This document shows, piece after piece, positions 1 through 64,000 of a stretch of 64,000 nucleotides of DNA. The first letter of the stretch is position 1. Each line of letters starts with the position of its first letter. Both the position numbers and the translations under genes were made by a program. This stretch comes from Paenibacillus sp. G2S3 (GTDB lineage: Bacteria > Bacillota > Bacilli > Paenibacillales > Paenibacillaceae): contig NZ_CP126095.1 of assembly GCF_030123105.1 (NCBI RefSeq), positions 4,650,001 through 4,714,000 of the forward strand. Direction: 5' to 3'. The notes under the pieces are model-generated. The model did not search any database and had not been told where the DNA came from. It was given only the letters and a program-made list of their open reading frames with translations.

Positions 1-48
1 TCGACCTTCAGGTTGAAACATAACGGTGACGCTATTTTGCGATTTCAT
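1..48 (-). CDS. Partial CDS, N-terminus only; possibly a 2Fe-2S ferredoxin-like protein
   Basis: An ATG at 48 on the minus strand opens a frame of 16 codons (MKSQNSVTVMFQPEGR) that runs off the left edge. A clear Shine-Dalgarno run, AAGGAAGG, lies about 10 bases upstream, so the start looks real. The short beta-strand-like N-terminus ending in PEGR resembles the opening of 2Fe-2S ferredoxin-domain proteins that I recall next to DUF2768 and spoVIF in related genomes, but no iron-sulfur cysteine is inside the window. The function is therefore a weak inference. It lies downstream of, and in the same direction as, the DUF2768 gene. Confidence 0.45.
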   Translation of the reverse strand, partial: MKSQNSVTVMFQPEGR

Positions 49-82
49 GATGTTACTTCCTTCCTTAACGCTGTGTAACTGC

Positions 83-277
83 TTACATAATCGAAACAAC
101 GCCGCCCAATAGGCCCACTAACATAATGACAAACGCAAGGATAGATAGCAGTGCTTTAAGCAGTCCCTTTGTTTTGCTCCGAGCAAAAGTTATTAGAAAT
201 ACAGACAGCCCCATAATCAGCATTGCAATCAGGGACAACCACATTTTTGTCATCGGATCCAAGGTCAAAGCCCCCAT
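83..277 (-). CDS. DUF2768 family small membrane protein (YphE-like)
   Basis: This 64-residue protein has two predicted membrane segments, roughly residues 12-32 and 40-62, separated by a short basic loop (RSKTKG). Size, topology and position next to gpsA match the DUF2768 family, whose B. subtilis member YphE is also a neighbour of gpsA. The biochemical role is unknown. A sporulation link is inferred only from the neighbouring spoVIF. The ribosome-binding site before the ATG is weak, so an internal start such as the ATG at residue 9 cannot be excluded. Confidence 0.7.
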   Translation of the reverse strand: MGALTLDPMTKMWLSLIAMLIMGLSVFLITFARSKTKGLLKALLSILAFVIMLVGLLGGVVSIM

Positions 278-396
278 TCGCCTGTAATATATTAGGGACT
301 ATTATATCATGACCTTATCCTATTCTGTAAAAAAACATCATTTTTTATATATTATTATTTAGATAATTCAGCTTGTGAAAGTTTTCCATGTCATAC

Positions 397-448
397 AAAA
401 AAAGAGCAAAAGATAACGAAATCTCTATGGATTCCGATTCTTTTGCTC
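397..448 (-). terminator. Rho-independent terminator after spoVIF
   Basis: Perfect 10-bp inverted repeat (GAGCAAAAGA at 404-413 with TCTTTTGCTC at 439-448), followed on the minus strand by a run of seven T. It separates spoVIF from the DUF2768 gene. Confidence 0.85.
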
Positions 449-461
449 ACCCAACTTAAAG

Positions 462-737
462 CTATTTTTTAAGCATCATTTTCATTAAAGACTCCATTGT
501 GCCGGAACCTGCGCCGCCTTTTTTGACGGCATTGATAATTTCCTGCACAGTAGCTTCACTGACCGGCACTTTCGCCATCGATGACACCTGCTTAATTAAC
601 TGGCGGAGCTGGGCTTCATTCTGCGTAGTTCCTGGCTTGACCGTACTGGCTAGCTTTTTGACGGCACTTTCCGTAATGTTCTTGCCCGCCTTTTTGTTAA
701 TGGCGTTCAATGCATCCTTGGAAAAATCTCTGCTCAC
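462..737 (-). CDS. spoVIF: Stage VI sporulation protein F
   Basis: The product has 91 residues, is hydrophilic and helix-rich, and has the N-terminal MSRDFSKDALNAINKK pattern and a basic, glycine-containing tail typical of the SpoVIF (YjcC) family. In B. subtilis SpoVIF is a late sporulation factor needed for proper spore coat assembly and acts in the mother cell. The start is a GTG at 737, preceded by GGAGGAGGG at a good distance. It sits just downstream of gpsA and ends in a strong terminator. The assignment rests on sequence resemblance and length. No enzymatic motif is visible. Confidence 0.75.
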   Translation of the reverse strand: MSRDFSKDALNAINKKAGKNITESAVKKLASTVKPGTTQNEAQLRQLIKQVSSMAKVPVSEATVQEIINAVKKGGAGSGTMESLMKMMLKK

Positions 738-803
738 TTTTCATCCCTCCTCCGTCAATCCCCAATACAACATATGAGAATTGGCAGAAAAAGGTGAACA
801 GGA

Positions 804-1847
804 TCAGGAATGCCACTGCTCCCAAGTTTCCTGAGATATCGCCTCAAGCTCAGGCTTACGATCGCGACCCATCAAAGCTTCAACTGCACTACGTGGGCTT
901 CTTCCTTGAAAAAGGACATGATAAATTTGATCCGTAATGGGCATCTGAACACCTAGTTTAATGGAAATAGCATAAGCCGCCTCCGTTGTACGAATGCCTT
1001 CGACAACCATTCCCATCGACTTCAGCACCTCATCCAGTGGCTTCCCTTGCCCGAGCATGAACCCTGCGCGCCAGTTACGGCTGTGCTGGCTGGTAGCAGT
1101 CACTACAAGATCGCCAATGCCTGCAAGCCCTGCAAAGGTCAAAGGATTCGCTCCAAGCTCGACTCCCACCCGAGAAATCTCGGCCAGTCCACGTGTCAGA
1201 AGCGCCGCCTTAGCGTTATCCCCGAACCCAAGACCATCGGATAGACCTGCACCGAGTGCAATAATATTCTTTAATGCACCAGCAAGCTCTACCCCTACCT
1301 GATCGCGGTTCGTGTATACACGAAAATCGTTGTTAATGAACAATTCCTGTGCTTCAGCGGTACGCTTATCATCAGGTGAAGCCACAACAACCGTAGTAGG
1401 ACACAGGCGCACTACTTCCTCGGCATGACTCGGTCCGGAGAGAACGACAATCTGCCCTTCGTCACAGCCGAGTTCCTCCGCAATAACGATGGACATCCGT
1501 TTCTTGCTTTCAGTCTCAAAGCCCTTCGTAGCATGAACGCATAGCATTTCATCCTTCCAGAACGGCTTCAGACTGCGAGCAACCTGCCGCATACCTGAAG
1601 ATGGGGCAACAATAACAACCGCTTTAGAACCGGAAACTGCTGTCTCCATATCGGTGGTTGCAATGATATTTGCGGGCAGAGAAATTCCCGGTAAATACTT
1701 ATTATTGATATGAGAGCCATTGATCTCGGCAGCTTGATCAGAGTTACGTGTCCACAGATAAACTTCCGAGTGATTAGCAGCCAGCACACTCGCTAGCGCA
1801 GTTCCCCAGCTCCCCGCTACTAGTACGGTTACTTTATCAGACAACAC
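804..1847 (-). CDS. gpsA: NAD(P)+-dependent glycerol-3-phosphate dehydrogenase
   Basis: GpsA reduces dihydroxyacetone phosphate to sn-glycerol 3-phosphate, the backbone for phospholipids, in the cytoplasm. The 347-residue length is normal. The N-terminus carries the Rossmann motif, and the middle has the substrate-binding and catalytic stretch around ELAGALKNIIALGAGLSDGLG and the GIGDLVVTATS motif. One oddity is that the first Gly of the usual GAGSWG dinucleotide-binding motif is Val here (VAGSWG). Translation starts at GTG 1847 (or TTG 1844) behind AGGAGG, overlapping the end of plsY by 11 bases, so the two are translationally coupled and act in consecutive steps. Confidence 0.95.
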   Translation of the reverse strand: MLSDKVTVLVAGSWGTALASVLAANHSEVYLWTRNSDQAAEINGSHINNKYLPGISLPANIIATTDMETAVSGSKAVVIVAPSSGMRQVARSLKPFWKDEMLCVHATKGFETESKKRMSIVIAEELGCDEGQIVVLSGPSHAEEVVRLCPTTVVVASPDDKRTAEAQELFINNDFRVYTNRDQVGVELAGALKNIIALGAGLSDGLGFGDNAKAALLTRGLAEISRVGVELGANPLTFAGLAGIGDLVVTATSQHSRNWRAGFMLGQGKPLDEVLKSMGMVVEGIRTTEAAYAISIKLGVQMPITDQIYHVLFQGRSPRSAVEALMGRDRKPELEAISQETWEQWHS

Positions 1848-2454
1848 GATTCCCTCCTTTTACTTTTGAGCCTATCTTGTTCTCACGGCCCTCTACAATC
1901 TTAACAATATTCGTCCGGTGCCGCCAGAAGGCAAAAACCGCGATGATAATACTGGTCCAGAGCACAGGCTGTGTAAATCCTGTCAACAATAAAAAAACTG
2001 GTGTCAGCGCGACAAAAATTAACGAGCCAAGTGACACGTAACGAGTAATAAAGATAGATCCTATGGCGATGACACCGGCGAGCAGCGCTGGCCATAAACA
2101 CAATGTGGCCATAACGCCGATCGTAGTAGCGATGCCCTTTCCTCCACGGAAACGAAAGTAAAGCGGCCAGTTATGTCCGACAATGGCAGCGATTCCGCAA
2201 AGAGTAGCAACCCAGGTACCCCAGCCGCCTACCCAAGTTCCTAACCAAACAGCGGCAACACCCTTCAGTACATCCAGCACTAGCACGGATATCGCAGGAC
2301 CTTTCCCCAATACACGTAGTGTATTGGTAGCCCCCGCATTGCCGCTTCCATATTGACGGATATCAATTCCCTTTAGTAGCTTGGCGAACAGCACACTAAA
2401 GCTGACAGAACCAAGCAAATAGCTTACAACGATAACCAGAAGTTCAAGCGCCAC
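1837..2454 (-). CDS. plsY: Glycerol-3-phosphate acyltransferase PlsY
   Basis: PlsY is the membrane acyltransferase that moves an acyl group from acyl phosphate to glycerol 3-phosphate, the first step of phosphatidic acid synthesis. The 205-residue protein has several membrane segments and the conserved signatures GSGNAGATNTLRVLG (glycerol-phosphate site) and FRFRGGKGIATTIG. The start is GTG 2454 with GGGAGAAG upstream. It lies between der and gpsA and overlaps gpsA, which makes its substrate. The C-terminal tail is basic and cytoplasmic. Confidence 0.95.
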   Translation of the reverse strand: MALELLVIVVSYLLGSVSFSVLFAKLLKGIDIRQYGSGNAGATNTLRVLGKGPAISVLVLDVLKGVAAVWLGTWVGGWGTWVATLCGIAAIVGHNWPLYFRFRGGKGIATTIGVMATLCLWPALLAGVIAIGSIFITRYVSLGSLIFVALTPVFLLLTGFTQPVLWTSIIIAVFAFWRHRTNIVKIVEGRENKIGSKVKGGNRVV

Positions 2455-2466
2455 ACTTCTTCTCCC

Positions 2467-3792
2467 CTAACCTTCGTTTTCGGATTTGCGCCGTGTAAAG
2501 AGACGGATTGGCGTTCCCTCGAAATTAAACGCCGCACGGATTTTATTCTCCAGGTAACGTTCATAGGAGAAGTGCATCAGCGATGGGTCATTCACGAACA
2601 CCACGATCGTCGGTGGCTTCACCGCAACCTGCGTTACGTAGTTAATACGTAAGCGACGGCCTTTGTCCGTTGGAGGAGGGTTAATCGCAATGGCATCCGA
2701 TACAACATCGTTTACCAAATGCGTAGTAATGCGCAGTGCATGCTGTTGTGATACATGCTGCACCACAGGTAGCAGTTTTTGCAGGCGCTGTTTAGTTAAA
2801 GCCGACAAGAAGACAACAGGTGCGTAACTCATAAACAAGAAATGATCACGAATCTTAGTCTCGAAGTTCTGCATAGTCTTGTCGTCTTTCTCAATAGCAT
2901 CCCATTTGTTCACAACAAAAATAGATGCCTTACCAGCTTCATGTGCATAACCGGCAATATGCTTGTCCTGATCGATGATGCCCTCTTCGCCGTTAATTAC
3001 AACGAGGACCACATCAGCCCGTTCAATCGCACGCATAGCACGCATAACACTGTATTTCTCAATGTTCTCATACACCTTACCTTTTTTGCGCATACCTGCA
3101 GTGTCGATAAGCACATAACGTTGTCCATCACGTTCAAAAGGTGTGTCAATAGCATCTCGAGTAGTACCTGCAATATCACTAACGATAACGCGTTCTTCAC
3201 CCAGAATCGCGTTAACTAGAGAGGATTTACCTACATTCGGACGGCCAATCAAGGCTACACGAATGACGTCGTCATCGTATTCATCATCTATTTTCTCTGG
3301 AAGACGTTCTACTACAGCGTCCAATAAATCGCCGAGTCCTGTACCATGACTCCCGGAAATTCCGATTGGATCTCCAAAGCCTAGGCTATAGAACTCATAA
3401 ATATCATCTGCACGCTTCATATTATCCACTTTATTGATGGCAAGAACGATCGGTTTGCCTGAACGGAACAGAATCTGAGCTACCTCTTCATCTGAATTCG
3501 TCACACCACTCTTCGCCTCACACATAAATACAATAACATCTGCTTCTTCAATCGCTAGTTCCGCTTGAACGCGGATTGATTTCAGAATCGTGTCATCTCC
3601 ATCAATTTCAATACCTCCGGTATCAATCACACTGAACGACTTACCGTTCCAATCTGAAATACCATAAATCCGGTCACGTGTAATCCCCGGCTTATCTTCT
3701 ACAATGGCCAATCTATCGCCTATCAGCCGATTAAAAATCGTCGATTTCCCGACGTTAGGCCTTCCAACGATTGCCACAACGGGTCTTGCCAT
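2467..3792 (-). CDS. der: Ribosome biogenesis GTPase Der (EngA)
   Basis: Der is an essential tandem GTPase for maturation of the 50S ribosomal subunit. Two G domains are visible, each with a P-loop (GRPNVGKS twice), a DTGG or DTAG switch motif and an NKVD or NKWD guanine-specificity motif, followed by the C-terminal KH-like domain. From the chosen start it has 441 residues, close to the family norm. I place the start at ATG 3792 because AGGAGG sits seven bases upstream and the protein then begins [15 protein letters not shown]. The in-frame ATG at 3840 would add 16 non-conserved residues. plsY follows after 12 bases. Confidence 0.96.
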
Positions 3793-3888
3793 ATTCATTC
3801 CTCCTGTCATCCTTACGATACTCATCATAGCAAAAAACATTAAAATTGGCTAACACTCATGTTAGCTCCAATAAATCTTTGTGTTACC

Positions 3889-3933
3889 AGAAAAAGAGAA
3901 TCGGCGAACCCCCTTATCGAGGGCTCGCCGATT
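3889..3933 (-). terminator. Rho-independent terminator after the S1-domain gene
   Basis: AATCGGCGA pairs with TCGCCGATT around a CCC/GGG inner stem, and the minus strand continues into CTCTTTTT. It lies between the S1 protein stop and the der start, so der has its own promoter. Confidence 0.85.
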
Positions 3934-3961
3934 ACTTTACCCGTATATTCAAAAAGCAGGA

Positions 3962-5284
3962 TTAGTTATTACCTTTGAATTTGTCCAACTTGTCACCAAA
4001 ACGTTCAGCAAGTGTAAAGCTAAGGCCTTCATTGCTCAAAGAAACGTTAGGGTTGTTCAATACTTCTTTAGGAGCTCTGTCTCTGCTGTTGCTGCGTTCA
4101 GGTCTAGCAGTAGGTGCTGGAGCTTCTTCTGTTTCTTTGATGCTCAAGCTAACACGTTTCTCGGATGGATTGAAGTCCAGTACTTTCACTTGAACTTCTT
4201 GTCCTTCTTTCAATACTTCGTGTGGAGTAGCGATGTGTTTGTGGGAGATTTGCGAAATGTGCACAAGACCTTCCACCCCTGGAAGCAATTCAACGAATGC
4301 TCCGAAGTTCACAAGACGTTTTACAACGCCTGTTACAACATCACCGATGTTGATTTCGCCAGCAGCAGAATCCCAAGGACCTGGAGCAGCAGCTTTGATA
4401 CTCAAGCTAATTTTTCCTTTTTCAGGATCAACCTTAAGTACTTTAACACGTACTTTATCACCTTCGGAAACAACATCAGAAGGTTTCTCTACGTGATTCC
4501 AAGCGATTTCGGATACGTGTACAAGACCGTCAACTCCGCCAACATCAACAAATGCGCCGAATTGGGTTAGACGTTGTACAGTACCTTCAATGATTTGACC
4601 TTCAGACAGTTCAGCCATAATTTTGAGCTTGTTAGCTTCGAACTCTTCTTCAAGGACTTCTTTAGCAGACAGGATTACTTTGCTGTTCTCACGGTCAAGT
4701 TCTTTCACTTTAACACGCAGGGTACGGCCTTTGTAATCGCTGAAATCTTCAACGAAGTGACGCTCAACCATGGAAGCTGGGATAAATCCACGCGCTCCAA
4801 CATCAGCTACTAGACCGCCTTTAACAACGTCAGCCACTGTAACTTCGAAAGCTTCTTGGGAAGCAAAGTACTTCTCAAGATCTTCCCATGATTTTTCGCT
4901 ATCAACAGCACGTTTGGAAAGAACAAGGCTTTCCTTGTTGTCGTTGATGCTAACCACTTTACATTCTACTTCCTGTCCAACTTCTACTGCTGCAGCAGCG
5001 TTGTCCAGTTGTACTGCGGACAATTCGCGAATCGGAATCACGCCGTCGTATTTATATCCAATGCTTACATAAGCTTGGTTATCTTCGATTTTGACGATTG
5101 TTCCTTTCACGGTATCGCCTTTTTTCAAAGAAATGATTTCCAAGTCAGCTTGGTTAGTCACTTCTTCTTCGTTAACGGCAGCAACTTCTTCAACAGCTCC
5201 GTTATTTTCTGTCACAGCGGATTCCACCGCTTCTACGGTTTCATTATTCTCCGTAGCTTCCTGATTTTTAATTTCTTCAGACAT
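3962..5284 (-). CDS. S1 RNA-binding domain protein (30S ribosomal protein S1 homologue, YpfD-like)
   Basis: The 440-residue protein contains four S1 domains: about residues 55-125, 140-205, 225-295 and 310-380. The third and fourth are the canonical type (TQFGAFVDVGGVDGLVHVSE; NFGAFVELLPGVEGLVHIS). An acidic N-terminus and a low-complexity Pro/Arg-rich linker with a short C-terminal tail flank them. This architecture matches the shorter Firmicute S1 homologue YpfD rather than the six-domain E. coli S1. It probably binds mRNA, possibly at the ribosome, but the exact role in Firmicutes is less clear. The gene starts at ATG 5284 with GAGGAGG upstream and ends in its own terminator. Confidence 0.9.
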   Translation of the reverse strand: MSEEIKNQEATENNETVEAVESAVTENNGAVEEVAAVNEEEVTNQADLEIISLKKGDTVKGTIVKIEDNQAYVSIGYKYDGVIPIRELSAVQLDNAAAAVEVGQEVECKVVSINDNKESLVLSKRAVDSEKSWEDLEKYFASQEAFEVTVADVVKGGLVADVGARGFIPASMVERHFVEDFSDYKGRTLRVKVKELDRENSKVILSAKEVLEEEFEANKLKIMAELSEGQIIEGTVQRLTQFGAFVDVGGVDGLVHVSEIAWNHVEKPSDVVSEGDKVRVKVLKVDPEKGKISLSIKAAAPGPWDSAAGEINIGDVVTGVVKRLVNFGAFVELLPGVEGLVHISQISHKHIATPHEVLKEGQEVQVKVLDFNPSEKRVSLSIKETEEAPAPTARPERSNSRDRAPKEVLNNPNVSLSNEGLSFTLAERFGDKLDKFKGNN

Positions 5285-5459
5285 GTGATTAGCCTCCTCG
5301 ATTCAAAACCCCATTTATTTAAACCTGCGTATAGCAGAGTTCAAAACAAGCATTGCTTGGTATTACAAATTACACTTGAAGATAGTATGTTCCAAAAAAT
5401 AGCGACTATGCCGTTATTTAATCGTAGCACCGGACGAAATTTGTGATTTCGTTTATCCC

Positions 5460-6047
5460 TTAACTAACGGTTGGTATACCCGACTTCTTCATCTCGTTGA
5501 TGCGTTCCATAATGACATCGGTAACAGCCTCGAGAGATTCACTTCCTGCACCGGCAAATTGACTGAGATCTATAGGAGCCCCATAGACAACAACCATCCG
5601 TCGAAAGGGTTTGTACTCACCGACAATAGCGGCTGGAACAACTGCCGCACCGCTTCGAAGTGCGAAGCTTGCAGCACCTTTCTTTGCAACTCCGGCGTCA
5701 GAGTTACGCGTACCCTCCGGGAAGATACCCATGACATTACCACCACGAAGTGTGTTAAGGGCCGTTTTAATGGATTCTTTGCTTACGCCACCACGTTTGA
5801 CCGGAAAAGCACCCAATTTGTTAATGAGCCAGCCAAGCACAGGAACCTTAAAAAGTTCTGCCTTAGCCATATACTTTACCTGACGGTCTAGCTTAATCCC
5901 AATAGTCATCGGATCTAGTAAACTAATATGGTTGGCACAGAGCAGCACCCCGCCCTCCTTTGGCACATTCTCTTCCCCCACAATCTTAAGCGGGAAAATA
6001 ATTGCGTAAATCAAGCGAAGCAAGCCTCGGCAAAATACATAAATCAT
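5460..6047 (-). CDS. plsC: 1-acyl-sn-glycerol-3-phosphate acyltransferase
   Basis: PlsC adds the second acyl chain to lysophosphatidic acid. The 195-residue protein has the acyltransferase motif I (NHISLLD, the HX4D catalytic pair), motif III (FPEGTRNSD) and the later VVPAAIVG block. An N-terminal hydrophobic segment likely anchors it to the membrane. The ATG at 6047 overlaps the cmk stop codon (ATGA), so the two genes are coupled. With plsY and gpsA close by, this block holds three phosphatidic-acid steps. Confidence 0.92.
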   Translation of the reverse strand: MIYVFCRGLLRLIYAIIFPLKIVGEENVPKEGGVLLCANHISLLDPMTIGIKLDRQVKYMAKAELFKVPVLGWLINKLGAFPVKRGGVSKESIKTALNTLRGGNVMGIFPEGTRNSDAGVAKKGAASFALRSGAAVVPAAIVGEYKPFRRMVVVYGAPIDLSQFAGAGSESLEAVTDVIMERINEMKKSGIPTVS

Positions 6048-6754
6048 AAATGATTTCTCTCCCCGTCAACATGAGATCTGCAATGGGATACAATGGCCTC
6101 CACGACTTGATCGATATCCATAAAGGTCGTGTCCAGAAGAATTGCATCTTCCGCACGGCGCAGCGGTGAAATTTCCCGTCCTTCATCCAGACGATCCCGT
6201 TGTGCAATATCATGTTCAAGCTGCTGAAGCGTCACCGATTCCGCGTCTCTCAATTCCTTATAACGACGGAGAGCTCTTTCTTCCACACTTGCCGTCATAA
6301 AAATTTTCACTTCGGCATCGGGCAGCACGGTCGTACCGATATCGCGGCCATCCATTACAACGCCTTTGCGAAGCGCCATCTGACGCTGCAAATGACTAAG
6401 CCTGGACCTTACGCCTTCGATCTTCGAATACTGCGACACAAGGCCGCTAACCTGAAGACTCCGAATATGCGGCGTTACGTCTTCCCCATTAATCAGCACC
6501 TTCTGGATGTCTCTTTCCGGGATTAGCTCAATAACCATGTCGCGAACTTTCTGGTTCACTTGATTTTGATCTTCCGGTTCTATGCCTTCTCGGATCATAT
6601 ACCAGGTAATCGCCCGGTACATTGCACCTGTATCGACATAAATATAAGACAGCTTCTGGGCTACCAATCGGGCTACAGTACTCTTGCCTGCCCCGGCAGG
6701 TCCGTCGATGGCGACGTTAATTCTGTCGTAAGTATGTGTACCCTGCCTATCCAA
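6044..6754 (-). CDS. cmk: (d)CMP kinase
   Basis: Cytidylate kinase phosphorylates CMP and dCMP with ATP. The P-loop is DGPAGAGKST near the N-terminus. Further conserved segments include DTGAMYRA and VVMDGRDIGTTVLPDA. I choose a TTG start at 6754 because AGGAGG lies nine bases upstream and the product (236 residues, beginning MDRQGTHTYDRINVAIDG) then has the family length. The longer frame from 6841 would add 29 unconserved residues. It is coupled to plsC by an ATGA overlap. Confidence 0.93.
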   Translation of the reverse strand: MDRQGTHTYDRINVAIDGPAGAGKSTVARLVAQKLSYIYVDTGAMYRAITWYMIREGIEPEDQNQVNQKVRDMVIELIPERDIQKVLINGEDVTPHIRSLQVSGLVSQYSKIEGVRSRLSHLQRQMALRKGVVMDGRDIGTTVLPDAEVKIFMTASVEERALRRYKELRDAESVTLQQLEHDIAQRDRLDEGREISPLRRAEDAILLDTTFMDIDQVVEAIVSHCRSHVDGERNHL

Positions 6755-6867
6755 CGGGGCATTCCTCCTCAAACACTCTTTCATAAGCAAAGCTTCTAGC
6801 GATGTTAAGTTCGTTCCTGCAATATCAAGTAGCACATACAAATTGAAATGCTTGATGATATTATCAA

Positions 6868-6890
6868 GAAAAAAGCAGGCATTGCCTGCG
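6868..6890 (-). terminator. Rho-independent terminator after the PilZ gene
   Basis: GCAGGC-ATT-GCCTGC hairpin followed on the minus strand by TTTTTTC. Short stem but a good T tract, placed just after the PilZ stop codon. Confidence 0.75.
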
Positions 6891-6961
6891 ACTTATAAAA
6901 TTATACCACAGTTTATACTTCAGTGCAAAATCAGAACGCTTAATAGAGCTTAGAAAAATGC

Positions 6962-7630
6962 CTATCGGTTGCGGAAATCAAACTGACGTTCAAAGCAATA
7001 ACGTATTATTTTCTGACGCTCATTATCCGTAATAGACACGAATTTCAGCATGGCCAATTGGCGCCCATTTTCAAGCTTTTTAATCCGAACAACTTCACCT
7101 TCAAAGTCCACATGCTCAATACTTCCGTTTCGATAAGGCACTAAAACCCAGCAGGATAATTTCGCGCCCACCTCGAGCTTCACTTGGTTATCCACTAAGA
7201 AAGAGGTTCCTCCTCCACCGATATCATCTGTACGTACAAGAAACCTTTTACCATAGCTATCCTTCACAGCTAATTCTAGATCTGCATTCACTCGAAAAAA
7301 GCTTCGTCTCTGGATTTTGAAAATCGAATCCGTCTCTGGTTTTTGTACCCGGACCATACGAATTACATCTTCTTTAAACCCGAGAACATGAGTATTAAAG
7401 TAATTTTTAATGCCGCCCTCCGTTATAAAATAAACCGAAAGCTCGTCCCCCATAAAAAGTCTTTTCAGACGACCATTACTCTCCTGCATTGGAATTTCAA
7501 TCAGGAACGCGTCGTCCTCTGTCTCTGCAATTCTCGATCTATATTCAACTTCTGCTTCAGCAGCGTCACTGGAAGCAACCTGTATGTATAGATATTCATT
7601 AATTTTAGGATACAAAGATGTCACCGCCAA
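6962..7630 (-). CDS. PilZ-domain flagellar brake protein (YpfA/MotI-like c-di-GMP receptor)
   Basis: The 222-residue protein has an N-terminal YcgR-like beta domain (about residues 1-95) and a C-terminal PilZ domain. The c-di-GMP-binding arginine motif RRSFFR is visible at roughly residues 109-114, and the second PilZ signature (normally DxSxxG) appears as DDIGGGG, so it departs from consensus. The B. subtilis homologue in the same position (YpfA, MotI or DgrA) binds c-di-GMP and restrains the flagellar motor. The start is TTG 7630 or GTG 7624; neither has a strong ribosome-binding site. The gene stands between ypeB and cmk as in B. subtilis. Confidence 0.85.
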   Translation of the reverse strand: MAVTSLYPKINEYLYIQVASSDAAEAEVEYRSRIAETEDDAFLIEIPMQESNGRLKRLFMGDELSVYFITEGGIKNYFNTHVLGFKEDVIRMVRVQKPETDSIFKIQRRSFFRVNADLELAVKDSYGKRFLVRTDDIGGGGTSFLVDNQVKLEVGAKLSCWVLVPYRNGSIEHVDFEGEVVRIKKLENGRQLAMLKFVSITDNERQKIIRYCFERQFDFRNR

Positions 7631-7700
7631 ATCAGTATAGTTAACAATGATTATAGCATGGGAATATCACCCAATGAGATAATTATTATTTGATTTTTTA

Positions 7701-7739
7701 AAAATAAAAAAGGGCACATCCATTTATTTGGATGTGCCC
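7701..7739 (-). terminator. Rho-independent terminator after ypeB
   Basis: Perfect 10-bp stem GGGCACATCC / GGATGTGCCC with a following TTTTTTATTTTT on the minus strand. Confidence 0.9.
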
Positions 7740-7746
7740 ACTTTCT

Positions 7747-9105
7747 TCATTTTTGTTCTACTCCCGAAGAAGCCCTGATTTCTTCCACAGACTCTTCGAT
7801 GCCATCATCCGCATTAAGATAAATACGATACTGGGTACCGTTTACCTCTCCGCCAAACTCGTAAGTCAAGACTTCTACTGAGTCATCGTTTTTAATCCAA
7901 GCCATGCGGTGGTAATTCTCTTTGAAATCCGAATTCAGAAATTTTTTCGCTTCCGCAAGAGTCAGCTTTGGCTTTGGAATCTGACGATTGTCCTTATGTT
8001 CATTGACATATTCGCTAGCCTCAAATCCAACCGTTGTCCCAGTATCAAGACCTATTCGGATCGTCATTTTCTCAGGATAAATTAATACATCATTCTGGCT
8101 CGTTACAAAGATTAAATTCCCAATATTATCATAACGGTCAGCATTAACCGCAGTCATATGAGGATATCCCTTTTTCTTAAGAAACTGCTCCGCCTTGGTA
8201 ACTGCTTCTTCTAGGGTTACCTTAGCAGGTCCAATCTCACGGTTATCGTAATAAGAGATCAGTAAACCACCATTTTTGGTAAAATCCATACTGATAATCT
8301 GCTTATTATTCGAACCACTGACTGTAGCCGTGTAGGAAGGCCACTTCGTATTTTTGCCGTTTTCTTTAACATCTACCTTAGCATTGGTGCCTGCATTAGC
8401 AAACTTAATGGCTTTACGTTTGATATCTTCAACGGAAACAGGAGTACCTCCGAGCATTTTAACAGAGCGTTTATCATAAATGCTTGCAACTGAAGGACCC
8501 CAATCCAGGTCAGGGTAACCTTCGACACGTTTGTCCACCGACTTGAAGCCGTCAATAATCGAATTATCTTCTGCCTTATTCTCTGTAGCCAGTGCGGTTT
8601 CAACATCCATCCAGCGCAGACGGTTGCCAATGACTTTATTCTGAACATCTTGCAAATCTTTAGAGATTTCTCCAGAGCTCTTGTACAACGCTTTTAGATT
8701 GCTCAATTCACCGTCCGTCAAAGGCTTCTTAGTGAAATCACGAATCCCAGCTTTATAAGAAAAGTTAGAGATTTTGGACAGAAACTCCTCCGTTTTGCTA
8801 AATGGCAGTAATGTGAGCGGCAACTGATTAATCTCATTTTGTGCCTCACTGGTCATCCGCCACACATTCACAAGTCCTTTGCGATGCATCCCGTTAGAAG
8901 CGGAGTTAACCGCAAGTGTGTTCCCAAGCTCTCCATGAAGACGATCCACATGGTAAGACAAATCATGAAAGGCACGCTGATATTGGTTCTCCGCCTTAAT
9001 TAGAATCGCATTCTTCTCCTGGTTCTCCTGATAACCCCACACAAGTGCGCCAATTAACAGCAGCGCAGTCAGCGGGAACATTACAGCACTTAATCTTTTA
9101 TACAT
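7747..9105 (-). CDS. ypeB: Spore germination protein YpeB
   Basis: YpeB is an inner spore membrane protein that stabilises the cortex-lytic enzyme SleB in dormant spores. The 452-residue product has an N-terminal membrane anchor (about residues 8-25), a helical YpeB-specific domain and C-terminal PepSY-type repeats (for example VTLEEAVTKAEQFLKKKGY and KLTLAEAKKFLNSDF). The start ATG 9105 has AAAGGAG upstream at rather long spacing. In B. subtilis sleB lies directly upstream in the same operon. Here that place is taken by a tiny cysteine-rich gene and prsW, so any SleB partner must be encoded elsewhere. Confidence 0.93.
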   Translation of the reverse strand: MYKRLSAVMFPLTALLLIGALVWGYQENQEKNAILIKAENQYQRAFHDLSYHVDRLHGELGNTLAVNSASNGMHRKGLVNVWRMTSEAQNEINQLPLTLLPFSKTEEFLSKISNFSYKAGIRDFTKKPLTDGELSNLKALYKSSGEISKDLQDVQNKVIGNRLRWMDVETALATENKAEDNSIIDGFKSVDKRVEGYPDLDWGPSVASIYDKRSVKMLGGTPVSVEDIKRKAIKFANAGTNAKVDVKENGKNTKWPSYTATVSGSNNKQIISMDFTKNGGLLISYYDNREIGPAKVTLEEAVTKAEQFLKKKGYPHMTAVNADRYDNIGNLIFVTSQNDVLIYPEKMTIRIGLDTGTTVGFEASEYVNEHKDNRQIPKPKLTLAEAKKFLNSDFKENYHRMAWIKNDDSVEVLTYEFGGEVNGTQYRIYLNADDGIEESVEEIRASSGVEQK

Positions 9106-9244
9106 AGGGCTATAAGACTCCTTTCGATAGCTTATTGGCGTTAGTTTGACAATAAACTAGGAGTCTTATGCACCCGTTTGTAACACATTCTGACTAAAGC
9201 TTTTGAATAGAGGGATTTCACTTCAAAATTGCATAGCAAAGCGT

Positions 9245-9391
9245 TTACGCTCTCTCTTCAATCTCAAAGCCACTGCTATTACTGCAAAGGCATTGCTTAA
9301 AGCCGGTTTGAATAACACCCTGCTCTTTTATCCCTCTTAATATGTAGGTCTCACCGCATCGTTTGCAAAGTATACGGACTTTTATACGCAA
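9245..9391 (-). CDS. Small Cys-rich (zinc-ribbon-like) protein, 48 residues
   Basis: A short minus-strand frame not obvious by length alone: it starts at TTG 9391 behind GAGAGGTG with seven bases spacing and ends at TAA 9245-9247. The product begins MRIKVRILCKRCGETYILRG and has four cysteines as CxxC (residues 9 and 12) and CxC (34 and 36), a layout fitting a small zinc ribbon. I recall similar short 'CKRCG...GFKQCLC' proteins in related genomes but cannot verify this. The function is unknown. It sits between prsW and ypeB, where B. subtilis carries sleB. The good ribosome-binding site and the cysteine pattern support real coding. Confidence 0.7.
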   Translation of the reverse strand: MRIKVRILCKRCGETYILRGIKEQGVIQTGFKQCLCSNSSGFEIEERA

Positions 9392-9464
9392 AAAAAGACA
9401 CCTCTCTCCTCTCTGGAATTTCCGCTAAGGAACAATCCTTTGAATATAAGTGTGTCCATCTCGA

Positions 9465-10160
9465 TTATAGGTTAACCTCTTCTTCTCGTTTCAGAAAGCG
9501 GAAAGGGGATCTGCTATTAGCCCTATCCACTTTCCCCATGCCTCCGTACCATAAAATTGCCATCAGAGGAACAATAAACCATATCCAGTAGTTAGCTGTC
9601 GTACTCAAAATAAAGTCGTAAATCCCATGCCACAACCATGGCAACAAGATAGAGATCAACAGAATCCCTTTTGTTTTAGTCCCTTTTGAGAACTTGGCTC
9701 TTCCTAAATGATAGCCCATGATCACACCAAACATAGCGTGTCCAGAAACCGGAAGTAACGCTCTCAGAAACATAGAACCAATTGAAGCATTGCTATACCA
9801 AGCGTACATTATATTTTCTATTGTTGCGAAGCCGAGCGAAATAGCTACGGCGTATAGTATCCCATCATATGGCTCGTCAAATTCGGTGTGATTGTAAATC
9901 ATATGGTAAAGCACAAACCATTTTAGACATTCTTCCACGCCAGCGGATATGAGAAACGACTCCACATAAGGACCGCCATTCAGTCCCAGCATCAGCCCTC
10001 TCTGAATGATCATAACAGGGAATACAATCAGGAGACCTAATAGGAACACCTTAATGACGATATGAAGCGGTTCTTGATCATACTTATCTTTCAGATAAAA
10101 AAAGGTCAGCAGAGCAAGTCCCGGCGCTACTGCCGACGAAATAACCGATAACACGAGCAC
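9465..10160 (-). CDS. prsW: Glutamic-type intramembrane protease PrsW
   Basis: PrsW performs site-1 cleavage of anti-sigma factors such as RsiW in B. subtilis, releasing an ECF sigma factor during envelope stress. This 231-residue polytopic protein shows the catalytic EExxK motif (EECLKW, near residue 90), the conserved FATIEN segment and two histidines in later membrane helices (SGHAMFG and WHGIYD). The start GTG 10160 has GGGAGG upstream. No rsiW/sigW pair is in this window, so its substrate must lie elsewhere. The position upstream of ypeB follows B. subtilis (ypdC). Confidence 0.9.
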   Translation of the reverse strand: MLVLSVISSAVAPGLALLTFFYLKDKYDQEPLHIVIKVFLLGLLIVFPVMIIQRGLMLGLNGGPYVESFLISAGVEECLKWFVLYHMIYNHTEFDEPYDGILYAVAISLGFATIENIMYAWYSNASIGSMFLRALLPVSGHAMFGVIMGYHLGRAKFSKGTKTKGILLISILLPWLWHGIYDFILSTTANYWIWFIVPLMAILWYGGMGKVDRANSRSPFRFLKREEEVNL

Positions 10161-10310
10161 CGAATAACCTCCCTATATCCCTAGCGCCTAATTCTGCTGA
10201 ATTTACAGCAAGGCAGACAACAGCTTTAATTCAAGAATAACCGCCATACCATCAAGAACAAGACTAGGGCTAATCAGCTAAAATGAGGCTAATCAGCCCT
10301 ATCATGCTTT

Positions 10311-10925
10311 TTAATCCTGACGCTTAAAATGAGTGCACAATAACTGGACTGCATTCTCCGGCATTACTGTCTTCCCGTATTCATCGAGAACAGCTTCTGT
10401 AACCGGTGAGGAATCTCCAAACTCAGCTAATACGCCAACAAGACCTGACAAAGCCGTTTCTTCAAATTCCTTTGGATCGAAGTACAGATACCATTTATTG
10501 TTATAAGAATACAGTTTCCCCTGGGAAGTAATATTACCGATGAGCACATGGGCCGCTTCAACAAGAACCTCGAAATCGCGGAATGCATATACAATGGAGT
10601 CGCTTTGTTCAAGAGTAACTTCCATTTCGTAAATCTCTTCTGGCAATTCTTCTTCCCCGGACGCACCGTACTGATGGTGATCATATTTTCCTCGGGTCAC
10701 TATAACGACCATGCCTTGCGCGGGCAATGCGAAAACTTCTACGGCAAGCGGACCGGTAGCATCAAAACCTAGTTCACTATATGCTTGATCCATCATCTCC
10801 GTAAACAGGTCATGAACCTTGGGAACTTCCTGCCACATGTCTTCCTTCTGGATGCCCCGCTCGCTCAGGTCGTCAAAAGTGAGGAAAATCCGTATCTTAT
10901 CTTGACTTAATCGCTCTATTCTCAT
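10311..10925 (-). CDS. mecA: Adaptor protein MecA
   Basis: MecA is an adaptor that brings substrates such as ComK to the ClpC/ClpP protease. The 204-residue protein begins MRIERLSQDKIRIFLTFDDL, the typical N-terminal substrate-binding domain, and ends with the ClpC-binding domain (FRDFEVLVEAAHVL... and KWYLYFD). An acidic linker separates them. The start is ATG 10925, with AGGAGG eight bases upstream. An in-frame start at 10952 would add nine residues without conservation. It is a single gene in its own transcription unit, divergent from nothing nearby. Confidence 0.9.
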   Translation of the reverse strand: MRIERLSQDKIRIFLTFDDLSERGIQKEDMWQEVPKVHDLFTEMMDQAYSELGFDATGPLAVEVFALPAQGMVVIVTRGKYDHHQYGASGEEELPEEIYEMEVTLEQSDSIVYAFRDFEVLVEAAHVLIGNITSQGKLYSYNNKWYLYFDPKEFEETALSGLVGVLAEFGDSSPVTEAVLDEYGKTVMPENAVQLLCTHFKRQD

Positions 10926-11126
10926 GACAGGATCCTCCTTTTGCAAGCTCATTTATTATAATGTATGATGAGTCCCGAGTAATGAGCCAAAAATGGTTAC
11001 TATGTATGTATGTTATCATTTTGCAGAGATAAATGCACGTAAATAAATATATAAAATCCTCTTAAAGCGTTGCCACTACTGAAGAGCTTATTCTACTTCA
11101 TAACCCATTTTCAAGACCTTGAATAT

Positions 11127-11171
11127 AAAAAAGAATCATTTTGTGGAATATTTCATCCTCAAAATGATTCT
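11127..11171 (-). terminator. Rho-independent terminator
   Basis: Perfect 12-bp stem AGAATCATTTTG / CAAAATGATTCT followed by TTTTTT on the minus strand. It ends the gene at 11189-11572. Confidence 0.9.
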
Positions 11172-11188
11172 GAAGGAGTCATTTACGG

Positions 11189-11572
11189 TTACAATCCCGG
11201 TATGGCTGTATGCGTTTCTTTAAGAATCTGCTCCACTTCGCTCTTCACTTCAGGATTATTACGAATGAAATCCTTCAGTAATTTGAGATTGGATTCTTTG
11301 GATTTTGCTGGTGATTCCGCCTTATGCTCAGAGGTTCCGCTGTGCGAGCCATTACTTTGAGCATTACTGCTTGCATTGCTGCTTGAAGCAGCAGTGTTTC
11401 CAAACCCTGTCGTAGCCATACCAATAATTTTTTCTTTTGCTTTATCTGCGGCTCCACCCATGGAACCACCTGATTGCCCTAGCGAAGACATTAGAGAATT
11501 CCGCTTTTTGGACATAATCATACTGGCTGCGGCGCCCATCAGCACCCCGCATAAAAATGACGAAGTATTCAT
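11189..11572 (-). CDS. Unrecognised small membrane-anchored protein
   Basis: The 127-residue product opens with a short hydrophobic stretch (about residues 3-20, FLCGVLMGAAASMIM) and a basic KKR stop-transfer, then a Gly/Ser/Asn-rich low-complexity linker and a charged helical tail (residues 90-127). The shape resembles YtxH-like envelope proteins, but I cannot assign it to a family. The start ATG 11572 is fixed by GGAGG with a spacing of eight; a TTG/ATG upstream would add ten residues. It is transcribed divergently from the polysaccharide deacetylase gene, 85 bases away. Confidence 0.7.
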   Translation of the reverse strand: MNTSSFLCGVLMGAAASMIMSKKRNSLMSSLGQSGGSMGGAADKAKEKIIGMATTGFGNTAASSSNASSNAQSNGSHSGTSEHKAESPAKSKESNLKLLKDFIRNNPEVKSEVEQILKETHTAIPGL

Positions 11573-11657
11573 ATTTCCAGCCTCCTTGTATGGTAAAATC
11601 ATGTTTAGTGTTCGCGGAAAGATTCCGGCTCATGCAACCTAATCACAAGAAAGCGAG

Positions 11658-12563
11658 TTGAAAAAAGTGGGTAAAATGACATCAGTGCTCCTACTGGCTA
11701 CCTTGCTGCTGACTGCCTGTGGCAACAATGGTGCAAATGGAAATACAACCAAGAATACGAACGCCACAAACAATCCGCCTACGGCGGCAGCTACACAGAG
11801 CGTAGAAACTACGGCGCCATCACCCGAAGCAACAACCAGCCCTACCCCTGAAGCGACAGCAGATGGAGCAACCTCAGGTAGCAAAAACAGCGCTCAAGAT
11901 GAAGCAGCAGCTGAAATTCCATTGCTGTACCATATGAACAAAAATTACGATATCGTCCCTAATGAGGAAGGTACAAATAAAAAAGTCGTTTTACTTACGT
12001 TCGATGACGGCCCCAAAAATGCAGATATGATTAATCCATTAATGGATATTCTGGACAAGCATCAGGCAAAGGCCATCTTCTTCGTAAATGGTTATCGTGT
12101 TAAGGAGCATCCCGAGCTTCTGGAGTTAATATATAACCGCGGTGGAATCATCGGCAACCACAGCTGGGATCATATTGTATTGAAAGACAAGTCCTATACT
12201 GAGGTAAAAAAACAAATCGAAGACGTTCAAAACATTGTCAAAGAAACACTGGGAAAAGCCCCACACTTTTTCCGTCCCCCGCATGGCGCTGGCGGAGATG
12301 TCGGAAAGAAAATTGCTGCTGAGAATGGAATGTTATATATGACCTGGTCCAACGGGTCGCTGGACTGGGAGATGAAAGAGAAAGAAACTGGAAAAACGGA
12401 TAAACTGATCAAAAATGTGACGGACCAGCTGCATTCAGGCAGTAATATTCTGATGCATGAGCTACCTTGGACAGTCGAAGCCTTGGATAAACTGCTCACT
12501 ACTCTAGAAGGTAAGGGTTATAGCTTCGTAGATCCTCGCAGCATTGAGCTTAAGATGCGTTAA
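11658..12563 (+). CDS. Polysaccharide deacetylase lipoprotein (NodB domain)
   Basis: The protein starts at TTG 11658, has a lipoprotein signal with lipobox (TACG, lipid Cys at about residue 21), a 60-residue Thr/Ala/Pro-rich linker, and a NodB carbohydrate esterase 4 domain from about residue 105. Visible motifs are TFDDGP (motif 1, metal-binding Asp), the HSWDH metal histidines (motif 2) and RPPHG (motif 3). Such enzymes remove N-acetyl groups from peptidoglycan or chitin-like polymers at the cell surface. The substrate cannot be read from sequence. The ribosome-binding site is weak (AAGAAAGCGAG), so the start is the least certain part. Confidence 0.85.
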   Translation: MKKVGKMTSVLLLATLLLTACGNNGANGNTTKNTNATNNPPTAAATQSVETTAPSPEATTSPTPEATADGATSGSKNSAQDEAAAEIPLLYHMNKNYDIVPNEEGTNKKVVLLTFDDGPKNADMINPLMDILDKHQAKAIFFVNGYRVKEHPELLELIYNRGGIIGNHSWDHIVLKDKSYTEVKKQIEDVQNIVKETLGKAPHFFRPPHGAGGDVGKKIAAENGMLYMTWSNGSLDWEMKEKETGKTDKLIKNVTDQLHSGSNILMHELPWTVEALDKLLTTLEGKGYSFVDPRSIELKMR

Positions 12564-12581
12564 TTCCTAATTAGGATAAAT

Positions 12582-12627
12582 AAAAACAGGTAATCCCCTT
12601 GATGGAAAGGAGATTACCTGTTTTTTT
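12582..12627 (+). terminator. Terminator after the deacetylase gene, probably bidirectional
   Basis: ACAGGTAATC pairs with GATTACCTGT, followed by TTTTTTT on the plus strand. On the minus strand the hairpin is followed by TTTTTA, so it can also end the metallophosphoesterase transcript. Confidence 0.85.
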
Positions 12628-12659
12628 GTCCACCCGTTCAACTGTACAAAGACAGCTTC

Positions 12660-13505
12660 CTAATGTTTCTCTTTACGGAGCGTTAGCACGTGCATCTCAG
12701 CAGGACTTCCCCAGCGGATCGGCAAGTGAGAGGTTCCAAACCCTCTGCTAATCAGCAGCTTCGCATCCCTTCCTGTCCCATCTCTTCTGGGCCATTGAAA
12801 CATTCCTGCATCAAATTTATGGTAGAAATTCTCTACATGTCTTTGGCCCAAAAAAGGAAGAATAACTTGGCCTCCATGTGTGTGCCCTGCCAAAATCAGA
12901 TCAGCCGGCACACTTTGACGTTTGGACAACCACAGCGGATCATGAACAAGAATGATACGGCAAGCGTCATCTTTAGAAGAAGTACGGGTCGTTAATCGCG
13001 GTAATGGACGATAAGAAGTATTACCACCTTTTTTTGGGAAATCGACTCCAGTTAACCACAGTGAAACTCCCTCTCGTTCAATCCTCACATTCTCATCCAT
13101 TAACAGCATTGCACCACTGCCGCGAATAATCTGATCAACCAAAGAAATATTAGCTCTATAATCATGGTTTCCATGCACTACATAGGTAGGAGCAATAGAG
13201 GTAACTAAACTCATATTATCGGCCAGTCGATTCAGAGGGCTGTTTTTTTCTGTTAGATCACCGCCTAATAAAACAGCATCTACTTTTCCCTTTAATGGAG
13301 TCAATAGCGCTGATGGAAGACGGCGGCGATGGATGTCGGTTATAAATAAGATACGAAATCCATCAAACTCATCTGGGAGCGACTTCAAAATTATTTCCTC
13401 GGTAATAATTCTGTTTCTAAAGGCGTTACACACCATTATCACTGCAATAATTAACACGATCAAAAGCACAGCCACGATCAATTCCCATATCCAAAGGATC
13501 ACCAT
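12660..13505 (-). CDS. Metallophosphoesterase with N-terminal membrane helix (YkuE/YaeI-like)
   Basis: A calcineurin-like metallophosphoesterase: ITDIHRRR (D-x-H), GGDLTEKN (GD), GNHDYR (GNHD) and GHTHGGQ are the classic metal-binding motifs. An N-terminal hydrophobic helix (about 20 residues) tethers it to the membrane with the catalytic domain likely outside or at the inner face. Related proteins act on UDP-sugar lipids or phosphodiesters, but the substrate is not predictable. I prefer the ATG at 13505, whose bases overlap the stop of the upstream gene (ATGGTGA). The alternative GTG at 13541 would give 293 residues. Confidence 0.85.
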   Translation of the reverse strand: MVILWIWELIVAVLLIVLIIAVIMVCNAFRNRIITEEIILKSLPDEFDGFRILFITDIHRRRLPSALLTPLKGKVDAVLLGGDLTEKNSPLNRLADNMSLVTSIAPTYVVHGNHDYRANISLVDQIIRGSGAMLLMDENVRIEREGVSLWLTGVDFPKKGGNTSYRPLPRLTTRTSSKDDACRIILVHDPLWLSKRQSVPADLILAGHTHGGQVILPFLGQRHVENFYHKFDAGMFQWPRRDGTGRDAKLLISRGFGTSHLPIRWGSPAEMHVLTLRKEKH

Positions 13506-13867
13506 AAAGTTCTCAAAGGCGGCGCCCCTTCGATTCCCCACCAGAGGAGCGCAACCAGCAATATTACAAAAATGAAAATCAGAGAGTTAACGAACATTTT
13601 ACTAAGTCGAACACGTTCTGAAGAATACGTATTCGAACGTGATGGAACAGATTCTTCTTGCTCTTTGTTCCCACTGGTAGATCCCTTTGCAGAAGCTGCC
13701 GGACGGCGCGCTTTCCTTGATAAAGTCGCCGTTGTTGTCCGAGAATGATTACTCTTTCTAGGAGCCCCCTCCGATTGCGGATTCGCTTTTTTACTTTTGC
13801 CAGAAGTTTTGCCTTCGCCACCACGCTTTTTCTGACGAGACTTCAACCGGCTCAATTCCTCACTCAT
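13499..13867 (-). CDS. Unrecognised tail-anchored protein with Lys/Arg/Ser-rich N-terminus
   Basis: From ATG 13867 (AGGAGGGAATC upstream, overlapping the CPBP gene stop as ATGA) the product has 122 residues. The first 85 are very basic and low in complexity (many Lys, Arg, Ser, Thr), followed by a single membrane helix (about residues 90-110, FVNSLIFIFVILLVALLWW) and a short tail. I do not recognise a family. The tight overlaps with the CPBP protease upstream and the phosphoesterase downstream make a three-gene operon, which suggests an envelope role. Confidence 0.65.
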   Translation of the reverse strand: MSEELSRLKSRQKKRGGEGKTSGKSKKANPQSEGAPRKSNHSRTTTATLSRKARRPAASAKGSTSGNKEQEESVPSRSNTYSSERVRLSKMFVNSLIFIFVILLVALLWWGIEGAPPLRTLW

Positions 13868-14457
13868 GATTCCCTCCTGTAGCGGATCACCAGACCAGAG
13901 ATTAGGTCGATGAAGAAATGACATAGTATAGGTGCCCAAAGGCTTCCTGATTGAATGTAAATATATCCAAGACCATAGCTGCTTAAGAATACCCATCCGG
14001 TAGGTACAAAGTGGCGCAAATAACGAACATGAATAAGTGCGAACAGAATACTCGTCCAGTAAGGACCAATGGAATATTGAATCGCTCCTCTGAACAGAAG
14101 CTCTTCACATATCGATACTATTGCTGCAATTACAACGATATGCCATACGGGGCGATTTCGAAATAAAAGGTCGTTTATTCCCCCGTCATCCATACTTTCT
14201 TCAGGTACAATATGAGTCAGTAAATAATCAACTACCAGCATTACAGCGGCTAGTCCAAGACCCCATGCCACAAAATGTACGCTTTCTGGAAAAATTAATA
14301 GCTGAAAAGGATTTCTTTTCTGAAATAATATCCATATCAAACCGATAATTAATGTAAGCCCCTGAGTAATGTAGAGATTGAGGAGCAGAAGACGGTCTGT
14401 TAACTGGCCTGGCTCTACTTTTTTTATCTTAATCTCGCCAAATTTGAATTTTTTCAT
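13864..14457 (-). CDS. CPBP family intramembrane glutamic endopeptidase
   Basis: The 197-residue polytopic protein contains the CPBP (Abi) motifs: EELLFRG (motif 1, catalytic Glu pair with Arg), FALIHVRYL (motif 2 with His) and HFFIDLISG (motif 4 with His). Members include Rce1-type proteases and bacteriocin immunity or processing proteins. The specific substrate here is unknown. It is the first gene of the three-gene operon ending at the metallophosphoesterase and is divergent from the membrane protein gene at 14573. The ribosome-binding site (CAGGTCACG) is weak. Confidence 0.85.
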   Translation of the reverse strand: MKKFKFGEIKIKKVEPGQLTDRLLLLNLYITQGLTLIIGLIWILFQKRNPFQLLIFPESVHFVAWGLGLAAVMLVVDYLLTHIVPEESMDDGGINDLLFRNRPVWHIVVIAAIVSICEELLFRGAIQYSIGPYWTSILFALIHVRYLRHFVPTGWVFLSSYGLGYIYIQSGSLWAPILCHFFIDLISGLVIRYRRES

Positions 14458-14572
14458 CGTGACCTGCCTGTTCTTTAATTTTTTCGGGCAGCTCCGAAAG
14501 AGAAACCGTCCATATTGTTGCTATCAATACATAATACATAGGATAATTCCCCCAGAAAAAGGAGCACTTATT

Positions 14573-15484
14573 ATGAGCCAACGTAACTCCCGTACTCAAA
14601 TGTTATACACCCTGTTTTTTTTGTTTTTCCTTATTTGCGCCTTTGCTGCATTTTTTACAGGTGTCAAGGTTGGCGCAGACAAAACAGAGGCAAAATATGA
14701 GAAACAAAAAAGCAGTAATGGATATGGATTAGAAGAATTCACGGGCTCTTATCAACAGAAGGATCTTGTTACTTTCTATCATAACGTATTTTTGCCTTAT
14801 CGGGAATTCAAGCAGAATTGGAACACACAAGTGGACAAGCTAGCACGCAGTACAGATGCCCGTGTGAACGCAGCAGCTATGAAGAATCTTAACCTTCTAG
14901 CAGATAAACAATATGAAAGAGTTAACCAGGACTCTATCTTTTCCAACTCTCCCTTATTGCATCAATCACAGCTAAACATACTCAAAAGCTTAACTTTATT
15001 CTCCAAAGCTTCCGGTGAAATAAGTGCAAGTGCATCTGGTGCAGAGACGGCAAAATTGCTGAAAAATGATCCTTATACTGCTGGTGCGGTTAAATTCGGA
15101 TTGCTCGCACAAAAGAACTTTTATGATTCTATGCTAAAGTGGGGCTCTAAGACAAACCAGAAAATCCCTTCTGATGCTGGTGAGCTAAAGACCATGTCCT
15201 TTATACAGTGGAAAAAAATGCCCTTTCTTCAAAAGAACGCATCCATTGCTGATATGATGTTGAATCGCGGAATTTTTGCAGCCTACGATCCTCAGGACAT
15301 TACCGCAAAAATAGACGATTTGATACATTCTGGTACTGCCAATTCATTGAATCTTACGGATGTTCAGTCCTCTGTAACCCTGCTTATTTCCACTGGTGCT
15401 ATACAGGTAGAGGATTTTATGAAGTGGCGAGAACAGTACTATAGCAAGGAGACGATTCCTCAGCTCCCGTTTTTTTATGAATAG
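14573..15484 (+). CDS. Unrecognised membrane-anchored protein
   Basis: Starting at ATG 14573 (AAAGGAG nine bases upstream) the product has 303 residues: an N-terminal membrane helix (about residues 10-30, LFFLFFLICAFAAFFTG) and a long, mostly helical soluble domain presumably outside the membrane. Charged and Gln/Asn/Ser-rich segments dominate and there are no cysteines or enzymatic motifs that I recognise. It lies between the divergent CPBP operon and the serA T-box leader. A longer in-frame start at 14378 lacks a ribosome-binding site and overlaps the divergent gene. Confidence 0.7.
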   Translation: MSQRNSRTQMLYTLFFLFFLICAFAAFFTGVKVGADKTEAKYEKQKSSNGYGLEEFTGSYQQKDLVTFYHNVFLPYREFKQNWNTQVDKLARSTDARVNAAAMKNLNLLADKQYERVNQDSIFSNSPLLHQSQLNILKSLTLFSKASGEISASASGAETAKLLKNDPYTAGAVKFGLLAQKNFYDSMLKWGSKTNQKIPSDAGELKTMSFIQWKKMPFLQKNASIADMMLNRGIFAAYDPQDITAKIDDLIHSGTANSLNLTDVQSSVTLLISTGAIQVEDFMKWREQYYSKETIPQLPFFYE

Positions 15485-15548
15485 AACCAGTCATTGAATC
15501 ATAACGAAAAATGAAGTTCACTTCAAGAAAGCCTACTTTCAAAGCCTA

Positions 15549-15577
15549 TTGACACATCTACATTACCGTGTTACATT
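15549..15577 (+). promoter_or_regulatory. Sigma-A-type promoter for the serA leader
   Basis: TTGACA (15549-15554), 17-base spacer, TACATT (15572-15577), placed shortly before the T-box stem I region. Confidence 0.75.
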
Positions 15578-15594
15578 ATGAAAAAATTAATCAA

Positions 15595-15858
15595 TCAAAA
15601 ACGATGATGGAACAAAGATTCTGGAAGTCTTCAGAGAGCCGGTGGTTGGTGCAAACCGGTGACGAACAGATGTCTTTAGCGCTCCTGAGATATTGTATCG
15701 AACCTTAAAGTAGGTGCAATCGGATCAACTCCGTTACCAGTGTGGCCTTTGCAGGCCAATGAGGCTGCTTCTTCCAAGTTGCAGTGAATTAGGGTGGTAC
15801 CACGAAGATAACTCTCGTCCCTTACTACGGCAGTAGTATGGGGGTCGGGAGTTTTTTT
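15595..15858 (+). promoter_or_regulatory. T-box leader upstream of serA, probably tRNA-Ser responsive
   Basis: The hallmark T-box sequence AGGGTGGTACCACG is at 15791-15804. Upstream are the stem I elements: the AGAGAGCC motif near 15635 and a GGTGG...AACCGGTGA region. The candidate specifier codon is TCC (Ser) at 15683-15685 in GCGCTCCTGAGA. A terminator (CTCTCGTCCC with GGGTCGGGAG, then seven T) spans 15811-15858. Known T-box behaviour is that uncharged tRNA stabilises the antiterminator, so serA would be switched on by serine starvation. The serine assignment is inferred from both the codon and the downstream gene. Confidence 0.9.
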
Positions 15859-16071
15859 AATTCCTAAATACCTAATCTATACTATCCTTTTGCCCAAAGT
15901 TACCGGTTCCGCGGCACTCCTGCACGCATCTTCTTTCATGCGACACCGCGTTGATCTACTATTATCACATGTTTTTTCTCTACTAGTTCGTGAATCTTCA
16001 GGTATTGTGGATTGCCCAAAAAGGCGTCCTCGACATATAAAGCTTTTCAACTTTAAGGGGGATAAGAAACC
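15859..16071 (+). other. Unexplained 210-base gap between T-box terminator and serA
   Basis: After the terminator there is a 210-base stretch before the serA ATG. It contains a 65-codon frame (from 15890) that overlaps the serA start but has no ribosome-binding site. No second promoter or structured RNA is clear by eye. Confidence 0.4.
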
Positions 16072-17664
16072 ATGTTTAAAGTATTAGTATCGGATCCAAT
16101 CAGTGATTTGGGCATTCAGCAATTGATGGACGCAGAAGATGTAGTTGTAGACAAAAAAACAGGCCTCAGCGAAGACGAACTCATTGCAATTATCGGTGAA
16201 TACGATGGCCTACTTGTCCGCAGTCAAACTACCGTAACAGACAAAATCATAGAAGCAGGAAAAAATCTAAAAGTAATTGGCCGTGCTGGTGTTGGTGTGG
16301 ATAATATCAAACTGGATGCTGCAACAAAGCGTGGTATTGTTGTAATTAATGCTCCAGATGGAAATACAATTACGACTTGTGAGCATGCTTTCGCAATGAT
16401 GATGGCTCTTGCCCGTCACATTCCACAAGCTTATGCAAAAACAATTGGTGGAACCTGGGATAGAAAAACCTTCGTAGGCGTAGAGCTTCGTGGTAAAACT
16501 TTAGGTGTACTTGGAATGGGCAGAATCGGTAGCGAAGTGGCTAAACGCGCTAAAGCTTTCGGTATGGAAATTCTTGCTTTTGATCCTTTCCTAACAGCTG
16601 AACGTGCTGAAAAGATGGAAGTTAAATTGGCTTCCGTAGACGATGTTGTTCGCGGAGCTGACTTCATTACTGTGCACACTCCACTTACTCCGGAAACACG
16701 CCATATGATTTCTCGCCCACAATTCGAAGTGATGAAAAAGGGAATGCGTATCATCAACTGTGCTCGTGGTGGTGTAATTGATGAAATGGCGTTAGTAGAA
16801 GCTATCGATAGCGGTATTGTTGCTGGCGCTGCGTTCGACGTATTCGAGAAAGAGCCGCCACAAGCAGATCACCCCTTCTTGTCGCATCCAAAAATCATCG
16901 TGACTCCTCACTTGGGCGCTTCTACCATTGAAGCTCAGGAGAATGTAGCGATCGATGTATCGGAACAAGTACTGCATATTCTACGTAATGAACCGTTCAT
17001 TAACGCGGTCAACATTCCTCCAGTAGCACCAAGTGTAATGAATAAGCTTCAACCTTACTTCACGCTTGGGGAGAAACTGGGCAGCTTTGTTACCCAAATT
17101 GCAGCTGCCGCTATCCGTGAGATTCATGTTGAATACGCTGGGGATCTTTCGGATGTAGATACCCAACCGTTAACCCGCTATATTGTAAAAGGTGTGCTCT
17201 CCCGCCACTTTGCAGAGGACGTTAATATCGTAAACTCCATGCATTTGGCGAAAACACGCGACGTAAACGTAGTAATAACTAAAGCTTCTAAAACTAAAGG
17301 CTTTACCAATCTGATTACTGTCACTCTAAAAGCTGATCATGACCAAGAGTATCTTGTTGCCGGCACCCTGCTGCAAGGCTATGGAGAACGGATTGTTCAA
17401 GTGAATAAGTTCCCAGTTGATATTGCTCCTGAAGGCCATCAAATCTTTGTATCCCATAACGATAAAGTAGGGATTATAGGACTCGTGGGTACATTGCTTG
17501 GGGAGAACGATGTTAATATCGCCTCCATGCAAGTGGGACGTAAAATTGTTGGGGGCGCTGCAATCATGTTGCTGACCGTTGACAAAGCTGTTCCAAAACA
17601 TGTCCTTGTGAAGCTTGCTGGTTTACCAGAAATTAACACTGCCGAAGAAATCATCCTTCTTTAA
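16072..17664 (+). CDS. serA: D-3-phosphoglycerate dehydrogenase
   Basis: SerA oxidises 3-phosphoglycerate to 3-phosphohydroxypyruvate, the committed step of serine synthesis. The 530-residue, long-type protein has the NAD-binding motif GMGRIG (about residue 147), the catalytic Arg in INCARGG, the Glu in FDVFEKEPP and the HLGAST histidine. It continues through an allosteric-substrate-binding domain to a C-terminal ACT domain (GIIGLVGTLLGENDVNIASMQVGR) that usually senses serine. AAGGGGGA precedes the ATG. Expression is under the T-box upstream. Confidence 0.97.
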   Translation: MFKVLVSDPISDLGIQQLMDAEDVVVDKKTGLSEDELIAIIGEYDGLLVRSQTTVTDKIIEAGKNLKVIGRAGVGVDNIKLDAATKRGIVVINAPDGNTITTCEHAFAMMMALARHIPQAYAKTIGGTWDRKTFVGVELRGKTLGVLGMGRIGSEVAKRAKAFGMEILAFDPFLTAERAEKMEVKLASVDDVVRGADFITVHTPLTPETRHMISRPQFEVMKKGMRIINCARGGVIDEMALVEAIDSGIVAGAAFDVFEKEPPQADHPFLSHPKIIVTPHLGASTIEAQENVAIDVSEQVLHILRNEPFINAVNIPPVAPSVMNKLQPYFTLGEKLGSFVTQIAAAAIREIHVEYAGDLSDVDTQPLTRYIVKGVLSRHFAEDVNIVNSMHLAKTRDVNVVITKASKTKGFTNLITVTLKADHDQEYLVAGTLLQGYGERIVQVNKFPVDIAPEGHQIFVSHNDKVGIIGLVGTLLGENDVNIASMQVGRKIVGGAAIMLLTVDKAVPKHVLVKLAGLPEINTAEEIILL

Positions 17665-17674
17665 TCTAAAACAT

Positions 17675-17717
17675 AGAAAGGCCATTCCAGCATGTACGGG
17701 AGTGGCCTTTCTTTTAT
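17675..17717. terminator. Bidirectional terminator between serA and the SDR gene
   Basis: AGAAAGGCCA...TCC pairs with GGGAGTGGCCTTTCT, followed by TTTATTT on the plus strand. The genes on both sides converge here. Confidence 0.85.
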
Positions 17718-17736
17718 TTAATGAATCTTTTTCTTC

Positions 17737-18570
17737 CTATATTATGAATGCAGGGATTATCCTTCCATCGATATCAGTAAAACCATACTTTTCAGCAAGC
17801 GTTCCAACCTGCTGCGGCTCACCGGACATGGACATAACCTTCGGATCAGCAGCCAGTGCAGTCACAGCTCGACCAATATATGTCGTCGATTCACTCATTT
17901 TCAGCTCCTCGACTTCTTGCCAATGTTCCTCATCTGTATTCATGGCTTCTAGAACCGCTTCTGTTCTCATCCATCCAGGTGAAAGTGGGATAACCGCAAT
18001 ACCATCATCCTTTAACTCCTGTGACAGACCAAAGGCCATACGTAATAGTGTATTTTTTGAAAGATCATAGTAAAAGTTGCCTAAATATTTATAATGATCC
18101 CAGAAGGTTGTATGGATAATTAGACCATCATTTTTTGCCTTGCGCATGAGGGGAATTGCGTAATAATTCGTGATCAACTGTGCTCTCACACCGGCATTAA
18201 ACATATTGTCCCAATGAGCTGTAGGCAACTCCCAAAAAGGCTTCTGCTCGACAGCTAGATCGTTACCTCCCCATACGTTATTCACTAAGATATCGAGTCG
18301 CCCCTGCTCTTCAGCGATCTGACGAATCACTGCTTCTGTTTCCTGATCCTTCGTATGGTCACATCGTATTACCGCACCAGAACCTCCACGCTCTTTTATT
18401 TCTCTAAGTACGCTATCTATACTCCCCTTAATATGTTCTGTGGTGGAGACATCTGTGGTTCTCCCTGTAATATAGACAAAAGCACCTCTTCTTGCTAATT
18501 CTAAAGCGATCCCCTTGCCAGCACCTCTGCTGCTCCCGGTAACCAGTGCGACTTTCCCTTTCAATGTCAT
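17737..18570 (-). CDS. SDR family NAD(P)-dependent oxidoreductase
   Basis: A short-chain dehydrogenase/reductase of 277 residues. It has the cofactor motif TGSSRGAGKG (TGxxxGxG) near residue 12, NNVWGG in place of the NNAG motif, and the catalytic YDLSK (YxxxK). The pattern is close to the DHRS1-like subgroup; the substrate is unknown. I choose ATG 18570 (AAAGGG about ten bases upstream) over the in-frame ATG at 18591, which has no ribosome-binding site. It is divergent from a WYL-type regulator with a perfect inverted repeat in between, which suggests it is a target of that regulator. Confidence 0.85.
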   Translation of the reverse strand: MTLKGKVALVTGSSRGAGKGIALELARRGAFVYITGRTTDVSTTEHIKGSIDSVLREIKERGGSGAVIRCDHTKDQETEAVIRQIAEEQGRLDILVNNVWGGNDLAVEQKPFWELPTAHWDNMFNAGVRAQLITNYYAIPLMRKAKNDGLIIHTTFWDHYKYLGNFYYDLSKNTLLRMAFGLSQELKDDGIAVIPLSPGWMRTEAVLEAMNTDEEHWQEVEELKMSESTTYIGRAVTALAADPKVMSMSGEPQQVGTLAEKYGFTDIDGRIIPAFII

Positions 18571-18645
18571 ATCCTTCAACCCTTTCCACATGAATTCAGA
18601 TTTCAGTATTCTGTGATCATTCCTTACGTTTTATAAGTATATCGT

Positions 18646-18674
18646 TTATATATGACATCAACTGACATATATAA
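18646..18674. promoter_or_regulatory. Candidate operator: 9-bp inverted repeat between SDR and WYL regulator
   Basis: TTATATATG (18646-18654) and CATATATAA (18666-18674) form a perfect inverted repeat with an 11-base spacer, midway in the only non-coding gap between the two divergent genes. Confidence 0.5.
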
Positions 18675-18743
18675 TATAATCATGATTTAGAAATGATTAG
18701 TGGGGATCGTACAATAATTAATACGAGGAGAAATAATAGCCTA

Positions 18744-19700
18744 ATGAGAGCCGACCGTTTGTTATCTATATTGCTTCTGTTGCAAAACCGTGGAAAAATG
18801 ACTTCTCGCGAACTGGCCGAAACACTCGAAGTGTCAGAACGAACTGTGTTTAGAGATATGGAAGCATTAAGTGCTTCAGGGATACCCATTTTAGCTGAAC
18901 GCGGGCGTGAAGGTGGCTGGATGCTTACAGAAGGGTACCGTACCTCCCTAACGGGCATGAAGCCACAAGAGATTGGTTCGCTGCTTCTGTCCGCTGACTC
19001 CTCAATAATGAAGGATCTGGGAATACAGGATGACTTCTCTTCAGCTGTTCTCAAACTGGAGGCGGCTTCCTCACATCGAACTAGCAACCCAGCAAATTAC
19101 CTTAGCGAGCGCATTCATATTGACGGTGCCAGTTGGCATCCTTCCGATGAGACATATCCATTCCTTTCTGTCCTGCAGGGAGCTCTTTGGGATGACCGCA
19201 AAGTAAAAATCACTTATCTTAGGAACGACGAGACTAAGGTCCGTATGATTGAACCTCTTGGATTAGTTGCAAAACGAGGAGTATGGTATGTTGTGGCCAA
19301 AAGCGAGAATGAGCTACGGACCTTTCGTGTGTCCAGATTAGTTAACGTTGAGGAAACCCATGAATGGTTCAACAGGCCTAACAATTTTGATTTAAAGCGT
19401 TACTGGGAAGAGTCCACCACGGCCTTTAAAGCAGCGCTGCCAAAGTACCCGGCAAAACTAAGGGTTAGAGCTTCTGTGTTAAAAGAATTGCAGCGGGAAA
19501 GATTTGTCACTCTCCATTTGCTAGAACCATCTAGAGATGCAGAGTGGGTGAACGTAGATGCTGAATTTAATACGATCGAATCGGCCTGCCGAATCACCCT
19601 ATCCTTTAGTCCCTCAGTTATTGTTCTTGCACCACAAGAACTTTTAGAGATGGTAAGGTCTGCTATCGCAACAATTCACGCTATATATGAGGATTTTTGA
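18744..19700 (+). CDS. Helix-turn-helix transcriptional regulator with WYL domain (YafY/DeoR-like)
   Basis: The N-terminal winged HTH ([20 protein letters not shown], then [18 protein letters not shown]) is the HTH_11/DeoR type, followed by a central WYL ligand-sensing domain (residues about 140-220, with [11 protein letters not shown] and FRVSRL) and a C-terminal extension, 318 residues in all. Such proteins are usually repressors of a divergent neighbour, responding to an unknown ligand or single-stranded nucleic acid. The start ATG 18744 follows GAGGAG at a long spacing (about 13). It ends four bases after the first possible codon of the next frame but the chemoreceptor start is well downstream. 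Confidence 0.85.
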
Positions 19701-19822
19701 CAATAATTCTAAAGAACTACTATTTAATGATGATTTATGTCAGTTCTTACTATAGACCAATCACCTTTAAATCCCATATAATAACACCAATACATAATAT
19801 TAATAAGGAGGACATTATACCA

Positions 19823-21073
19823 ATGAACTGGATGCATAAACTTCCGTTAAAACAAAGAATTGTTGCCGGATGTTACCTCGTTGCCGCATTATTTGCTATT
19901 CCTGTTTTAGTTACTTTTATGATCTTAGGCAACATTATTTTGGGTATTGTTCTAGTAGTTGTTCTAGCTGCCTTAACTTTTCCCGTTGCCCGCTTTATCG
20001 AGAGAACGCTTACATCTTCTTTTGATGACATCGCGAATGTGTCTCATAGTATTTCAAAAGGGGATTTTACTAGTAGGGCCGATGAGAACGGGTCTATGGG
20101 GGATGTAAGTCGTTCCTTTAATACTATGATTGACAAGCTCAAGAAGATTCTGACAGAAGCTTCGCAAATTACTCGCCAAGTCATGGATGCAAGCCGCGGA
20201 ATCGAAGATAAGAATCAGAATTTGAAAATTGTCATGGCACAGGTAGCCTCTTCATCCAACGAGCTAGCTCTGGGTGCAAATGAAATATCTACAGATATCG
20301 CTGAAATGACAGAATCTATTAAAGATATTGAGAATAAGGTATCCAATTATACGAACTCAACGAAAGAAATGAACAGACGTTCAATACATACATTAGAACT
20401 AGTTGAACAAGGACGACAATCCGTTGATACTCAAGCTGAAGGCATGCGTAAAAATATTCAGGCTACTCAAAAAGTAGCGGATACTATCGAAGCCCTTTCT
20501 CATAACGCTCGAGGAATTACGATGATCACCAAAACCATCACAGAGATCGCAGAGCAGACCAACCTCTTATCGCTGAATGCTTCCATCGAAGCAGCACGTG
20601 CCGGAGAACATGGTCGAGGATTTGCTGTAGTCGCACAGGAGGTTCGTAAGCTTGCTGAGGAATCAACGGCTTCAACGAAGGAAGTCTTCGGTTTAGTTCG
20701 GAGCATTGAAACTGATATTAAACAAGCGATTGACAATATCGCTATCAACGAAGAAGTCGTACAGGTACAGAATGAGATGATCACTCAATCTGCTCATATC
20801 TTTGCTCAAATTGTGCAAAGTGTGCAATATATTACTGAACAGATTTCTTCCTTCTCTTCTGAAAGTGATCTGATGTTAGAAAGTGCCTTGAAAATTTCAA
20901 GTGCAATAGAGAATATCTCTGCGATCACGCAGCAAACCGCTGCCGGCACCGAAGAAGTATCGGCCGCTATGAATGAACAAATTAATGCCCTGCAGTCCGT
21001 CGCAGAAGAAACTGAGAAAATGACTCAGGCTGTATTCAATCTACAGAAAACGATCCACATTTTCAAATTTTAA
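19823..21073 (+). CDS. Short methyl-accepting chemotaxis protein
   Basis: The 416-residue receptor has two adjacent membrane helices (about residues 15-60) with almost no extracellular loop, a HAMP-like segment (residues 60-115) and a cytoplasmic signalling domain with the hairpin-tip sequence [20 protein letters not shown] and [18 protein letters not shown]. Because it has no periplasmic sensor, it probably senses an intracellular or membrane signal. ATG 19823 is chosen for AGGAGG 11 bases upstream; the frame open to 19697 lacks this. A strong terminator follows, so it is monocistronic. It is the immediate upstream neighbour of the c-di-GMP-controlled cluster. Confidence 0.93.
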
Positions 21074-21102
21074 GTAAATAACAAATCGTATAAACAAATC
21101 CA

Positions 21103-21141
21103 AAAACTGCCCCTAAGTTTTTTCTTAGGAGCAGTTTTTTT
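21103..21141 (+). terminator. Rho-independent terminator after the chemoreceptor gene
   Basis: AAACTGC-CCCTAAG pairs with CTTAGG-A-GCAGTTT, then a T run. It separates the receptor from the riboswitch promoter. Confidence 0.9.
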
Positions 21142-21206
21142 ATATTTATTATTTCATAGGTTGGACAAGAATTTCGTCAAAATTCGAGTTAATTTGCAAG
21201 AATATA

Positions 21207-21235
21207 TTGACAAAGTATCTCTAGGAATATATTGT
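21207..21235 (+). promoter_or_regulatory. Sigma-A-type promoter for the c-di-GMP riboswitch transcript
   Basis: TTGACA (21207-21212), 17-base spacer, TATTGT (21230-21235), about 40 bases ahead of the aptamer. Confidence 0.7.
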
Positions 21236-21271
21236 AAAGGAAAATTCTTCTTATAAATTTTAAAATTAATA

Positions 21272-21438
21272 TTGGCAAAATCTTCGAAAGAGGATGACGC
21301 AAAACCATGGATCTACAGCCTCATTTTAATCTGAGGCCATGACAGCCAGGTTGCTGAAAACCAAGACGACTGGACTATTGTTCAGTCTCTATGGCGATTT
21401 ATGCTTCCAACCTGTGCCCTATTTCAGAGCACAGGTTT
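21272..21438 (+). promoter_or_regulatory. Cyclic di-GMP-I (GEMM-I) riboswitch with terminator
   Basis: The aptamer carries the GEMM-I landmarks in order: GGCAAAA, a hairpin closed by a GAAA tetraloop (CTTCGAAAGAG), TGACGCAAAACC, CTACAGCC, a variable hairpin and GACAGCCAGGTTGCTGAA. Downstream, AACCTGTGC (21409-21417) pairs with GCACAGGTT (21429-21437) to form a terminator-like hairpin. CAGGTTG in the aptamer (21347-21353) can pair instead with CAACCTG (21408-21414), the 5' arm of that hairpin. This suggests a transcriptional OFF switch in which c-di-GMP lowers expression of the ThDP enzyme gene. The T tract is short, so the switch direction is inferred. Confidence 0.88.
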
Positions 21439-21486
21439 TCTAATGTTTAATTTCAAAATAACAATCAACTTGTGAGGTGTATTTTT

Positions 21487-23121
21487 TTGAAGACAGTCGC
21501 AGATTACATGTCGGAAGCACTACGGAACCTAGGTGTTACCCATTCCTTTGGTATTATTGGCAAATCCATTTGTCCTATCGTTCTTAAAATGGTAGATTAC
21601 GGTATTGAATTTATTCCTGGGAGACATGAGTCCAGTTCCGGCTTCGAAGCAGCTGGGTATGCGCTGAAAACTGGAAAACTAGGTGTAGCATTTGGTACTT
21701 CAGGTCCTGGTGGAACAAACCTATTAACTGCAGCAGCACATGCTAAGGCTAACAACCTACCTGTCCTATTTATTACTGGCCATCAATCTATCAAAGAGCT
21801 TGGTATTCCCCAATGTCAGGACTCTACCTCTTTTCTAGCTGATTTAGCTGATATGTTTAGACCTGCCACCTTATATAGCAAGCTTATTGAACGTGGAGAT
21901 CACTTTAGCACAATCTTTAATCATGCCATATCCATTGCTTTGAGCGGTAATCGTGGTCCAGTTCACCTTTGTATTCCCTTTGATGTGCAAACGGAATTGC
22001 TAGAGGAATGTAATATTGTAATCCCTGAACGCGAATCACTTGTTAGCCACGCTAATATCGACCGTGTACTTGATGCTATAAATAACTCAAAGAATCCAAT
22101 CATTATCGCTGGTAAAGGCGTTAACCGTTCAGGAGCACATAGTGAGCTAATTCAATTAGCGGAAACATTTAATATTCCTGTAGTTACATCTCCAGGTGGT
22201 AAAGGGGCTATAACTTGGGATCATCCACTCTATCACGGTCCAATTGGAGTAGGCGGTTGTTCCCATGGGGATGACTTGCTGAATCAAAGTGATCTATTTA
22301 TCGTTCTCGGCTCACGTTTAAGTGATATGACTATTTGTAATCTTAAAAGGGAAAATCATCCTGCAACATTAATTCAGTTTGATAGCGATCCGACTTTTGT
22401 CGGAAAAATATTGTTCTCTAAAACGATTCCTGTGACTGGAGATCTACGCGACAATCTAGTTTGCTATCTTAATAACATTGACACGAACAACATCACAAAA
22501 CGCGAAGCACCAACAAATCCCGGTTATACCGAAGAGCTTCCGATTTTACCAAACCTTTCACTTGCATCGGTCTTGAGTACGATGAGTGATTTGATTCCCT
22601 ATAACAGCACAGTCTTTGTTGATGATGGTAGCCACGGTTTCCATGCTGCCAAATGGTACAAGGTTAAGAAACCTGGCAGTTTTGTTTTCGATGCTTACTT
22701 TGCTTGTATGGGTAATTCCATCGGGATGGCGATTGGTGCAAAGGTTGCTGCTCCAGAAGAAACGATCTTCTGTATTACAGGAGACGGCTGCTTTATGATG
22801 CTAGGGGCAGAGATTAACGCTGCTGTCTGCAAGAATATTCCTGTCATATTCATTGTTGTTAATAATAAACAGCTAGATATGGCTCTAAAAGGTATGGAAA
22901 AAACTACAGGACGTATTGACGGAACGATCTACGAAGTCCCTATGGACGCTGCGAAATTCGCAGAATCACTAGGTGCTACGGGTTACAAATGTGAGACAGC
23001 GGAGGAGTTCGAAACAGCCATCAAGGACGCTGTTGCAATCAACCGTGTTGCCGTCATTGAACTGTTAACAGACCGTGATGAGGTCCCTCCGACTGCTCAC
23101 CGTACTTTAAACCTAAATTAG
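21487..23121 (+). CDS. ThDP-dependent enzyme, acetolactate-synthase-like
   Basis: The 544-residue protein has the three domains of the ThDP decarboxylase/carboligase family. The catalytic Glu that activates the cofactor is E48 (GRHESSSGF), the TSGPGGTNL loop follows, and the ThDP/Mg motif GDGCFMMLGAEIN...VVNN is at about residues 430-460. It resembles acetolactate synthase and sulfopyruvate decarboxylase but lacks ilv neighbours, so a biosynthetic acyloin-forming or decarboxylating role is likely. The TTG at 21487 is chosen because GTGAGGTG lies eight bases upstream. It is the first gene behind the c-di-GMP riboswitch and is followed after 16 bases by the CMD-like gene. Confidence 0.88.
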   Translation: MKTVADYMSEALRNLGVTHSFGIIGKSICPIVLKMVDYGIEFIPGRHESSSGFEAAGYALKTGKLGVAFGTSGPGGTNLLTAAAHAKANNLPVLFITGHQSIKELGIPQCQDSTSFLADLADMFRPATLYSKLIERGDHFSTIFNHAISIALSGNRGPVHLCIPFDVQTELLEECNIVIPERESLVSHANIDRVLDAINNSKNPIIIAGKGVNRSGAHSELIQLAETFNIPVVTSPGGKGAITWDHPLYHGPIGVGGCSHGDDLLNQSDLFIVLGSRLSDMTICNLKRENHPATLIQFDSDPTFVGKILFSKTIPVTGDLRDNLVCYLNNIDTNNITKREAPTNPGYTEELPILPNLSLASVLSTMSDLIPYNSTVFVDDGSHGFHAAKWYKVKKPGSFVFDAYFACMGNSIGMAIGAKVAAPEETIFCITGDGCFMMLGAEINAAVCKNIPVIFIVVNNKQLDMALKGMEKTTGRIDGTIYEVPMDAAKFAESLGATGYKCETAEEFETAIKDAVAINRVAVIELLTDRDEVPPTAHRTLNLN

Positions 23122-23137
23122 GAGGTCACTATTCACT

Positions 23138-23506
23138 ATGAAAGAAAATGTAAACAGTGGTCTTAACCACTTCACGAATCTCTCAGGAGATTACGGCGCT
23201 AAAGCACTGGCTCCGATTAAAGAACATTTCCCTGACTTGGCTGAATTTATTATGGGGAATGCCTACGGCGATATTTTTCAACGCAACACAATCGAAGCTG
23301 ACTGGAAGGAAATCGCAGTTATCTCTGCTCTGATTGCGATGGGTCAGTTTGATCAATTGGGTGTTCATTATGTTATGGCTCTTCGTGTGGGAGTTACTGT
23401 AGAACAACTCAAAGGTATTCTATTACACTTAGTACCCGCTATAGGGGCACCTAGAATCATCACGGCTTTTAATATTCTTCTTGAAACGATAGAAGAAATA
23501 AAGTAA
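23138..23506 (+). CDS. Carboxymuconolactone decarboxylase-like protein
   Basis: The 122-residue, all-helical protein matches the CMD/AhpD fold (DWKEIAVISALIAMGQFDQLGVHYVMALRVGVTVEQLKGILLH in pattern). It contains no cysteine at all, so it cannot be an AhpD-type CxxC peroxidase and is closer to true gamma-carboxymuconolactone decarboxylases or to uncharacterised members. AGGAGG precedes the ATG. It is 16 bases behind the ThDP enzyme gene and is almost certainly co-transcribed with it. The reaction is unknown; in context it could act on the product of the ThDP enzyme. Confidence 0.8.
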   Translation: MKENVNSGLNHFTNLSGDYGAKALAPIKEHFPDLAEFIMGNAYGDIFQRNTIEADWKEIAVISALIAMGQFDQLGVHYVMALRVGVTVEQLKGILLHLVPAIGAPRIITAFNILLETIEEIK

Positions 23507-23547
23507 TTAATAATCCGACATAAAGTTACACATTTCGACTTTTTTTA

Positions 23548-23576
23548 TTGGGAATTAAATATACTATGCCTATAAT
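23548..23576 (+). promoter_or_regulatory. Candidate internal promoter before the STAS-like gene
   Basis: TTGGGA (23548-23553), 17-base spacer, perfect TATAAT (23571-23576). It lies in the 209-base gap after the CMD gene and could give the last two genes their own expression. The rest of the gap shows no clear terminator. Confidence 0.55.
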
Positions 23577-23715
23577 AGAGTTAAAATATTCCAATATTAA
23601 TACTGTCTATTATGGTTACATGTCGTAAAAAAACAGTTTATATGGATATTCACCCGGCTGTTAATTACAGTCAAACTATTATTAGCAAAATCATAATAAT
23701 GGGAGAGATGTTAAC

Positions 23716-24066
23716 GTGGGACAATTTATTTTGAAGACAGACACCGCTAAAAAAGTGATCAATATCGAGCTGGAAGGAACATTTTCTGAAGAAGATGGGA
23801 TGAAATCTATCCAAGCTTATCAACAAACTATTAATCCTATCCATCCAGCAGACTATGAATTGCAAATCGACTGCAGAAAGCTAAATGTAACTGCACCTGA
23901 TGTTGTACCTCTTTTGGAAGGTTGCTTCGTAATGTTTAAGAATGATGGATTTGTAAAAGTAAATCTAACCCTTGAGAATAACCCAATTCTTAAAATGCAG
24001 CTTGCTCGTCTGGGTCGTAAAGCAGGACTAGATAACATCGAGATCATTTCTACCGTTACCGTTTAG
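23716..24066 (+). CDS. STAS/SpoIIAA-like protein of unknown role
   Basis: The 116-residue protein begins at GTG 23716 behind GGGAGAG. An alternation of strands and helices (KKVINIELEGTFSEEDG..., then YELQIDCRKLNVTAPDVVPLLEGC) suggests the SpoIIAA/STAS-like or Sec14-like fold found in small regulatory proteins. The conserved phosphorylatable Ser of anti-anti-sigma factors is not evident. It sits between the CMD-like and KAS III-like genes, so it may be a partner or regulator for the pathway. This is an inference from fold impression and position only. Confidence 0.65.
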   Translation: MGQFILKTDTAKKVINIELEGTFSEEDGMKSIQAYQQTINPIHPADYELQIDCRKLNVTAPDVVPLLEGCFVMFKNDGFVKVNLTLENNPILKMQLARLGRKAGLDNIEIISTVTV

Positions 24067-24115
24067 TTCTTCATTTAATTTCAAAAAAACTATAGAGTCT
24101 TTCAGGAGGATTCAT

Positions 24116-25108
24116 ATGACCGGGATTCGTATTCAAGACATTGATATCTATCATCCTAGTAATAAAGTTGGTAACGACTTTTTCATTAAGCATTTTGACG
24201 AAAAGGGTATTGATATCAGAGGTCTACTGACCACTTTAGGTCGTGATACGCGCTATAGCATTAAGAATGAGGAAGAAAATTCCCTAACGATGGCTTTCGA
24301 GGCTGCCAGTAATGTGTTGGATAAAAATGGTCTCACTGGCGCTGATATCGATCTTATTGCCTATGCAAGTCAAACTCCTGAATATATCTTTCCTACTAAC
24401 TCTTTAATGATTCACCGTTTAATCAACGGCGCATCCCATACGATTTGCATTGATAGCAATGCTAACTGTGCGGGTATGACTGCTTCCGTTGAACAGGTGA
24501 GCCGCCAAATGCAAGCCAACCCTAGAATTAAACGTGCTTTGGTCATCGGGTCCGATTATGTAGCACCTCATGCAGACAAGAATGATCCTGTCTATTATGC
24601 TAACTTCGGTGATGCAGCTGCGGCAATCCTTCTTGAGCGCGATGATAATGCGGTAGGCTTCATTGACTCTATCTATCAAACAGACACATGTGTTTACGGC
24701 AACTCCAAGTTCCCGGCTGAAGGTTTGGCTAATCTGGGTAGAAAAGGCGTCGCGGCTGGAGAATTCAATGTGAAGTTCATTCCATTTGATGATTCCATTT
24801 GCGTAGATGCTGCTTCTGAATCGATTCGCACCCTTCTATCGGATAACAACATAGCGCCTGAATCTATTAAAGCAGCTTGTTTCTCACAGCTTTCACTGCC
24901 TAATATCGTTGATGTTTGTGATAAAGTGGGGATTGATCGCGATGTAGCGGTGTACATAGGGGATGAATTCGGATACACCTCAACTAGTAGCCCGTTCATT
25001 GCTCTACACAAAGCTATTACAACAGGAAAGATCGAACGTGGAGATAAAGTTCTGTTCTGGACAGTGGGCGCTGGATGGCAAAACGTAGCATTTGTTATTG
25101 AATATTAA
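24116..25108 (+). CDS. Divergent KAS III-fold enzyme (3-oxoacyl-ACP synthase III-like)
   Basis: The 330-residue protein is clearly of the FabH/thiolase fold: the active Cys is C118 in DSNANCAGM, and FGDAAAAILLE and the C-terminal FWTVGAGWQNVAFVIEY follow. Two catalytic residues are missing: the His of the usual HQAN motif aligns with Ser257 (CFSQLS), and the Asn of GNTS aligns with Tyr287 (FGYTST). Without them normal decarboxylative condensation is unlikely, so acyl transfer or a non-decarboxylative reaction fits better. The start ATG 24116 has AGGAGG upstream. It is the last gene of the cluster, before a bidirectional terminator. Confidence 0.85.
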   Translation: MTGIRIQDIDIYHPSNKVGNDFFIKHFDEKGIDIRGLLTTLGRDTRYSIKNEEENSLTMAFEAASNVLDKNGLTGADIDLIAYASQTPEYIFPTNSLMIHRLINGASHTICIDSNANCAGMTASVEQVSRQMQANPRIKRALVIGSDYVAPHADKNDPVYYANFGDAAAAILLERDDNAVGFIDSIYQTDTCVYGNSKFPAEGLANLGRKGVAAGEFNVKFIPFDDSICVDAASESIRTLLSDNNIAPESIKAACFSQLSLPNIVDVCDKVGIDRDVAVYIGDEFGYTSTSSPFIALHKAITTGKIERGDKVLFWTVGAGWQNVAFVIEY

Positions 25109-25120
25109 GACCTTACAACA

Positions 25121-25166
25121 TAAAAAGCGGCAGGCCAAGGATTATCCTTAGCTTGCCGCTTTTTAT
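25121..25166. terminator. Bidirectional terminator
   Basis: AAAAAGCGGCAGGCCAAGG pairs with CCTTAGCTTGCCGCTTTTT around ATTAT, with A and T runs on both sides, between two converging genes. Confidence 0.9.
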
Positions 25167-25185
25167 ATTGATCTGTCATTGGTTT

Positions 25186-25434
25186 TTAGGACTCGCTGGC
25201 AAAGGACAAACCCTTCTCCATGAGCGCACGCCGTAATTGATCAAGTGCCTTTGGTCCCATCCCATGTAGCTGCAGAAGCTCTGACTCAGTGAGCTTACTG
25301 ATCTGATCGATCTGTGTGTATCCAGCACCATGGAGTGCTCGAAGGGCAGGCTTGGCCAATCCAGTGGGAAAATCTGATTCCGTTTCGCCAAGCATTTCTA
25401 CAGTATCAGTTTCTCTACTTCTGTTGTTGGACAT
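25186..25434 (-). CDS. Helix-hairpin-helix (RNAP alpha-CTD-like) DNA-binding protein
   Basis: From ATG 25434 (AGGAG six bases upstream) the product has 82 residues. The C-terminal 65 residues (GLAKPALRALHGAGYTQIDQ, then LTESELLQLHGMGPKALDQLRRAL) form the tandem helix-hairpin-helix found in the RNA polymerase alpha C-terminal domain and similar small DNA-binding proteins. The in-frame ATG at 25464 also has GGGAG close by and would overlap the end of glpK. The function is unknown. Proximity to glpK suggests co-transcription. Confidence 0.75.
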   Translation of the reverse strand: MSNNRSRETDTVEMLGETESDFPTGLAKPALRALHGAGYTQIDQISKLTESELLQLHGMGPKALDQLRRALMEKGLSFASES

Positions 25435-25447
25435 ATGCATCTCCTGA

Positions 25448-26941
25448 TCACTGATATCTTTCATGTTTCTCCCAGCCCATGGTACGCGCTACAGCGTCTT
25501 TCCAGGCGTTGTAGCGACGTTCACGCTCATCCATATCCATTACAGGTGAGAAGACCCTCTCCGCTTTGTTAAAGCTTTCTAGCTGTTCTCTTGTCCAGAC
25601 CCCAGAGGTTAATCCAGCCAGAAGTGCTGCTCCCAGCGCAGTCGTCTCCGCATATGTTGTTCGAGTAACTTCACTACCGAGGATATCAGACTGGAACTGC
25701 ATGAGCAAATCATTACGAACAGCTCCACCATCTACACGAAGGCCGGTCAATGGCATGCCTGCGTCTTTTTCCATAGCTCCTATTACATCTCTAGACTGAA
25801 ATGCTAATGACTCTAACGTTGCTCGGACCAGATGTCCCGAGGTCGTGCCTCTAGTCAAACCAAATACGGCTCCACGTGAATACATATCCCAATAAGGCGC
25901 ACCCAGTCCGGTAAAAGCTGGTACGACGACAACCCCTTCACTGTCCTCAACTTCACGCGCTTTGTCTTCTGAGTCTGCTGGCTCCGTTATGAGTCCTAGA
26001 CCTTCCTGAAGCCATTGCACAGCCGCTCCGGCCACAAACACACTGCCCTCGAGCGCATAATAGAGTTCATCTCCCATTCCCCAAGCCACAGTGGTCAACA
26101 ACCCATGACTGGAGACTACAGCTTCTGTACCTGTATTCATTAGAATAAAGCATCCAGTTCCATATGTGTTTTTGGCACTGCCGGGTTCAAGGCAAGTATG
26201 TCCAAACAAAGCAGCCTGTTGATCTCCTAATACAGAGTGAATAGGTATTTCTGCCCCGAACCACTGAGCGTCTGCTGCTCCAAATTCATTTCCGGACATC
26301 CTTACTTCTGGCAGGATGGAGCGTGGTACACGAAGCTCTTCCATTAGCTCTTCGTCCCAGCAGCGCTTATGTAGATTATATAGCATCGTACGCGATGCAT
26401 TGGTTACATCAGTAGCATGCACAGCCCCGCCAGTAAGCTTCCAGATCAGCCAGCTGTCTACGGTTCCAGCTAATAGCTCGCCATGATTCGCCCGCTCACG
26501 TGCGCCGTCCACATGATCAAGAATCCAGGAGAATTTGGTTGCGGAAAAATAAGCATCCACAACAAGTCCCGTCTTGCTAGCAATGAGTCCCTCTAACCCC
26601 TTACTCTTAATCTCTTCACACCGCTCGGCAGTACGTCTATCCTGCCACACAATCGCAGGATAAATCGGCTTACCTGTTGCTTTATCCCAGATTAGGGCCG
26701 TTTCCCTCTGATTCGTAATTCCAATCGAATATATTTCCTGAGGCAATATCCCCCCTAGAGAAATCGCGTCTCTTGCAGCTGCAAGCTGTGACGCCCAGAT
26801 TTGCTCTGGGTCATGCTCCACCCAGCCAGGGTGTGGGAATGATTGTTTAACCTCATATTGCCCTTGTGAGACGATTCTAGCGTCCTTATCGAACACTATG
26901 GCTCGTGAACTAGTAGTCCCTTGGTCTAAAGATAAAATCAT
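25448..26941 (-). CDS. glpK: Glycerol kinase
   Basis: GlpK phosphorylates glycerol to glycerol 3-phosphate. The 497-residue protein shows the FGGY-kinase signatures: LDQGTTSSRA at the N-terminus, QDRRTAERC, the GLGAPYWDMYSRG region and the C-terminal LRVDGGAVRNDLLMQFQSDI. The start is ATG 26941, with GGGAGG seven bases upstream; the in-frame TTG at 26956 overlaps that ribosome-binding site. No glpF, glpD or glpP is adjacent, so control by an antiterminator cannot be seen here. Confidence 0.95.
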   Translation of the reverse strand: MILSLDQGTTSSRAIVFDKDARIVSQGQYEVKQSFPHPGWVEHDPEQIWASQLAAARDAISLGGILPQEIYSIGITNQRETALIWDKATGKPIYPAIVWQDRRTAERCEEIKSKGLEGLIASKTGLVVDAYFSATKFSWILDHVDGARERANHGELLAGTVDSWLIWKLTGGAVHATDVTNASRTMLYNLHKRCWDEELMEELRVPRSILPEVRMSGNEFGAADAQWFGAEIPIHSVLGDQQAALFGHTCLEPGSAKNTYGTGCFILMNTGTEAVVSSHGLLTTVAWGMGDELYYALEGSVFVAGAAVQWLQEGLGLITEPADSEDKAREVEDSEGVVVVPAFTGLGAPYWDMYSRGAVFGLTRGTTSGHLVRATLESLAFQSRDVIGAMEKDAGMPLTGLRVDGGAVRNDLLMQFQSDILGSEVTRTTYAETTALGAALLAGLTSGVWTREQLESFNKAERVFSPVMDMDERERRYNAWKDAVARTMGWEKHERYQ

Positions 26942-27011
26942 TTGATGGCCTCCCAAGCATAAACAATGAGATATGTTCCACGATGAACAAGATTAATGTG
27001 TTCGTTTCAAC

Positions 27012-27038
27012 AAAAAGCACCTCTGCTGTCAGAGGCGC
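27012..27038 (-). terminator. Rho-independent terminator after resE
   Basis: CCTCTG-CTGT-CAGAGG core stem with flanking GC pairs, then TTTTTG on the minus strand. It ends the res operon. Confidence 0.8.
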
Positions 27039-27059
27039 TATCACACATTGTGTTTGGAA

Positions 27060-28496
27060 TTACTGTTTTTCGACAGGAAGTCTTAGGGTAAAGGTTGTAC
27101 TTTCGCCCAACTTACTGGAAGCTGAAATGGTTCCGTGATGCGACTCAACAATATTTTTAACAATCGCCAGCCCAAGTCCTGTTCCACCTGATTCTCCCCG
27201 TACACGTGCCTTATCGGCTTTGTAGAAACGATCAAATATATATGGCAAATCTTCCTGTGGAATGCCGACGCCTTCATCCTGAATCTTAATTTCAAGATAG
27301 CGACGCCCCTCAAGGACACAAGTTCCTGTATGAACTGTGATCTTCTTGCCACCTTGTGTATGACGAAAAGCATTATCGAGCAAATTGGTTAAGACCTGCT
27401 CTAGCTTATCTTCATCAGCCGCTTTAAGAACAAGAACATCGCTCTCTTTGTTTAGCTGCAGATGAATATCACGTTCTTTAGCACGTACGGAAAATTTACG
27501 GTACACCCGTTCCAACAGTTCGTTCACATCTACCTCTGCCTTCAACATATCCGTATGTCCGGCTTCCATTCGCGCAAGGTCGAGCAAATCCTTTACAAGA
27601 CGTCCCATACGGAGTGATTCGTCATGAATGACCTGAATCAGTTCACTGCTTTCTTCAGGTGAAGAAGCCATGCCATCTAGTAAAGCCTCACTATATCCTT
27701 GCATCATCGATAATGGTGTCCGAATTTCATGAGAGACGTTTGCCACGAAGTCACGGCGCATTTTTTCGAGTCGTACTTCTTCAGTCACATCACGCAAAAC
27801 AGCAACCACTCCACGAATGCTACCCTCAGAATATAGAGGTGCCATATGGACGGACCACACACCCTGCCGGACATGTACATTAGAACGCTCATCGCCGCCT
27901 TGCTTCAACGTGCTCAAAAATAAAGGACGCAGGGGAGGTGGAACATTACTCTCCGCCGTTTCCGAATGAGGCTCAATGTCACTCTCTTGTTCCCACTCTA
28001 AGTCGCTCCAGCTCTCAAGCAGCGATTGACCATGTGGATTGGTCAGAATAATCTGGCCTTCAATGTCAAAGGTGATTACAGCATCGCTCATACTGCGCAA
28101 TACACTGGATAGATGACCCTTCTCATGGTGCAGACTGCGAATATTCTCTTCCAACTCCTCAGCCATATGGTTGAAGGAAGTCGCCAATTGGCCGATTTCG
28201 TCGCTTGTGACAAGCGTCAGCCTTGTTCCGTATTCACCACGTCGAATGTTGTTTGCAGCCTCGATGACACGTTGCATCGGTTGAGTGATCTTGGTAAACA
28301 AGAACAACGCGAAGAATGTCGTCAAAGAAAATCCGATCATGCACGTATACATAAATAAACGTTTGATATCGCCGGAATTGGCAAAGTTACTGTCGATATA
28401 GGGAAGTAAAAACAACCCGAGTGTAATAAGCACGACAGCGACCAGGCAGATGATCGTGACCCACAGCTTGCCGACAAGACTTCTCCAGAAGTTCAC
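27060..28496 (-). CDS. resE: Sensor histidine kinase ResE
   Basis: The 478-residue kinase has two N-terminal membrane helices (about residues 10-30 and 45-65) with a short loop, a HAMP domain, a PAS-like domain (about residues 120-220), and the HisKA/HATPase core: phospho-acceptor His in NVSHEIRTPLS, N-box NLLDNAFRHT, G1 DEGVGIP and G2 GTGLGLAIV. In B. subtilis ResE with ResD activates aerobic and anaerobic respiration genes under oxygen limitation. The GTG start follows the resD stop without a gap (TAA then GTG). The short sensor loop differs from the longer extracellular domain of B. subtilis ResE. Confidence 0.9.
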   Translation of the reverse strand: MNFWRSLVGKLWVTIICLVAVVLITLGLFLLPYIDSNFANSGDIKRLFMYTCMIGFSLTTFFALFLFTKITQPMQRVIEAANNIRRGEYGTRLTLVTSDEIGQLATSFNHMAEELEENIRSLHHEKGHLSSVLRSMSDAVITFDIEGQIILTNPHGQSLLESWSDLEWEQESDIEPHSETAESNVPPPLRPLFLSTLKQGGDERSNVHVRQGVWSVHMAPLYSEGSIRGVVAVLRDVTEEVRLEKMRRDFVANVSHEIRTPLSMMQGYSEALLDGMASSPEESSELIQVIHDESLRMGRLVKDLLDLARMEAGHTDMLKAEVDVNELLERVYRKFSVRAKERDIHLQLNKESDVLVLKAADEDKLEQVLTNLLDNAFRHTQGGKKITVHTGTCVLEGRRYLEIKIQDEGVGIPQEDLPYIFDRFYKADKARVRGESGGTGLGLAIVKNIVESHHGTISASSKLGESTTFTLRLPVEKQ

Positions 28497-29213
28497 TTAT
28501 TTAGGTACCTCAAGTTTGTAGCCTACACCCCATACGGTTGTAATCATCGCAGCGGATTCCGGTGATACCTTATTCAGTTTTTCACGAAGACGCTTCACAT
28601 GGGTATCGACTGTACGCAAATCTCCGAAAAACTCATAATTCCAAACATCTTTAAGCAGTTCTTCACGTGAGAACACTTTATCCGGCGAGATCGCCAAATA
28701 ATGCAGCAGTTCGTATTCTTTCGGTGTCAGACTCACTTCTTCGCCGCCAGCAGTAACGCGGTGCGCGTCATGCTCAATAATAAGATGAGTAAATACGATG
28801 TTATTACTGGAGTTGCTCTCTTTGGACAAAAATGCTGTTGCCGAAGAACGGCGCATAATGGCCTTCACGCGATAAATCACTTCGCGAGGGCTAAATGGCT
28901 TCACGACATAATCATCAGCGCCCATCTCAAAGCCCTGTACACGATTAATCTCTTCGCCTTTAGCTGTAAGCATTAAGACTGGTGTTGACTTAACCCCTCT
29001 GAGTCGGGTCAGCACTTCCATTCCATCAATGCCAGGCAGCATAACATCCAGCAAAATTAGACCGTAGTCATTAGCCGTTGCTTTACGAAGAGCGATTTCG
29101 CCATCTTCAGCTTCGTCGATTTCATAGCCTTCTTTTTCAAGATACATCTTAAGCAGGCGGCGAATGCGTTCCTCATCATCCACTACCAGAATTCTGTTTA
29201 AATGATCTGCCAT
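28497..29213 (-). CDS. resD: Response regulator ResD
   Basis: This OmpR/PhoB-type regulator has 238 residues: a receiver domain with VVDDEERIRR, the phospho-accepting Asp in LILLDVMLPG (about residue 56) and the KPF motif Lys, then a winged-helix DNA-binding domain (about residues 135-235) ending WGVGYKLE. It partners with ResE next door. In the family ResD activates respiration genes including its own operon. It lies 77 bases behind resC. Confidence 0.93.
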   Translation of the reverse strand: MADHLNRILVVDDEERIRRLLKMYLEKEGYEIDEAEDGEIALRKATANDYGLILLDVMLPGIDGMEVLTRLRGVKSTPVLMLTAKGEEINRVQGFEMGADDYVVKPFSPREVIYRVKAIMRRSSATAFLSKESNSSNNIVFTHLIIEHDAHRVTAGGEEVSLTPKEYELLHYLAISPDKVFSREELLKDVWNYEFFGDLRTVDTHVKRLREKLNKVSPESAAMITTVWGVGYKLEVPK

Positions 29214-29290
29214 TTCACAACAACCCCTTCATCAAATACAGTAGAACGTAACCTTAAATCCATTGTGCTGTGTTAGCAGGTTAACTATGC

Positions 29291-30553
29291 TCAGTCCGTC
29301 CCCGCATAAGAATGAAGTCCGGCGATGACTAGATTAACGCCAACTAAGGTAAACATTACGACCAAAAAGCCTAGAACGGCAAGCCAGGCAGATTTTCGCC
29401 CTTGCCATCCACGAGCCAATCGTAAATGAAGATAAGCGCTATAGAAGAGCCAAGTAACGAGTGCCCAGACTTCTTTGGGGTCCCATCCCCAGAATCTTCC
29501 CCAGGCTATTTGCGCCCATATCATTGCAAAGATCAAAGCGCCTAATGTGAAAATAGGAAAGCCAATGGCTATCGCCCTATACGTAATTTCATCTAGATCG
29601 CCTTCATCAATTCCGTCCATAACAGGGTGAATCGCTGCGCCCAGAGGCTTGCGAACGATCAAGCGAAGAATTCCGTAAAGGAGTAATCCGGAAAGAATCG
29701 ACCAGATTACAGTATTAAACTTCCGACCAGCATTCACACCATTCATCCATGAAGGAGCTTCAAAGAGAGGTTTTTTCATGCCAAGAAACGACTGGAAGCT
29801 TTCAATTTCGCTATTGTGAGGAGCCACAATTGGCGGCATTCGATAACTCACTTTCTCTATTGTACTATTTTCCTGCCCTGCGCTGTCAATCGTAACGTTG
29901 GGACGAACAAAAACAGTCTCATAACCTGCACCACGGAAAGCAAAAACTGAACCCAGAAACCCAATTATAACAATGATTGAAAAGAGAGTAAATTCAATCA
30001 GTCTCTGTTGCTTACGATCCGCCTTCTCTTTACTGGCAAAATTCACAGTCCGCAGCAGATACATTAGCCCTGCCGCAAATCCAACTGCAAAAAAGGATTC
30101 ACCTAGTGCTGCCAGTGTTACGTGAATCTTGAGATAGTTCGATTGCAGGGATGGAATTAACGGCTGAACCTCCTGCGGAAAGACAGCAGCGTATGCCATC
30201 ACAATAATGCTAATCGGAACTGCAAACAGACCGAGAATAACTTTGCGATAGATCGCGTACATCACTGTAAAGGCTACCATAACCATCATGGATAAGAAAG
30301 TCATGAACTCATACATATTGCTGACTGGAATATGTCCTGCACCAAACCAACGTGTAAAGAAATAAATAAGATGAAAGATAAGACCTATAGACGAAACAAT
30401 AAAAGCTATTTTACCCCATCGAGCAGTATGTTCCTCTGGCTTGCGGCCCGACCACTTGCGACCCATGATAGCGATAGTGAATAACATAAACGACCCGCTG
30501 TATAATAAGAATGCGGCAATAAAGACAGCACTGCTGATATCGAGCAAGCTCAT
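29291..30553 (-). CDS. resC: Cytochrome c biogenesis protein ResC (CcsB-type)
   Basis: ResC is the polytopic haem-handling subunit of the System II cytochrome c maturation complex. The 420-residue protein has about eight membrane helices and the WWD-type motif (WGRFWGWDPKEVWAL) that binds haem. Conserved histidines include H in LHVTLAALGES-like and AGLHSYAG segments. The ATG overlaps the resB stop (ATGA), so the two subunits are coupled. Confidence 0.94.
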   Translation of the reverse strand: MSLLDISSAVFIAAFLLYSGSFMLFTIAIMGRKWSGRKPEEHTARWGKIAFIVSSIGLIFHLIYFFTRWFGAGHIPVSNMYEFMTFLSMMVMVAFTVMYAIYRKVILGLFAVPISIIVMAYAAVFPQEVQPLIPSLQSNYLKIHVTLAALGESFFAVGFAAGLMYLLRTVNFASKEKADRKQQRLIEFTLFSIIVIIGFLGSVFAFRGAGYETVFVRPNVTIDSAGQENSTIEKVSYRMPPIVAPHNSEIESFQSFLGMKKPLFEAPSWMNGVNAGRKFNTVIWSILSGLLLYGILRLIVRKPLGAAIHPVMDGIDEGDLDEITYRAIAIGFPIFTLGALIFAMIWAQIAWGRFWGWDPKEVWALVTWLFYSAYLHLRLARGWQGRKSAWLAVLGFLVVMFTLVGVNLVIAGLHSYAGTD

Positions 30554-32235
30554 GTAAGGCCTCCTCCATTATCTATTGATTTTTCATCGACTACCATATC
30601 TACTTTTTCTAAAATAGAAACGATCTCACGACGGAAACCGAACCAATTCTTGTTCGTATGTCCTCCGAGTATTAGCTCTCCGTTTACAACGGTAAGCCAG
30701 ATGCGTCTATGCTGCCAGTAAAATCCAAGGACTAAACCTAGCATCACGATTGCTGCACCTAACCATACAAAAGGCATTGCACGATCAATACGTATATTCA
30801 AGTATGTAGTCGATTCCGAAAAATCAACATCGCTCATGTTGTCTACTTCAAGCTCAAGAAATCTATTGCTGCCACCAAGCTTATCGTTAATAGCCACCTG
30901 CTGAAACTGAGACTTGTCTACCTGCTTAGGAAAATAGAAGTACTGCTGCCCTTCCGCTGGCAAATTCGGTCCCTTAATCAAGAATAAGAATGCTGGTGCA
31001 TTCGGATAAGGCGACTTAGATATTGGCTGTCCATCCTCATTTAGTCCAAAATCCATATACTTCTCTTTTAAAGTCATCGTATAGGGTCCCGCTGTAATCG
31101 TACGCTGCGGATTCTTCATATCCAGCTTGAATTTACCATACGTCTCCCCTGTGCTGGAATTCTTAAGTACAGGCTGTACGGAACGTAGTACAGGTGTTAA
31201 ATCATAATCAAACTGATACGCTTTCAATCCTTTATAATCCAAAGGTGAGTTAACTTGGATATCATGCGTTGTCACCTCGGTAAGCTGCGGTTCCTTAGTA
31301 GGATCTGCACAATCCGCGGTACATTTGTACAGCACTGCTTTAGTTTGGAATAATTTTGGAAGGATTTTTTTGCCTCGAAACTCCTCAGGCATCTCTTCAT
31401 CTGTATAAAACTCTACGGTGAATTTCTCGTTTTTTAAATAGTAGGTCGTATCCGGGATCTGTGTAATCTCTCCTTGTGGGAAAGCAAGATGCTGATCCAT
31501 GTTGAGACCCGGTAATCCTCTTGCCAGTACAGCAAGTAAAAAAATAATCAAACCAATATGTATTACGTAAGGTCCCCAGCGGCTGAAGCGGTGTTTCTCT
31601 GCTAGCAGAGCTCCTCCATCCGTCTTGACTCGGTAGCCCTTTTTACGCATAGGCTGAACCACCCGAGTAACCCAAGCTTCTGGTTCTTCTTGCACTTCAG
31701 TAACTAGCACGGCCTTTTGCCGAGTTAAGAACTGACGATGTTTCCGAATCTTCTGCCTAGTTAATGCCTTATATAGCGGAAGTACTCTGTCCAAACTACA
31801 AATGACTAATGAAGCGCCAATCATTACGAGTAGAGTCACAAACCACCAGGATTCGTATGTATGTGAAAGTCCAAGCTTATAGTAAATGTCCCCAGCTGTT
31901 CCGTACTCCTGCTTATAATAACTCGATGCATCAATATTAAGGAAAGTACTCTCCTGAGGGAAAATGGTTCCCAGCATAGAGCCTAGCAGTGTCAAAACGA
32001 TTAAATAAATCGCTATTTTGACGGATGAAAAAAAGTTCCAAACTCGATCAATAATGCCTGGATTAACACGCTGCGAACGACGGGCTACACCATCATAACG
32101 CATCTCCAGATTCTCGCCCCAGTCCGATTCTTTGCCAAGCGGCTTTCCGCATGCTTCACATAGAACAGTGCCCACAGGGTTCTGGTGTCCACATTCACAT
32201 TTGGTATTGGTTATAAAAGCCTCGCGTTCACTCAT
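30550..32235 (-). CDS. resB: Cytochrome c biogenesis protein ResB (Ccs1-type)
   Basis: ResB pairs with ResC to deliver haem across the membrane and attach it to apocytochrome c. The 561-residue protein has an N-terminal CxC...CxxC zinc-ribbon-like patch (TKCECGHQN...LCEACGKP), three membrane helices near residues 70-190, a large extracytoplasmic domain and a final membrane helix near residue 510. I set the start at ATG 32235, overlapping the resA stop by one base (TGATG); a TTG at 32238 is also in frame. The N-terminal zinc-ribbon is an addition not present in many ResB proteins. Confidence 0.92.
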   Translation of the reverse strand: MSEREAFITNTKCECGHQNPVGTVLCEACGKPLGKESDWGENLEMRYDGVARRSQRVNPGIIDRVWNFFSSVKIAIYLIVLTLLGSMLGTIFPQESTFLNIDASSYYKQEYGTAGDIYYKLGLSHTYESWWFVTLLVMIGASLVICSLDRVLPLYKALTRQKIRKHRQFLTRQKAVLVTEVQEEPEAWVTRVVQPMRKKGYRVKTDGGALLAEKHRFSRWGPYVIHIGLIIFLLAVLARGLPGLNMDQHLAFPQGEITQIPDTTYYLKNEKFTVEFYTDEEMPEEFRGKKILPKLFQTKAVLYKCTADCADPTKEPQLTEVTTHDIQVNSPLDYKGLKAYQFDYDLTPVLRSVQPVLKNSSTGETYGKFKLDMKNPQRTITAGPYTMTLKEKYMDFGLNEDGQPISKSPYPNAPAFLFLIKGPNLPAEGQQYFYFPKQVDKSQFQQVAINDKLGGSNRFLELEVDNMSDVDFSESTTYLNIRIDRAMPFVWLGAAIVMLGLVLGFYWQHRRIWLTVVNGELILGGHTNKNWFGFRREIVSILEKVDMVVDEKSIDNGGGLT

Positions 32236-32756
32236 CAATTCACCAGCTTCCCAATTTGATCATCTAGTGAATCTAAATCAAGCTGGCCAATATGAATGCT
32301 GTCAATTTTACCCTTTGCATTAATAAAAAAAGTAGTTGGGAGTGGAGAAATACCATAACTTCGCACAGCTTCTCGTCCCGTGTCCATCAAAATCGGAAAA
32401 TCAATGTCGACTTGCTTCACAAAATTCTCGACAGTCATCTGATCTTCACCTACGTTAATTCCGATAACGACAACATCTTTGTCCTTCCATTTCTCCCATT
32501 GTGCTTGGAGAGCCGGCATTTCTTTTACACAAGGCGTGCACCATGAGCCCCAAAAATTCAGCACAATAGCCTTACCCTTATACTCGTCTAACGTATGCCC
32601 AAGTCCATCAAGACCCAGCAAATCAATGGCAGGCGCTTTACTACCTTCCTCTGGTTTTCCGCTTCCACCAAATACAGAGGAACCAATTGCATAACCACCT
32701 ACTAGAACGATTAGAAACAGAATTACGATTTGAATTGGTTTTCTCGCTTTACCCAC
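32235..32756 (-). CDS. resA: Thiol-disulfide oxidoreductase ResA
   Basis: ResA keeps apocytochrome c cysteines reduced outside the membrane. The 173-residue protein has an N-terminal signal-anchor helix (residues 8-25) and a thioredoxin fold with the active site WCTPC and the Glu-containing family segment. A GTG start at 32756 follows AGGGGG by eight bases. It begins the res operon. An unusual inverted repeat covers its ribosome-binding site; see the separate entry. Confidence 0.94.
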   Translation of the reverse strand: MGKARKPIQIVILFLIVLVGGYAIGSSVFGGSGKPEEGSKAPAIDLLGLDGLGHTLDEYKGKAIVLNFWGSWCTPCVKEMPALQAQWEKWKDKDVVVIGINVGEDQMTVENFVKQVDIDFPILMDTGREAVRSYGISPLPTTFFINAKGKIDSIHIGQLDLDSLDDQIGKLVN

Positions 32757-32764
32757 ATGTAAAG

Positions 32765-32852
32765 CCCCCTTCTGTGACGCAACTCATACTTATGTTGTAA
32801 GGTGTGAACATCCTATGAACATTATAGCGAATTTCGTCACAGCATTAGGGGG
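32765..32852 (-). promoter_or_regulatory. resA leader: inverted repeat covering the ribosome-binding site, with -10 box in the loop
   Basis: CCCCCT-T-CTGTGACG (32765-32779) and CGTCACAG-CATT-AGGGGG (32835-32852) are complementary over 14 pairs with a 55-base loop. On the minus strand the arm nearest resA contains its AGGGGG ribosome-binding site. A perfect TATAAT (minus strand, 32826-32821) lies in the loop. A transcript from that promoter lacks the distal arm, whereas read-through from rluB contains both. Confidence 0.5.
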
Positions 32853-32876
32853 TTTAATTGTGAATATTGTGTGTCT

Positions 32877-33635
32877 TTATGACTCTTTACGTGGAGTTCT
32901 TTCTTTGAGCAATCCTGCTTTGGCAATTTGCTGCAGATGGTTAATTTCATCTTTGGTCAAATGACGGTAGGATCCACGTTTAAGATTTTGCAGCATAATA
33001 TCCCCGAATGAGATCCGCTTCAGACGGAGAACGGGGTGTGAAATTGCATCAAACATGCGTCGTACCTGACGGTTACGTCCCTCGTGAATGGTAATGCTGA
33101 TTACCGCTTCTTTATTCACTTCATCAATATCTTTGTACTCGACTTCGGCAGGTGCTGTCATACCATCTTCCAGCTTGATCCCGGCCTTCAGCTTGTCCAG
33201 TGCAGTACCATGCGGGATACCCTTGACCGTAGCATGATACGTCTTAGGTACATGATGCTTAGGATGGGTAAGCAAGTTAGCGAAATCCCCATCATTCGTT
33301 AACAGCAGCAATCCTTCCGTATCGTAATCCAGACGGCCTACAGGGTAAACCCGTTCTGTAATTCCTTTAAGGTAGTCTGTTACAACCTTGCGACCCTTTG
33401 GATCGGAAGCACTTGTAATTACTCCTTTAGGCTTGTTGAACATAATGTAGATTTTGTTCTCGCCCCGGATCAGTCTACCGGAGACTTTAATAATATCTGT
33501 TGCGGGGTCCACCTTCGTGCCAAGCGTAGTTACGAGTTCCCCGTTGACTTCCACTTTACCGGCCAAAATCATTTCTTCACACTTACGTCTGGACGCCACA
33601 CCGGCCTGCGCCAAAATTTTCTGTAATCTTTCCAT
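32877..33635 (-). CDS. rluB: Pseudouridine synthase RluB
   Basis: RluB makes a pseudouridine in 23S rRNA. The 252-residue protein has an N-terminal S4 RNA-binding domain (LQKILAQAGVASRRKCEEMI) and the RsuA-type catalytic domain with the active Asp in GRLDYDTEGLLLLTNDG and the later GRNRQVRRMFDAI motif. The start ATG 33635 has AGGTGA upstream. It is upstream of resA as in B. subtilis and downstream of the spm genes. Confidence 0.95.
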   Translation of the reverse strand: MERLQKILAQAGVASRRKCEEMILAGKVEVNGELVTTLGTKVDPATDIIKVSGRLIRGENKIYIMFNKPKGVITSASDPKGRKVVTDYLKGITERVYPVGRLDYDTEGLLLLTNDGDFANLLTHPKHHVPKTYHATVKGIPHGTALDKLKAGIKLEDGMTAPAEVEYKDIDEVNKEAVISITIHEGRNRQVRRMFDAISHPVLRLKRISFGDIMLQNLKRGSYRHLTKDEINHLQQIAKAGLLKERTPRKES

Positions 33636-33655
33636 TTTCGACTAGTCACCTCAGA

Positions 33656-34000
33656 TTAATGATAACCATCAGAGGGATAAATCACAAGTTCATTCCATGG
33701 AAAAAATGCTCCTGGGCAGTAATTATTGTGGGGTTCGATGATTAAAGGGGAGATTTGGTAGCGCTCTACCAGTTCTAAAATGAGTTTACCCGTTGCAAAT
33801 AGCTGTCCTTTCCTTCCAGATAATGGAGGAATGCCGTCTTCCTTGCTGAAATCGCCTTCCAAGCAAATGTGAATATACTCCGGATCGGTCAGCAACGGCG
33901 CCGCATAAATGTCTCCGTTGACATCAACCCAGAAATCAAAGCCTTTGCCATTAATGGAAGTACAGCGAGACTGATGCACAATAAAACCTTTATAGTTCAT
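33656..34000 (-). CDS. Small, degenerate N-acetylmuramoyl-L-alanine amidase-like (Amidase_2/PGRP) protein
   Basis: From ATG 34000 (GGGAGG upstream) the product is 114 residues. The order of motifs follows Amidase_2 proteins: a GFIVHQSR start where IVIHHS is usual, FDFWVDVNGDIYAAP in place of the 'YHFVIDRDG' strand, HICLEGDF, an ATGKLILELVERY helix and the terminal PHNNYCPGAFFPW (HxxxCPG, usually zinc-binding). The first zinc His pair is imperfect and the domain is short (typically 140-160 residues), so activity is doubtful. It has no signal peptide. It lies between rluB and spmB in a sporulation block. Confidence 0.7.
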   Translation of the reverse strand: MNYKGFIVHQSRCTSINGKGFDFWVDVNGDIYAAPLLTDPEYIHICLEGDFSKEDGIPPLSGRKGQLFATGKLILELVERYQISPLIIEPHNNYCPGAFFPWNELVIYPSDGYH

Positions 34001-34066
34001 AGCGGATTGCCTCCCTCCACATTGCTGCAATAGCATATGTCAAGGAAGAATAGGGGGTGACGCCTC

Positions 34067-34600
34067 CTACCCAAAAAGCAGGAGGCAGACCGCGATCGCG
34101 GCTACAAAGCCAACAACATCGGAGAATAGACCTACCTTTAGTGCATAACGCCCGTTACGTACACCTACGGCTCCAAAATATACCGTTAATACATAAAGTG
34201 TTGTGTCCGTGCTGCCCTGTATAGTAGAGGCAATCATACCGATAAGAGAATCTGGGCCATGCACGCGAATCAGATCCGTCGTATAAGCTAGCGAGCCTGT
34301 CCCTGTGAGGGGCCGCAGAAGACCTAGTGGCAGTACTTCTGGAGGTACGCCAAGTCCTCGCAGGGCAGGCGATATGAATCCCATTAGGAAGTCAAGTGCG
34401 CCCGATGCACGAAAGACGCTGATTGCAACAAGCATTCCCACAAGATGAGGAATAATCGCGATTGCCGTACCAAATCCATCCTTCGCCCCTTCAACAAATG
34501 ACTCATACACCGGGACTTTGCGCGTAAAAGCATAGAGCGGGATGAACGTAATCATGACCGGAATCGCCCATGCCGATAGGAGACTGATTAACTGGTACAA
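34067..34600 (-). CDS. spmB: Spore maturation protein SpmB
   Basis: SpmB and SpmA are membrane proteins needed for spore core dehydration in B. subtilis. This 177-residue protein is polytopic with the nucleoside-recognition (Gate) domain features (GAKDGFGTAIAIIPHLVGMLVAI and a C-terminal helix). The start is TTG 34600 behind GGGTGA. It follows spmA by seven bases. With spmA it probably forms a membrane complex. Confidence 0.92.
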   Translation of the reverse strand: MYQLISLLSAWAIPVMITFIPLYAFTRKVPVYESFVEGAKDGFGTAIAIIPHLVGMLVAISVFRASGALDFLMGFISPALRGLGVPPEVLPLGLLRPLTGTGSLAYTTDLIRVHGPDSLIGMIASTIQGSTDTTLYVLTVYFGAVGVRNGRYALKVGLFSDVVGFVAAIAVCLLLFG

Positions 34601-34607
34601 GTCATGC

Positions 34608-35273
34608 TCACCCTTTCAATGAAGAATTAGGCAGCGACGTCTTTGCCAACGAGGCAGAACCAGACTTTGCTGCCGGCGGCTTTGGAGGTTTGCGCAGCAA
34701 TGTCATCCTTCGGAAAAATCGGTCAGCCATAATCGCCGCAAGGGTCGCTACAGCAGTAGCGGCGAGGGTTGTGCCTACTATTCCCGCAGGGTCTGCCGAA
34801 TTGTAATTCAATCGGATGGCAATTAGTGTCGCAGGTATCAGCGTAATGCTTGCTGTGTTAAGTGCTAGCAAGGTACACATGGCTGGCGTGGCTGTTTCTT
34901 TATCCGGGTTGAGCTTCTGCAGCTCCTGCATCGCTTTGATACCCATAGGTGTAGCCGCATTGCCGAGTCCAAGCAAATTAGCACTCATGTTGGAGAGGAT
35001 ATAACCGATCGCAGGATGACCCTTCGGTACATCTGGAAAGAGAAAAGATACGATTGGACCAAGTATCTTGGCTATTTTTTTAAGCAAACCAGCATCCTCT
35101 GCGATCCGCATGATTCCAAGCCAGAATACAAGCACACTTATTAAACCAAAACTTACTGTAACCCCACTCTTGGCTCCGTCGAATACGGCGGCTGTAAATT
35201 CATCCATTCTGCCGTTAACGGCGGCGAACAGAAAACCGATGATGATCATTCCTAGCCAGATCCCGTTAATCAT
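34608..35273 (-). CDS. spmA: Spore maturation protein SpmA
   Basis: SpmA is the partner of SpmB. The 221-residue protein has the Gate-type domain with the FDGAKSGVTVSFGLI and NMSANLLGLGNAATPMGIKAM segments and about five membrane helices. It ends in a Pro/Ser/Lys-rich tail. The start ATG 35273 has GGGAGG upstream. It lies directly after the D,D-carboxypeptidase gene, the same dacB-spmA-spmB order as in B. subtilis. Confidence 0.93.
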   Translation of the reverse strand: MINGIWLGMIIIGFLFAAVNGRMDEFTAAVFDGAKSGVTVSFGLISVLVFWLGIMRIAEDAGLLKKIAKILGPIVSFLFPDVPKGHPAIGYILSNMSANLLGLGNAATPMGIKAMQELQKLNPDKETATPAMCTLLALNTASITLIPATLIAIRLNYNSADPAGIVGTTLAATAVATLAAIMADRFFRRMTLLRKPPKPPAAKSGSASLAKTSLPNSSLKG

Positions 35274-35309
35274 GGATACGCCTCCCTCTTCATTATTCAG
35301 CCTATCTGT

Positions 35310-36509
35310 TTACTTTGAACTTTCCCCCAATTTAAACAATGCCTTCAATGCACTTCCTATGGCCTGAAACCAATTATCAGCAGGATAAGAGTGTGCTTGC
35401 GTTGTACTATATTTTTTAGTATAAGCGGACTCCTCAGGGGGTATGGACTCTCGTGTATACACTGGAACCCGGCCTATCTCCTTGCCACCTAGATCTAGAA
35501 CGAGCACCCCTTGCAGTCCAAAGTTTGATCTTACAGCTTTGGCTGGCGCCGCAGGAATTTGATTTAAGACAAGTTTGGTGGTTACTCTATCCTGCTCGCC
35601 TTGTCCGAGAGGATAGGCAAATTTTTTGGCTGTCACGAAGTCATAACCGCTCACAGGGTCCCCACGTTCGATCAATGTTTTTAGCGGATAATGATTAAAC
35701 CCAAAGTTCAGCAGTGACGCATGATCATTCCAGTCATCGCCATCATTGATGGTCACTGCAACAAGCTGCTGACCGTTTCTGGTCGCCGAGCTGACAAGGC
35801 AGCGTAGTGCTTTTTTGGTATACCCTGTCTTCACACCGTCCGCGCCCTCGTATAGGTACAGCATTTTATTCTTGTTTCTCCACTTGTAATCCCATTTCTC
35901 ATTTGGATTGTCCGCAGTTTTCTCCTGCGTCTTCACAATTTGCTTAAATACAGGATTATGAAGCGCATAAGCCGTCAGTACAGCTAAGTCGTTAGCACTC
36001 GAATAATGGCCTTCAGCATCTAGACCATGCGGATTAGCAAAATGAGTATTCTTAAGTCCCAGCTCTTCAGCCTTATTGTTCATAAGGTATACAAATCCTT
36101 CTTCAGATCCGCCGATATGTTCCGCGATCGCTGTTGCTGCATCATTCCCTGAGCGCAGCATTAGGCCATACAGCATATTTTCCAGCGTCATCTCTTCACC
36201 TTGTTGTAAATAAATAGAGGAGCCTTCTTTGGCGAAGGCATTTTTACCAACTTTGACTTTGGACGCTAAATCGCCATTCTCAATAGCGACGAGGGCGGTC
36301 ATTATTTTAGTCAGGCTGGCAATAAGCATAGGCTCATCACCTCGACTGCTATACAAAATACGCCCGGATTCCACATCAATCAGCGCCGCTGCCCTTGCAT
36401 GCGTAGATATGGAGCTGTTCTCCGCATGGATCAAACTCAGCGGTGTCAGAAACAGCAGCAAAATGCTCAGTAATAAGGCGATTGGAAATTTACGGGTTAT
36501 TGTCTTCAT
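35310..36509 (-). CDS. dacB: D-alanyl-D-alanine carboxypeptidase (sporulation DacB-like)
   Basis: The 399-residue penicillin-binding protein has an N-terminal signal sequence (about residues 1-30) and the three active-site motifs: SLTK (SxxK, about residue 66), SGN and KTG. A C-terminal beta domain follows. Class C low-molecular-weight enzymes of this type trim peptidoglycan stem peptides, and DacB does so in the spore cortex. The link to spmA/spmB supports the sporulation paralogue. A strong GGAGG precedes ATG 36509. A 16-base sequence in its leader recurs before resA. Confidence 0.9.
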   Translation of the reverse strand: MKTITRKFPIALLLSILLLFLTPLSLIHAENSSISTHARAAALIDVESGRILYSSRGDEPMLIASLTKIMTALVAIENGDLASKVKVGKNAFAKEGSSIYLQQGEEMTLENMLYGLMLRSGNDAATAIAEHIGGSEEGFVYLMNNKAEELGLKNTHFANPHGLDAEGHYSSANDLAVLTAYALHNPVFKQIVKTQEKTADNPNEKWDYKWRNKNKMLYLYEGADGVKTGYTKKALRCLVSSATRNGQQLVAVTINDGDDWNDHASLLNFGFNHYPLKTLIERGDPVSGYDFVTAKKFAYPLGQGEQDRVTTKLVLNQIPAAPAKAVRSNFGLQGVLVLDLGGKEIGRVPVYTRESIPPEESAYTKKYSTTQAHSYPADNWFQAIGSALKALFKLGESSK

Positions 36510-36612
36510 ATTTATCCTCCGGATTCTTATCGGTTCTTAAGTAAAGTCACTCATTTCATACTTATGTTGTACAAGTGTATGCGGACCAGCCTTAGGGTAT
36601 GTCCTCTCCACA

Positions 36613-36648
36613 CAAAAAGGGACACCGCCTGATGTAAGGCGATATCCC
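36613..36648 (-). terminator. Rho-independent terminator after ytfJ
   Basis: GGGACACCGCC/GGCGATATCCC stem (with two mismatches) followed by TTTTTG on the minus strand, between ytfJ and dacB. Confidence 0.75.
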
Positions 36649-36675
36649 CGAGGCTATTTGTAGGATTATGTGTAC

Positions 36676-37167
36676 CTAATGTGTTGAAGCTTGAGATGTA
36701 CTTGGATCGGGTTTAGCAGGTGCCGATGAGGCTTGAGCAGTAGGTGTTGCCCCAGCTTGACTTGAGGAGCTACTGCTTTGGAACATGGTCTGGATTTTGT
36801 CGATGAGCCCTGGTGTGGCATCGATGATTTTCTCGAACAAATGCGTTTGATTGTCGAGTGGTACAATGTTCACCCCATCCTTACCAACCACTAGAAAAGC
36901 GATCGGTCTGATGGAGACGCCACCCCCACTACCGCCACCAAAAGGAAGCATTTTGACACCGCCTTGGGAGTTTGATCCGCTTATAGAATCCTCTACTCGA
37001 TAATCACTACCCCCTGCAGCAAATCCAAAGGCCACTTTACTAATCGGCAGAATAATACTACCGTCAGGTGTTTGTACTGGATCTCCAACAATCGTATTAA
37101 CATCTACCATACCCTTGATATTTTCCATCGCTGTTTGCATTAGGCCCTGAATAGGATGGTCGCTCAT
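36676..37167 (-). CDS. ytfJ: GerW family sporulation protein (YtfJ)
   Basis: The 163-residue protein has the YtfJ/GerW core: HPIQGLMQTAMENIKGMVDVNTIVGDPV, VAFGFAAGGSDY and a Gly-rich segment (GGGSGGGVSIRPIAFLVV). The family is expressed in the forespore and required for normal germination. A Ser/Ala/Gln-rich low-complexity tail follows after about residue 130. ATG 37167 has AAAGGAGG upstream. It follows ytfI, as in B. subtilis. Confidence 0.9.
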   Translation of the reverse strand: MSDHPIQGLMQTAMENIKGMVDVNTIVGDPVQTPDGSIILPISKVAFGFAAGGSDYRVEDSISGSNSQGGVKMLPFGGGSGGGVSIRPIAFLVVGKDGVNIVPLDNQTHLFEKIIDATPGLIDKIQTMFQSSSSSSQAGATPTAQASSAPAKPDPSTSQASTH

Positions 37168-37251
37168 ATTGTTTCCTCCTTTGATTGAGTACGATTACTC
37201 TTGCTTCTACAGCGCTTAGCATCCCCACATCCACACATTTGTATGTAACTT

Positions 37252-37965
37252 TCATTCTAAACTTTGCCCACGAGGCTCACTTCGCATCCTTTTTAGTAAT
37301 TTTCTCCACTTACTGATTCCCCCCGTCTCTCTTAAGACACGCAGAAGAAGCTGGAATGTTGCGTATATGGTATAGGAAACGGACAACTTACCCTCACATA
37401 CGAACTCCATTGAAAAACAATGCTCATCCTGAAAAACAGGCTTCACAAACACTCGTGGATTGTGTTTCAATTTGACCCACTGCGAAATAAATCCAACCAT
37501 GCTCCATTTCAATCCCCAGACGGCTCCAGATGCTATGGCAGTGTCTGCTGCATCACCTAGTGAGAAGTCCGTGGACCAGTCAAGCTTTGATATTTTGACA
37601 TGAGATACGGTTTCCTTGAACCATTTCTTCAATCCACGTGTGGATTTCACTGCTATCTGTACATTGTCCCGCCAGTGCTCAAATCTTTCTTTATCGAATT
37701 TCTCTTCCTTTACAGTATCAACACCTGTTGTCGCCGTACCCGTCTCTTTAAACTTCCCGAGCACACCTTGCTCCAATCCCTTAAAGACCAATCGGGGCAG
37801 TTCATAGTGGAGTTTGATCAGACCAAAAAGAGTCTTAACATCTAACTCGAGCAGATCATTTTTGCCATGTTTATAGCACCGGATGCGGAAATCGATAGAT
37901 GAAGACAGAACCAGAATCATTGCCAGTACCAGCAATCCGAGGGGAATTCCAAGCCATAACGTCAC
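37252..37965 (-). CDS. DUF2953 domain protein (YtfI-like)
   Basis: The 237-residue protein has an N-terminal membrane helix (residues 3-23) and a soluble DUF2953 domain including a conserved region near residues 130-165. The role is unknown, but the family is almost always next to ytfJ in spore-formers. The start GTG 37965 has GGAGG upstream at seven bases. It probably is co-transcribed with ytfJ. Confidence 0.85.
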   Translation of the reverse strand: MTLWLGIPLGLLVLAMILVLSSSIDFRIRCYKHGKNDLLELDVKTLFGLIKLHYELPRLVFKGLEQGVLGKFKETGTATTGVDTVKEEKFDKERFEHWRDNVQIAVKSTRGLKKWFKETVSHVKISKLDWSTDFSLGDAADTAIASGAVWGLKWSMVGFISQWVKLKHNPRVFVKPVFQDEHCFSMEFVCEGKLSVSYTIYATFQLLLRVLRETGGISKWRKLLKRMRSEPRGQSLE

Positions 37966-38063
37966 GTATTTACCTCCAAGAAACCTTAATTATGGGAACC
38001 TTTGGTTTAGTATGGCAATTTAAGCTGGAAAAAATTCGGGGTTTGGTTAAAAAATGTGGCTCT

Positions 38064-38116
38064 ACAAAAAAATAGGGACTGCCCATAAACCATGTGTATG
38101 GTTTATGGGCAGTCCC
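38064..38116 (-). terminator. Strong rho-independent terminator after scpB
   Basis: Perfect stem of 16 pairs (38075-38090 with 38101-38116), extended by CAT/ATG in the apical part, followed on the minus strand by TATTTTTTTG. It ends the scpAB unit. Confidence 0.95.
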
Positions 38117-38149
38117 AGCAATATAAATAATTGCGGTATAACAAAAAAA

Positions 38150-38752
38150 CTAAGGCTGTTCTATATCCTCGAATGTCATTTGAGTATCCAGCTTATTGAA
38201 TAGTAGCTGTGTCTCCTCTTCCAAATTATCAGTGGATTCGAAGTTTGATGGTTCAGGCAGCTCATTCAGACTAGCGAGACCAAAGCTCTCCAAGAATGAC
38301 TTAGTTGTCCCATACAAGATTGGGCGCCCTACAGCCTCCGCACGACCGACCTCATGGATCAAATCCTTGTTATTCAGCGTATGAATTGCACGTTCGGATT
38401 TCACGCCTCGTATCTCTTCGATCTCCACCCGTGTAATCGGTTGACGATAGGCCACGATCGCCAATGTCTCTAATGCGGCCTGAGACAAGGTTGATCTGGA
38501 AGGGGAGTAGGCTAAGCGCTCAAAATAATGGGCGTGCTCAGGCAAGGTAGCTAGCCGATAATTCCCGGCGATTTGCACTACCTGCAATCCCCGTTCCTGT
38601 GTTACATAATCCTCTTTCAGTTCTTCTAAAGCTCCAGCCGCAAGCTCTGGTCGCTGCTCCGTAATCTCGGCGACTTGCCGTACGGAGATCCCTTCATCAC
38701 CTGATAGAAACAACAGGCCCTCAATAATCGATTTCAGCGTTTTGTAATCCAT
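38150..38752 (-). CDS. scpB: Segregation and condensation protein B
   Basis: ScpB is the winged-helix kite subunit of the bacterial Smc condensin. The 200-residue protein contains two winged-helix domains (SIIEGLLFLSGDEGISVRQV and AALETLAIVAYRQPITRVEIEEIRG). The start overlaps the end of scpA by 32 bases and has GGAGGAG upstream. An acidic C-terminal tail is present, as in other members. Confidence 0.95.
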   Translation of the reverse strand: MDYKTLKSIIEGLLFLSGDEGISVRQVAEITEQRPELAAGALEELKEDYVTQERGLQVVQIAGNYRLATLPEHAHYFERLAYSPSRSTLSQAALETLAIVAYRQPITRVEIEEIRGVKSERAIHTLNNKDLIHEVGRAEAVGRPILYGTTKSFLESFGLASLNELPEPSNFESTDNLEEETQLLFNKLDTQMTFEDIEQP

Positions 38753-39512
38753 TGAAGTGTTCTCCTCCTCTCCACTCCATTACGATGTCCTCAAACAATT
38801 TCTCTTGATAGCAAAAAATCGCCTTCATTTTCATTAGTTCCAGAATCGCAAGAAAAGTAACTACGATTTCGTGTCGCGCCATTTCATCGTGAAGCAGTGC
38901 TGAGAAGTGGAGCCTTCCTCCCTTTCCCCTGCGCTGCAGCGCATCCGATACATCACGTATACGATCTTTTACCGATATTTCGTCCCGGGTGATCCGCTGG
39001 TAAGAAGACCTTCTTGCCGCCTTACTTAGCGCTTTTCGGAAAGCAGCTATAAGGTCGGAAGTATGTAGTCCTTTTAGCGTTTGGTCAATCTCTTCAGGCA
39101 CGAATGGACCCAGATCCTCTGGTTCCTTCGTAAAAATCAAGCTCCGCTCGCTCTCCATATCCATTAAATGAACAGCAATACTCTTGAATTTACGATACTC
39201 AATCAGTCGCTGAACAAGTTCAGCTCGTGGATCAAATTCATCTTCTTCGTAATATTCAAAATCATCGATCTCAATGACCGGTGGTTTGGGCAGCAATAGC
39301 TTGCTCTTTATAGATAATAGGGTTGCGGCCATCACGAGAAATTCACTCGTAATATCCAGTTCAAGCTCCTGCATACTTCGCAGGTATTCCATATACTGTT
39401 CGGTGATCTCGGCGACCGGAATGTCCTGGATGTCGATTTCCGCCTTATCGATTAAATGCAAAAGCAGATCCAGCGGACCTTCAAACGTTTCCAGCTTGTA
39501 CAATACAGTCAC
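38721..39512 (-). CDS. scpA: Segregation and condensation protein A
   Basis: ScpA is the kleisin that bridges the Smc ATPase heads. The 263-residue protein begins with the typical LETFEGPLDLLLHLIDKAEI and ends with a winged-helix domain (EIVVTFLAILELMKMKAI). The acidic middle (EYYEEDEFDPRAEL) is typical. It starts at GTG 39512 with GGGAGG upstream. The two scp genes are translationally coupled. Confidence 0.95.
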   Translation of the reverse strand: MTVLYKLETFEGPLDLLLHLIDKAEIDIQDIPVAEITEQYMEYLRSMQELELDITSEFLVMAATLLSIKSKLLLPKPPVIEIDDFEYYEEDEFDPRAELVQRLIEYRKFKSIAVHLMDMESERSLIFTKEPEDLGPFVPEEIDQTLKGLHTSDLIAAFRKALSKAARRSSYQRITRDEISVKDRIRDVSDALQRRGKGGRLHFSALLHDEMARHEIVVTFLAILELMKMKAIFCYQEKLFEDIVMEWRGGEHFNGLQNAEIDY

Positions 39513-39529
39513 GAAGCATCCTCCCGCCT

Positions 39530-39566
39530 AAAAAAGTAAAGTGCAGCGCCCTAATGGACGCTACAC
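39530..39566 (-). terminator. Rho-independent terminator after ribH
   Basis: GTGCAGCGCCC/GGACGCTACAC stem with mismatches, followed by TTTACTTTTTT on the minus strand. It ends the rib operon. Confidence 0.8.
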
Positions 39567-39647
39567 AAGTAGAAAGGGCTCTATAATCCATGCTTTCTTC
39601 TTATACTATAAATAAGCACGAATTCGACTGATTCGTCAATAGCTGTC

Positions 39648-40124
39648 TTACTTAAACAGTTTGTTAAGATTCGCCATTTCAATCGCAGCAGTTGCAGCAT
39701 CCCAGCCTTTATTCCCTGCTTTGGTTCCTGAACGTTCAATGGCTTGTTCAATATTCTCAGTAGTAACTACCCCAAAAATCGTCGGTACACCGGTTTTAAG
39801 ATTGATCGCAGCTACCCCTTTAGCGACTTCATTACATACATAATCATAGTGCGTTGTAGACCCACGGATAACAGTTCCTAAAGTGATTACAGCATCGTAT
39901 TTACCGCTTTCCGCCATTTTTTGAGCGATCAACGGAATTTCAAACACGCCTGGAACCCAAGCAACATCCACTTCATCATCACCAACACCATGGCGTTTAA
40001 ATGCATCAAGCGCACCGGATAAAAGCTTACTAGTAATAAATTCATTAAAACGTCCTACTACAACCCCGTATTTTAACCCCTCGGAAACTAAATGTCCTTC
40101 TAAATATTTCGGCATATCATTCAT
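39648..40124 (-). CDS. ribH: 6,7-dimethyl-8-ribityllumazine synthase
   Basis: RibH condenses the pyrimidinedione with dihydroxybutanone phosphate to form lumazine. The 158-residue protein shows [52 protein letters not shown] and the catalytic His in that last segment. ATG 40124 lies three bases behind AAGGG and ATG 40115 twelve bases behind it; either could be used. It is the last gene of the riboflavin operon. Confidence 0.95.
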
Positions 40125-40151
40125 CTACCCTTCGTTTTTTATTGTGTGTGA

Positions 40152-41405
40152 TTATACTTTCGAATCCTCATTTTGTTCAATGTCGTCAAAAGAAAGCAAA
40201 TGTCCAAGCTTAGCCTGCTTTGTATGGAGATAATTGGTATTATCCTTATTTTCAGGCATTTGTATTGGTACGCGCTCAACAACTTCAAGTCCATAACCTT
40301 CCAACCCCTTGATCTTTCGAGGATTGTTCGTTAGGAGACGAATCTGACTTATACCTAGATCCTTCAGAATCTGTGCACCGATCCCGTAATCACGCAAATC
40401 TGCTGGAAAACCAAGCTTTAGATTGGCATCTACGGTATCGAGTCCTTCTTCTTGAAGCTTGTAGGCTTTAAGCTTATTGATAAGACCAATACCTCTACCT
40501 TCTTGGCGCATATAGAGCAACACGCCTCTACCAGCAGCTTCGATCTGACGCAGCGCCGCTTCAAATTGTGGGCCGCAGTCGCAGCGATGGGAGTGGAATA
40601 CGTCACCGGTTAAGCATTCGGAATGTACACGTACTAACACTGGCTCATCACCGGAAATATCACCCTTCACCAATGCTACATGCTCTTTATCATCCACTTC
40701 ATTCGTATAGGCAATGGTCTGAAAATCACCGAAATCGGTAGGCAGACGCACGGACACCTCGCGATTGACGAGCTGTTCCTTCTCGTTCCGATAGTGAATG
40801 AGATCTTTGATGCTGATCAACTTAAGATCATGCTTCTTAGCAATCTCAACCAGATCAGGCAACCGGGCCATCGAGCCATCTTCCTTGATGATTTCACAAA
40901 TCACACTAGCGGGATATGCGCCACACATACGGGCTAAATCAACAGCAGCCTCAGTATGTCCGGAACGGCGCAGTACACCGCCTTTTTTCGCAATCAGCGG
41001 GAACATATGGCCAGGTCTACGGAAGTCAGATGGCTTGGCTTTAGGATCAATCATAGCTTTAACAGTCAAGGATCTTTCTCCTGCTGATATACCTGTAGTT
41101 GTATCTATATGGTCAACGGATACAGTAAAGGCTGTGCCATGATTATCTGTGTTGTGGCTGACCATGGCCTGTAGTTCAAGTTCTTCTGCACGCTCTGCGG
41201 TAATTGGCATGCAGACCAAGCCACGTCCCTCAGTGATCATAAAATTGATAACTTCTGGTGTAGCCCGTTCGGCAAGCGCTATAAAATCCCCTTCATTCTC
41301 ACGATCCTCATCATCCACCACGATGATGACTTTGCCGCGCATTAAATCATAAATCGCTTCTTCAATCGGGTCCAAGACACTATCCTTCTTCGATTGTTCG
41401 CTCAT
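40152..41405 (-). CDS. ribBA: Bifunctional 3,4-DHBP synthase / GTP cyclohydrolase II
   Basis: The N-terminal half makes dihydroxybutanone phosphate ([12 protein letters not shown] acidic metal site; RRPGHMFPL) and the C-terminal half opens the GTP ring (zinc cysteines in [36 protein letters not shown]). The 417-residue fusion is normal in Firmicutes. The ATG has GGGAGGAC upstream. It supplies both precursors for ribH and ribD/E. Confidence 0.97.
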
Positions 41406-41465
41406 GGTTCTGTCCTCCCAATAGCTTTACAAAGGATTGTTTCCTCTTCGTAAGCTTACTCTTTT

Positions 41466-42134
41466 TCAAAAAAATCCGTTCGCCGTCAAGAAATCACGAC
41501 TAATCCCAGAACTGCTATCACTTTCTTCATCCTGTGCAGCTGAGCCATAATGCAGAAGATGATCAACATATTTACCAAGGACATCGCTCTCTATATTCAC
41601 ACTATCTCCCGCCCGCTTGTAAGTTAGCACCGTTTCCCCTAAAGTATGCGGAATAATGGATACAGTAAGCGATGATGCCGTCGTCTTTACTACCGTTAAG
41701 CTAATGCCATCGATCGTGACCGACCCTTTAGGAATGATGTATTTGAACAGTGATTTGCGATCTGGCGCAATCTCATATACCACGGCATTCTGATCACGCT
41801 TTACGCTTTTGATGACACCTGTGCCGTCAACATGTCCTTGAACAATATGACCTCCAAATCGGCCACCGGCTGCCATTGCTCGCTCCAGATTCATCCGGCT
41901 GCCAGGACGTAGCTCCTTCAGGTTACTATTTCGATAGGTCTGAGGCATGACATCCACTGTAAAATAGTTCTCGCCTAAAGTTGTCGCTGTAAGACAGACG
42001 CCATTAACCGAAACGCTATCACCAATCTTCAGATCATCCATGATGACCGAAGCGGCAATGTTCAGCACCATCATTTCTCCACCGGTGGAGACACTTCTCA
42101 GAGTGCCAACTTCTTCGACTAATCCAGTGAACAT
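41466..42134 (-). CDS. ribE: Riboflavin synthase, alpha subunit
   Basis: RibE dismutates two lumazines to riboflavin. The start MFTGLVEEVG at ATG 42134 is fixed by AGGAGGG eight bases upstream; the in-frame extension to 42167 is not conserved. The 222-residue protein contains two lumazine-binding domains (VNGVCLT and IDGISLTV, each at the N-terminal part of a repeat). An acidic Ser-rich C-terminal segment follows. Confidence 0.96.
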   Translation of the reverse strand: MFTGLVEEVGTLRSVSTGGEMMVLNIAASVIMDDLKIGDSVSVNGVCLTATTLGENYFTVDVMPQTYRNSNLKELRPGSRMNLERAMAAGGRFGGHIVQGHVDGTGVIKSVKRDQNAVVYEIAPDRKSLFKYIIPKGSVTIDGISLTVVKTTASSLTVSIIPHTLGETVLTYKRAGDSVNIESDVLGKYVDHLLHYGSAAQDEESDSSSGISRDFLTANGFF

Positions 42135-42234
42135 GCTTTCCCTCCTAAAGTTTTGTGTGAATAACACTTCTCCGCTATCTCTCCGAACAAAACTTGCTCT
42201 GGAAGCATACGCTTAAGTTTTGTAACCATTCGCC

Positions 42235-43335
42235 TTAGCGTACCGGAGTACCGCTGATACATACATTATCTCCGAGCACTTTTACTTCCAGTCCCTCCAG
42301 AGAAATCGCGTCCTTCATCAGCTCTACACCAGGAAAAACGAAAGTCCCTTTCGCTTCAGCACCACCGCCAACAATCTTTGGAGCGAAAAAGAGAATCACT
42401 CGATCAACTAGCCCACTCTCCAGCATCGCACCATTTAGCGTGCCCCCGCCTTCAAGTAAAATCGATCCGATTTCCATTTCACCGAGCGTTACCATAGCAG
42501 CCTTCAAATCCACCCGTGGTCCTGGGCCGCTAACAATAATTTGCACACCTGCCTCAAGAAGCGCTGCTCTCTTTGCAGGATCTGCGGCTTCTGTTGTCAC
42601 GATGATCGTAGGCGCTAGACTGTCACTTACAACTGCTGAATCCAATGGAATACGTAGGCCAGAATCAATCACAATCCGTGTCGGATTAATACCCGGTACT
42701 TCCGTTCTTGTCGTTAGTGAGGGATTATCTGCAATCACTGTATTGACACCGACCATAATTCCCTGATGCCGATGCCGCAGTGTATGTACGATCTCCCGCG
42801 CTTCTCCATTCGAAATCCATTTACTGTCACCAGATTTGGTAGCTAGGTTGCCATCCAGCGTGCTGGCACTCTTGAGCGTAACAAAAGGCTGTTTTGTCAA
42901 AATATATTTGATAAACCGTTCATTCAACCGCAGTGCACGATCACGCAGTAACCCTACTTCTACTTCGATTCCGTGCTCACGCAGCATTTGAACCCCGCGA
43001 CCCGCCACCTGAGGGTTAGGGTCCTCACAAGCGACTACCACTCTGGCTACTCCCTCGTCGATCAGCCTTTGGCTGCAGGGCGGAGTCTTGCCATAGTGAC
43101 TGCACGGTTCCAGTGTTACGTAGGCAGTGCTGCCCTGTGCTTGACCGGCTGCCATATTCAAGGCATGTACCTCAGCATGACCCGTTCCGCGCTGCAAATG
43201 AGTTCCAAGCCCAATCATAGCTCCATTCTTTACAACAACGCAGCCTACAACAGGGTTAATTCCTGTCTGTCCTTGGGCCCGTTCTGCCATATCCAACGCT
43301 AGCGACATGTAAAACTCGTCATTCATGTTGTCCAT
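42235..43335 (-). CDS. ribD: Bifunctional deaminase-reductase RibD
   Basis: RibD converts the pyrimidine product of GTP cyclohydrolase II by deamination and reduction. The 366-residue protein has the zinc deaminase motifs HAEVHAL and PCSHYGKTPPC in the N-terminal domain and a C-terminal reductase domain (SLDG-like STLDGNLAT and LLEGGGTLNG). ATG 43335 has AGGAGG upstream. It is the first gene of the operon and sits behind the FMN riboswitch. Confidence 0.96.
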   Translation of the reverse strand: MDNMNDEFYMSLALDMAERAQGQTGINPVVGCVVVKNGAMIGLGTHLQRGTGHAEVHALNMAAGQAQGSTAYVTLEPCSHYGKTPPCSQRLIDEGVARVVVACEDPNPQVAGRGVQMLREHGIEVEVGLLRDRALRLNERFIKYILTKQPFVTLKSASTLDGNLATKSGDSKWISNGEAREIVHTLRHRHQGIMVGVNTVIADNPSLTTRTEVPGINPTRIVIDSGLRIPLDSAVVSDSLAPTIIVTTEAADPAKRAALLEAGVQIIVSGPGPRVDLKAAMVTLGEMEIGSILLEGGGTLNGAMLESGLVDRVILFFAPKIVGGGAEAKGTFVFPGVELMKDAISLEGLEVKVLGDNVCISGTPVR

Positions 43336-43380
43336 CTCGTCCTCCTATCCCCTTACTGTCTATCTAATGCTTAAAAACAG

Positions 43381-43420
43381 AAAAACCCATCTCATTCTCC
43401 AGGCGGAGTAAAGATGGGTT
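43381..43420 (-). terminator. FMN riboswitch terminator
   Basis: AACCCATCT/AGATGGGTT outer stem with an inner CTCC/GGAG, then TTTTTCTGTTTTT on the minus strand. It lies between the FMN aptamer and ribD, as expected for transcriptional control. Confidence 0.85.
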
Positions 43421-43555
43421 ATGCGAGAGTTTATCGGCAGTCCAAATAAAAGTGTGCGTAAATAACCGTCCATTGACGGCAATTGTGAAATATCGCACAT
43501 AATAAATGAAAACACTGCAGTCCACCTGTCTATTACAGACAAGCGGTTAACCTCT

Positions 43556-43730
43556 CCTTCTTCCATCCAGACTATACTGTCGGTCCCGGAATTTCACCGG
43601 GTCCACCGTTCGCGTCAACAACGCGAGCCGGGTAGCGGACTAAGTGTGGTAGATAAACTTAATAAATAAGCACTCTACAACAACATCACCGCCGGTAGGG
43701 AATTACACCCTGCCCTGAAGGATTGATCCT
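43556..43730 (-). promoter_or_regulatory. FMN riboswitch (RFN element) upstream of the rib operon
   Basis: Read on the minus strand, the RFN landmarks appear in order: GGGCAGGGTG, TTCCCTACCGGCGGTGATG, a long variable arm, the CCGGCTCGCG region, GACCCGGTG-AAATTCCGGG and ACCGACAGTATAGTCTGGATGGAAG. FMN binding is known to stabilise the terminated form, so riboflavin synthesis is repressed when FMN is plentiful. The terminator is listed separately. Confidence 0.97.
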
Positions 43731-43941
43731 TTTATTTAATTGAGGTTCAAGTTTTCCTTACTAACAAAATTATCACTTACACCATCGAAATGCAAGTGCA
43801 TTTAATATATTTACTTAAAATTTGTAACTTAATTCTAAGATGTATGGTGATTACAAGAAGAAACGAGATTATCAACTTTAAAAAGAGGACAACACTTTCG
43901 TGATGAGGTCTATGGATGGTGTCCTTACATACAAACAAACC

Positions 43942-43982
43942 AAAAAAGCGCCCGGACTAGTATCTCCAGGCACTTTTTTTTG
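43942..43982 (-). terminator. Rho-independent terminator after mscL
   Basis: AGTGCCTGG...CCGGGCGCT stem (with GU pairs) followed by TTTTTT on the minus strand, just after the mscL stop. Confidence 0.75.
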
Positions 43983-43997
43983 GTTTTCTTTTTCCAA

Positions 43998-44402
43998 TTA
44001 CAATCCACGTTCTTGTTGCTTCAACAGATCACGAATTTCAGTCAGCAATACGATATCCTCTGCTGGCGCAGGCGTCTCCACCACTTCAACCTTAACCGCT
44101 TCTTTACGTTGAAATTTGTTTGATAGCTTGATCACCATAAAGATTGAGAAGGAAATAATAAAGAAATCAACTACCGCCTGCAAAAATTGCCCATAAGGGA
44201 TAATTAGTTCATTATGCATAACCATGACACTTAGAGCCCGATCCTTCAGATCTATACCACCTGTTATCAAGCCAACGATCGGCGTAATGATGTCAGCTAC
44301 CAATGATGTCACAATTTTACCAAAAGCTGCTCCGATAACGACAGCAATGGCTAAATCAAGTACATTTCCTTTTAGGGCAAAGGCTTTAAACTCTTTCCAC
44401 AT
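43998..44402 (-). CDS. mscL: Large-conductance mechanosensitive channel
   Basis: MscL is the emergency release channel that opens under hypo-osmotic stress. From ATG 44402 (GGAGGAG nine bases upstream) it has 134 residues: MWKEFKAFALKGNVLDLAIAVVIGAAFGKIV is the N-terminal helix and first membrane segment, with a second membrane helix at about residues 72-95 and a charged C-terminal bundle. A TTG at 44420 is in frame but inside the ribosome-binding site region. It is divergent from the response regulator gene. Confidence 0.95.
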   Translation of the reverse strand: MWKEFKAFALKGNVLDLAIAVVIGAAFGKIVTSLVADIITPIVGLITGGIDLKDRALSVMVMHNELIIPYGQFLQAVVDFFIISFSIFMVIKLSNKFQRKEAVKVEVVETPAPAEDIVLLTEIRDLLKQQERGL

Positions 44403-44438
44403 CTTCCAATTCTCCTCCAACCTATTGAATTTGAAATT

Positions 44439-44468
44439 ATTATAGCATAGCAGCTTCCCAAATCTTAA
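44439..44468 (-). promoter_or_regulatory. mscL promoter
   Basis: On the minus strand, TTAAGA (44468-44463), 18-base spacer, TATAAT (44444-44439), ahead of the mscL ribosome-binding site. The -35 lies within a group of TTAAG repeats. Confidence 0.55.
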
Positions 44469-44539
44469 GACTTGTTAAGAAACTATTAAGTTTACTTTTA
44501 CTTTTACCTGCCACCGTTGTTAAGAAATCTCTTGTTAAA
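44465..44539. repeat. Cluster of TTAAG direct repeats between mscL and the response regulator
   Basis: TTAAG occurs at 44465, 44475 and 44486 (spacing 10 and 11) and at 44520, with TTAAA at 44535. Regular spacing of about one helical turn is typical of half-sites for OmpR/PhoB-type regulators. The rest of the gap up to 44805 shows no gene; a 68-codon frame there lacks a ribosome-binding site. Confidence 0.4.
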
Positions 44540-44805
44540 TAAGGATTATAAACTATTCATCTTTGCTAATAAATTTCATTTTCAAGTCGCATGCTATACC
44601 GACAACCTTCTCCAACAATCAATACTTTTTGGCCTCTGCTTCTCTGCTATGTGGGCGGCTTTATTATAGCTTTAAGTTTTTCAAAGAACTACACAAGCTG
44701 CTTCCCATCGCTCATCACCGGCCTTCAAATAAGGCTTTCAAACTAGAATATATTGTATACTTCTTGTAGTACGATTGCTTTACAAGCAAGAAAGGACGCT
44801 GAATC

Positions 44806-45516
44806 ATGCACAACGCAACACTGCTCTTGGTTGATGACGAAGCTGAGATTATTAAGCTCATGCAGATCTATCTGGAGAACGAGGGATACCGCCTGTTAAC
44901 TGCCCATGACGGACTGGAAGCACTTGAAATTATTAAAAAAGAAACGATAGATCTGATGGTTCTAGATATCATGATGCCTAACATGGACGGTATAGAGACT
45001 TGTATAAAAATTCGAGAAACACAAAAATTCCCGATTATTATGTTATCTGCCAAAGGTCAGGAACTAGATAAAATCACTGGACTCAGTGTAGGTGCGGATG
45101 ATTATGTTACGAAGCCTTTTAGTCCGCTGGAGCTTGTTGCCCGCATTAAATCCCAGCTGCGTAGAACCCGGAATTACATGGTCGAGCTAAGTGCCAAACA
45201 GGATGAAATCATCATTGATGGCTTGGTTATTAACTCGGTTACGCATGAAGTTAGCGTGGATGATCAGGCCGTTAAACTTACTCCGAGAGAATTCGCAATT
45301 TTGGAGCTGCTCGCCCGAAACAAGGGACAAGTACTAAGTATGGAGCAAATCTATGCCAAAGTGTGGAAAGAGCAGTTTCTCGAAAGCAATAATACGCTCA
45401 TGGTACACATTCGAAAAATCAGAGAAAAAATTGAAGCTAATCCGAGAAAACCACAATATTTAAAGACGGTATGGGGCGTTGGCTACAAACTGGAAAAAGG
45501 AGGTCCTTCTAGTTGA
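44806..45516 (+). CDS. OmpR/PhoB-type response regulator (VanR-like)
   Basis: The 236-residue regulator has a receiver domain with VDDEAEII, the phospho-acceptor Asp in MVLDIMMPN (about residue 52) and the conserved Lys in VTKPFSP, then a winged-helix domain ending WGVGYKLEKG. It resembles VanR-type regulators. It is coupled to the following kinase by a TTGA overlap. The regulated genes are unknown, but mscL is divergent and the LPXTG adhesin convergent. A TTAAG repeat cluster upstream could be its own operator. Confidence 0.9.
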   Translation: MHNATLLLVDDEAEIIKLMQIYLENEGYRLLTAHDGLEALEIIKKETIDLMVLDIMMPNMDGIETCIKIRETQKFPIIMLSAKGQELDKITGLSVGADDYVTKPFSPLELVARIKSQLRRTRNYMVELSAKQDEIIIDGLVINSVTHEVSVDDQAVKLTPREFAILELLARNKGQVLSMEQIYAKVWKEQFLESNNTLMVHIRKIREKIEANPRKPQYLKTVWGVGYKLEKGGPSS

Positions 45517-46616
45517 ACCTTAAACGATTCGATACCCTATCCTGGAAAATAGTCGGCTTCAGCTTAACGAGTCTAGCACTTACAGCAGCAATTTTATTGG
45601 TCGGCTATTATGGGACATCCCTTTTGCTATGGCTCAATCCTTCTCGTTCCTTCTGGGGGGTTAAGCTCATCCGCTGGGTAATCAATAACATCGGGTCTAC
45701 GCCTATAGTGATTCTTATTGGTCTTCCTTTGTTTATTGTTTTCATTCTAAAACTATCCAGAAATACAACAAGCAATCTTCATAATATTACGAATGGGGTC
45801 CAAGCGATAGCGGATGGCAATTTATCTTTCAAGGTACCAGTAACAGGTACGGATGAACTCGGTAAACTCGCCGAAAATATGAACCTCATGGCTGGCAAAC
45901 TAAAATCCGCTTTAGAGGAAGAACGAGCAGCAGCGAAAGCCAAAAACGACCTAATCACAGGTGTATCCCATGATCTCCGAACCCCTCTAACTTCTGTACT
46001 TGGATTTCTGGAGTATGTGGAGAAGGATCGTTATAAGAACGAGGTCGAACTGCGTTATTATGTTAATATTGCCTATGAGAAATCCCTGACTCTTAAAAAG
46101 CTAATCGACGATTTATTCGAATATACACGCGTTAGCAGCAGCGGGCTCCCCCTTAATATTGAGCCTGTAGATCTCGGAAAGCTGCTTGAACAGCTTGTCG
46201 AGGAATTTGCTCCCGTATTGGAGCAAGCCGATATGACCTACCGTATTCATACGGATAAGGTCCCTTTAATTATCCATGGTGATGCGGACGAGTTAGTACG
46301 ATTATATGAGAACCTATTCACCAATGCGGTTAGATACGGGAAAGAAGGTAAGATTCTAGATATCTCCGTTTATAGAAAAGACAATAGAGTGATTGCTACA
46401 TGCACGAATTACGGCAACCCGATTCCAACCGCGGACCTCCCCCACTTATTCAAGCGATTTTATCGCGTAGATAAATCACGCTCTCGAGAGACCGGCGGAA
46501 GTGGCTTAGGACTCGCGATTGCCAAGAACATCACAGAGCTCCACGGTGGAACGATTTCTGCCAAAAGCTCACGTAAACAAACCGAATTTGAGACTTCCTT
46601 CCCTGCGAGCGAATAG
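45513..46616 (+). CDS. Sensor histidine kinase (VanS-like)
   Basis: The 367-residue kinase has two membrane helices (about residues 10-32 and 60-80) with a short external loop, a HAMP domain, and the kinase core: His in GVSHDLRTPLTSVLG, N-box NLFTNAVRYG, and G2 GSGLGLAIAKN. It starts at TTG 45513, which overlaps the response regulator stop (TTGA), with AAAGGAGG upstream. The short extracytoplasmic loop suggests that it senses a membrane or cell-wall signal. No van resistance genes are nearby. Confidence 0.9.
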   Translation: MNLKRFDTLSWKIVGFSLTSLALTAAILLVGYYGTSLLLWLNPSRSFWGVKLIRWVINNIGSTPIVILIGLPLFIVFILKLSRNTTSNLHNITNGVQAIADGNLSFKVPVTGTDELGKLAENMNLMAGKLKSALEEERAAAKAKNDLITGVSHDLRTPLTSVLGFLEYVEKDRYKNEVELRYYVNIAYEKSLTLKKLIDDLFEYTRVSSSGLPLNIEPVDLGKLLEQLVEEFAPVLEQADMTYRIHTDKVPLIIHGDADELVRLYENLFTNAVRYGKEGKILDISVYRKDNRVIATCTNYGNPIPTADLPHLFKRFYRVDKSRSRETGGSGLGLAIAKNITELHGGTISAKSSRKQTEFETSFPASE

Positions 46617-46654
46617 GTTCAGAACACAAAATGAATATCAGGCCGAACACAAAC

Positions 46655-46693
46655 AAAAGCACCCGACCTTAATCACGCCGGGTGCTTCTTTCA
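46655..46693. terminator. Bidirectional terminator between the kinase and the LPXTG protein
   Basis: AAGCACCCG pairs with CGGGTGCTT, then CTTTCATTT on the plus strand and TTTTGTTTG on the minus strand. Both flanking genes point here. Confidence 0.85.
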
Positions 46694-46725
46694 TTTCAAT
46701 TTCAAATCATACTCAATCAGTTCAC

Positions 46726-49700
46726 TTACTTTAAGTTTCCCTTCCGTCTAAATACACGGTTTAAAGTAAAGCCTATGGCTATTAATCCAATACCTGTCAT
46801 GTAAAGCGGTGCCGGGCTACTTTCTCCCGTCTTTGGAAGCTGAGGGGCACTGGAAGTGTTGTTATTCACTGTACCTTTCGGTACTTCCTCATCAACAATG
46901 TCGACCTCTCCCAAAGGAACATTTTCATCTGTAATAACTAAATCTGGAGTTCCTTCCTCTTCTGAAGTTGCCGATTCCTGACCGGTCGTATTCCCAGGGC
47001 CAGTAGGTACTGCCGGATCATTGATGATTACTCCTGGCACCAGCGAACTCGTAGGTGTAGGTGTAACCGGACCTCCTGGAGTTCCTGAAGTTGGTGTTGA
47101 CGTAGGTGCTACTGTAGGCTCTGTTGACGGAGTAACAGTTGGTTCCGACGAAGCTGATGGTGTTGCTGTAGGGGCTATAGTTGGCTCTGGCGTTGCAGTA
47201 GGCGTAGGCTCAACTGCTTTTTGATTCGTAATCACTAACTGATTCGTTGACGAAGAATGAATGGATACTGGATGTTCTGTAGGATCAAGTACATAGCCAC
47301 TTGGAGCTGTCGTCTCCATCAATACATAGTTGCCCAACCATAATTTGTTGAATGTGGCTGTACCAGCGGAATCTGTGGTTAAGCTATTAATAAATACGCG
47401 GTCTGAGCCGTTTAGACGATAAAGTGCAAAAGTCGCATCTCCCAGCGTTTTCAAGTTGTCCTCTGCATCCAGCTTCTTGATCATCAAGGAGCCTCTAACC
47501 CCGCTACCTGATCCTGATCCACTCGACACACCGACGATAATTTCTTTAGAAGAATCTTTGCTTATTTCGATAACATTAAAACCACTGAAACGAACAGTAT
47601 TAATAACTTTGTCTCCTGTATTCGCCATAATCAGAGATTGATAATCGAGAATATAAGGTTTACTAATCTCCTTGGCGAAGCTTAAATCAAACGACTGCTT
47701 GCCGTCTACATCCGTTTTTATTTCTAGGCTGTAATCGATACCTTGGGTCAATTCAGGTCCGTTTTTTGTTACATCCCCGTTCTCAGCTAGGGTTGTAGGA
47801 TACAGATGGAATGAATCCTGTAGCAAAATCTGATTAGCGCTAGGAGTATCTTTGATTAACGCATTCATCACAGTAGACTGACTACGATTGATTTGAATGC
47901 TCCAATCGATTTTCTCGCCATTCTGAACACCATTCTTTAAGAGATATTCGTCTCCATAAGGAATCTTTACGGAAGCGTTCAAATCCTTGGATACCTTTTT
48001 TGTCCCATCATAGAGATTGGCTTTATTATCAATAGCAGTGCCGATGACTTTGCCTTCAAGACTTGTATGAAATTCTATATAATATGCGGATTGAATAGCG
48101 TCTGTAAAAGAGACCTTCAACTCATTATTACCATTAACACTGTAAGTGTATTTGCTACTGTTTACCTCTACACCTTTCGTTGGGTCCCCATTCTTAGCAA
48201 CATTCATGGTGTACACTTTCAGCGATTCAGGAACCAGGGTTTGACCCGATTTCAAAATATCCACGACCTCTGGCTCTGCAATCGTTTTGCTATTATAGTT
48301 GACCCCTAATGTCCAAGCTAATTCTTTAGTTGAAGCATTATAGGAACCAAATTTCAAGCCATTACTTTTCGCTTCAACTCTTGGAATAAATAGCCCTTCT
48401 GCTTCTGTGGTGCGAGGAACTTCGGACGTGTCTATCCAGTCCATCCGAACCTTGTTATTAAAATTTTCAGTATTAGACCAAATCCAATCCTTATTAAAGT
48501 CTGTTCTATAGCTGATTGTATAAGTTTCGGAAATCGCCGATTTGAAGACAACCTTGAACCCTTTATTAGACTGAACAGGAGTATTGTATACTAAAATATA
48601 ATCGGCAGGCTTTAATATACTTCCATTCGAATTTCTAATTACGAGTGATTCCGGAATAAACTTCAGTCCTCCAAACGGGAACGATTCCGTAATCTCAACC
48701 TGGCCCATTGGATAGTTATCACTGTTCAATGTGACCTTCCATCCAACCGTTTTATTCTGATAATCTACGTCTGTTAAGTTCTTATACAGAATGGCTGACC
48801 GTATTAAGCGAGTAGCCTGTTCAGTGTACGTACTGTCCGTAACTGTATTAGTGATGGTAGTATCTTCAAACACACGCTTAACAGCTTTGGTCTTATATTC
48901 GATTCGATAAGGGGATGTTATATCTTGTTTAAATTGCAAGGTGAACCCTGACTTACTCACGTCTGACGCTGCAACTACAGTGTAATCAAGATCCTTTGTC
49001 AACAGATTGCCTAACGTTGCTGTACCTGCTGAATCCAGTTGCACCGTATATACTTTTATCGAATCGGCTACTAACGCTTGAGAATCATTAAACAAATCCT
49101 TTAGTACAGCATTTCCTTGCGGAATCGTTTTTTTATTATAGTTATATTCGATTGCCCAGGAAATGATTTGATTGCTCCAGTCATATCCGCTAGAGTACTT
49201 GTTCAAGCTTCCTCCTCGTTCTACTTGAACAGTAGCAGAGGAACTTGCAGGAACTTGCCCATCTCCTGTAAAAGTCGCTGTATTCGTGAAGCTTAGCTGA
49301 TGCTCGTCAGTAATAGCTGTGGAGTATTCAATACGGTAAGCACTGGAAATCGCAGGATCAGTGAAACGAACATTTAACGATCCTTCAGTAAACTCTGAAG
49401 AATATTTACTGGTATCGAGTAGTGCACCTTGCGTTACCGAACCGTCCAACTGGATACTCAGTTGATACACACTCACAGTGACCGGAGTGCTTAGTGACAA
49501 ACCTGTTGGTATAGGATCAGTTACGACTGCATTCCCAACAGTTTTTAATGATTTATTTACGTCAACCGACCATAAAATATAGTCAGCATTAAAACCCTGA
49601 GGAATCCCCCTCTTCTCAATGGTGGATCCTACACTCGGTTTAAAATTCACAGTAACCGTCTGAACACCACCGCTCACCGGAAATAAAATTTGCTGAACAG

Positions 49701-50169
49701 TACTTCCTGAGATTTTTTGTTTATCAAACTTAGTATTGATCCGAAGCGTTCCTTGCACGTCATCATGCGTTTCTATGTAGTCGTTAAAGCTCATTGTTAC
49801 TTGGTGTGATAACTGCTCAACTGTAAAAGTTCCTACATCTCCATCCTCTGATACCAATGAACCGTTAATATCATTAAAAAGCTGAAACTGCTCTGGAAGC
49901 TGAAAGGTAAAGGTGTCACCTTGCTTGTACGGATGTGCTTTAGGAAGAGACCACGTATAATCTAATGTTACATTAGCATCTTGCTCATAAACGCTATCCG
50001 TGACCGTCTGCCCGTCTGCACCATATACAGCCATTGAGACAATAGTGATGATATTCCGTTCCTGATCGATTGCTGCTGCTTTTACTTGTGGAGCGAAACC
50101 GATGCCATAGGCATATTGCGCTACAAGCATCAGAATAACGAGCATCACACTTATTCTTTTTTTTAACAT
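46726..50169 (-). CDS. LPXTG-anchored, multi-domain surface adhesin (SpaA/Cna-like)
   Basis: From ATG 50169 (GGAGG upstream) the protein has 1147 residues: signal peptide (about 1-33), an N-terminal adhesin-like domain, a series of at least five related domains of about 130 residues that each contain a W-(S/A/K)-(I/V)-x-(V/L/Y)-N pattern and a following ESxKVYxxxL-like strand, a Cna-B/SpaA domain (LMIKKLDAEDNLKTLGDATF ... APSGYVLDP), a Pro/Thr/Ser-rich wall-spanning stretch (TPTATPEPTIAPTATPS-type) and a sortase signal LPKTG with a membrane helix and a basic tail. The repeats resemble collagen-binding or isopeptide-forming fimbrial domains. It would be covalently attached to the cell wall. 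No sortase gene is adjacent. Confidence 0.9.
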   Translation of the reverse strand: MLKKRISVMLVILMLVAQYAYGIGFAPQVKAAAIDQERNIITIVSMAVYGADGQTVTDSVYEQDANVTLDYTWSLPKAHPYKQGDTFTFQLPEQFQLFNDINGSLVSEDGDVGTFTVEQLSHQVTMSFNDYIETHDDVQGTLRINTKFDKQKISGSTVQQILFPVSGGVQTVTVNFKPSVGSTIEKRGIPQGFNADYILWSVDVNKSLKTVGNAVVTDPIPTGLSLSTPVTVSVYQLSIQLDGSVTQGALLDTSKYSSEFTEGSLNVRFTDPAISSAYRIEYSTAITDEHQLSFTNTATFTGDGQVPASSSATVQVERGGSLNKYSSGYDWSNQIISWAIEYNYNKKTIPQGNAVLKDLFNDSQALVADSIKVYTVQLDSAGTATLGNLLTKDLDYTVVAASDVSKSGFTLQFKQDITSPYRIEYKTKAVKRVFEDTTITNTVTDSTYTEQATRLIRSAILYKNLTDVDYQNKTVGWKVTLNSDNYPMGQVEITESFPFGGLKFIPESLVIRNSNGSILKPADYILVYNTPVQSNKGFKVVFKSAISETYTISYRTDFNKDWIWSNTENFNNKVRMDWIDTSEVPRTTEAEGLFIPRVEAKSNGLKFGSYNASTKELAWTLGVNYNSKTIAEPEVVDILKSGQTLVPESLKVYTMNVAKNGDPTKGVEVNSSKYTYSVNGNNELKVSFTDAIQSAYYIEFHTSLEGKVIGTAIDNKANLYDGTKKVSKDLNASVKIPYGDEYLLKNGVQNGEKIDWSIQINRSQSTVMNALIKDTPSANQILLQDSFHLYPTTLAENGDVTKNGPELTQGIDYSLEIKTDVDGKQSFDLSFAKEISKPYILDYQSLIMANTGDKVINTVRFSGFNVIEISKDSSKEIIVGVSSGSGSGSGVRGSLMIKKLDAEDNLKTLGDATFALYRLNGSDRVFINSLTTDSAGTATFNKLWLGNYVLMETTAPSGYVLDPTEHPVSIHSSSTNQLVITNQKAVEPTPTATPEPTIAPTATPSASSEPTVTPSTEPTVAPTSTPTSGTPGGPVTPTPTSSLVPGVIINDPAVPTGPGNTTGQESATSEEEGTPDLVITDENVPLGEVDIVDEEVPKGTVNNNTSSAPQLPKTGESSPAPLYMTGIGLIAIGFTLNRVFRRKGNLK

Positions 50170-50448
50170 AACCCTAAAGCCTCCAATTCCTTTTCCAATT
50201 TGATTTTTCTGTGTTTGTATCCCCTCTTGAAGCGTAATCTCTGCCATTCCTCATGCTCGAATGCTTCTTATGTAATTCCGCGCCCCTCGCCCCATCTTAT
50301 GTTAAAATAATGAAAAGCCCTTCTTTTGTGGCTTATTTGACAGAACGCATACATATATAACCATTTTATGGATGTTCAGAAACAGAAAATCTCAAAAATT
50401 TACATAATTATTTTTTGAAGTATTTTTCCGTACGAAGGAGGTTGAGTC

Positions 50449-51204
50449 ATGCATCTTTCATCTTATTTTGATCGACAGCGCACGGAGGATTTCATTATGT
50501 TCTCCCCTTCACATTGGATTGCTCTGTCTATCATTGCATTGCTGTGTCTACTGTTTTACGGTTTAAGATTCGAAATTCGCACGGATATGAGACTTCGGCA
50601 AAGTATGCGCTTGCTGCTAATTATTATTCTGATGTTCTCAGAGGCGGGACTTCAAATATGGTACCTCACTCAGAACGTATGGCAATCCAGCAGCTCACTC
50701 CCGCTCGAACTATGCGGAATTACATTACTACTATCCATTATCATGCTGATAACTCGTAGCCGAACACTTTACTCCTTTCTGTATTTTGCTGGGATTGGTG
50801 GAGCATTCATTGCTTTACTCACACCGAATCTGGTCTATCCGTTCCCTCATTTCCGATTTCTACTGTTCTTTATAGCTCATGGTGGTATTATTCTTGCTTC
50901 TCTTTATATGACCTGGATTGAGGGCTATAAGCCCACTTGGAAATCTCTCCTGTTCACCATGCTTGGACTAAACATTGTGGCCGCTTGTGTGTGGATTGCC
51001 AATTACATCCTAGGGTCTAACTACATGTTCCTATCTCATAAGCCCAGTACTTATTCTGTATTGGATTATTTTGGGCCATATCCTTATTACCTGCTTGTTG
51101 AAGAGTTATTTGCCTTCATTGTGTTTCTGCTCATGTATTTGGTATTCTTCTGGGTGCCAGAGCGGCGTAAATCGCGACATAGACGGGTTAGGCGGATTCT
51201 TTAA
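50449..51204 (+). CDS. TIGR02206 family membrane protein (YwaF-like)
   Basis: The 251-residue integral membrane protein has about seven helices and the TIGR02206 pattern, including LPLELCGITLLLSIIMLITR, GIGGAFIALLTPNL and FIAHGGIILASLYM. The function is unknown in the family. ATG 50449 has AAGGAGG at a good distance. The C-terminus ends in a basic tail (RRKSRHRRVRR). It is single, with a strong terminator after it. Confidence 0.85.
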   Translation: MHLSSYFDRQRTEDFIMFSPSHWIALSIIALLCLLFYGLRFEIRTDMRLRQSMRLLLIIILMFSEAGLQIWYLTQNVWQSSSSLPLELCGITLLLSIIMLITRSRTLYSFLYFAGIGGAFIALLTPNLVYPFPHFRFLLFFIAHGGIILASLYMTWIEGYKPTWKSLLFTMLGLNIVAACVWIANYILGSNYMFLSHKPSTYSVLDYFGPYPYYLLVEELFAFIVFLLMYLVFFWVPERRKSRHRRVRRIL

Positions 51205-51209
51205 CAACA

Positions 51210-51249
51210 CAAAAAGCCAGCCTCCGGATATTCGGAGACTGGCTTTTTA
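51210..51249. terminator. Bidirectional terminator
   Basis: AAAAAGCCAGCCTCCG pairs with CGGAGACTGGCTTTTT, with A and T tracts on both sides, between the YwaF-like gene and the cyclophilin gene. Confidence 0.9.
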
Positions 51250-51260
51250 ACTATTAATTC

Positions 51261-51692
51261 TTAAGCTTCGATGATTTCTACTGAAGTCATTTTGTCGCGT
51301 CCTTTGAAAGTATCAACAAGATCCATACCTTCAACTACTTTACCGAATACAGTGTGAACTCCATCCAAGTGTGGTTGCGGTGCATAGCAGATGTAGAACT
51401 GGCTTCCGCCTGTGTTCTTACCCGCATGTGCCATAGCAAGTGTTCCGCGCTCGTGTTTGTTTGGGTTGATTTCGCAGTTGATGGTGTAGCCTGGACCACC
51501 AGATCCAGTTCCGTTAGGACAACCGCCTTGTGCTACAAAACCAGGGATAACACGGTGGAATGTCAATCCATTGTAGAAACCATCTTTTGCTAGCTTTTCA
51601 AAGTTAGCTACAGTGTTTGGTGCATCTTGATCGAACAAGTCGATCAGCACTACGCCGCCATTTTCTAGAGTAATTTTCGCTTGCTTTGCCAT
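51261..51692 (-). CDS. ppiB: Peptidyl-prolyl cis-trans isomerase (cyclophilin)
   Basis: The 143-residue cyclophilin has the family signature [13 protein letters not shown] and [22 protein letters not shown], with the catalytic Arg in the FHRV motif. It is cytoplasmic (no signal). I choose ATG 51692 (AAAGGGG upstream) over the in-frame 51737. In B. subtilis ppiB is likewise near lysA and the spoVA genes. Confidence 0.93.
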
Positions 51693-51761
51693 ATGTAAAT
51701 GACCCCTTTCAAAATTAACAAATTTAGAATACCTCAATTATATTACTATGAAACCACGCAC

Positions 51762-51795
51762 AAAGCAAAGCAAGCAGGAGTAATTCCTGCTTGCT
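51762..51795 (-). terminator. Rho-independent terminator after lysA
   Basis: Perfect 10-bp stem GCAAGCAGGA/TCCTGCTTGC, then TTTGCTTTG on the minus strand. Confidence 0.7.
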
Positions 51796-51837
51796 CTTTA
51801 TGCCTTCCCAATTTTCCCTACTTAACATTAACGGCTA

Positions 51838-53172
51838 TTACTTAGCAACAGCGGCTTGTTTAGCGATACGCTCAGGAACAATATCGTTGGCAATCAGATC
51901 ATTATAGCTTTCGCGACGCACTACAAGATCGCTGTGTCCGTTCTGAACGAACACTAAAGCCGGACGACGAAGACGGTTGTAATTGCTCGCCATGGAGTAA
52001 TTGTAAGCGCCTGTGCAGGCTACAGCCAACAGATCGCCGCTTTCAGCCTCAGGCAGTTCTACATCCCAAATCAGCATATCTCCGCTCTCGCAGCATTTAC
52101 CAGCGATGGATACAGTTTCTGTAGCCTCTTCATTCGCACGATTAGCAAGCAATGCCTCATATTTAGATTGGTACAAGGCAGGACGTGGATTATCAGTCAT
52201 CCCACCGTCAACGGCAACGTACTTACGCACGCCTGGAATATCCTTGTTCGTACCTACAGTATAAAGTGTGGTACCTGCATCTCCGACAATACTGCGGCCC
52301 GGCTCCACCCAAATTTCAGGCAAAGCATTATAAATTCCAGCAAAATGAGTCTTCACCGCATCCGTAATTGCAGCTACATATTCAGAAACATGTAACGGGG
52401 TATCCCCCTCAACATAACGAATACCGAAACCTCCACCTAGGTTTACTACACGGAAGTCCACTTCCAAACCTTCTTTAACACTACGAGCAAAACTCGCTAC
52501 ACGTTCAACAGCAAGCTGGAATCCATCCGTTTCAAAAATTTGAGAACCAATATGGGAATGTACGCCAAGCAGCACTAAATTCTTTTTGCTGGCTGCCGCT
52601 TTAACTGCTTCATAAGCTGATCCATTACCGATATCAAAACCGAATTTGGAATCGGTCTGACCTGTAGTAATATACTCATGCGTATGTGCTTCGACACCTG
52701 GTGTCACACGTAATAAGATGTTAACCTTAACTTCTTTACGTGATGCAATGGACTGCAAAAGATTAAGCTCTACCAGATTATCGACTACAAAGCAGCCGAT
52801 CCCGGCATCAATCGCCATTTCGATCTCTTCAGACGTCTTATTGTTGCCATGAAAATGAATACGTTCTGCCGGAAAGCCAGCTTGTAAAGCTGTGTAAAGT
52901 TCGCCATCAGATACAACATCAAGCGACAAGCCTTCTTGATCAGCCAAACGAACCATAGCCATTACTGAGAACGCCTTACTTGCGTAAGCTACTTGAAACC
53001 CAAGTCCAGAGGCTTTAAAAGCATCCATATATTCCCGGCAACGTTGTCTCACCAATTGCTCGTCCAATATATATAGCGGGGTTCCATATTCCGCCTTCAA
53101 TTCAGTTACATCACATCCGCCGATCTCCAAATGCCCAGCATCGTTAATTCGGCTAGTACCGTGTAGAAACAT
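51838..53172 (-). CDS. lysA: Diaminopimelate decarboxylase
   Basis: LysA decarboxylates meso-diaminopimelate to lysine with PLP. The 444-residue protein shows the PLP Lys in VAYASKAFSV, the HSHIGSQI motif, NLGGGFGIRY, EPGRSIVG and CESGDML near the C-terminus. ATG 53172 has GGAGGAC upstream. It directly follows the spoVA genes, as in B. subtilis, and DAP metabolism also feeds the spore cortex. Confidence 0.97.
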   Translation of the reverse strand: MFLHGTSRINDAGHLEIGGCDVTELKAEYGTPLYILDEQLVRQRCREYMDAFKASGLGFQVAYASKAFSVMAMVRLADQEGLSLDVVSDGELYTALQAGFPAERIHFHGNNKTSEEIEMAIDAGIGCFVVDNLVELNLLQSIASRKEVKVNILLRVTPGVEAHTHEYITTGQTDSKFGFDIGNGSAYEAVKAAASKKNLVLLGVHSHIGSQIFETDGFQLAVERVASFARSVKEGLEVDFRVVNLGGGFGIRYVEGDTPLHVSEYVAAITDAVKTHFAGIYNALPEIWVEPGRSIVGDAGTTLYTVGTNKDIPGVRKYVAVDGGMTDNPRPALYQSKYEALLANRANEEATETVSIAGKCCESGDMLIWDVELPEAESGDLLAVACTGAYNYSMASNYNRLRRPALVFVQNGHSDLVVRRESYNDLIANDIVPERIAKQAAVAK

Positions 53173-53299
53173 TCTTTAGTCCTCCAATTTCTGTGGAATA
53201 TCAAGGTTCCACCCTGTCTTTAGTGTATTCAGTATAACAGACAGTGGGAACTCCATTGAATGGACTAATTTGCAGTAGTTTTGTATTTTCATACGATTG

Positions 53300-55543
53300 T
53301 TAATCATTCTTTTGAGTAGGTGGCACCCTTGTATTGTCTCTAGTTTTGTTGAAAGACGGCCTTGTCTTCGAGCTTAAGACTGGCTTGCGCACTAGAATTT
53401 CACTCATTGCCTTTGCATTAAAAGGTATAAACGGCCACATATAAGACGAGTTATAGGACCGATGGGTAGTTAGGAAAATAGTCAGTAGCGTCGTGCCAAT
53501 CATAAATCCTGGCACCTGGAATGCCGCAACGGCTACTAATAACACAAGCCTGACTATTCGATTCGCCAGACCCAGCTCATAACTCGGGGTTGCAAACATA
53601 CCTATGGAGGCTACAGCCATATACAGAACTACCTCGTTAACAAACAAACCACTCTGGACCGCTATATCACCAATCAGTATGGCAGCTATCAGACCCATCG
53701 CTGATCCTAAAGGCGTTGGTGTGTGTACTGCGGCCATCCGCAGTAAATCAACCCCAAGCTCCACAATAAGAAACTGGGCGAGTATTGGAATTCTGGCGGT
53801 CTTTTGAGGTCCAATGAAATCCAGCACAGCCGGCTTTAGTTCAGGATGAATGACAAGCAACATCCATAGTGGCAGCAGGAACATGGACGCAAATATACCA
53901 ATGAAACGGACCCACCGCAAGTACGTTCCCATAAAAGGAGTCTGACGATTCTCCTCTGCATGCTGACAAAGATCAAAAAAAGTAGTCGGAAGAACAATAA
54001 CAATAGGTGAGGTATCTACAAACAGTATTACCCGTCCCTCTAATAAATTGGAAGCCACAACGTCAGGGCGTTCAGAATAACGCACCATAGGATATGGATT
54101 CCATCCACCGCCGATAATCGCTTCCTCTAATTGTTTATCTGCCAGAGGAATACCATCAATATCAATGCTTTTAATTTTGTCGATAACAGATTTAACCTGT
54201 GTTTTATCAACAATATCATCAATGTAAGCCACGCAGACATCTGTTTGTGTCCGTCGTCCAACCCGAAATAGCTCATATTTCAGCCCTGGATCACGAACCC
54301 GTCTTCTGACAAGCGAGATATTACTCAGTAAAGTCTCTGTAAAACCGTCACGCGCACCGCGCACCACCCGATCAATCGAAGGCTCGGCAGGACTGCGGCT
54401 AGGGTAAGAACGAGTATCCATGATGATAACCTTGTTCTCACCTTCGACGAATAATACGCTCAAGCCTTCTAGTACTTTCTCGATACTTTCGCTTAACGAA
54501 TTCCCCTCTTCCACCTGGATGTGAGGGACATATTCATTCATAAAGCTAGACAGTACACCCGTAGACAGATTCTCAGATGTGAGATAGGTCAGACGTTTTA
54601 GAATATCATCGGTTACATCTGTATTGGTAAATCCACTTAAACAGAGTAGAGCTGTCTTATGTCCGCCAAAGGACATCTGTCTAAACGTTACATCAAAGCT
54701 TGTTCCCAGCCCCATTACCTCAGTAAGAGTTTGTTTCGTATCTTGCAGAGAAGCTGGAATTTCATCATTTCCTTGCCAGTAAATGACGGACTCTTTTAAT
54801 GAGTTGGAGTGCTCTTTATCCCGTTTCTTTTGTAGCTTACTGTTTCCCTTTTGATTACTGCTGTCTTGGGACTCTTGCTGTGCTTGCTTCTTTGAGGGCT
54901 TAGGCTTGGAATTTGACGTTACTTGGGCTTGGGATTCATCCCCTGCCCCCGTTGCCGCCTCTGATCCGCCTGCTTGTTGGGCATTCTGATCTTGCGCCTC
55001 ATCTTCGGATTCCGAATCTGAATCTAAGCCGAATAACCTGGCAAAAAATCCTTTACTAGGCTCATTCTGCTCCTGATTTCCGAGCTCATCTGACGCCTCC
55101 GCATCCTGCTGCCCGGAATCCGGCTGTGCTGTCGCTTCGGCGCTTTGATCTTCTGCCCCGAGCTCATCTGACGCTTCTGCTTCCTGCTGGCCGGAATCTG
55201 GCTGTGCTGACACTTCGGCGCTTTGCTCTTCTGTCCCGAGCTCATCTGACGCCTCCGCATCCTGCTGCCCGGAATCCGGCTGTACTGACGCTTCGGCACT
55301 TTGCTCTTCTGTCCCGAGCTCATCTGACGCTTCTGCATCCTGCTGGCCTTGACTCGGATCAGCTGTTGTAGTATTTTCCGCCGAATCTTCTGCGTTTTCA
55401 CTGGTCATAGAAGCTCCATCAGCCTCAGTATGATCCGCAACTAGATCCGCTGCAGTATTCTTCATTGCGGCGGCAGCCGCAGCGTTCTCTTCCTGGTGAT
55501 CCTCTTCTGGCGCAGAATCACCACTGTGAATATATTTACTCAT
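53300..55543 (-). CDS. spoVAF: Stage V sporulation protein AF (GerA-family) with long acidic repeat N-terminus
   Basis: The C-terminal 480 residues are a GerA-type germinant receptor A subunit family protein with several membrane helices (from about residue 560). SpoVAF belongs to this family and helps release Ca-dipicolinate. The neighbours spoVAA, spoVAB and lysA support SpoVAF. Unusual is a 270-residue N-terminal region, rich in Glu, Asp, Gln, Ser, Ala, with four near-identical 26-residue repeats (DSGQQDAEASDELGTEEQSA) and a following basic Lys/Ser/Gln-rich linker. GGAGGG precedes ATG 55543. The usual length is about 490 residues, so this protein is 250 longer. Confidence 0.88.
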   Translation of the reverse strand: MSKYIHSGDSAPEEDHQEENAAAAAAMKNTAADLVADHTEADGASMTSENAEDSAENTTTADPSQGQQDAEASDELGTEEQSAEASVQPDSGQQDAEASDELGTEEQSAEVSAQPDSGQQEAEASDELGAEDQSAEATAQPDSGQQDAEASDELGNQEQNEPSKGFFARLFGLDSDSESEDEAQDQNAQQAGGSEAATGAGDESQAQVTSNSKPKPSKKQAQQESQDSSNQKGNSKLQKKRDKEHSNSLKESVIYWQGNDEIPASLQDTKQTLTEVMGLGTSFDVTFRQMSFGGHKTALLCLSGFTNTDVTDDILKRLTYLTSENLSTGVLSSFMNEYVPHIQVEEGNSLSESIEKVLEGLSVLFVEGENKVIIMDTRSYPSRSPAEPSIDRVVRGARDGFTETLLSNISLVRRRVRDPGLKYELFRVGRRTQTDVCVAYIDDIVDKTQVKSVIDKIKSIDIDGIPLADKQLEEAIIGGGWNPYPMVRYSERPDVVASNLLEGRVILFVDTSPIVIVLPTTFFDLCQHAEENRQTPFMGTYLRWVRFIGIFASMFLLPLWMLLVIHPELKPAVLDFIGPQKTARIPILAQFLIVELGVDLLRMAAVHTPTPLGSAMGLIAAILIGDIAVQSGLFVNEVVLYMAVASIGMFATPSYELGLANRIVRLVLLVAVAAFQVPGFMIGTTLLTIFLTTHRSYNSSYMWPFIPFNAKAMSEILVRKPVLSSKTRPSFNKTRDNTRVPPTQKND
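55073..55360 (-). repeat. Tandem 78-bp repeats inside spoVAF
   Basis: About 3.7 copies of a 78-bp unit, in frame, encode the 26-residue acidic repeat. Copies differ by a few substitutions, so the array is not very recent but may vary in copy number by slippage. Confidence 0.85.
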
Positions 55544-55558
55544 GCTATAACCCTCCGT

Positions 55559-55984
55559 TTACTGTCGGTATACAAACCAGTCGAATAAAGAACCCGCGAC
55601 TTTCCCGCTTACCATCGCCATTAACAGCCCGAACAGATAATGTGTCATATTCAAGCGTTTAGCGAGTATCGGCAGCACATTTAATACCTCGGTCAATGCT
55701 GCAGCGAGCATCCCGACAAAAATCCCGTCAAAAAGTCCTATACCAAGTTCAACTAAAGGACCTGAGCATATTTTCCAATTCCAAAAATCACTTACGGTTC
55801 CTAGCAATGATCCAACTACCATCGCACCTTCGTACCAATGTACTTTATCGTAAGAAGAGGTTAATTGAGCCAGACGGGGCACCATGTCGAGCACCACAAA
55901 TAAAGCGATCACACCGCCGCCTACAGCGATCCCTCCAGCAATACCCAGCAGTAAGTTTAATCCCAGTGTTATAGGTGCCGTCAT
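55559..55984 (-). CDS. spoVAB: Stage V sporulation protein AB
   Basis: The 141-residue protein has four or so membrane helices and matches SpoVAB, with LLGIAGGIAVGGGVIALFVVLD at the N-terminus and a C-terminal FDWFVYRQ. It is part of the SpoVA machinery that moves dipicolinic acid. Its ATG overlaps the spoVAA stop (ATGA). Only AA, AB and AF are in this window; spoVAC, AD and AE are not between them. Confidence 0.9.
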   Translation of the reverse strand: MTAPITLGLNLLLGIAGGIAVGGGVIALFVVLDMVPRLAQLTSSYDKVHWYEGAMVVGSLLGTVSDFWNWKICSGPLVELGIGLFDGIFVGMLAAALTEVLNVLPILAKRLNMTHYLFGLLMAMVSGKVAGSLFDWFVYRQ

Positions 55985-56643
55985 CTTCCGTCCTCCGTGT
56001 TCTCAGGTTGATTTTCTCCACGGCGCCTCATTTTGCTGTACTCCTCATTGATGACATATTGGTCGATATTTTTCTGATACAGGTACATTTCCACTTCTAG
56101 TGGTGTAGGCTCTTCATTCCACTTTTTCTTAAATAAATGGTTGAAAAAAATGACCATCCCAAAACCAATTCCTAGCGAATACGCAATCTGAAATACAAAC
56201 GGATGCTCATCCCGATGACCAGTGATCATCTCCACAATTCGGATTTGAACCTCCTGCATGTTTACATCCGCATGGAAATTCATGATTGTCAGCGCAGACC
56301 CAAAGAACAGCAGCAGCCATACTAAAACAAACATCGCTACTGAAGGCTTCCGCCTCTCCACCGGACCTTCAATCTGCACAATCGTTCTCCCTTCACCGAT
56401 CGGTTCAATGTCCGCTTCCGGCAACAGGTCATAGATGCGGGGAATAACCATCAAGAGATCAATCAAAATCAGATTGCCGTCACTTTGCTCTGGCTTCATT
56501 AGCAGAATAGATTCCAGCGACTCTTTCAGCTCTGGCTCCGCGATCAAAAATGCAATATCACCCAATGTGACACCTTTACCTTTGGGCACCGTCACCCGGT
56601 TCTTAAGCTGTATATAGATGGCGGGAGCAGAATGTTGTTTCAT
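55981..56643 (-). CDS. spoVAA: Stage V sporulation protein AA
   Basis: SpoVAA has an N-terminal soluble domain that resembles a sporulation-specific flagellar-export fold (IYIQLKNRVTVPKGKGVTLGDIAFL) and two membrane helices near residues 105-130 and 155-178. ATG 56643 is chosen because AGGAGG lies seven bases before it; the ATG at 56649 is one base from the ribosome-binding site. 220 residues. It is the first gene of the spoVAA-AB-AF-lysA unit. Confidence 0.92.
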   Translation of the reverse strand: MKQHSAPAIYIQLKNRVTVPKGKGVTLGDIAFLIAEPELKESLESILLMKPEQSDGNLILIDLLMVIPRIYDLLPEADIEPIGEGRTIVQIEGPVERRKPSVAMFVLVWLLLFFGSALTIMNFHADVNMQEVQIRIVEMITGHRDEHPFVFQIAYSLGIGFGMVIFFNHLFKKKWNEEPTPLEVEMYLYQKNIDQYVINEEYSKMRRRGENQPENTEDGR

Positions 56644-56836
56644 CCGCATTCCTCCTAAAGGTTGTGGTCAAGTAGCTCCGGTGCAAGATAACGGTAGTAT
56701 GGGAGTAAAGCCTTATTTTTACTCTTGAAGCTCTGAATCAATTTCCAAAGATGCTGAAATGTTGAATGTTTATAGGTATCGTGAATGCTTACCTCAACTT
56801 ACAATTTTGTTATTAAAGACGAAGGGAGCGATTTAA

Positions 56837-56850
56837 TGTAAACGGATACA
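56837..56850 (+). promoter_or_regulatory. Candidate cre (CcpA) site before the secreted galactanase
   Basis: TGTAAACGGATACA differs from the TGWAANCGNTNWCA consensus only at position 10 (A for T). It lies 57 bases before the ATG, consistent with carbon catabolite repression of a glycan-degrading enzyme. Confidence 0.6.
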
Positions 56851-56906
56851 AAAATAATTAAGGTAAGGGCGCTTGTTGTTAAAATCCTAATCCGGAGGTT
56901 AAGATC

Positions 56907-57941
56907 ATGAACAAACAGAGCTCAAAAACAATGTTCAAACTGTTCGTTTGCGTGTCTCTCGTGTTTAGTATATGTTTCAACTTTGTGAATAACAAATCTG
57001 CAGAGGCTGCTGCGACTTTTGCAAAAGGGGCGGATGTAGGCTGGCTATCGGAAATGGAGTATTATAATTGGTCTTTTTACAATGATAACGGTGTGAAACA
57101 AGATCTACTGCAAATTCTCAAAGACCACGGGATGGATTCCATTCGACTTCGGGTCTGGGTCAACCCTTCCATTAATTTCTCAAACAAAGCCGATGTTGTG
57201 AAACAGGCCGTTCGAGCCAAGAACATGGGTTTCCGAATCATGATTGACTTTCATTACAGCGATACATGGGCAGATCCTGGCAATCAGAAGAAACCTGCTG
57301 CCTGGACCAGCAAGAACTTTACGGCTCTAAAAACAGCGGTATATGACCACACTTATGATGTTATGAATACACTCAAAGCTAGCGGTGTTACTCCGGAATG
57401 GGTACAGGTAGGGAACGAGACGAATAATGGTATGCTTTGGGAGGATGGGAAAGCATCTGTAAGCATGAGTAATTTTGCCGCGTTGATCAATTCAGGATAT
57501 AGTGCAGTAAAAGCAGTCAGTAGTAGTTCTAAAGTCATCGTCCACCTCTCTAATGGCTACGACAATGCCTTATTCCGCTGGATGTTTGACGGTCTGAAGG
57601 CTAACGGTGCCAACTATGATGTTATCGGCATGTCACTCTATCCCACTACCAGCAACTGGTCTACACTGAACGCTCAGACATTAACGAATATGAATGATAT
57701 GGTTGCTCGGTATGGTAAAGAGGTGATCATTTCAGAGGTCGGCATGGACGTTAGTGCTCCAACAACGGCTAAAGCTTTTCTTACGGACATCATTAGCAAA
57801 ACAAAATCGGTAAGCGGCGGCAAAGGCCTTGGTGTTTTCTATTGGGAGCCGGAGAGTTATGGCACATGGTACGCTTACACAAAAGGTGCCTTTGATTCTT
57901 CTGGTAAGCCTACGGTAGCTTTAGATGCCTTTTTGAATTAA
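56907..57941 (+). CDS. ganB: Secreted GH53 arabinogalactan endo-beta-1,4-galactanase
   Basis: GH53 enzymes cut beta-1,4-galactan side chains of pectin. The 344-residue protein has a signal peptide (about residues 1-33, ending SAEAA), and the catalytic TIM barrel with the acid/base Glu in QVGNETNNGMLW and the nucleophile Glu in VIISEVGMD. The FHYSDTWADPGNQKKPAAW segment is the family signature. GGAGG precedes ATG 56907. No carbohydrate-binding domain follows. It is regulated probably by the cre site. The symbol follows B. subtilis use and is not certain. Confidence 0.92.
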   Translation: MNKQSSKTMFKLFVCVSLVFSICFNFVNNKSAEAAATFAKGADVGWLSEMEYYNWSFYNDNGVKQDLLQILKDHGMDSIRLRVWVNPSINFSNKADVVKQAVRAKNMGFRIMIDFHYSDTWADPGNQKKPAAWTSKNFTALKTAVYDHTYDVMNTLKASGVTPEWVQVGNETNNGMLWEDGKASVSMSNFAALINSGYSAVKAVSSSSKVIVHLSNGYDNALFRWMFDGLKANGANYDVIGMSLYPTTSNWSTLNAQTLTNMNDMVARYGKEVIISEVGMDVSAPTTAKAFLTDIISKTKSVSGGKGLGVFYWEPESYGTWYAYTKGAFDSSGKPTVALDAFLN

Positions 57942-57986
57942 AAAAAGAAGACAGTCACGGTAATTAACCATTGGCTGTCTTCTTTT
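57941..57986. terminator. Bidirectional terminator between the two GH53 genes
   Basis: AAAAGAAGACAG pairs with CTGTCTTCTTTT. Both flanking genes point toward it. Confidence 0.85.
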
Positions 57987-58001
57987 CTATCCGAATAATC
58001 T

Positions 58002-59048
58002 TTAGAAATGGAGCGAATCCAGTTTCTTACCTTCAAAATCAAACAGAGCTAAATTGGACCACCCGTTCTCATGTCCGACGGACCATTCCTTTTGCGAAGG
58101 AATCCAAGCAGGCTCCCAGTAATAAAAGCCGATTCCTTTTCCGTTAAGAGTATTCTCAATTACGTTTATGAAATCCTTCATATACTTAGCCTGACCCTCT
58201 ACTGTGGCTGGATAACCTTCATGGAGCTGGGCTTCCTCATTCACAATTATTGGAAATCCTTCAGGTGCATTAAGTGTCCATGGATAGGCTGTTTCCACCA
58301 CAATGATATCCTTGTTATAACGCAGCGCTAATTCGTTCAGGTTATACTGCAAGTCATCCAAAGTACCATGCCACCAAGAGTAGAAAGATAAACCGATAAC
58401 ATCAAAGTTTACGCCATGTTCTAAGAAACGATCATAAAAGTTACGGCTAGCCGTATGATCAGCCCCTCGGTCAATATGGATCATGATGGACAAGTCAGAA
58501 TCGACGGATTTCGCACCCGCTATACCCGCTTTAACTAGCGTCGTGAACTGCTCCCACTGCTCCGGGGTATCACAATCTCCATCTACCTTGCCCTCTCCCC
58601 ATAACATGCCTGGCGTAATCTCATTACCGATCTGCACCATATCGGGCAGCGTGCCTTGAGACTGTAAAGCTTTAAGCGTCTCGCGAGTATAATCATACAC
58701 GGCGGATGTCAATTCACTGAAATCAAGTGCCTCCCAAGCTTTTGGCTTCCATTGGTTAGCTGGATCCGCCCATTTATCTGAATAATGAAAATCCAGTAAA
58801 AAGTCAAGCCCTGCTTTCTTGATTCGCTTTGCCATAACCAGCGTCCGTTCCAAATTGCAAAAGCCACCTGGAGGGTCATTCCAAATCCGTAGCCGTATGG
58901 CATTTACTCCATTGTCCTTAAGGATATGGAGCAAATCCTCACCTTCCTCAGTAATCCGAACAGAACTACTGTGGAACTTGCCCCCACCCTGCTCTATTTC
59001 ATCCAGAAACGAGATGTCCATTCCATTGATAAATGTCGTTATCATCAT
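58002..59048 (-). CDS. Cytoplasmic GH53 beta-galactanase-like hydrolase
   Basis: The 348-residue protein belongs to GH53: FHYSDKWADPANQWKPKAW, acid/base Glu in QIGNEITPGMLW and nucleophile Glu in IIVVETAYPW. It has no signal peptide, unlike the neighbour at 56907. It lies two bases after the end of the ABC permease gene with AAAGGAG before ATG 59048, so it is probably translated together with the importer and acts on imported galacto-oligosaccharides in the cytoplasm. The two GH53 proteins share only part of their sequence, so they look like specialised paralogues rather than a recent duplication. Confidence 0.9.
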   Translation of the reverse strand: MMITTFINGMDISFLDEIEQGGGKFHSSSVRITEEGEDLLHILKDNGVNAIRLRIWNDPPGGFCNLERTLVMAKRIKKAGLDFLLDFHYSDKWADPANQWKPKAWEALDFSELTSAVYDYTRETLKALQSQGTLPDMVQIGNEITPGMLWGEGKVDGDCDTPEQWEQFTTLVKAGIAGAKSVDSDLSIMIHIDRGADHTASRNFYDRFLEHGVNFDVIGLSFYSWWHGTLDDLQYNLNELALRYNKDIIVVETAYPWTLNAPEGFPIIVNEEAQLHEGYPATVEGQAKYMKDFINVIENTLNGKGIGFYYWEPAWIPSQKEWSVGHENGWSNLALFDFEGKKLDSLHF

Positions 59049-59050
59049 CC

Positions 59051-59929
59051 CTACTCCTTTACAGAACCTAGTGTCATCCCTTTAACAAAATACTTCTGCA
59101 AGAATGGATATACGATTAGAATTGGGGCGGCCCCGATAAAGATTTGCGCGGCTCTAACCGTGGTCTGCGAGATTAATTCCATCTCCTTCGGATTAATGCT
59201 CATGGAGCTCATATCCCGTTGAATGATAACGGTCTGCAGAAAGGTCGCCAGCGGAAACTGCTTGGAATTGTTCAAATACAATAGGCCATCGAACCAAGAG
59301 TTCCAATGGAACACCATACTAAACAGTGCAATTGTCGCAATAGATGGCAAAGAAATCGGCAAGTAAATACTGAACAATGTTCGGAAATGTCCTGCACCGT
59401 CTATTAGTGAAGCTTCCTCCAGATCTTTTGGAATACCGCGGAAGAAGTTCAGCATCAGAATTACTAAGAAAGTATTTACCGCACCTGGCAGAACGAGTAC
59501 CCAGAAGGAATCCATTAAGCCAATTTTTTGAATGACAATGTAAAAAGGAATCAGTCCACCATTGAACACCATACTGAAAACGAACAACCAGGAATACACA
59601 TTCCGACCTTTGAAGGCCGAGTTTTCCTTAGATAGCGGATACGCTGCCAGAAAAGTAATCAGAAGCGTAAGTCCGGTTCCGAGTACAGTTCTTTGTACGG
59701 AAACCCATATGGAGTGTAGGAATATCGGATTATTCATTGTCTTTTTATAAGCTTCCAGAGAGAACTGCTTTGGCCACAACCCCACCAGGTTGGCATCAGC
59801 CGCAGACTTGGCACTGAAAGATACAGCTAATACGTGAATCAGAGGAACGATACACATGAGTGCGAGTATGATCAGAAAGCAAGTATTGAATATGTTGAAA
59901 ATACGATAACCTCTAGTTTTGTAATACAT
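59051..59929 (-). CDS. Carbohydrate ABC transporter permease (LplC/YtcP-like)
   Basis: The 292-residue membrane protein has six predicted helices and the permease EAA-type loop (EEASLIDGAGHFRTLFSIYLPISLPSIAT), which contacts the ATPase. It belongs to the CUT1 LplC type. GGAAGAGGGAG precedes ATG 59929. It follows the second permease gene by 24 bases. The pair form the membrane channel of the galacto-oligosaccharide importer; no ATPase is present in the window. Confidence 0.92.
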   Translation of the reverse strand: MYYKTRGYRIFNIFNTCFLIILALMCIVPLIHVLAVSFSAKSAADANLVGLWPKQFSLEAYKKTMNNPIFLHSIWVSVQRTVLGTGLTLLITFLAAYPLSKENSAFKGRNVYSWLFVFSMVFNGGLIPFYIVIQKIGLMDSFWVLVLPGAVNTFLVILMLNFFRGIPKDLEEASLIDGAGHFRTLFSIYLPISLPSIATIALFSMVFHWNSWFDGLLYLNNSKQFPLATFLQTVIIQRDMSSMSINPKEMELISQTTVRAAQIFIGAAPILIVYPFLQKYFVKGMTLGSVKE

Positions 59930-59953
59930 AGGTCTCCCTCTTCCTTTGGTAGT

Positions 59954-60844
59954 TTAGAAAATGCGATATCCTGCCCATTTTTTAGCTAGACTGTACGATA
60001 CAAGGATTAGGACCATACTAATGGCTGACTTGAACAGTCCGATTGCTGTACCAAAGCCCATCTCACCATTCAGAATAGCTGTACGATAGACGAAGGTGTC
60101 GATAATATCGCCTTTCTGATAGACCAGCGGATTGTAGAGGTTAAAGATCTGGTCAAACCCTGCATTCAATACATTTCCAAGAGCCAGAGTACCTACCACA
60201 ACAACCATCGGCAGTAGAGATGGCATTGTGATAAAACGTGTCTGCTTCCAGCGGGTTGCACCATCTATTTCAGCAGCTTCATATAATGAAGGGTTAATTC
60301 CTGCTAGAGCAGCTAGGAAGACGATCGTGTTATAACCAAATTCCTTCCATACATCCGTGAGAATGACCGTGAACCTGAACCAGTTATTATCTCCTAAGAA
60401 AAAGATAGGTTTTATCCCCATACTGCCGAGGATCTGATTGACGAAACCATCTGTAGCAAGCAAATCTAGCAAGATCCCGCCAAGGATGACCCAAGACAAG
60501 AAGTGAGGTAAATAAACCAAGGTCTGAATCGTACGCTGTATATAAACCTTGCGAATCTCATTCAACAGAATAGCGAACACAAACGGTACAGCCAGATTGA
60601 AGATCATCTTCAGAACGGCAATAATCAAAGTATTCCAAATGACCTGCATACTGTCATTACGTTCAAATAGATAGCGGAAATTATCTAATCCAACCCACGC
60701 TGATCCGGAAATTTTTAGCCATGGCTTATAATCCTGAAACGCCATCACAATTCCGCCCATCGGTATAAAGCTGAAGATAATCAGGAAGATCATCGCCGGC
60801 AGCAACATTAAGTGAAATGGCCATGTTTTTTTAAGTGTTCTCAT
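59954..60844 (-). CDS. ABC transporter permease (LplB-like)
   Basis: The 296-residue membrane protein has six helices and the EAA motif (YEAAEIDGATRWKQTRFITMPSLLP). Start at ATG 60844 (GGGGG seven bases upstream); the in-frame TTG at 60868 would add eight residues without a ribosome-binding site. It precedes the LplC-type permease. A terminator-like hairpin and a candidate promoter separate it from the solute-binding protein gene upstream. Confidence 0.9.
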   Translation of the reverse strand: MRTLKKTWPFHLMLLPAMIFLIIFSFIPMGGIVMAFQDYKPWLKISGSAWVGLDNFRYLFERNDSMQVIWNTLIIAVLKMIFNLAVPFVFAILLNEIRKVYIQRTIQTLVYLPHFLSWVILGGILLDLLATDGFVNQILGSMGIKPIFFLGDNNWFRFTVILTDVWKEFGYNTIVFLAALAGINPSLYEAAEIDGATRWKQTRFITMPSLLPMVVVVGTLALGNVLNAGFDQIFNLYNPLVYQKGDIIDTFVYRTAILNGEMGFGTAIGLFKSAISMVLILVSYSLAKKWAGYRIF

Positions 60845-60924
60845 CCTTGGTCCCCCATATCGTGTCAAGTTCTTCTGTAACCATACTCAAATTATAGCAA
60901 CGACAGGATTCCCCAAATAGCGAG

Positions 60925-60954
60925 CAAAACCAATATATATGGTACAAAACCAAT
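60925..60954 (-). repeat. Two CAAAACCAAT direct repeats, 20 bases apart
   Basis: CAAAACCAAT at 60925-60934 and 60945-60954, exactly two helical turns apart, upstream of the permease genes. A TATAAT (minus strand) lies about 35 bases nearer the gene. This is a plausible binding site for the AraC-type regulator next door. Confidence 0.45.
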
Positions 60955-61011
60955 CTCTTTACCACATAGAAATTGATGCTAGTGTATACGAATTCGGATA
61001 GCCGCTAACGC

Positions 61012-61058
61012 AAAAAGAGACCGTTCCCCCAGCTAAATAAACAGCTGAGGAAACAGTC
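61012..61058 (-). terminator. Terminator-like hairpin between binding protein and permease genes
   Basis: Minus-strand GACTGTTTCCTCAGCT pairs with AGCTGGGGGAACGGTC, then TCTTTTT. It lies just after the stop of the binding-protein gene and probably reduces read-through into the permeases. Confidence 0.75.
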
Positions 61059-61091
61059 CCGAATTGTGCTACTCATACCCTTAACAGAGCA

Positions 61092-62795
61092 TTATTTTAC
61101 GCTGTCATACCATTCATTTACTTCTTTAGTGATTTGGTCGCCGCCGCCTGATTTCCAGGTCGCTACGAAGGTATCGAAAGCTTCTAGTGGCTTGTTGCCA
61201 TAGATGATCTCATTAAACGTTTGGTTCTCGATTTTGTTCAGATAATCCATCTTTGATTTCATAGTTTCAGTGGTAGGACCTGTGAACATATTTTTGAAGG
61301 ATTTATCCTCTTGCGCCAGCAGAACCTTTGCAGCTGCAGGAGTATCCTTACCATAGTTCACGGCTACATCCTTCTCCAGACGAGTGGTTGGTTCAGCACC
61401 ATCTGCAAGATTAAGAAGTGCTTTCATTTGGGCATCCGGAATCCGGGCACCGTCACGAACCAGCATATAACGAACGCTGTTCACATAACCACCAGCAATT
61501 TTTTCATTATCAATCATCTTACCGTTTGCATCTAGTTCATAGTCATATCCTGCGAAGAGACCGTTATCTAGCTCGCTACCAGGCTTAGGATCAGCGAAGT
61601 TATCGAACAGATAGTTTTGATAGGTAAAGAATGCTTCTGGATTTTTCATTTTAGTGCTGATCAGAGTTACACCGTTGGTGAACTGTGTACCATGACGCAT
61701 TACTTTACCATCTGGTCCCGCTGGAATTTCAATTGGAGCCCATACAGCATTCGGAGCATTCTTCACAGTATCCTGAAGCGGCCAACCGCTCATCCAGTAA
61801 GGTCCTGGGAGAATACCTGCTGTACCTGCCACTGCTGGCTCAGCTGTTTTGTTCTCATCCCAAAGTGCTGCTTCTTGAGGAATATAACCCTTAGCAAGCC
61901 ATTCCTTCATTTTTTCCAGCCCTTGCTTCATACCCGCATTTACAGAACCGTATTCCAATTTACCATCAGCATCAAGATTCCATTGCTGTGGAAGAGTTCC
62001 ATAAGCACCGAAGATCCAAGAAGGATCGCCCATCCAAGTGTTCATCGATGTCTTAAAGCCGATACTGAGCGGAGTTACCTTATCTGGTGCCAAGCCATCA
62101 GGGTTCTGATTCTTGAATGCATCCATAACCTTTTCCAGCTCATCAATCGTTTTAGGTGCTTGCATATTTAGCTTGTCCAGCCAATCTTGGCGGATCCAGA
62201 GAATGTAATCATGGTTGTACGCGTAATCGAGTACAGGAAGACCCATTTTTTTGCCATCGCGGCTGTATTGGTTCCATACGTTAGGATCCTGTGCCATAGC
62301 TTCTTTCCAAGTCGCTGAGGCGTATTTATCAAACAGCGTTCCCACTTCAGCGTACATACCGGAATCGATCAAATCCTGAGCAATCGTGCTATCACCTGTA
62401 CCGATGGTTACAACTTCAGGCATTTCCTGACCTGATGACATCGACAGGCGTAGCTTGGTTCCAAAAGCACCATTCGTATCTGTGATGGACCAAAGTGATT
62501 TAATATTGATGCCGAACTTTTCTTTTGTCCACTTCGTAGCTACGTTATTCTCAATGCTCTCCCCGTTCTTGAATTTAAGCTCAGGGTCAACACCCCATAC
62601 CGTTGTAATGGTTACCTCAGGATCATATTTATCCTTGTAGGCGTTTTCAGAATTAGATGTTGTATTGGTAGTCGTATCACCGGCAGTATTCTTTCCATCA
62701 GCAGCATTATTGCCCGAACAACCTGCTAGACTCCCTACTAAAAGCATACTCATACACAGGAGCGGTAGCCATCTCTTTCTCTTCATCGCGCTCAT
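61092..62795 (-). CDS. Extracellular solute-binding lipoprotein (LplA-like)
   Basis: The 567-residue binding protein has a lipoprotein signal with lipobox LAGC (lipid Cys near residue 26), a Thr/Asn/Ser-rich linker, and the type-1 solute-binding fold. It is in the LplA/YtcQ group, large proteins that pair with LplB/LplC permeases. The substrate is inferred from the adjacent GH53 genes as galacto- or arabinogalacto-oligosaccharide. AGGGGG precedes ATG 62795. A TATAAT -10 box on the minus strand lies about 45 bases upstream. Confidence 0.92.
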   Translation of the reverse strand: MSAMKRKRWLPLLCMSMLLVGSLAGCSGNNAADGKNTAGDTTTNTTSNSENAYKDKYDPEVTITTVWGVDPELKFKNGESIENNVATKWTKEKFGINIKSLWSITDTNGAFGTKLRLSMSSGQEMPEVVTIGTGDSTIAQDLIDSGMYAEVGTLFDKYASATWKEAMAQDPNVWNQYSRDGKKMGLPVLDYAYNHDYILWIRQDWLDKLNMQAPKTIDELEKVMDAFKNQNPDGLAPDKVTPLSIGFKTSMNTWMGDPSWIFGAYGTLPQQWNLDADGKLEYGSVNAGMKQGLEKMKEWLAKGYIPQEAALWDENKTAEPAVAGTAGILPGPYWMSGWPLQDTVKNAPNAVWAPIEIPAGPDGKVMRHGTQFTNGVTLISTKMKNPEAFFTYQNYLFDNFADPKPGSELDNGLFAGYDYELDANGKMIDNEKIAGGYVNSVRYMLVRDGARIPDAQMKALLNLADGAEPTTRLEKDVAVNYGKDTPAAAKVLLAQEDKSFKNMFTGPTTETMKSKMDYLNKIENQTFNEIIYGNKPLEAFDTFVATWKSGGGDQITKEVNEWYDSVK

Positions 62796-62904
62796 TTTGT
62801 TCCCCCTTAGATTCCTTAAGTGTTGGTTATGACTTAATTATAGGGAACAGAAATGATGTCGAATACGTCATTTAAACAAGGTTTCTGCACCTTTCTCAAC
62901 CTCT

Positions 62905-64000
62905 CTATCCGTCACGAAACTCATTTGGTGTCATATTGTAATGCTTTTTGAACATTTTGCTGAAATATTGCGGATTCTGATATCCAAGTTCGGTCGTGAT
63001 TTCATAGATTTTTTTATTGGTATTCTTAAGTAGATAAAGTGCACGTTCCATCCGCATGCGGATAATATAGTCTCCGAGCCCTTCTCCTGTCTCTGCCTTA
63101 TATATTTTAGATAAGTATACGGGGTGCAGATACACATGATCCGCTATCGTCTTGACCGACAGATCATGCCCAGAATGGTTTCCTACCAGCTCATGTACCT
63201 GCTTTATAATGTAACTTTTCGTGTTCTGATCACTTTCTGATAGTTCCTTCTGCAGCTTGTTTAACATATCAAAAGCCCAATCCTTCAGCTTGTCAAAAGA
63301 AACAATAATGCTCTGTGTCAGCATCGGATCGAACGCATATTGGTCGATTTGCGAGATGAACTGCCCCCCTTTGTGGGCAATGTACATAAACGCATTAGTA
63401 ATGGACAGAAAGACCTCATACAGATGCTCACTTGAAAAGCGTGCCTTCTCCATATCTTGGAACACATCAGCAATCTTCTGACGGGCTGTATCCCATTGCT
63501 TAGATTCCAGCAAATGAATGAGCGTTGGCGGACGATAAAGGCTTTCGAGCGATTTGATGCTCATCATCTCCTGAAGATGACGATCCCCCAGATAAAGTAC
63601 CGAGCCTGTTTCATTATGTGTTGTCAAATACATTGAACTTAAGCCACTTCGATAGGCAGCCGTCATCCCCTCGGGGAAAGCAAACCACTCCGTTACAATT
63701 AGCGATATCTCACCCTTCAGGTAATTACTCACACTAATTCTAAAGTTAGCTATCGCTGACTTAAGGATTAGTTGTCTCGCAGCATCGTAATTATTCGACT
63801 TCTCTAACTCCCGCTGGATGACAGGCTTCAGTTCCACAAGCAAAATTAAACAATCATGGGGTGCTTTGCAGAACCAGACATGGAACTGCTCCTTGAAGAG
63901 CTCCTCGGCAATATTGCCGATGGCATATTCCATTAAGGAGACGGAATGATGATCCATTGCCGCATAATGCTTACCCAGCTGAATCAATAACATCGCCGCT
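62905..64000 (-). CDS. Partial AraC-type response regulator (YesN-like)
   Basis: The 365 visible codons are open to the right edge, so the N-terminus, presumably a receiver domain, lies outside the window; the ATG at 63993 is internal. The C-terminal 100 residues form the AraC HTH pair (LSVKTIADHVYLHPVYLSKIYK and IYEITTELGYQNPQYFSKMFKKHYNMTPNEF). The middle region (residues 1-250) resembles the linker of YesN-type regulators. These usually pair with a YesM-type sensor kinase and control a carbohydrate ABC operon, here presumably that of the Lpl-type importer downstream. Confidence 0.85.
   Translation of the reverse strand, partial: AAMLLIQLGKHYAAMDHHSVSLMEYAIGNIAEELFKEQFHVWFCKAPHDCLILLVELKPVIQRELEKSNNYDAARQLILKSAIANFRISVSNYLKGEISLIVTEWFAFPEGMTAAYRSGLSSMYLTTHNETGSVLYLGDRHLQEMMSIKSLESLYRPPTLIHLLESKQWDTARQKIADVFQDMEKARFSSEHLYEVFLSITNAFMYIAHKGGQFISQIDQYAFDPMLTQSIIVSFDKLKDWAFDMLNKLQKELSESDQNTKSYIIKQVHELVGNHSGHDLSVKTIADHVYLHPVYLSKIYKAETGEGLGDYIIRMRMERALYLLKNTNKKIYEITTELGYQNPQYFSKMFKKHYNMTPNEFRDG

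Follow-up and report, generated by a model that had tools for sequence, protein, structure and literature searches.

The locus that we analysed in Paenibacillus sp. G2S3 is predicted to be a small c-di-GMP-switched biosynthetic cluster for an acylated acyloin, a reading to which we give about an even chance. It occupies positions 21,207–25,108 of a 64,000-nucleotide stretch of DNA, hereafter the window. A c-di-GMP-I riboswitch precedes genes for a ThDP-dependent enzyme, a CMD-family protein, a STAS-fold protein and a KAS III-like protein (hereafter KAS) with an altered active site, and the KAS falls into a single clade of ThDP-linked relatives that has a member in Xenorhabdus bovienii.

A c-di-GMP-I riboswitch ahead of the ThDP gene

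The preliminary description had called a GEMM-I (c-di-GMP-I) riboswitch in front of the ThDP gene. The Rfam covariance model RF01051 matched the aptamer (21264–21358, + strand) strongly, scoring 76.2 bits where the gathering threshold is 35 (E = 3.5e-13) and covering model positions 1–87 of 87, and a whole-genome search also recovered it. Sequence reading and fold prediction place a hairpin (21368–21387, +) in the interval between the aptamer and the terminator, a stem-loop followed by a U-rich tail (21409–21437, +). This terminator and a rival pairing with the aptamer make up the expression platform: the aptamer 3′ strand with CAGGUU (21345–21352, +) is a candidate antiterminator that can pair with the terminator 5′ arm. 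A promoter had likewise been proposed at 21207. The candidate sigma-A sequence TTGACA-17-TATTGT is present there (21207–21235, +) and its position fits the riboswitch transcript, but matches of this type are not above chance in the stretch (15 found against 15.8 expected).

We compared leaders from two classes of related loci, class A, in which the KAS is at least 75% identical, and class B, which comprises some Cohnella and Paenibacillus. Complementarity between the terminator arm and the aptamer was present in 19 of 19 class A leaders. When transcripts ending before the terminator 3′ arm were folded, the terminator arm was paired inside the aptamer in all six class A leaders; it was wholly paired with the aptamer 3′ strand in only two (the window and L022), which counts against the proposed switching, its partners were scattered in L017, L032 and L037, and they lay near the 5′ end in L010. 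We read the window's expression platform as an OFF switch. When c-di-GMP is scarce, the leader would form the antiterminator and the ThDP and CMD genes would be transcribed; when it is abundant, its binding to the aptamer would free the terminator and transcription would stop. On this reading, c-di-GMP most likely silences at least ThDP-CMD. Class B leaders had a terminator-like hairpin in 9 of 9 cases, in a scan without a chance control, and their folds, also cut before the terminator 3′ arm, showed no consistent pairing pattern, so the OFF direction is claimed for class A only.

Riboswitches of the c-di-GMP-I class are best known from matrix, adhesion and motility genes. The other six GEMM-I copies in the G2S3 genome precede what we take, from names assigned by eye, to be a SinI-like ORF and proteins that are secreted or resemble adhesins. 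The window copy shares the riboswitch class with such adhesion and matrix gene control but precedes an enzyme of small-molecule metabolism. The host of the cluster is a soil Paenibacillus.

The ThDP enzyme and the CMD-family protein

The first gene encodes a ThDP-dependent, acetolactate-synthase-like enzyme (21472–23121, +), and its superfamily membership is given by all three Pfam domains, TPP_enzyme N, M and C (PF02776, PF00205 and PF02775), each above cut-off. Homologues of 544 aa and an AGGTG box point to TTG 21487 as the likely true start (544 aa). Among the matches listed, the enzyme lies far below the cut-offs of 25 NCBIfam families, the top-scoring of which are acetolactate synthases: it reached 297.5 of the 538.35 bits set for the acetolactate synthase large subunit equivalog (TIGR00118) and 239.6 of 510 bits for the AlsS equivalog (NF006378). 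It shares the three domains and the best family by score with IlvB and AlsS, but is set apart from them by the TIGR00118 shortfall and by a separate IlvB-like gene, the only other ALS-type gene found by a genome search. Together, that gene and the distance from the acetolactate synthase cut-offs speak against an amino-acid-pathway enzyme, the known function that the preliminary description had held against its own proposal. PK1-4R is absent among the ThDP matches listed (120 of 687), which says nothing on the PK1-4R genome.

The gene for the CMD-family protein (122 aa; 23138–23506, +; PF02627 with 45.4 bits against a gathering score of 23) begins 16 nt downstream of the ThDP stop codon; the coupling of the two genes noticed earlier is confirmed. 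The protein has no cysteine, its His77 is invariant in 44 sequences, and at 44.7 bits it misses the PcaC equivalog cut-off (TIGR02425, 155.7 bits).

ThDP-CMD might instead be an overflow acetoin route, in which a catabolic acetolactate synthase and a CMD-type acetolactate decarboxylase are controlled by c-di-GMP and STAS-KAS is an independent neighbour. This would fit the acetolactate synthases as best NCBIfam scores, a genome in which one other ALS-type gene (IlvB-like) and no acetolactate decarboxylase (PF03306) were found, and a STAS-KAS pair with a promoter of its own that some genomes have lost (see below). However, the listed acetolactate synthase cut-offs are missed by a wide margin, and the ThDP-linked KAS form one clade despite differing ThDP partners. 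PF03306 also occurs together with the ThDP gene, in 11 of 48 genus genomes that carry the gene against 3 of 33 without it, and this gives no support to a complementary distribution in which CMD substitutes for the decarboxylase. We regard the acetoin route as unlikely.

A STAS-fold protein and an altered KAS III-like enzyme

No Pfam or NCBIfam family was assigned to the window protein encoded by the KAS partner gene (116 aa; 23716–24066, +), which had been described as STAS-like. Across 29 family members PF01740 touched one (E = 0.22, short of the gathering score), and a profile of the family returned nothing below E = 0.19 against the sequences of solved structures. Its AlphaFold2 model (pLDDT 87) matched chains of SpoIIAA, of the RsbV/RsbW complex and of SiaC; the identity as STAS-like is upheld by this model, and the predicted fold is SpoIIAA-like. 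SpoIIAA has a conserved phosphorylatable serine of the anti-anti-sigma type. The invariant and near-invariant columns of the 29 members hold no Ser or Thr, and in a comparison made by eye only the SpoIIAA phosphoserine does not look conserved.

The last gene encodes the KAS (24116–25108, +; PF08545 and PF08541, FabH fold) and is followed in the sequence by a terminator-like hairpin (25122–25164, +). Relatives of this protein carry the name ketoacyl-ACP synthase in public sources. With 107.2 bits it falls short of the FabH cut-off (TIGR00747, 292.1 bits), and it lacks the Cys-His-Asn triad: Cys118 is kept, Ser257 stands for the FabH His and Tyr287 for the FabH Asn. The same three residues occur in 79 of 79 KAS rows examined, so the catalytic alteration suspected from the window sequence is a property of the family. 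In FabH, the His and Asn serve decarboxylative condensation, a reaction that would not be possible for an enzyme lacking both. KAS III acyltransferases of the CerJ/Pau29 type have also lost the decarboxylation His and form an ester, but are described in an excerpt of PMC4425429 with Cys-His-Asp or Ser-His-Asp in place of the Cys-Ser-Tyr found here. The match between CerJ and the window KAS is weak (E = 2.1e-5).

If the ThDP product belonged to another compound class, the KAS could form a C–C bond as in carbazole pathways, but it would do so without the FabH residues of condensation in any of the 79 rows, and we consider this very unlikely. What speaks for it is that the ThDP enzyme finds its closest solved relatives by sequence in BbmA and CsmA and that, according to an excerpt of PMC7466098, the KAS III-like CqsB1 works with the ThDP enzyme CqsB3 and forms such a bond. 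This carquinostatin/neocarazostatin pair, likened to ours by description, differs in that bond and in the carbazole synthase CqsB2. Among the entries listed, a literature search on BbmA turned up nothing of relevance and no description of BbmA or CsmA chemistry.

Gene order and transcription units

We surveyed the best 80 of 219 KAS relatives found. A ThDP gene adjoins the KAS gene in 61 of them, and a STAS-KAS pair occurs without ThDP in 19; the G2S3 genome holds one more pair of the latter kind. ORF picking missed the KAS of L060 and L062, so these two loci do not figure among the listed gene neighbours, in the KAS tree or in the counts of active-site residues. The order ThDP-CMD-STAS-KAS was kept in 44 of 44 class A loci, and the neighbourhood check proposed earlier therefore finds the four genes adjacent in fixed order. 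These loci come from related species, so they do not represent 44 independent events.

All 18 loci that make up the window's clade have GEMM-I ahead of the ThDP gene. It was not found in the amylolyticus group (26 loci) with our own model, which omits 4 of 22 riboswitch base pairs, the Rfam search covering one of these loci. Among the 48 genomes of the genus in which the ThDP gene is present, nine have ThDP and CMD and lack this KAS, and GEMM-I is also missing in two of the nine. Ahead of STAS-KAS, a TTCGAC box and a promoter-like TTGGGA-17-TATAAT (23534–23576, +) are conserved in class A. Because this promoter is conserved and ThDP-CMD survives without KAS, the hint of two units in the preliminary description gains weight: the prediction that STAS-KAS forms its own transcription unit beside ThDP-CMD in the window's clade is supported, and c-di-GMP may not reach STAS-KAS. 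The same two observations and the 26 loci without riboswitch count against a tight four-gene unit.

In class B, the riboswitch heads a chemoreceptor-ThDP-STAS-KAS run. A single c-di-GMP-controlled run, as first envisaged, is thus visible only from gene order, in this sister class and without CMD. GEMM-I heads 9 of 16 class B runs, and two of the seven misses are without upstream sequence. Of 16 class B loci, 13 have a chemoreceptor upstream, and a GAF-family gene is found there in 10 of 14; the run chemoreceptor-GAF-ThDP-STAS-KAS stands behind one riboswitch. The window also has, as a possible member of the cluster, a HAMP-MCPsignal chemoreceptor just upstream of the riboswitch (19697–21073, +), set off by a terminator-like hairpin (21102–21139), and 16 of the 18 loci in the window's clade have an 83–97% identical copy before the ThDP gene. 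We rejected the class B chemoreceptor as an orthologue of this protein, which ranks only 9th of 23 matches in the G2S3 genome; the class B GAF protein had no match in that genome in a search without a positive control.

These neighbours would also suit a signalling or acyl-thioester-sensing pair of STAS and a regulatory KAS, with chemoreceptor, GAF protein and riboswitch as parts of the signalling, and so would the 19 pairs without ThDP and the resemblance of the STAS model to SpoIIAA and to SiaC, a diguanylate cyclase activator. The acyl-accepting cysteine in all 79 KAS rows and an X. bovienii relative that follows a ThDP gene and another KAS gene but has no STAS beside it speak against this explanation, which we consider unlikely.

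One KAS clade with several ThDP partners

In a tree built from rows cut to the last 335 residues, the 60 ThDP-linked KAS formed one clade (SH-aLRT 99, quick method). The ThDP enzymes beside them form three groups with at most 31% mutual identity (highest value 30.5%), which indicates that ThDP and KAS were probably paired on more than one occasion. A common ancestor of the three partners apart from the rest of the superfamily is not supported; in the ThDP tree, for which 8 rows of class A and 10 of class B were used, branches are long and placement is unsure. That only inherited synteny keeps the genes together, with no joint function, is very unlikely: the relatedness of class A species and the loss of KAS would allow it, but three such divergent ThDP groups accompany a single KAS clade across two phyla, and GEMM-I occurs with two of the three.

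The KAS of X. bovienii (L077) lies inside the ThDP-linked clade on a long branch and groups with class B at 99; it is 49–56% identical to 14 class B KAS and 47% identical to that of the window. XclA is the ThDP enzyme of the xenocyloin cluster in this species, and by gene content and naming the L077 KAS is probably XclC. It resembles the window KAS in standing behind a ThDP gene, in its clade and in the same altered active site. At the L077 locus another KAS-like gene carries Thr where the Cys would be, and neither STAS nor CMD gave a match, whereas the window adds CMD, STAS and the c-di-GMP riboswitch. The link to xenocyloins, at first only an analogy, now goes beyond it for the KAS, since the window KAS shares one clade with the KAS of this ThDP-KAS-KAS locus. 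It does not extend to the ThDP enzyme, which is 25% identical to that of X. bovienii against 28% to E. coli IlvI. The X. bovienii ThDP enzyme scored 466.6 bits with a ScyA-related model, under the model cut-off of 1000. XclB and XclC are named in an excerpt of PMC4425429 as ester-forming condensation-like enzymes.

Discussion

In the acylated acyloin reading, the ThDP enzyme would join two 2-oxo acids and the CMD protein may strip the carboxyl group from the resulting α-hydroxy-β-keto acid, which would leave an acyloin. The KAS-like enzyme would load an acyl group on Cys118 and pass it to the acyloin hydroxyl, yielding an acyloin ester, with the STAS-fold protein as its dedicated partner or regulator. 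A thesis reports, by its title, natural acyloin esters with a Paenibacillus.

A more speculative extension, which we think improbable as a whole, is a c-di-GMP-silenced module of Paenibacillaceae in which motile cells make a diffusible or volatile acyloin ester that, itself or through its precursors, is sensed by the linked chemoreceptor and GAF protein, STAS being a partner protein dedicated to a new family of KAS III acyltransferases. If that sensing were true, a self-made chemical cue would be tied to the decision to swim or settle.

The family of altered KAS III enzymes is defined by Cys-Ser-Tyr, and two different ThDP lineages beside its one clade carry a c-di-GMP-I riboswitch. Should the product prove to be an acyloin ester, candidate genes for it are now named in Paenibacillus, and both c-di-GMP control of small-molecule release and STAS-KAS as an acyltransferase pair become testable; the choice between swimming and settling would then be linked to the release of a small molecule.

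A c-di-GMP-I riboswitch precedes the ThDP gene

The host genome is a single contig of 6.70 Mb, and the ThDP protein of the window is 98% identical to proteins of Paenibacillus sp. FSL R5-0345 and P. odorifer. The c-di-GMP riboswitch that the preliminary description had placed ahead of the ThDP gene is matched by the Rfam covariance model (GEMM-I, 21264–21358; 76.2 bits, cut-off 35). It is followed by a terminator hairpin (21409–21437) and then by the ThDP gene, a CMD-family gene 16 nt further on, a 209-nt gap, the gene for a 116-aa STAS-fold protein and the KAS III-like gene. The ORF tool set the ThDP start at GTG 21472; we favor TTG 21487, to which 544-aa homologues and an AGGTG box point. 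The remaining six GEMM-I copies of this genome lie upstream of a SinI-like ORF or of secreted or adhesin-like proteins (named by eye), which makes the window copy an outlier.

In one of these loci (L001, genome positions 407225–410309; riboswitch at 1501–1585), GEMM-I precedes a 51-aa SinI-like ORF that is adjoined, on the opposite strand, by SinR-like and TasA-like genes (named by eye), and c-di-GMP may thus feed directly into the biofilm switch. A tandem GEMM-I pair (C1:707877–708111; L003, L005) lies upstream of a secreted-protein gene. The window also has two ordinary elements, a T-box leader (15595–15825) ahead of a serA-like gene (16072–17664, named by eye) and an FMN riboswitch (43551–43726).

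Gene neighborhoods of KAS relatives

A KAS-alignment scan of named genomes gave 219 relatives, and the best 80 showed four arrangements. The order ThDP-CMD-STAS-KAS is kept on one strand in all 44 class A loci, which the KAS tree divides into 18 loci of the window's clade and 26 of the amylolyticus group. Class B (16 loci, Cohnella and Paenibacillus) has a distinct ThDP gene followed by STAS and KAS, and no CMD match was found in the 16 loci. A chemoreceptor gene lies upstream in 13/16 (in two of the three exceptions the contig begins near the ThDP gene), and a single family of ~145 aa, with a GAF domain above the Pfam cut-off in all three members tested, is encoded directly 5′ of ThDP in 10 of the 14 listed loci. 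Class C (19 loci) consists of STAS-KAS pairs with no ThDP gene detected within the stretch examined. Xenorhabdus bovienii L077, which from its gene content and naming is probably the xenocyloin cluster, encodes a ThDP protein (466.6 bits to the ScyA-related model, cut-off 1000), an additional KAS-like protein carrying Thr in place of the Cys, and a second KAS that is 47% identical to that of the window.

Several loci depart from these patterns. In L107 (988–4226) and L108 (746–3984), a ThDP enzyme 49% identical to that of the window is encoded in overlap with a histidine kinase (HisKA, HATPase_c), with no match to CMD, STAS or KAS within 9 kb. In L109 (3835–5079), a transposase-like ORF (by eye) splits ThDP from CMD, and all four genes are retained. 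L066 and L071 carry arrays 3′ of KAS, in all 12 related ORFs of 140–192 aa; the one tested had no Pfam family above cut-off.

Counts inside one class are inflated by related species, so the independent evidence is that members of a single KAS clade are paired with ThDP enzymes of different kinds. In a quick-method KAS tree of 82 rows, with a long X. bovienii branch and L060 and L062 left out, the 60 ThDP-linked KAS proteins group together in a single clade (SH-aLRT 99) that excludes the 20 orphan rows, and the X. bovienii KAS clusters with 14 class B rows (support 99). The ThDP partners, compared for eight rows of class A, ten of class B and the one from X. bovienii, share at most 30.5% identity between the three groups; class A proteins are 30.4% identical to the IlvB-like protein of the host genome, so the between-group identity is no higher. 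The link to xenocyloins goes beyond analogy for the KAS, which falls in the same ThDP-linked clade as the X. bovienii KAS, but not for the ThDP enzyme.

Distribution and predicted direction of the riboswitch

A covariance model built on the seven GEMM-I copies of the host genome matched 5′ of ThDP in 18/18 loci of the window's clade and in 0/26 of the amylolyticus group, where an Rfam search of one locus (L023) also gave none. GEMM-I heads the chemoreceptor-ThDP-STAS-KAS run in 9/16 class B loci (two of the seven misses lack upstream sequence). It was not found beside class C pairs (0/19) or at the X. bovienii locus; one extra match, in L086, is 9 kb away from the STAS-KAS pair.

A terminator-like hairpin lies 3′ of the aptamer in 28/28 analyzed cases (a raw count, not set against chance expectation). 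The terminator 5′ arm can base-pair with the 3′ strand of the aptamer, CAGGU(U), in the window and in 18/18 loci of its clade. When the window transcript was ended near or before the terminator 3′ arm, the predicted fold held this pairing; for a longer transcript it was the terminator. Predicted folds of other leaders were less clean. Because bound ligand should hold the aptamer strand and leave the terminator free to form, the window leader should be an OFF switch, a direction read for class A leaders only.

ThDP-CMD and STAS-KAS as two probable units in class A

Within the CMD-STAS gap, a promoter pattern lies 3′ of a TTCGAC box. The two occur together in 12 of 19 gaps in the window's clade (including the window) and 26/26 in the amylolyticus group, are absent 5′ of STAS in class B (0/16), class C (0/19) and the orphan pair of the host genome (0/1), and arise in 0.15% of mononucleotide shuffles. 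Across the genus, 48 of 81 genomes had the ThDP gene (at least 80% identity) and 39 had this KAS (at least 78%), in each case with the ThDP gene within 3 kb on the same contig and strand. The 9 genomes with ThDP and without this KAS retained CMD in 9, STAS in 4, GEMM-I in 7 and a KAS remnant in 1. Since CMD persists in 9/9 and STAS in 4/9, ThDP-CMD is the core of the cluster in the window's clade and STAS-KAS accessory. The suspected division into two units is supported both by the promoter pattern and by the persistence of ThDP-CMD in 9/48 genomes. The claim of c-di-GMP control over all four genes is weakened by an accessory STAS-KAS pair with its own promoter pattern.

The remnant (L099, 4107–4208) lies between CMD and glpK, spans 34 residues at 79% identity and points to recent loss. 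TGTCGAA/TTCGACA sites, which resemble the Spo0A box consensus, occur in 12/19 CMD-STAS gaps of the window's clade (23507–23715 in the window, and relatives; 0.4 expected, the count being inflated by relatedness) and in 0/26 amylolyticus gaps; the window gap holds only TTCGACT.

Predicted functions and product

The predicted model of the KAS-like protein shows a FabH fold. As first described, it is catalytically altered: Cys118 is kept and Ser257 and Tyr287 replace the FabH His and Asn in 79/79 rows (window and 78 relatives). Both FabH-like paralogues of the genome retain Cys, His and Asn. FabH uses its His and Asn for decarboxylative condensation, so a protein lacking both is most naturally read as transferring acyl groups without condensing them. 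PMC4425429 gives the same logic for CerJ and Pau29 and calls XclB/XclC ester-forming. A second STAS-KAS pair in the genome (L088, 4300–5710; KAS at C1:5885726–5886703, 47% identical to that of the window) has no riboswitch match and no ThDP gene within the stretch.

Branched-chain synthesis by the window ThDP enzyme is unlikely, since it falls short of the listed acetolactate-synthase cut-offs and a separate IlvB-like gene is present elsewhere in the genome. The main rival is that ThDP-CMD forms acetoin; PF03306 was not found in the host genome, but it is no rarer alongside this ThDP gene (11/48 with it, 3/33 without). AhpD-type peroxidases carry a CxxC motif, whereas the window CMD protein lacks cysteine altogether and none of 44 sequences contains more than one, which rules out that assignment; with His77 invariant, it could be a decarboxylase.

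We found no description of this cluster among the open-licence PMC papers listed, and no mention in passages of PMC4425429, PMC4578411, PMC7466098, PMC9520725, PMC6305712 and PMC12452182. The Paenibacillus sp. PK1-4R genome paper cites a thesis whose title announces the first discovery of a natural origin of acyloin esters. From the ThDP/CMD reading and the kinship of the KAS to XclC, our best guess, held with about even confidence, is that the product would be an acylated acyloin.
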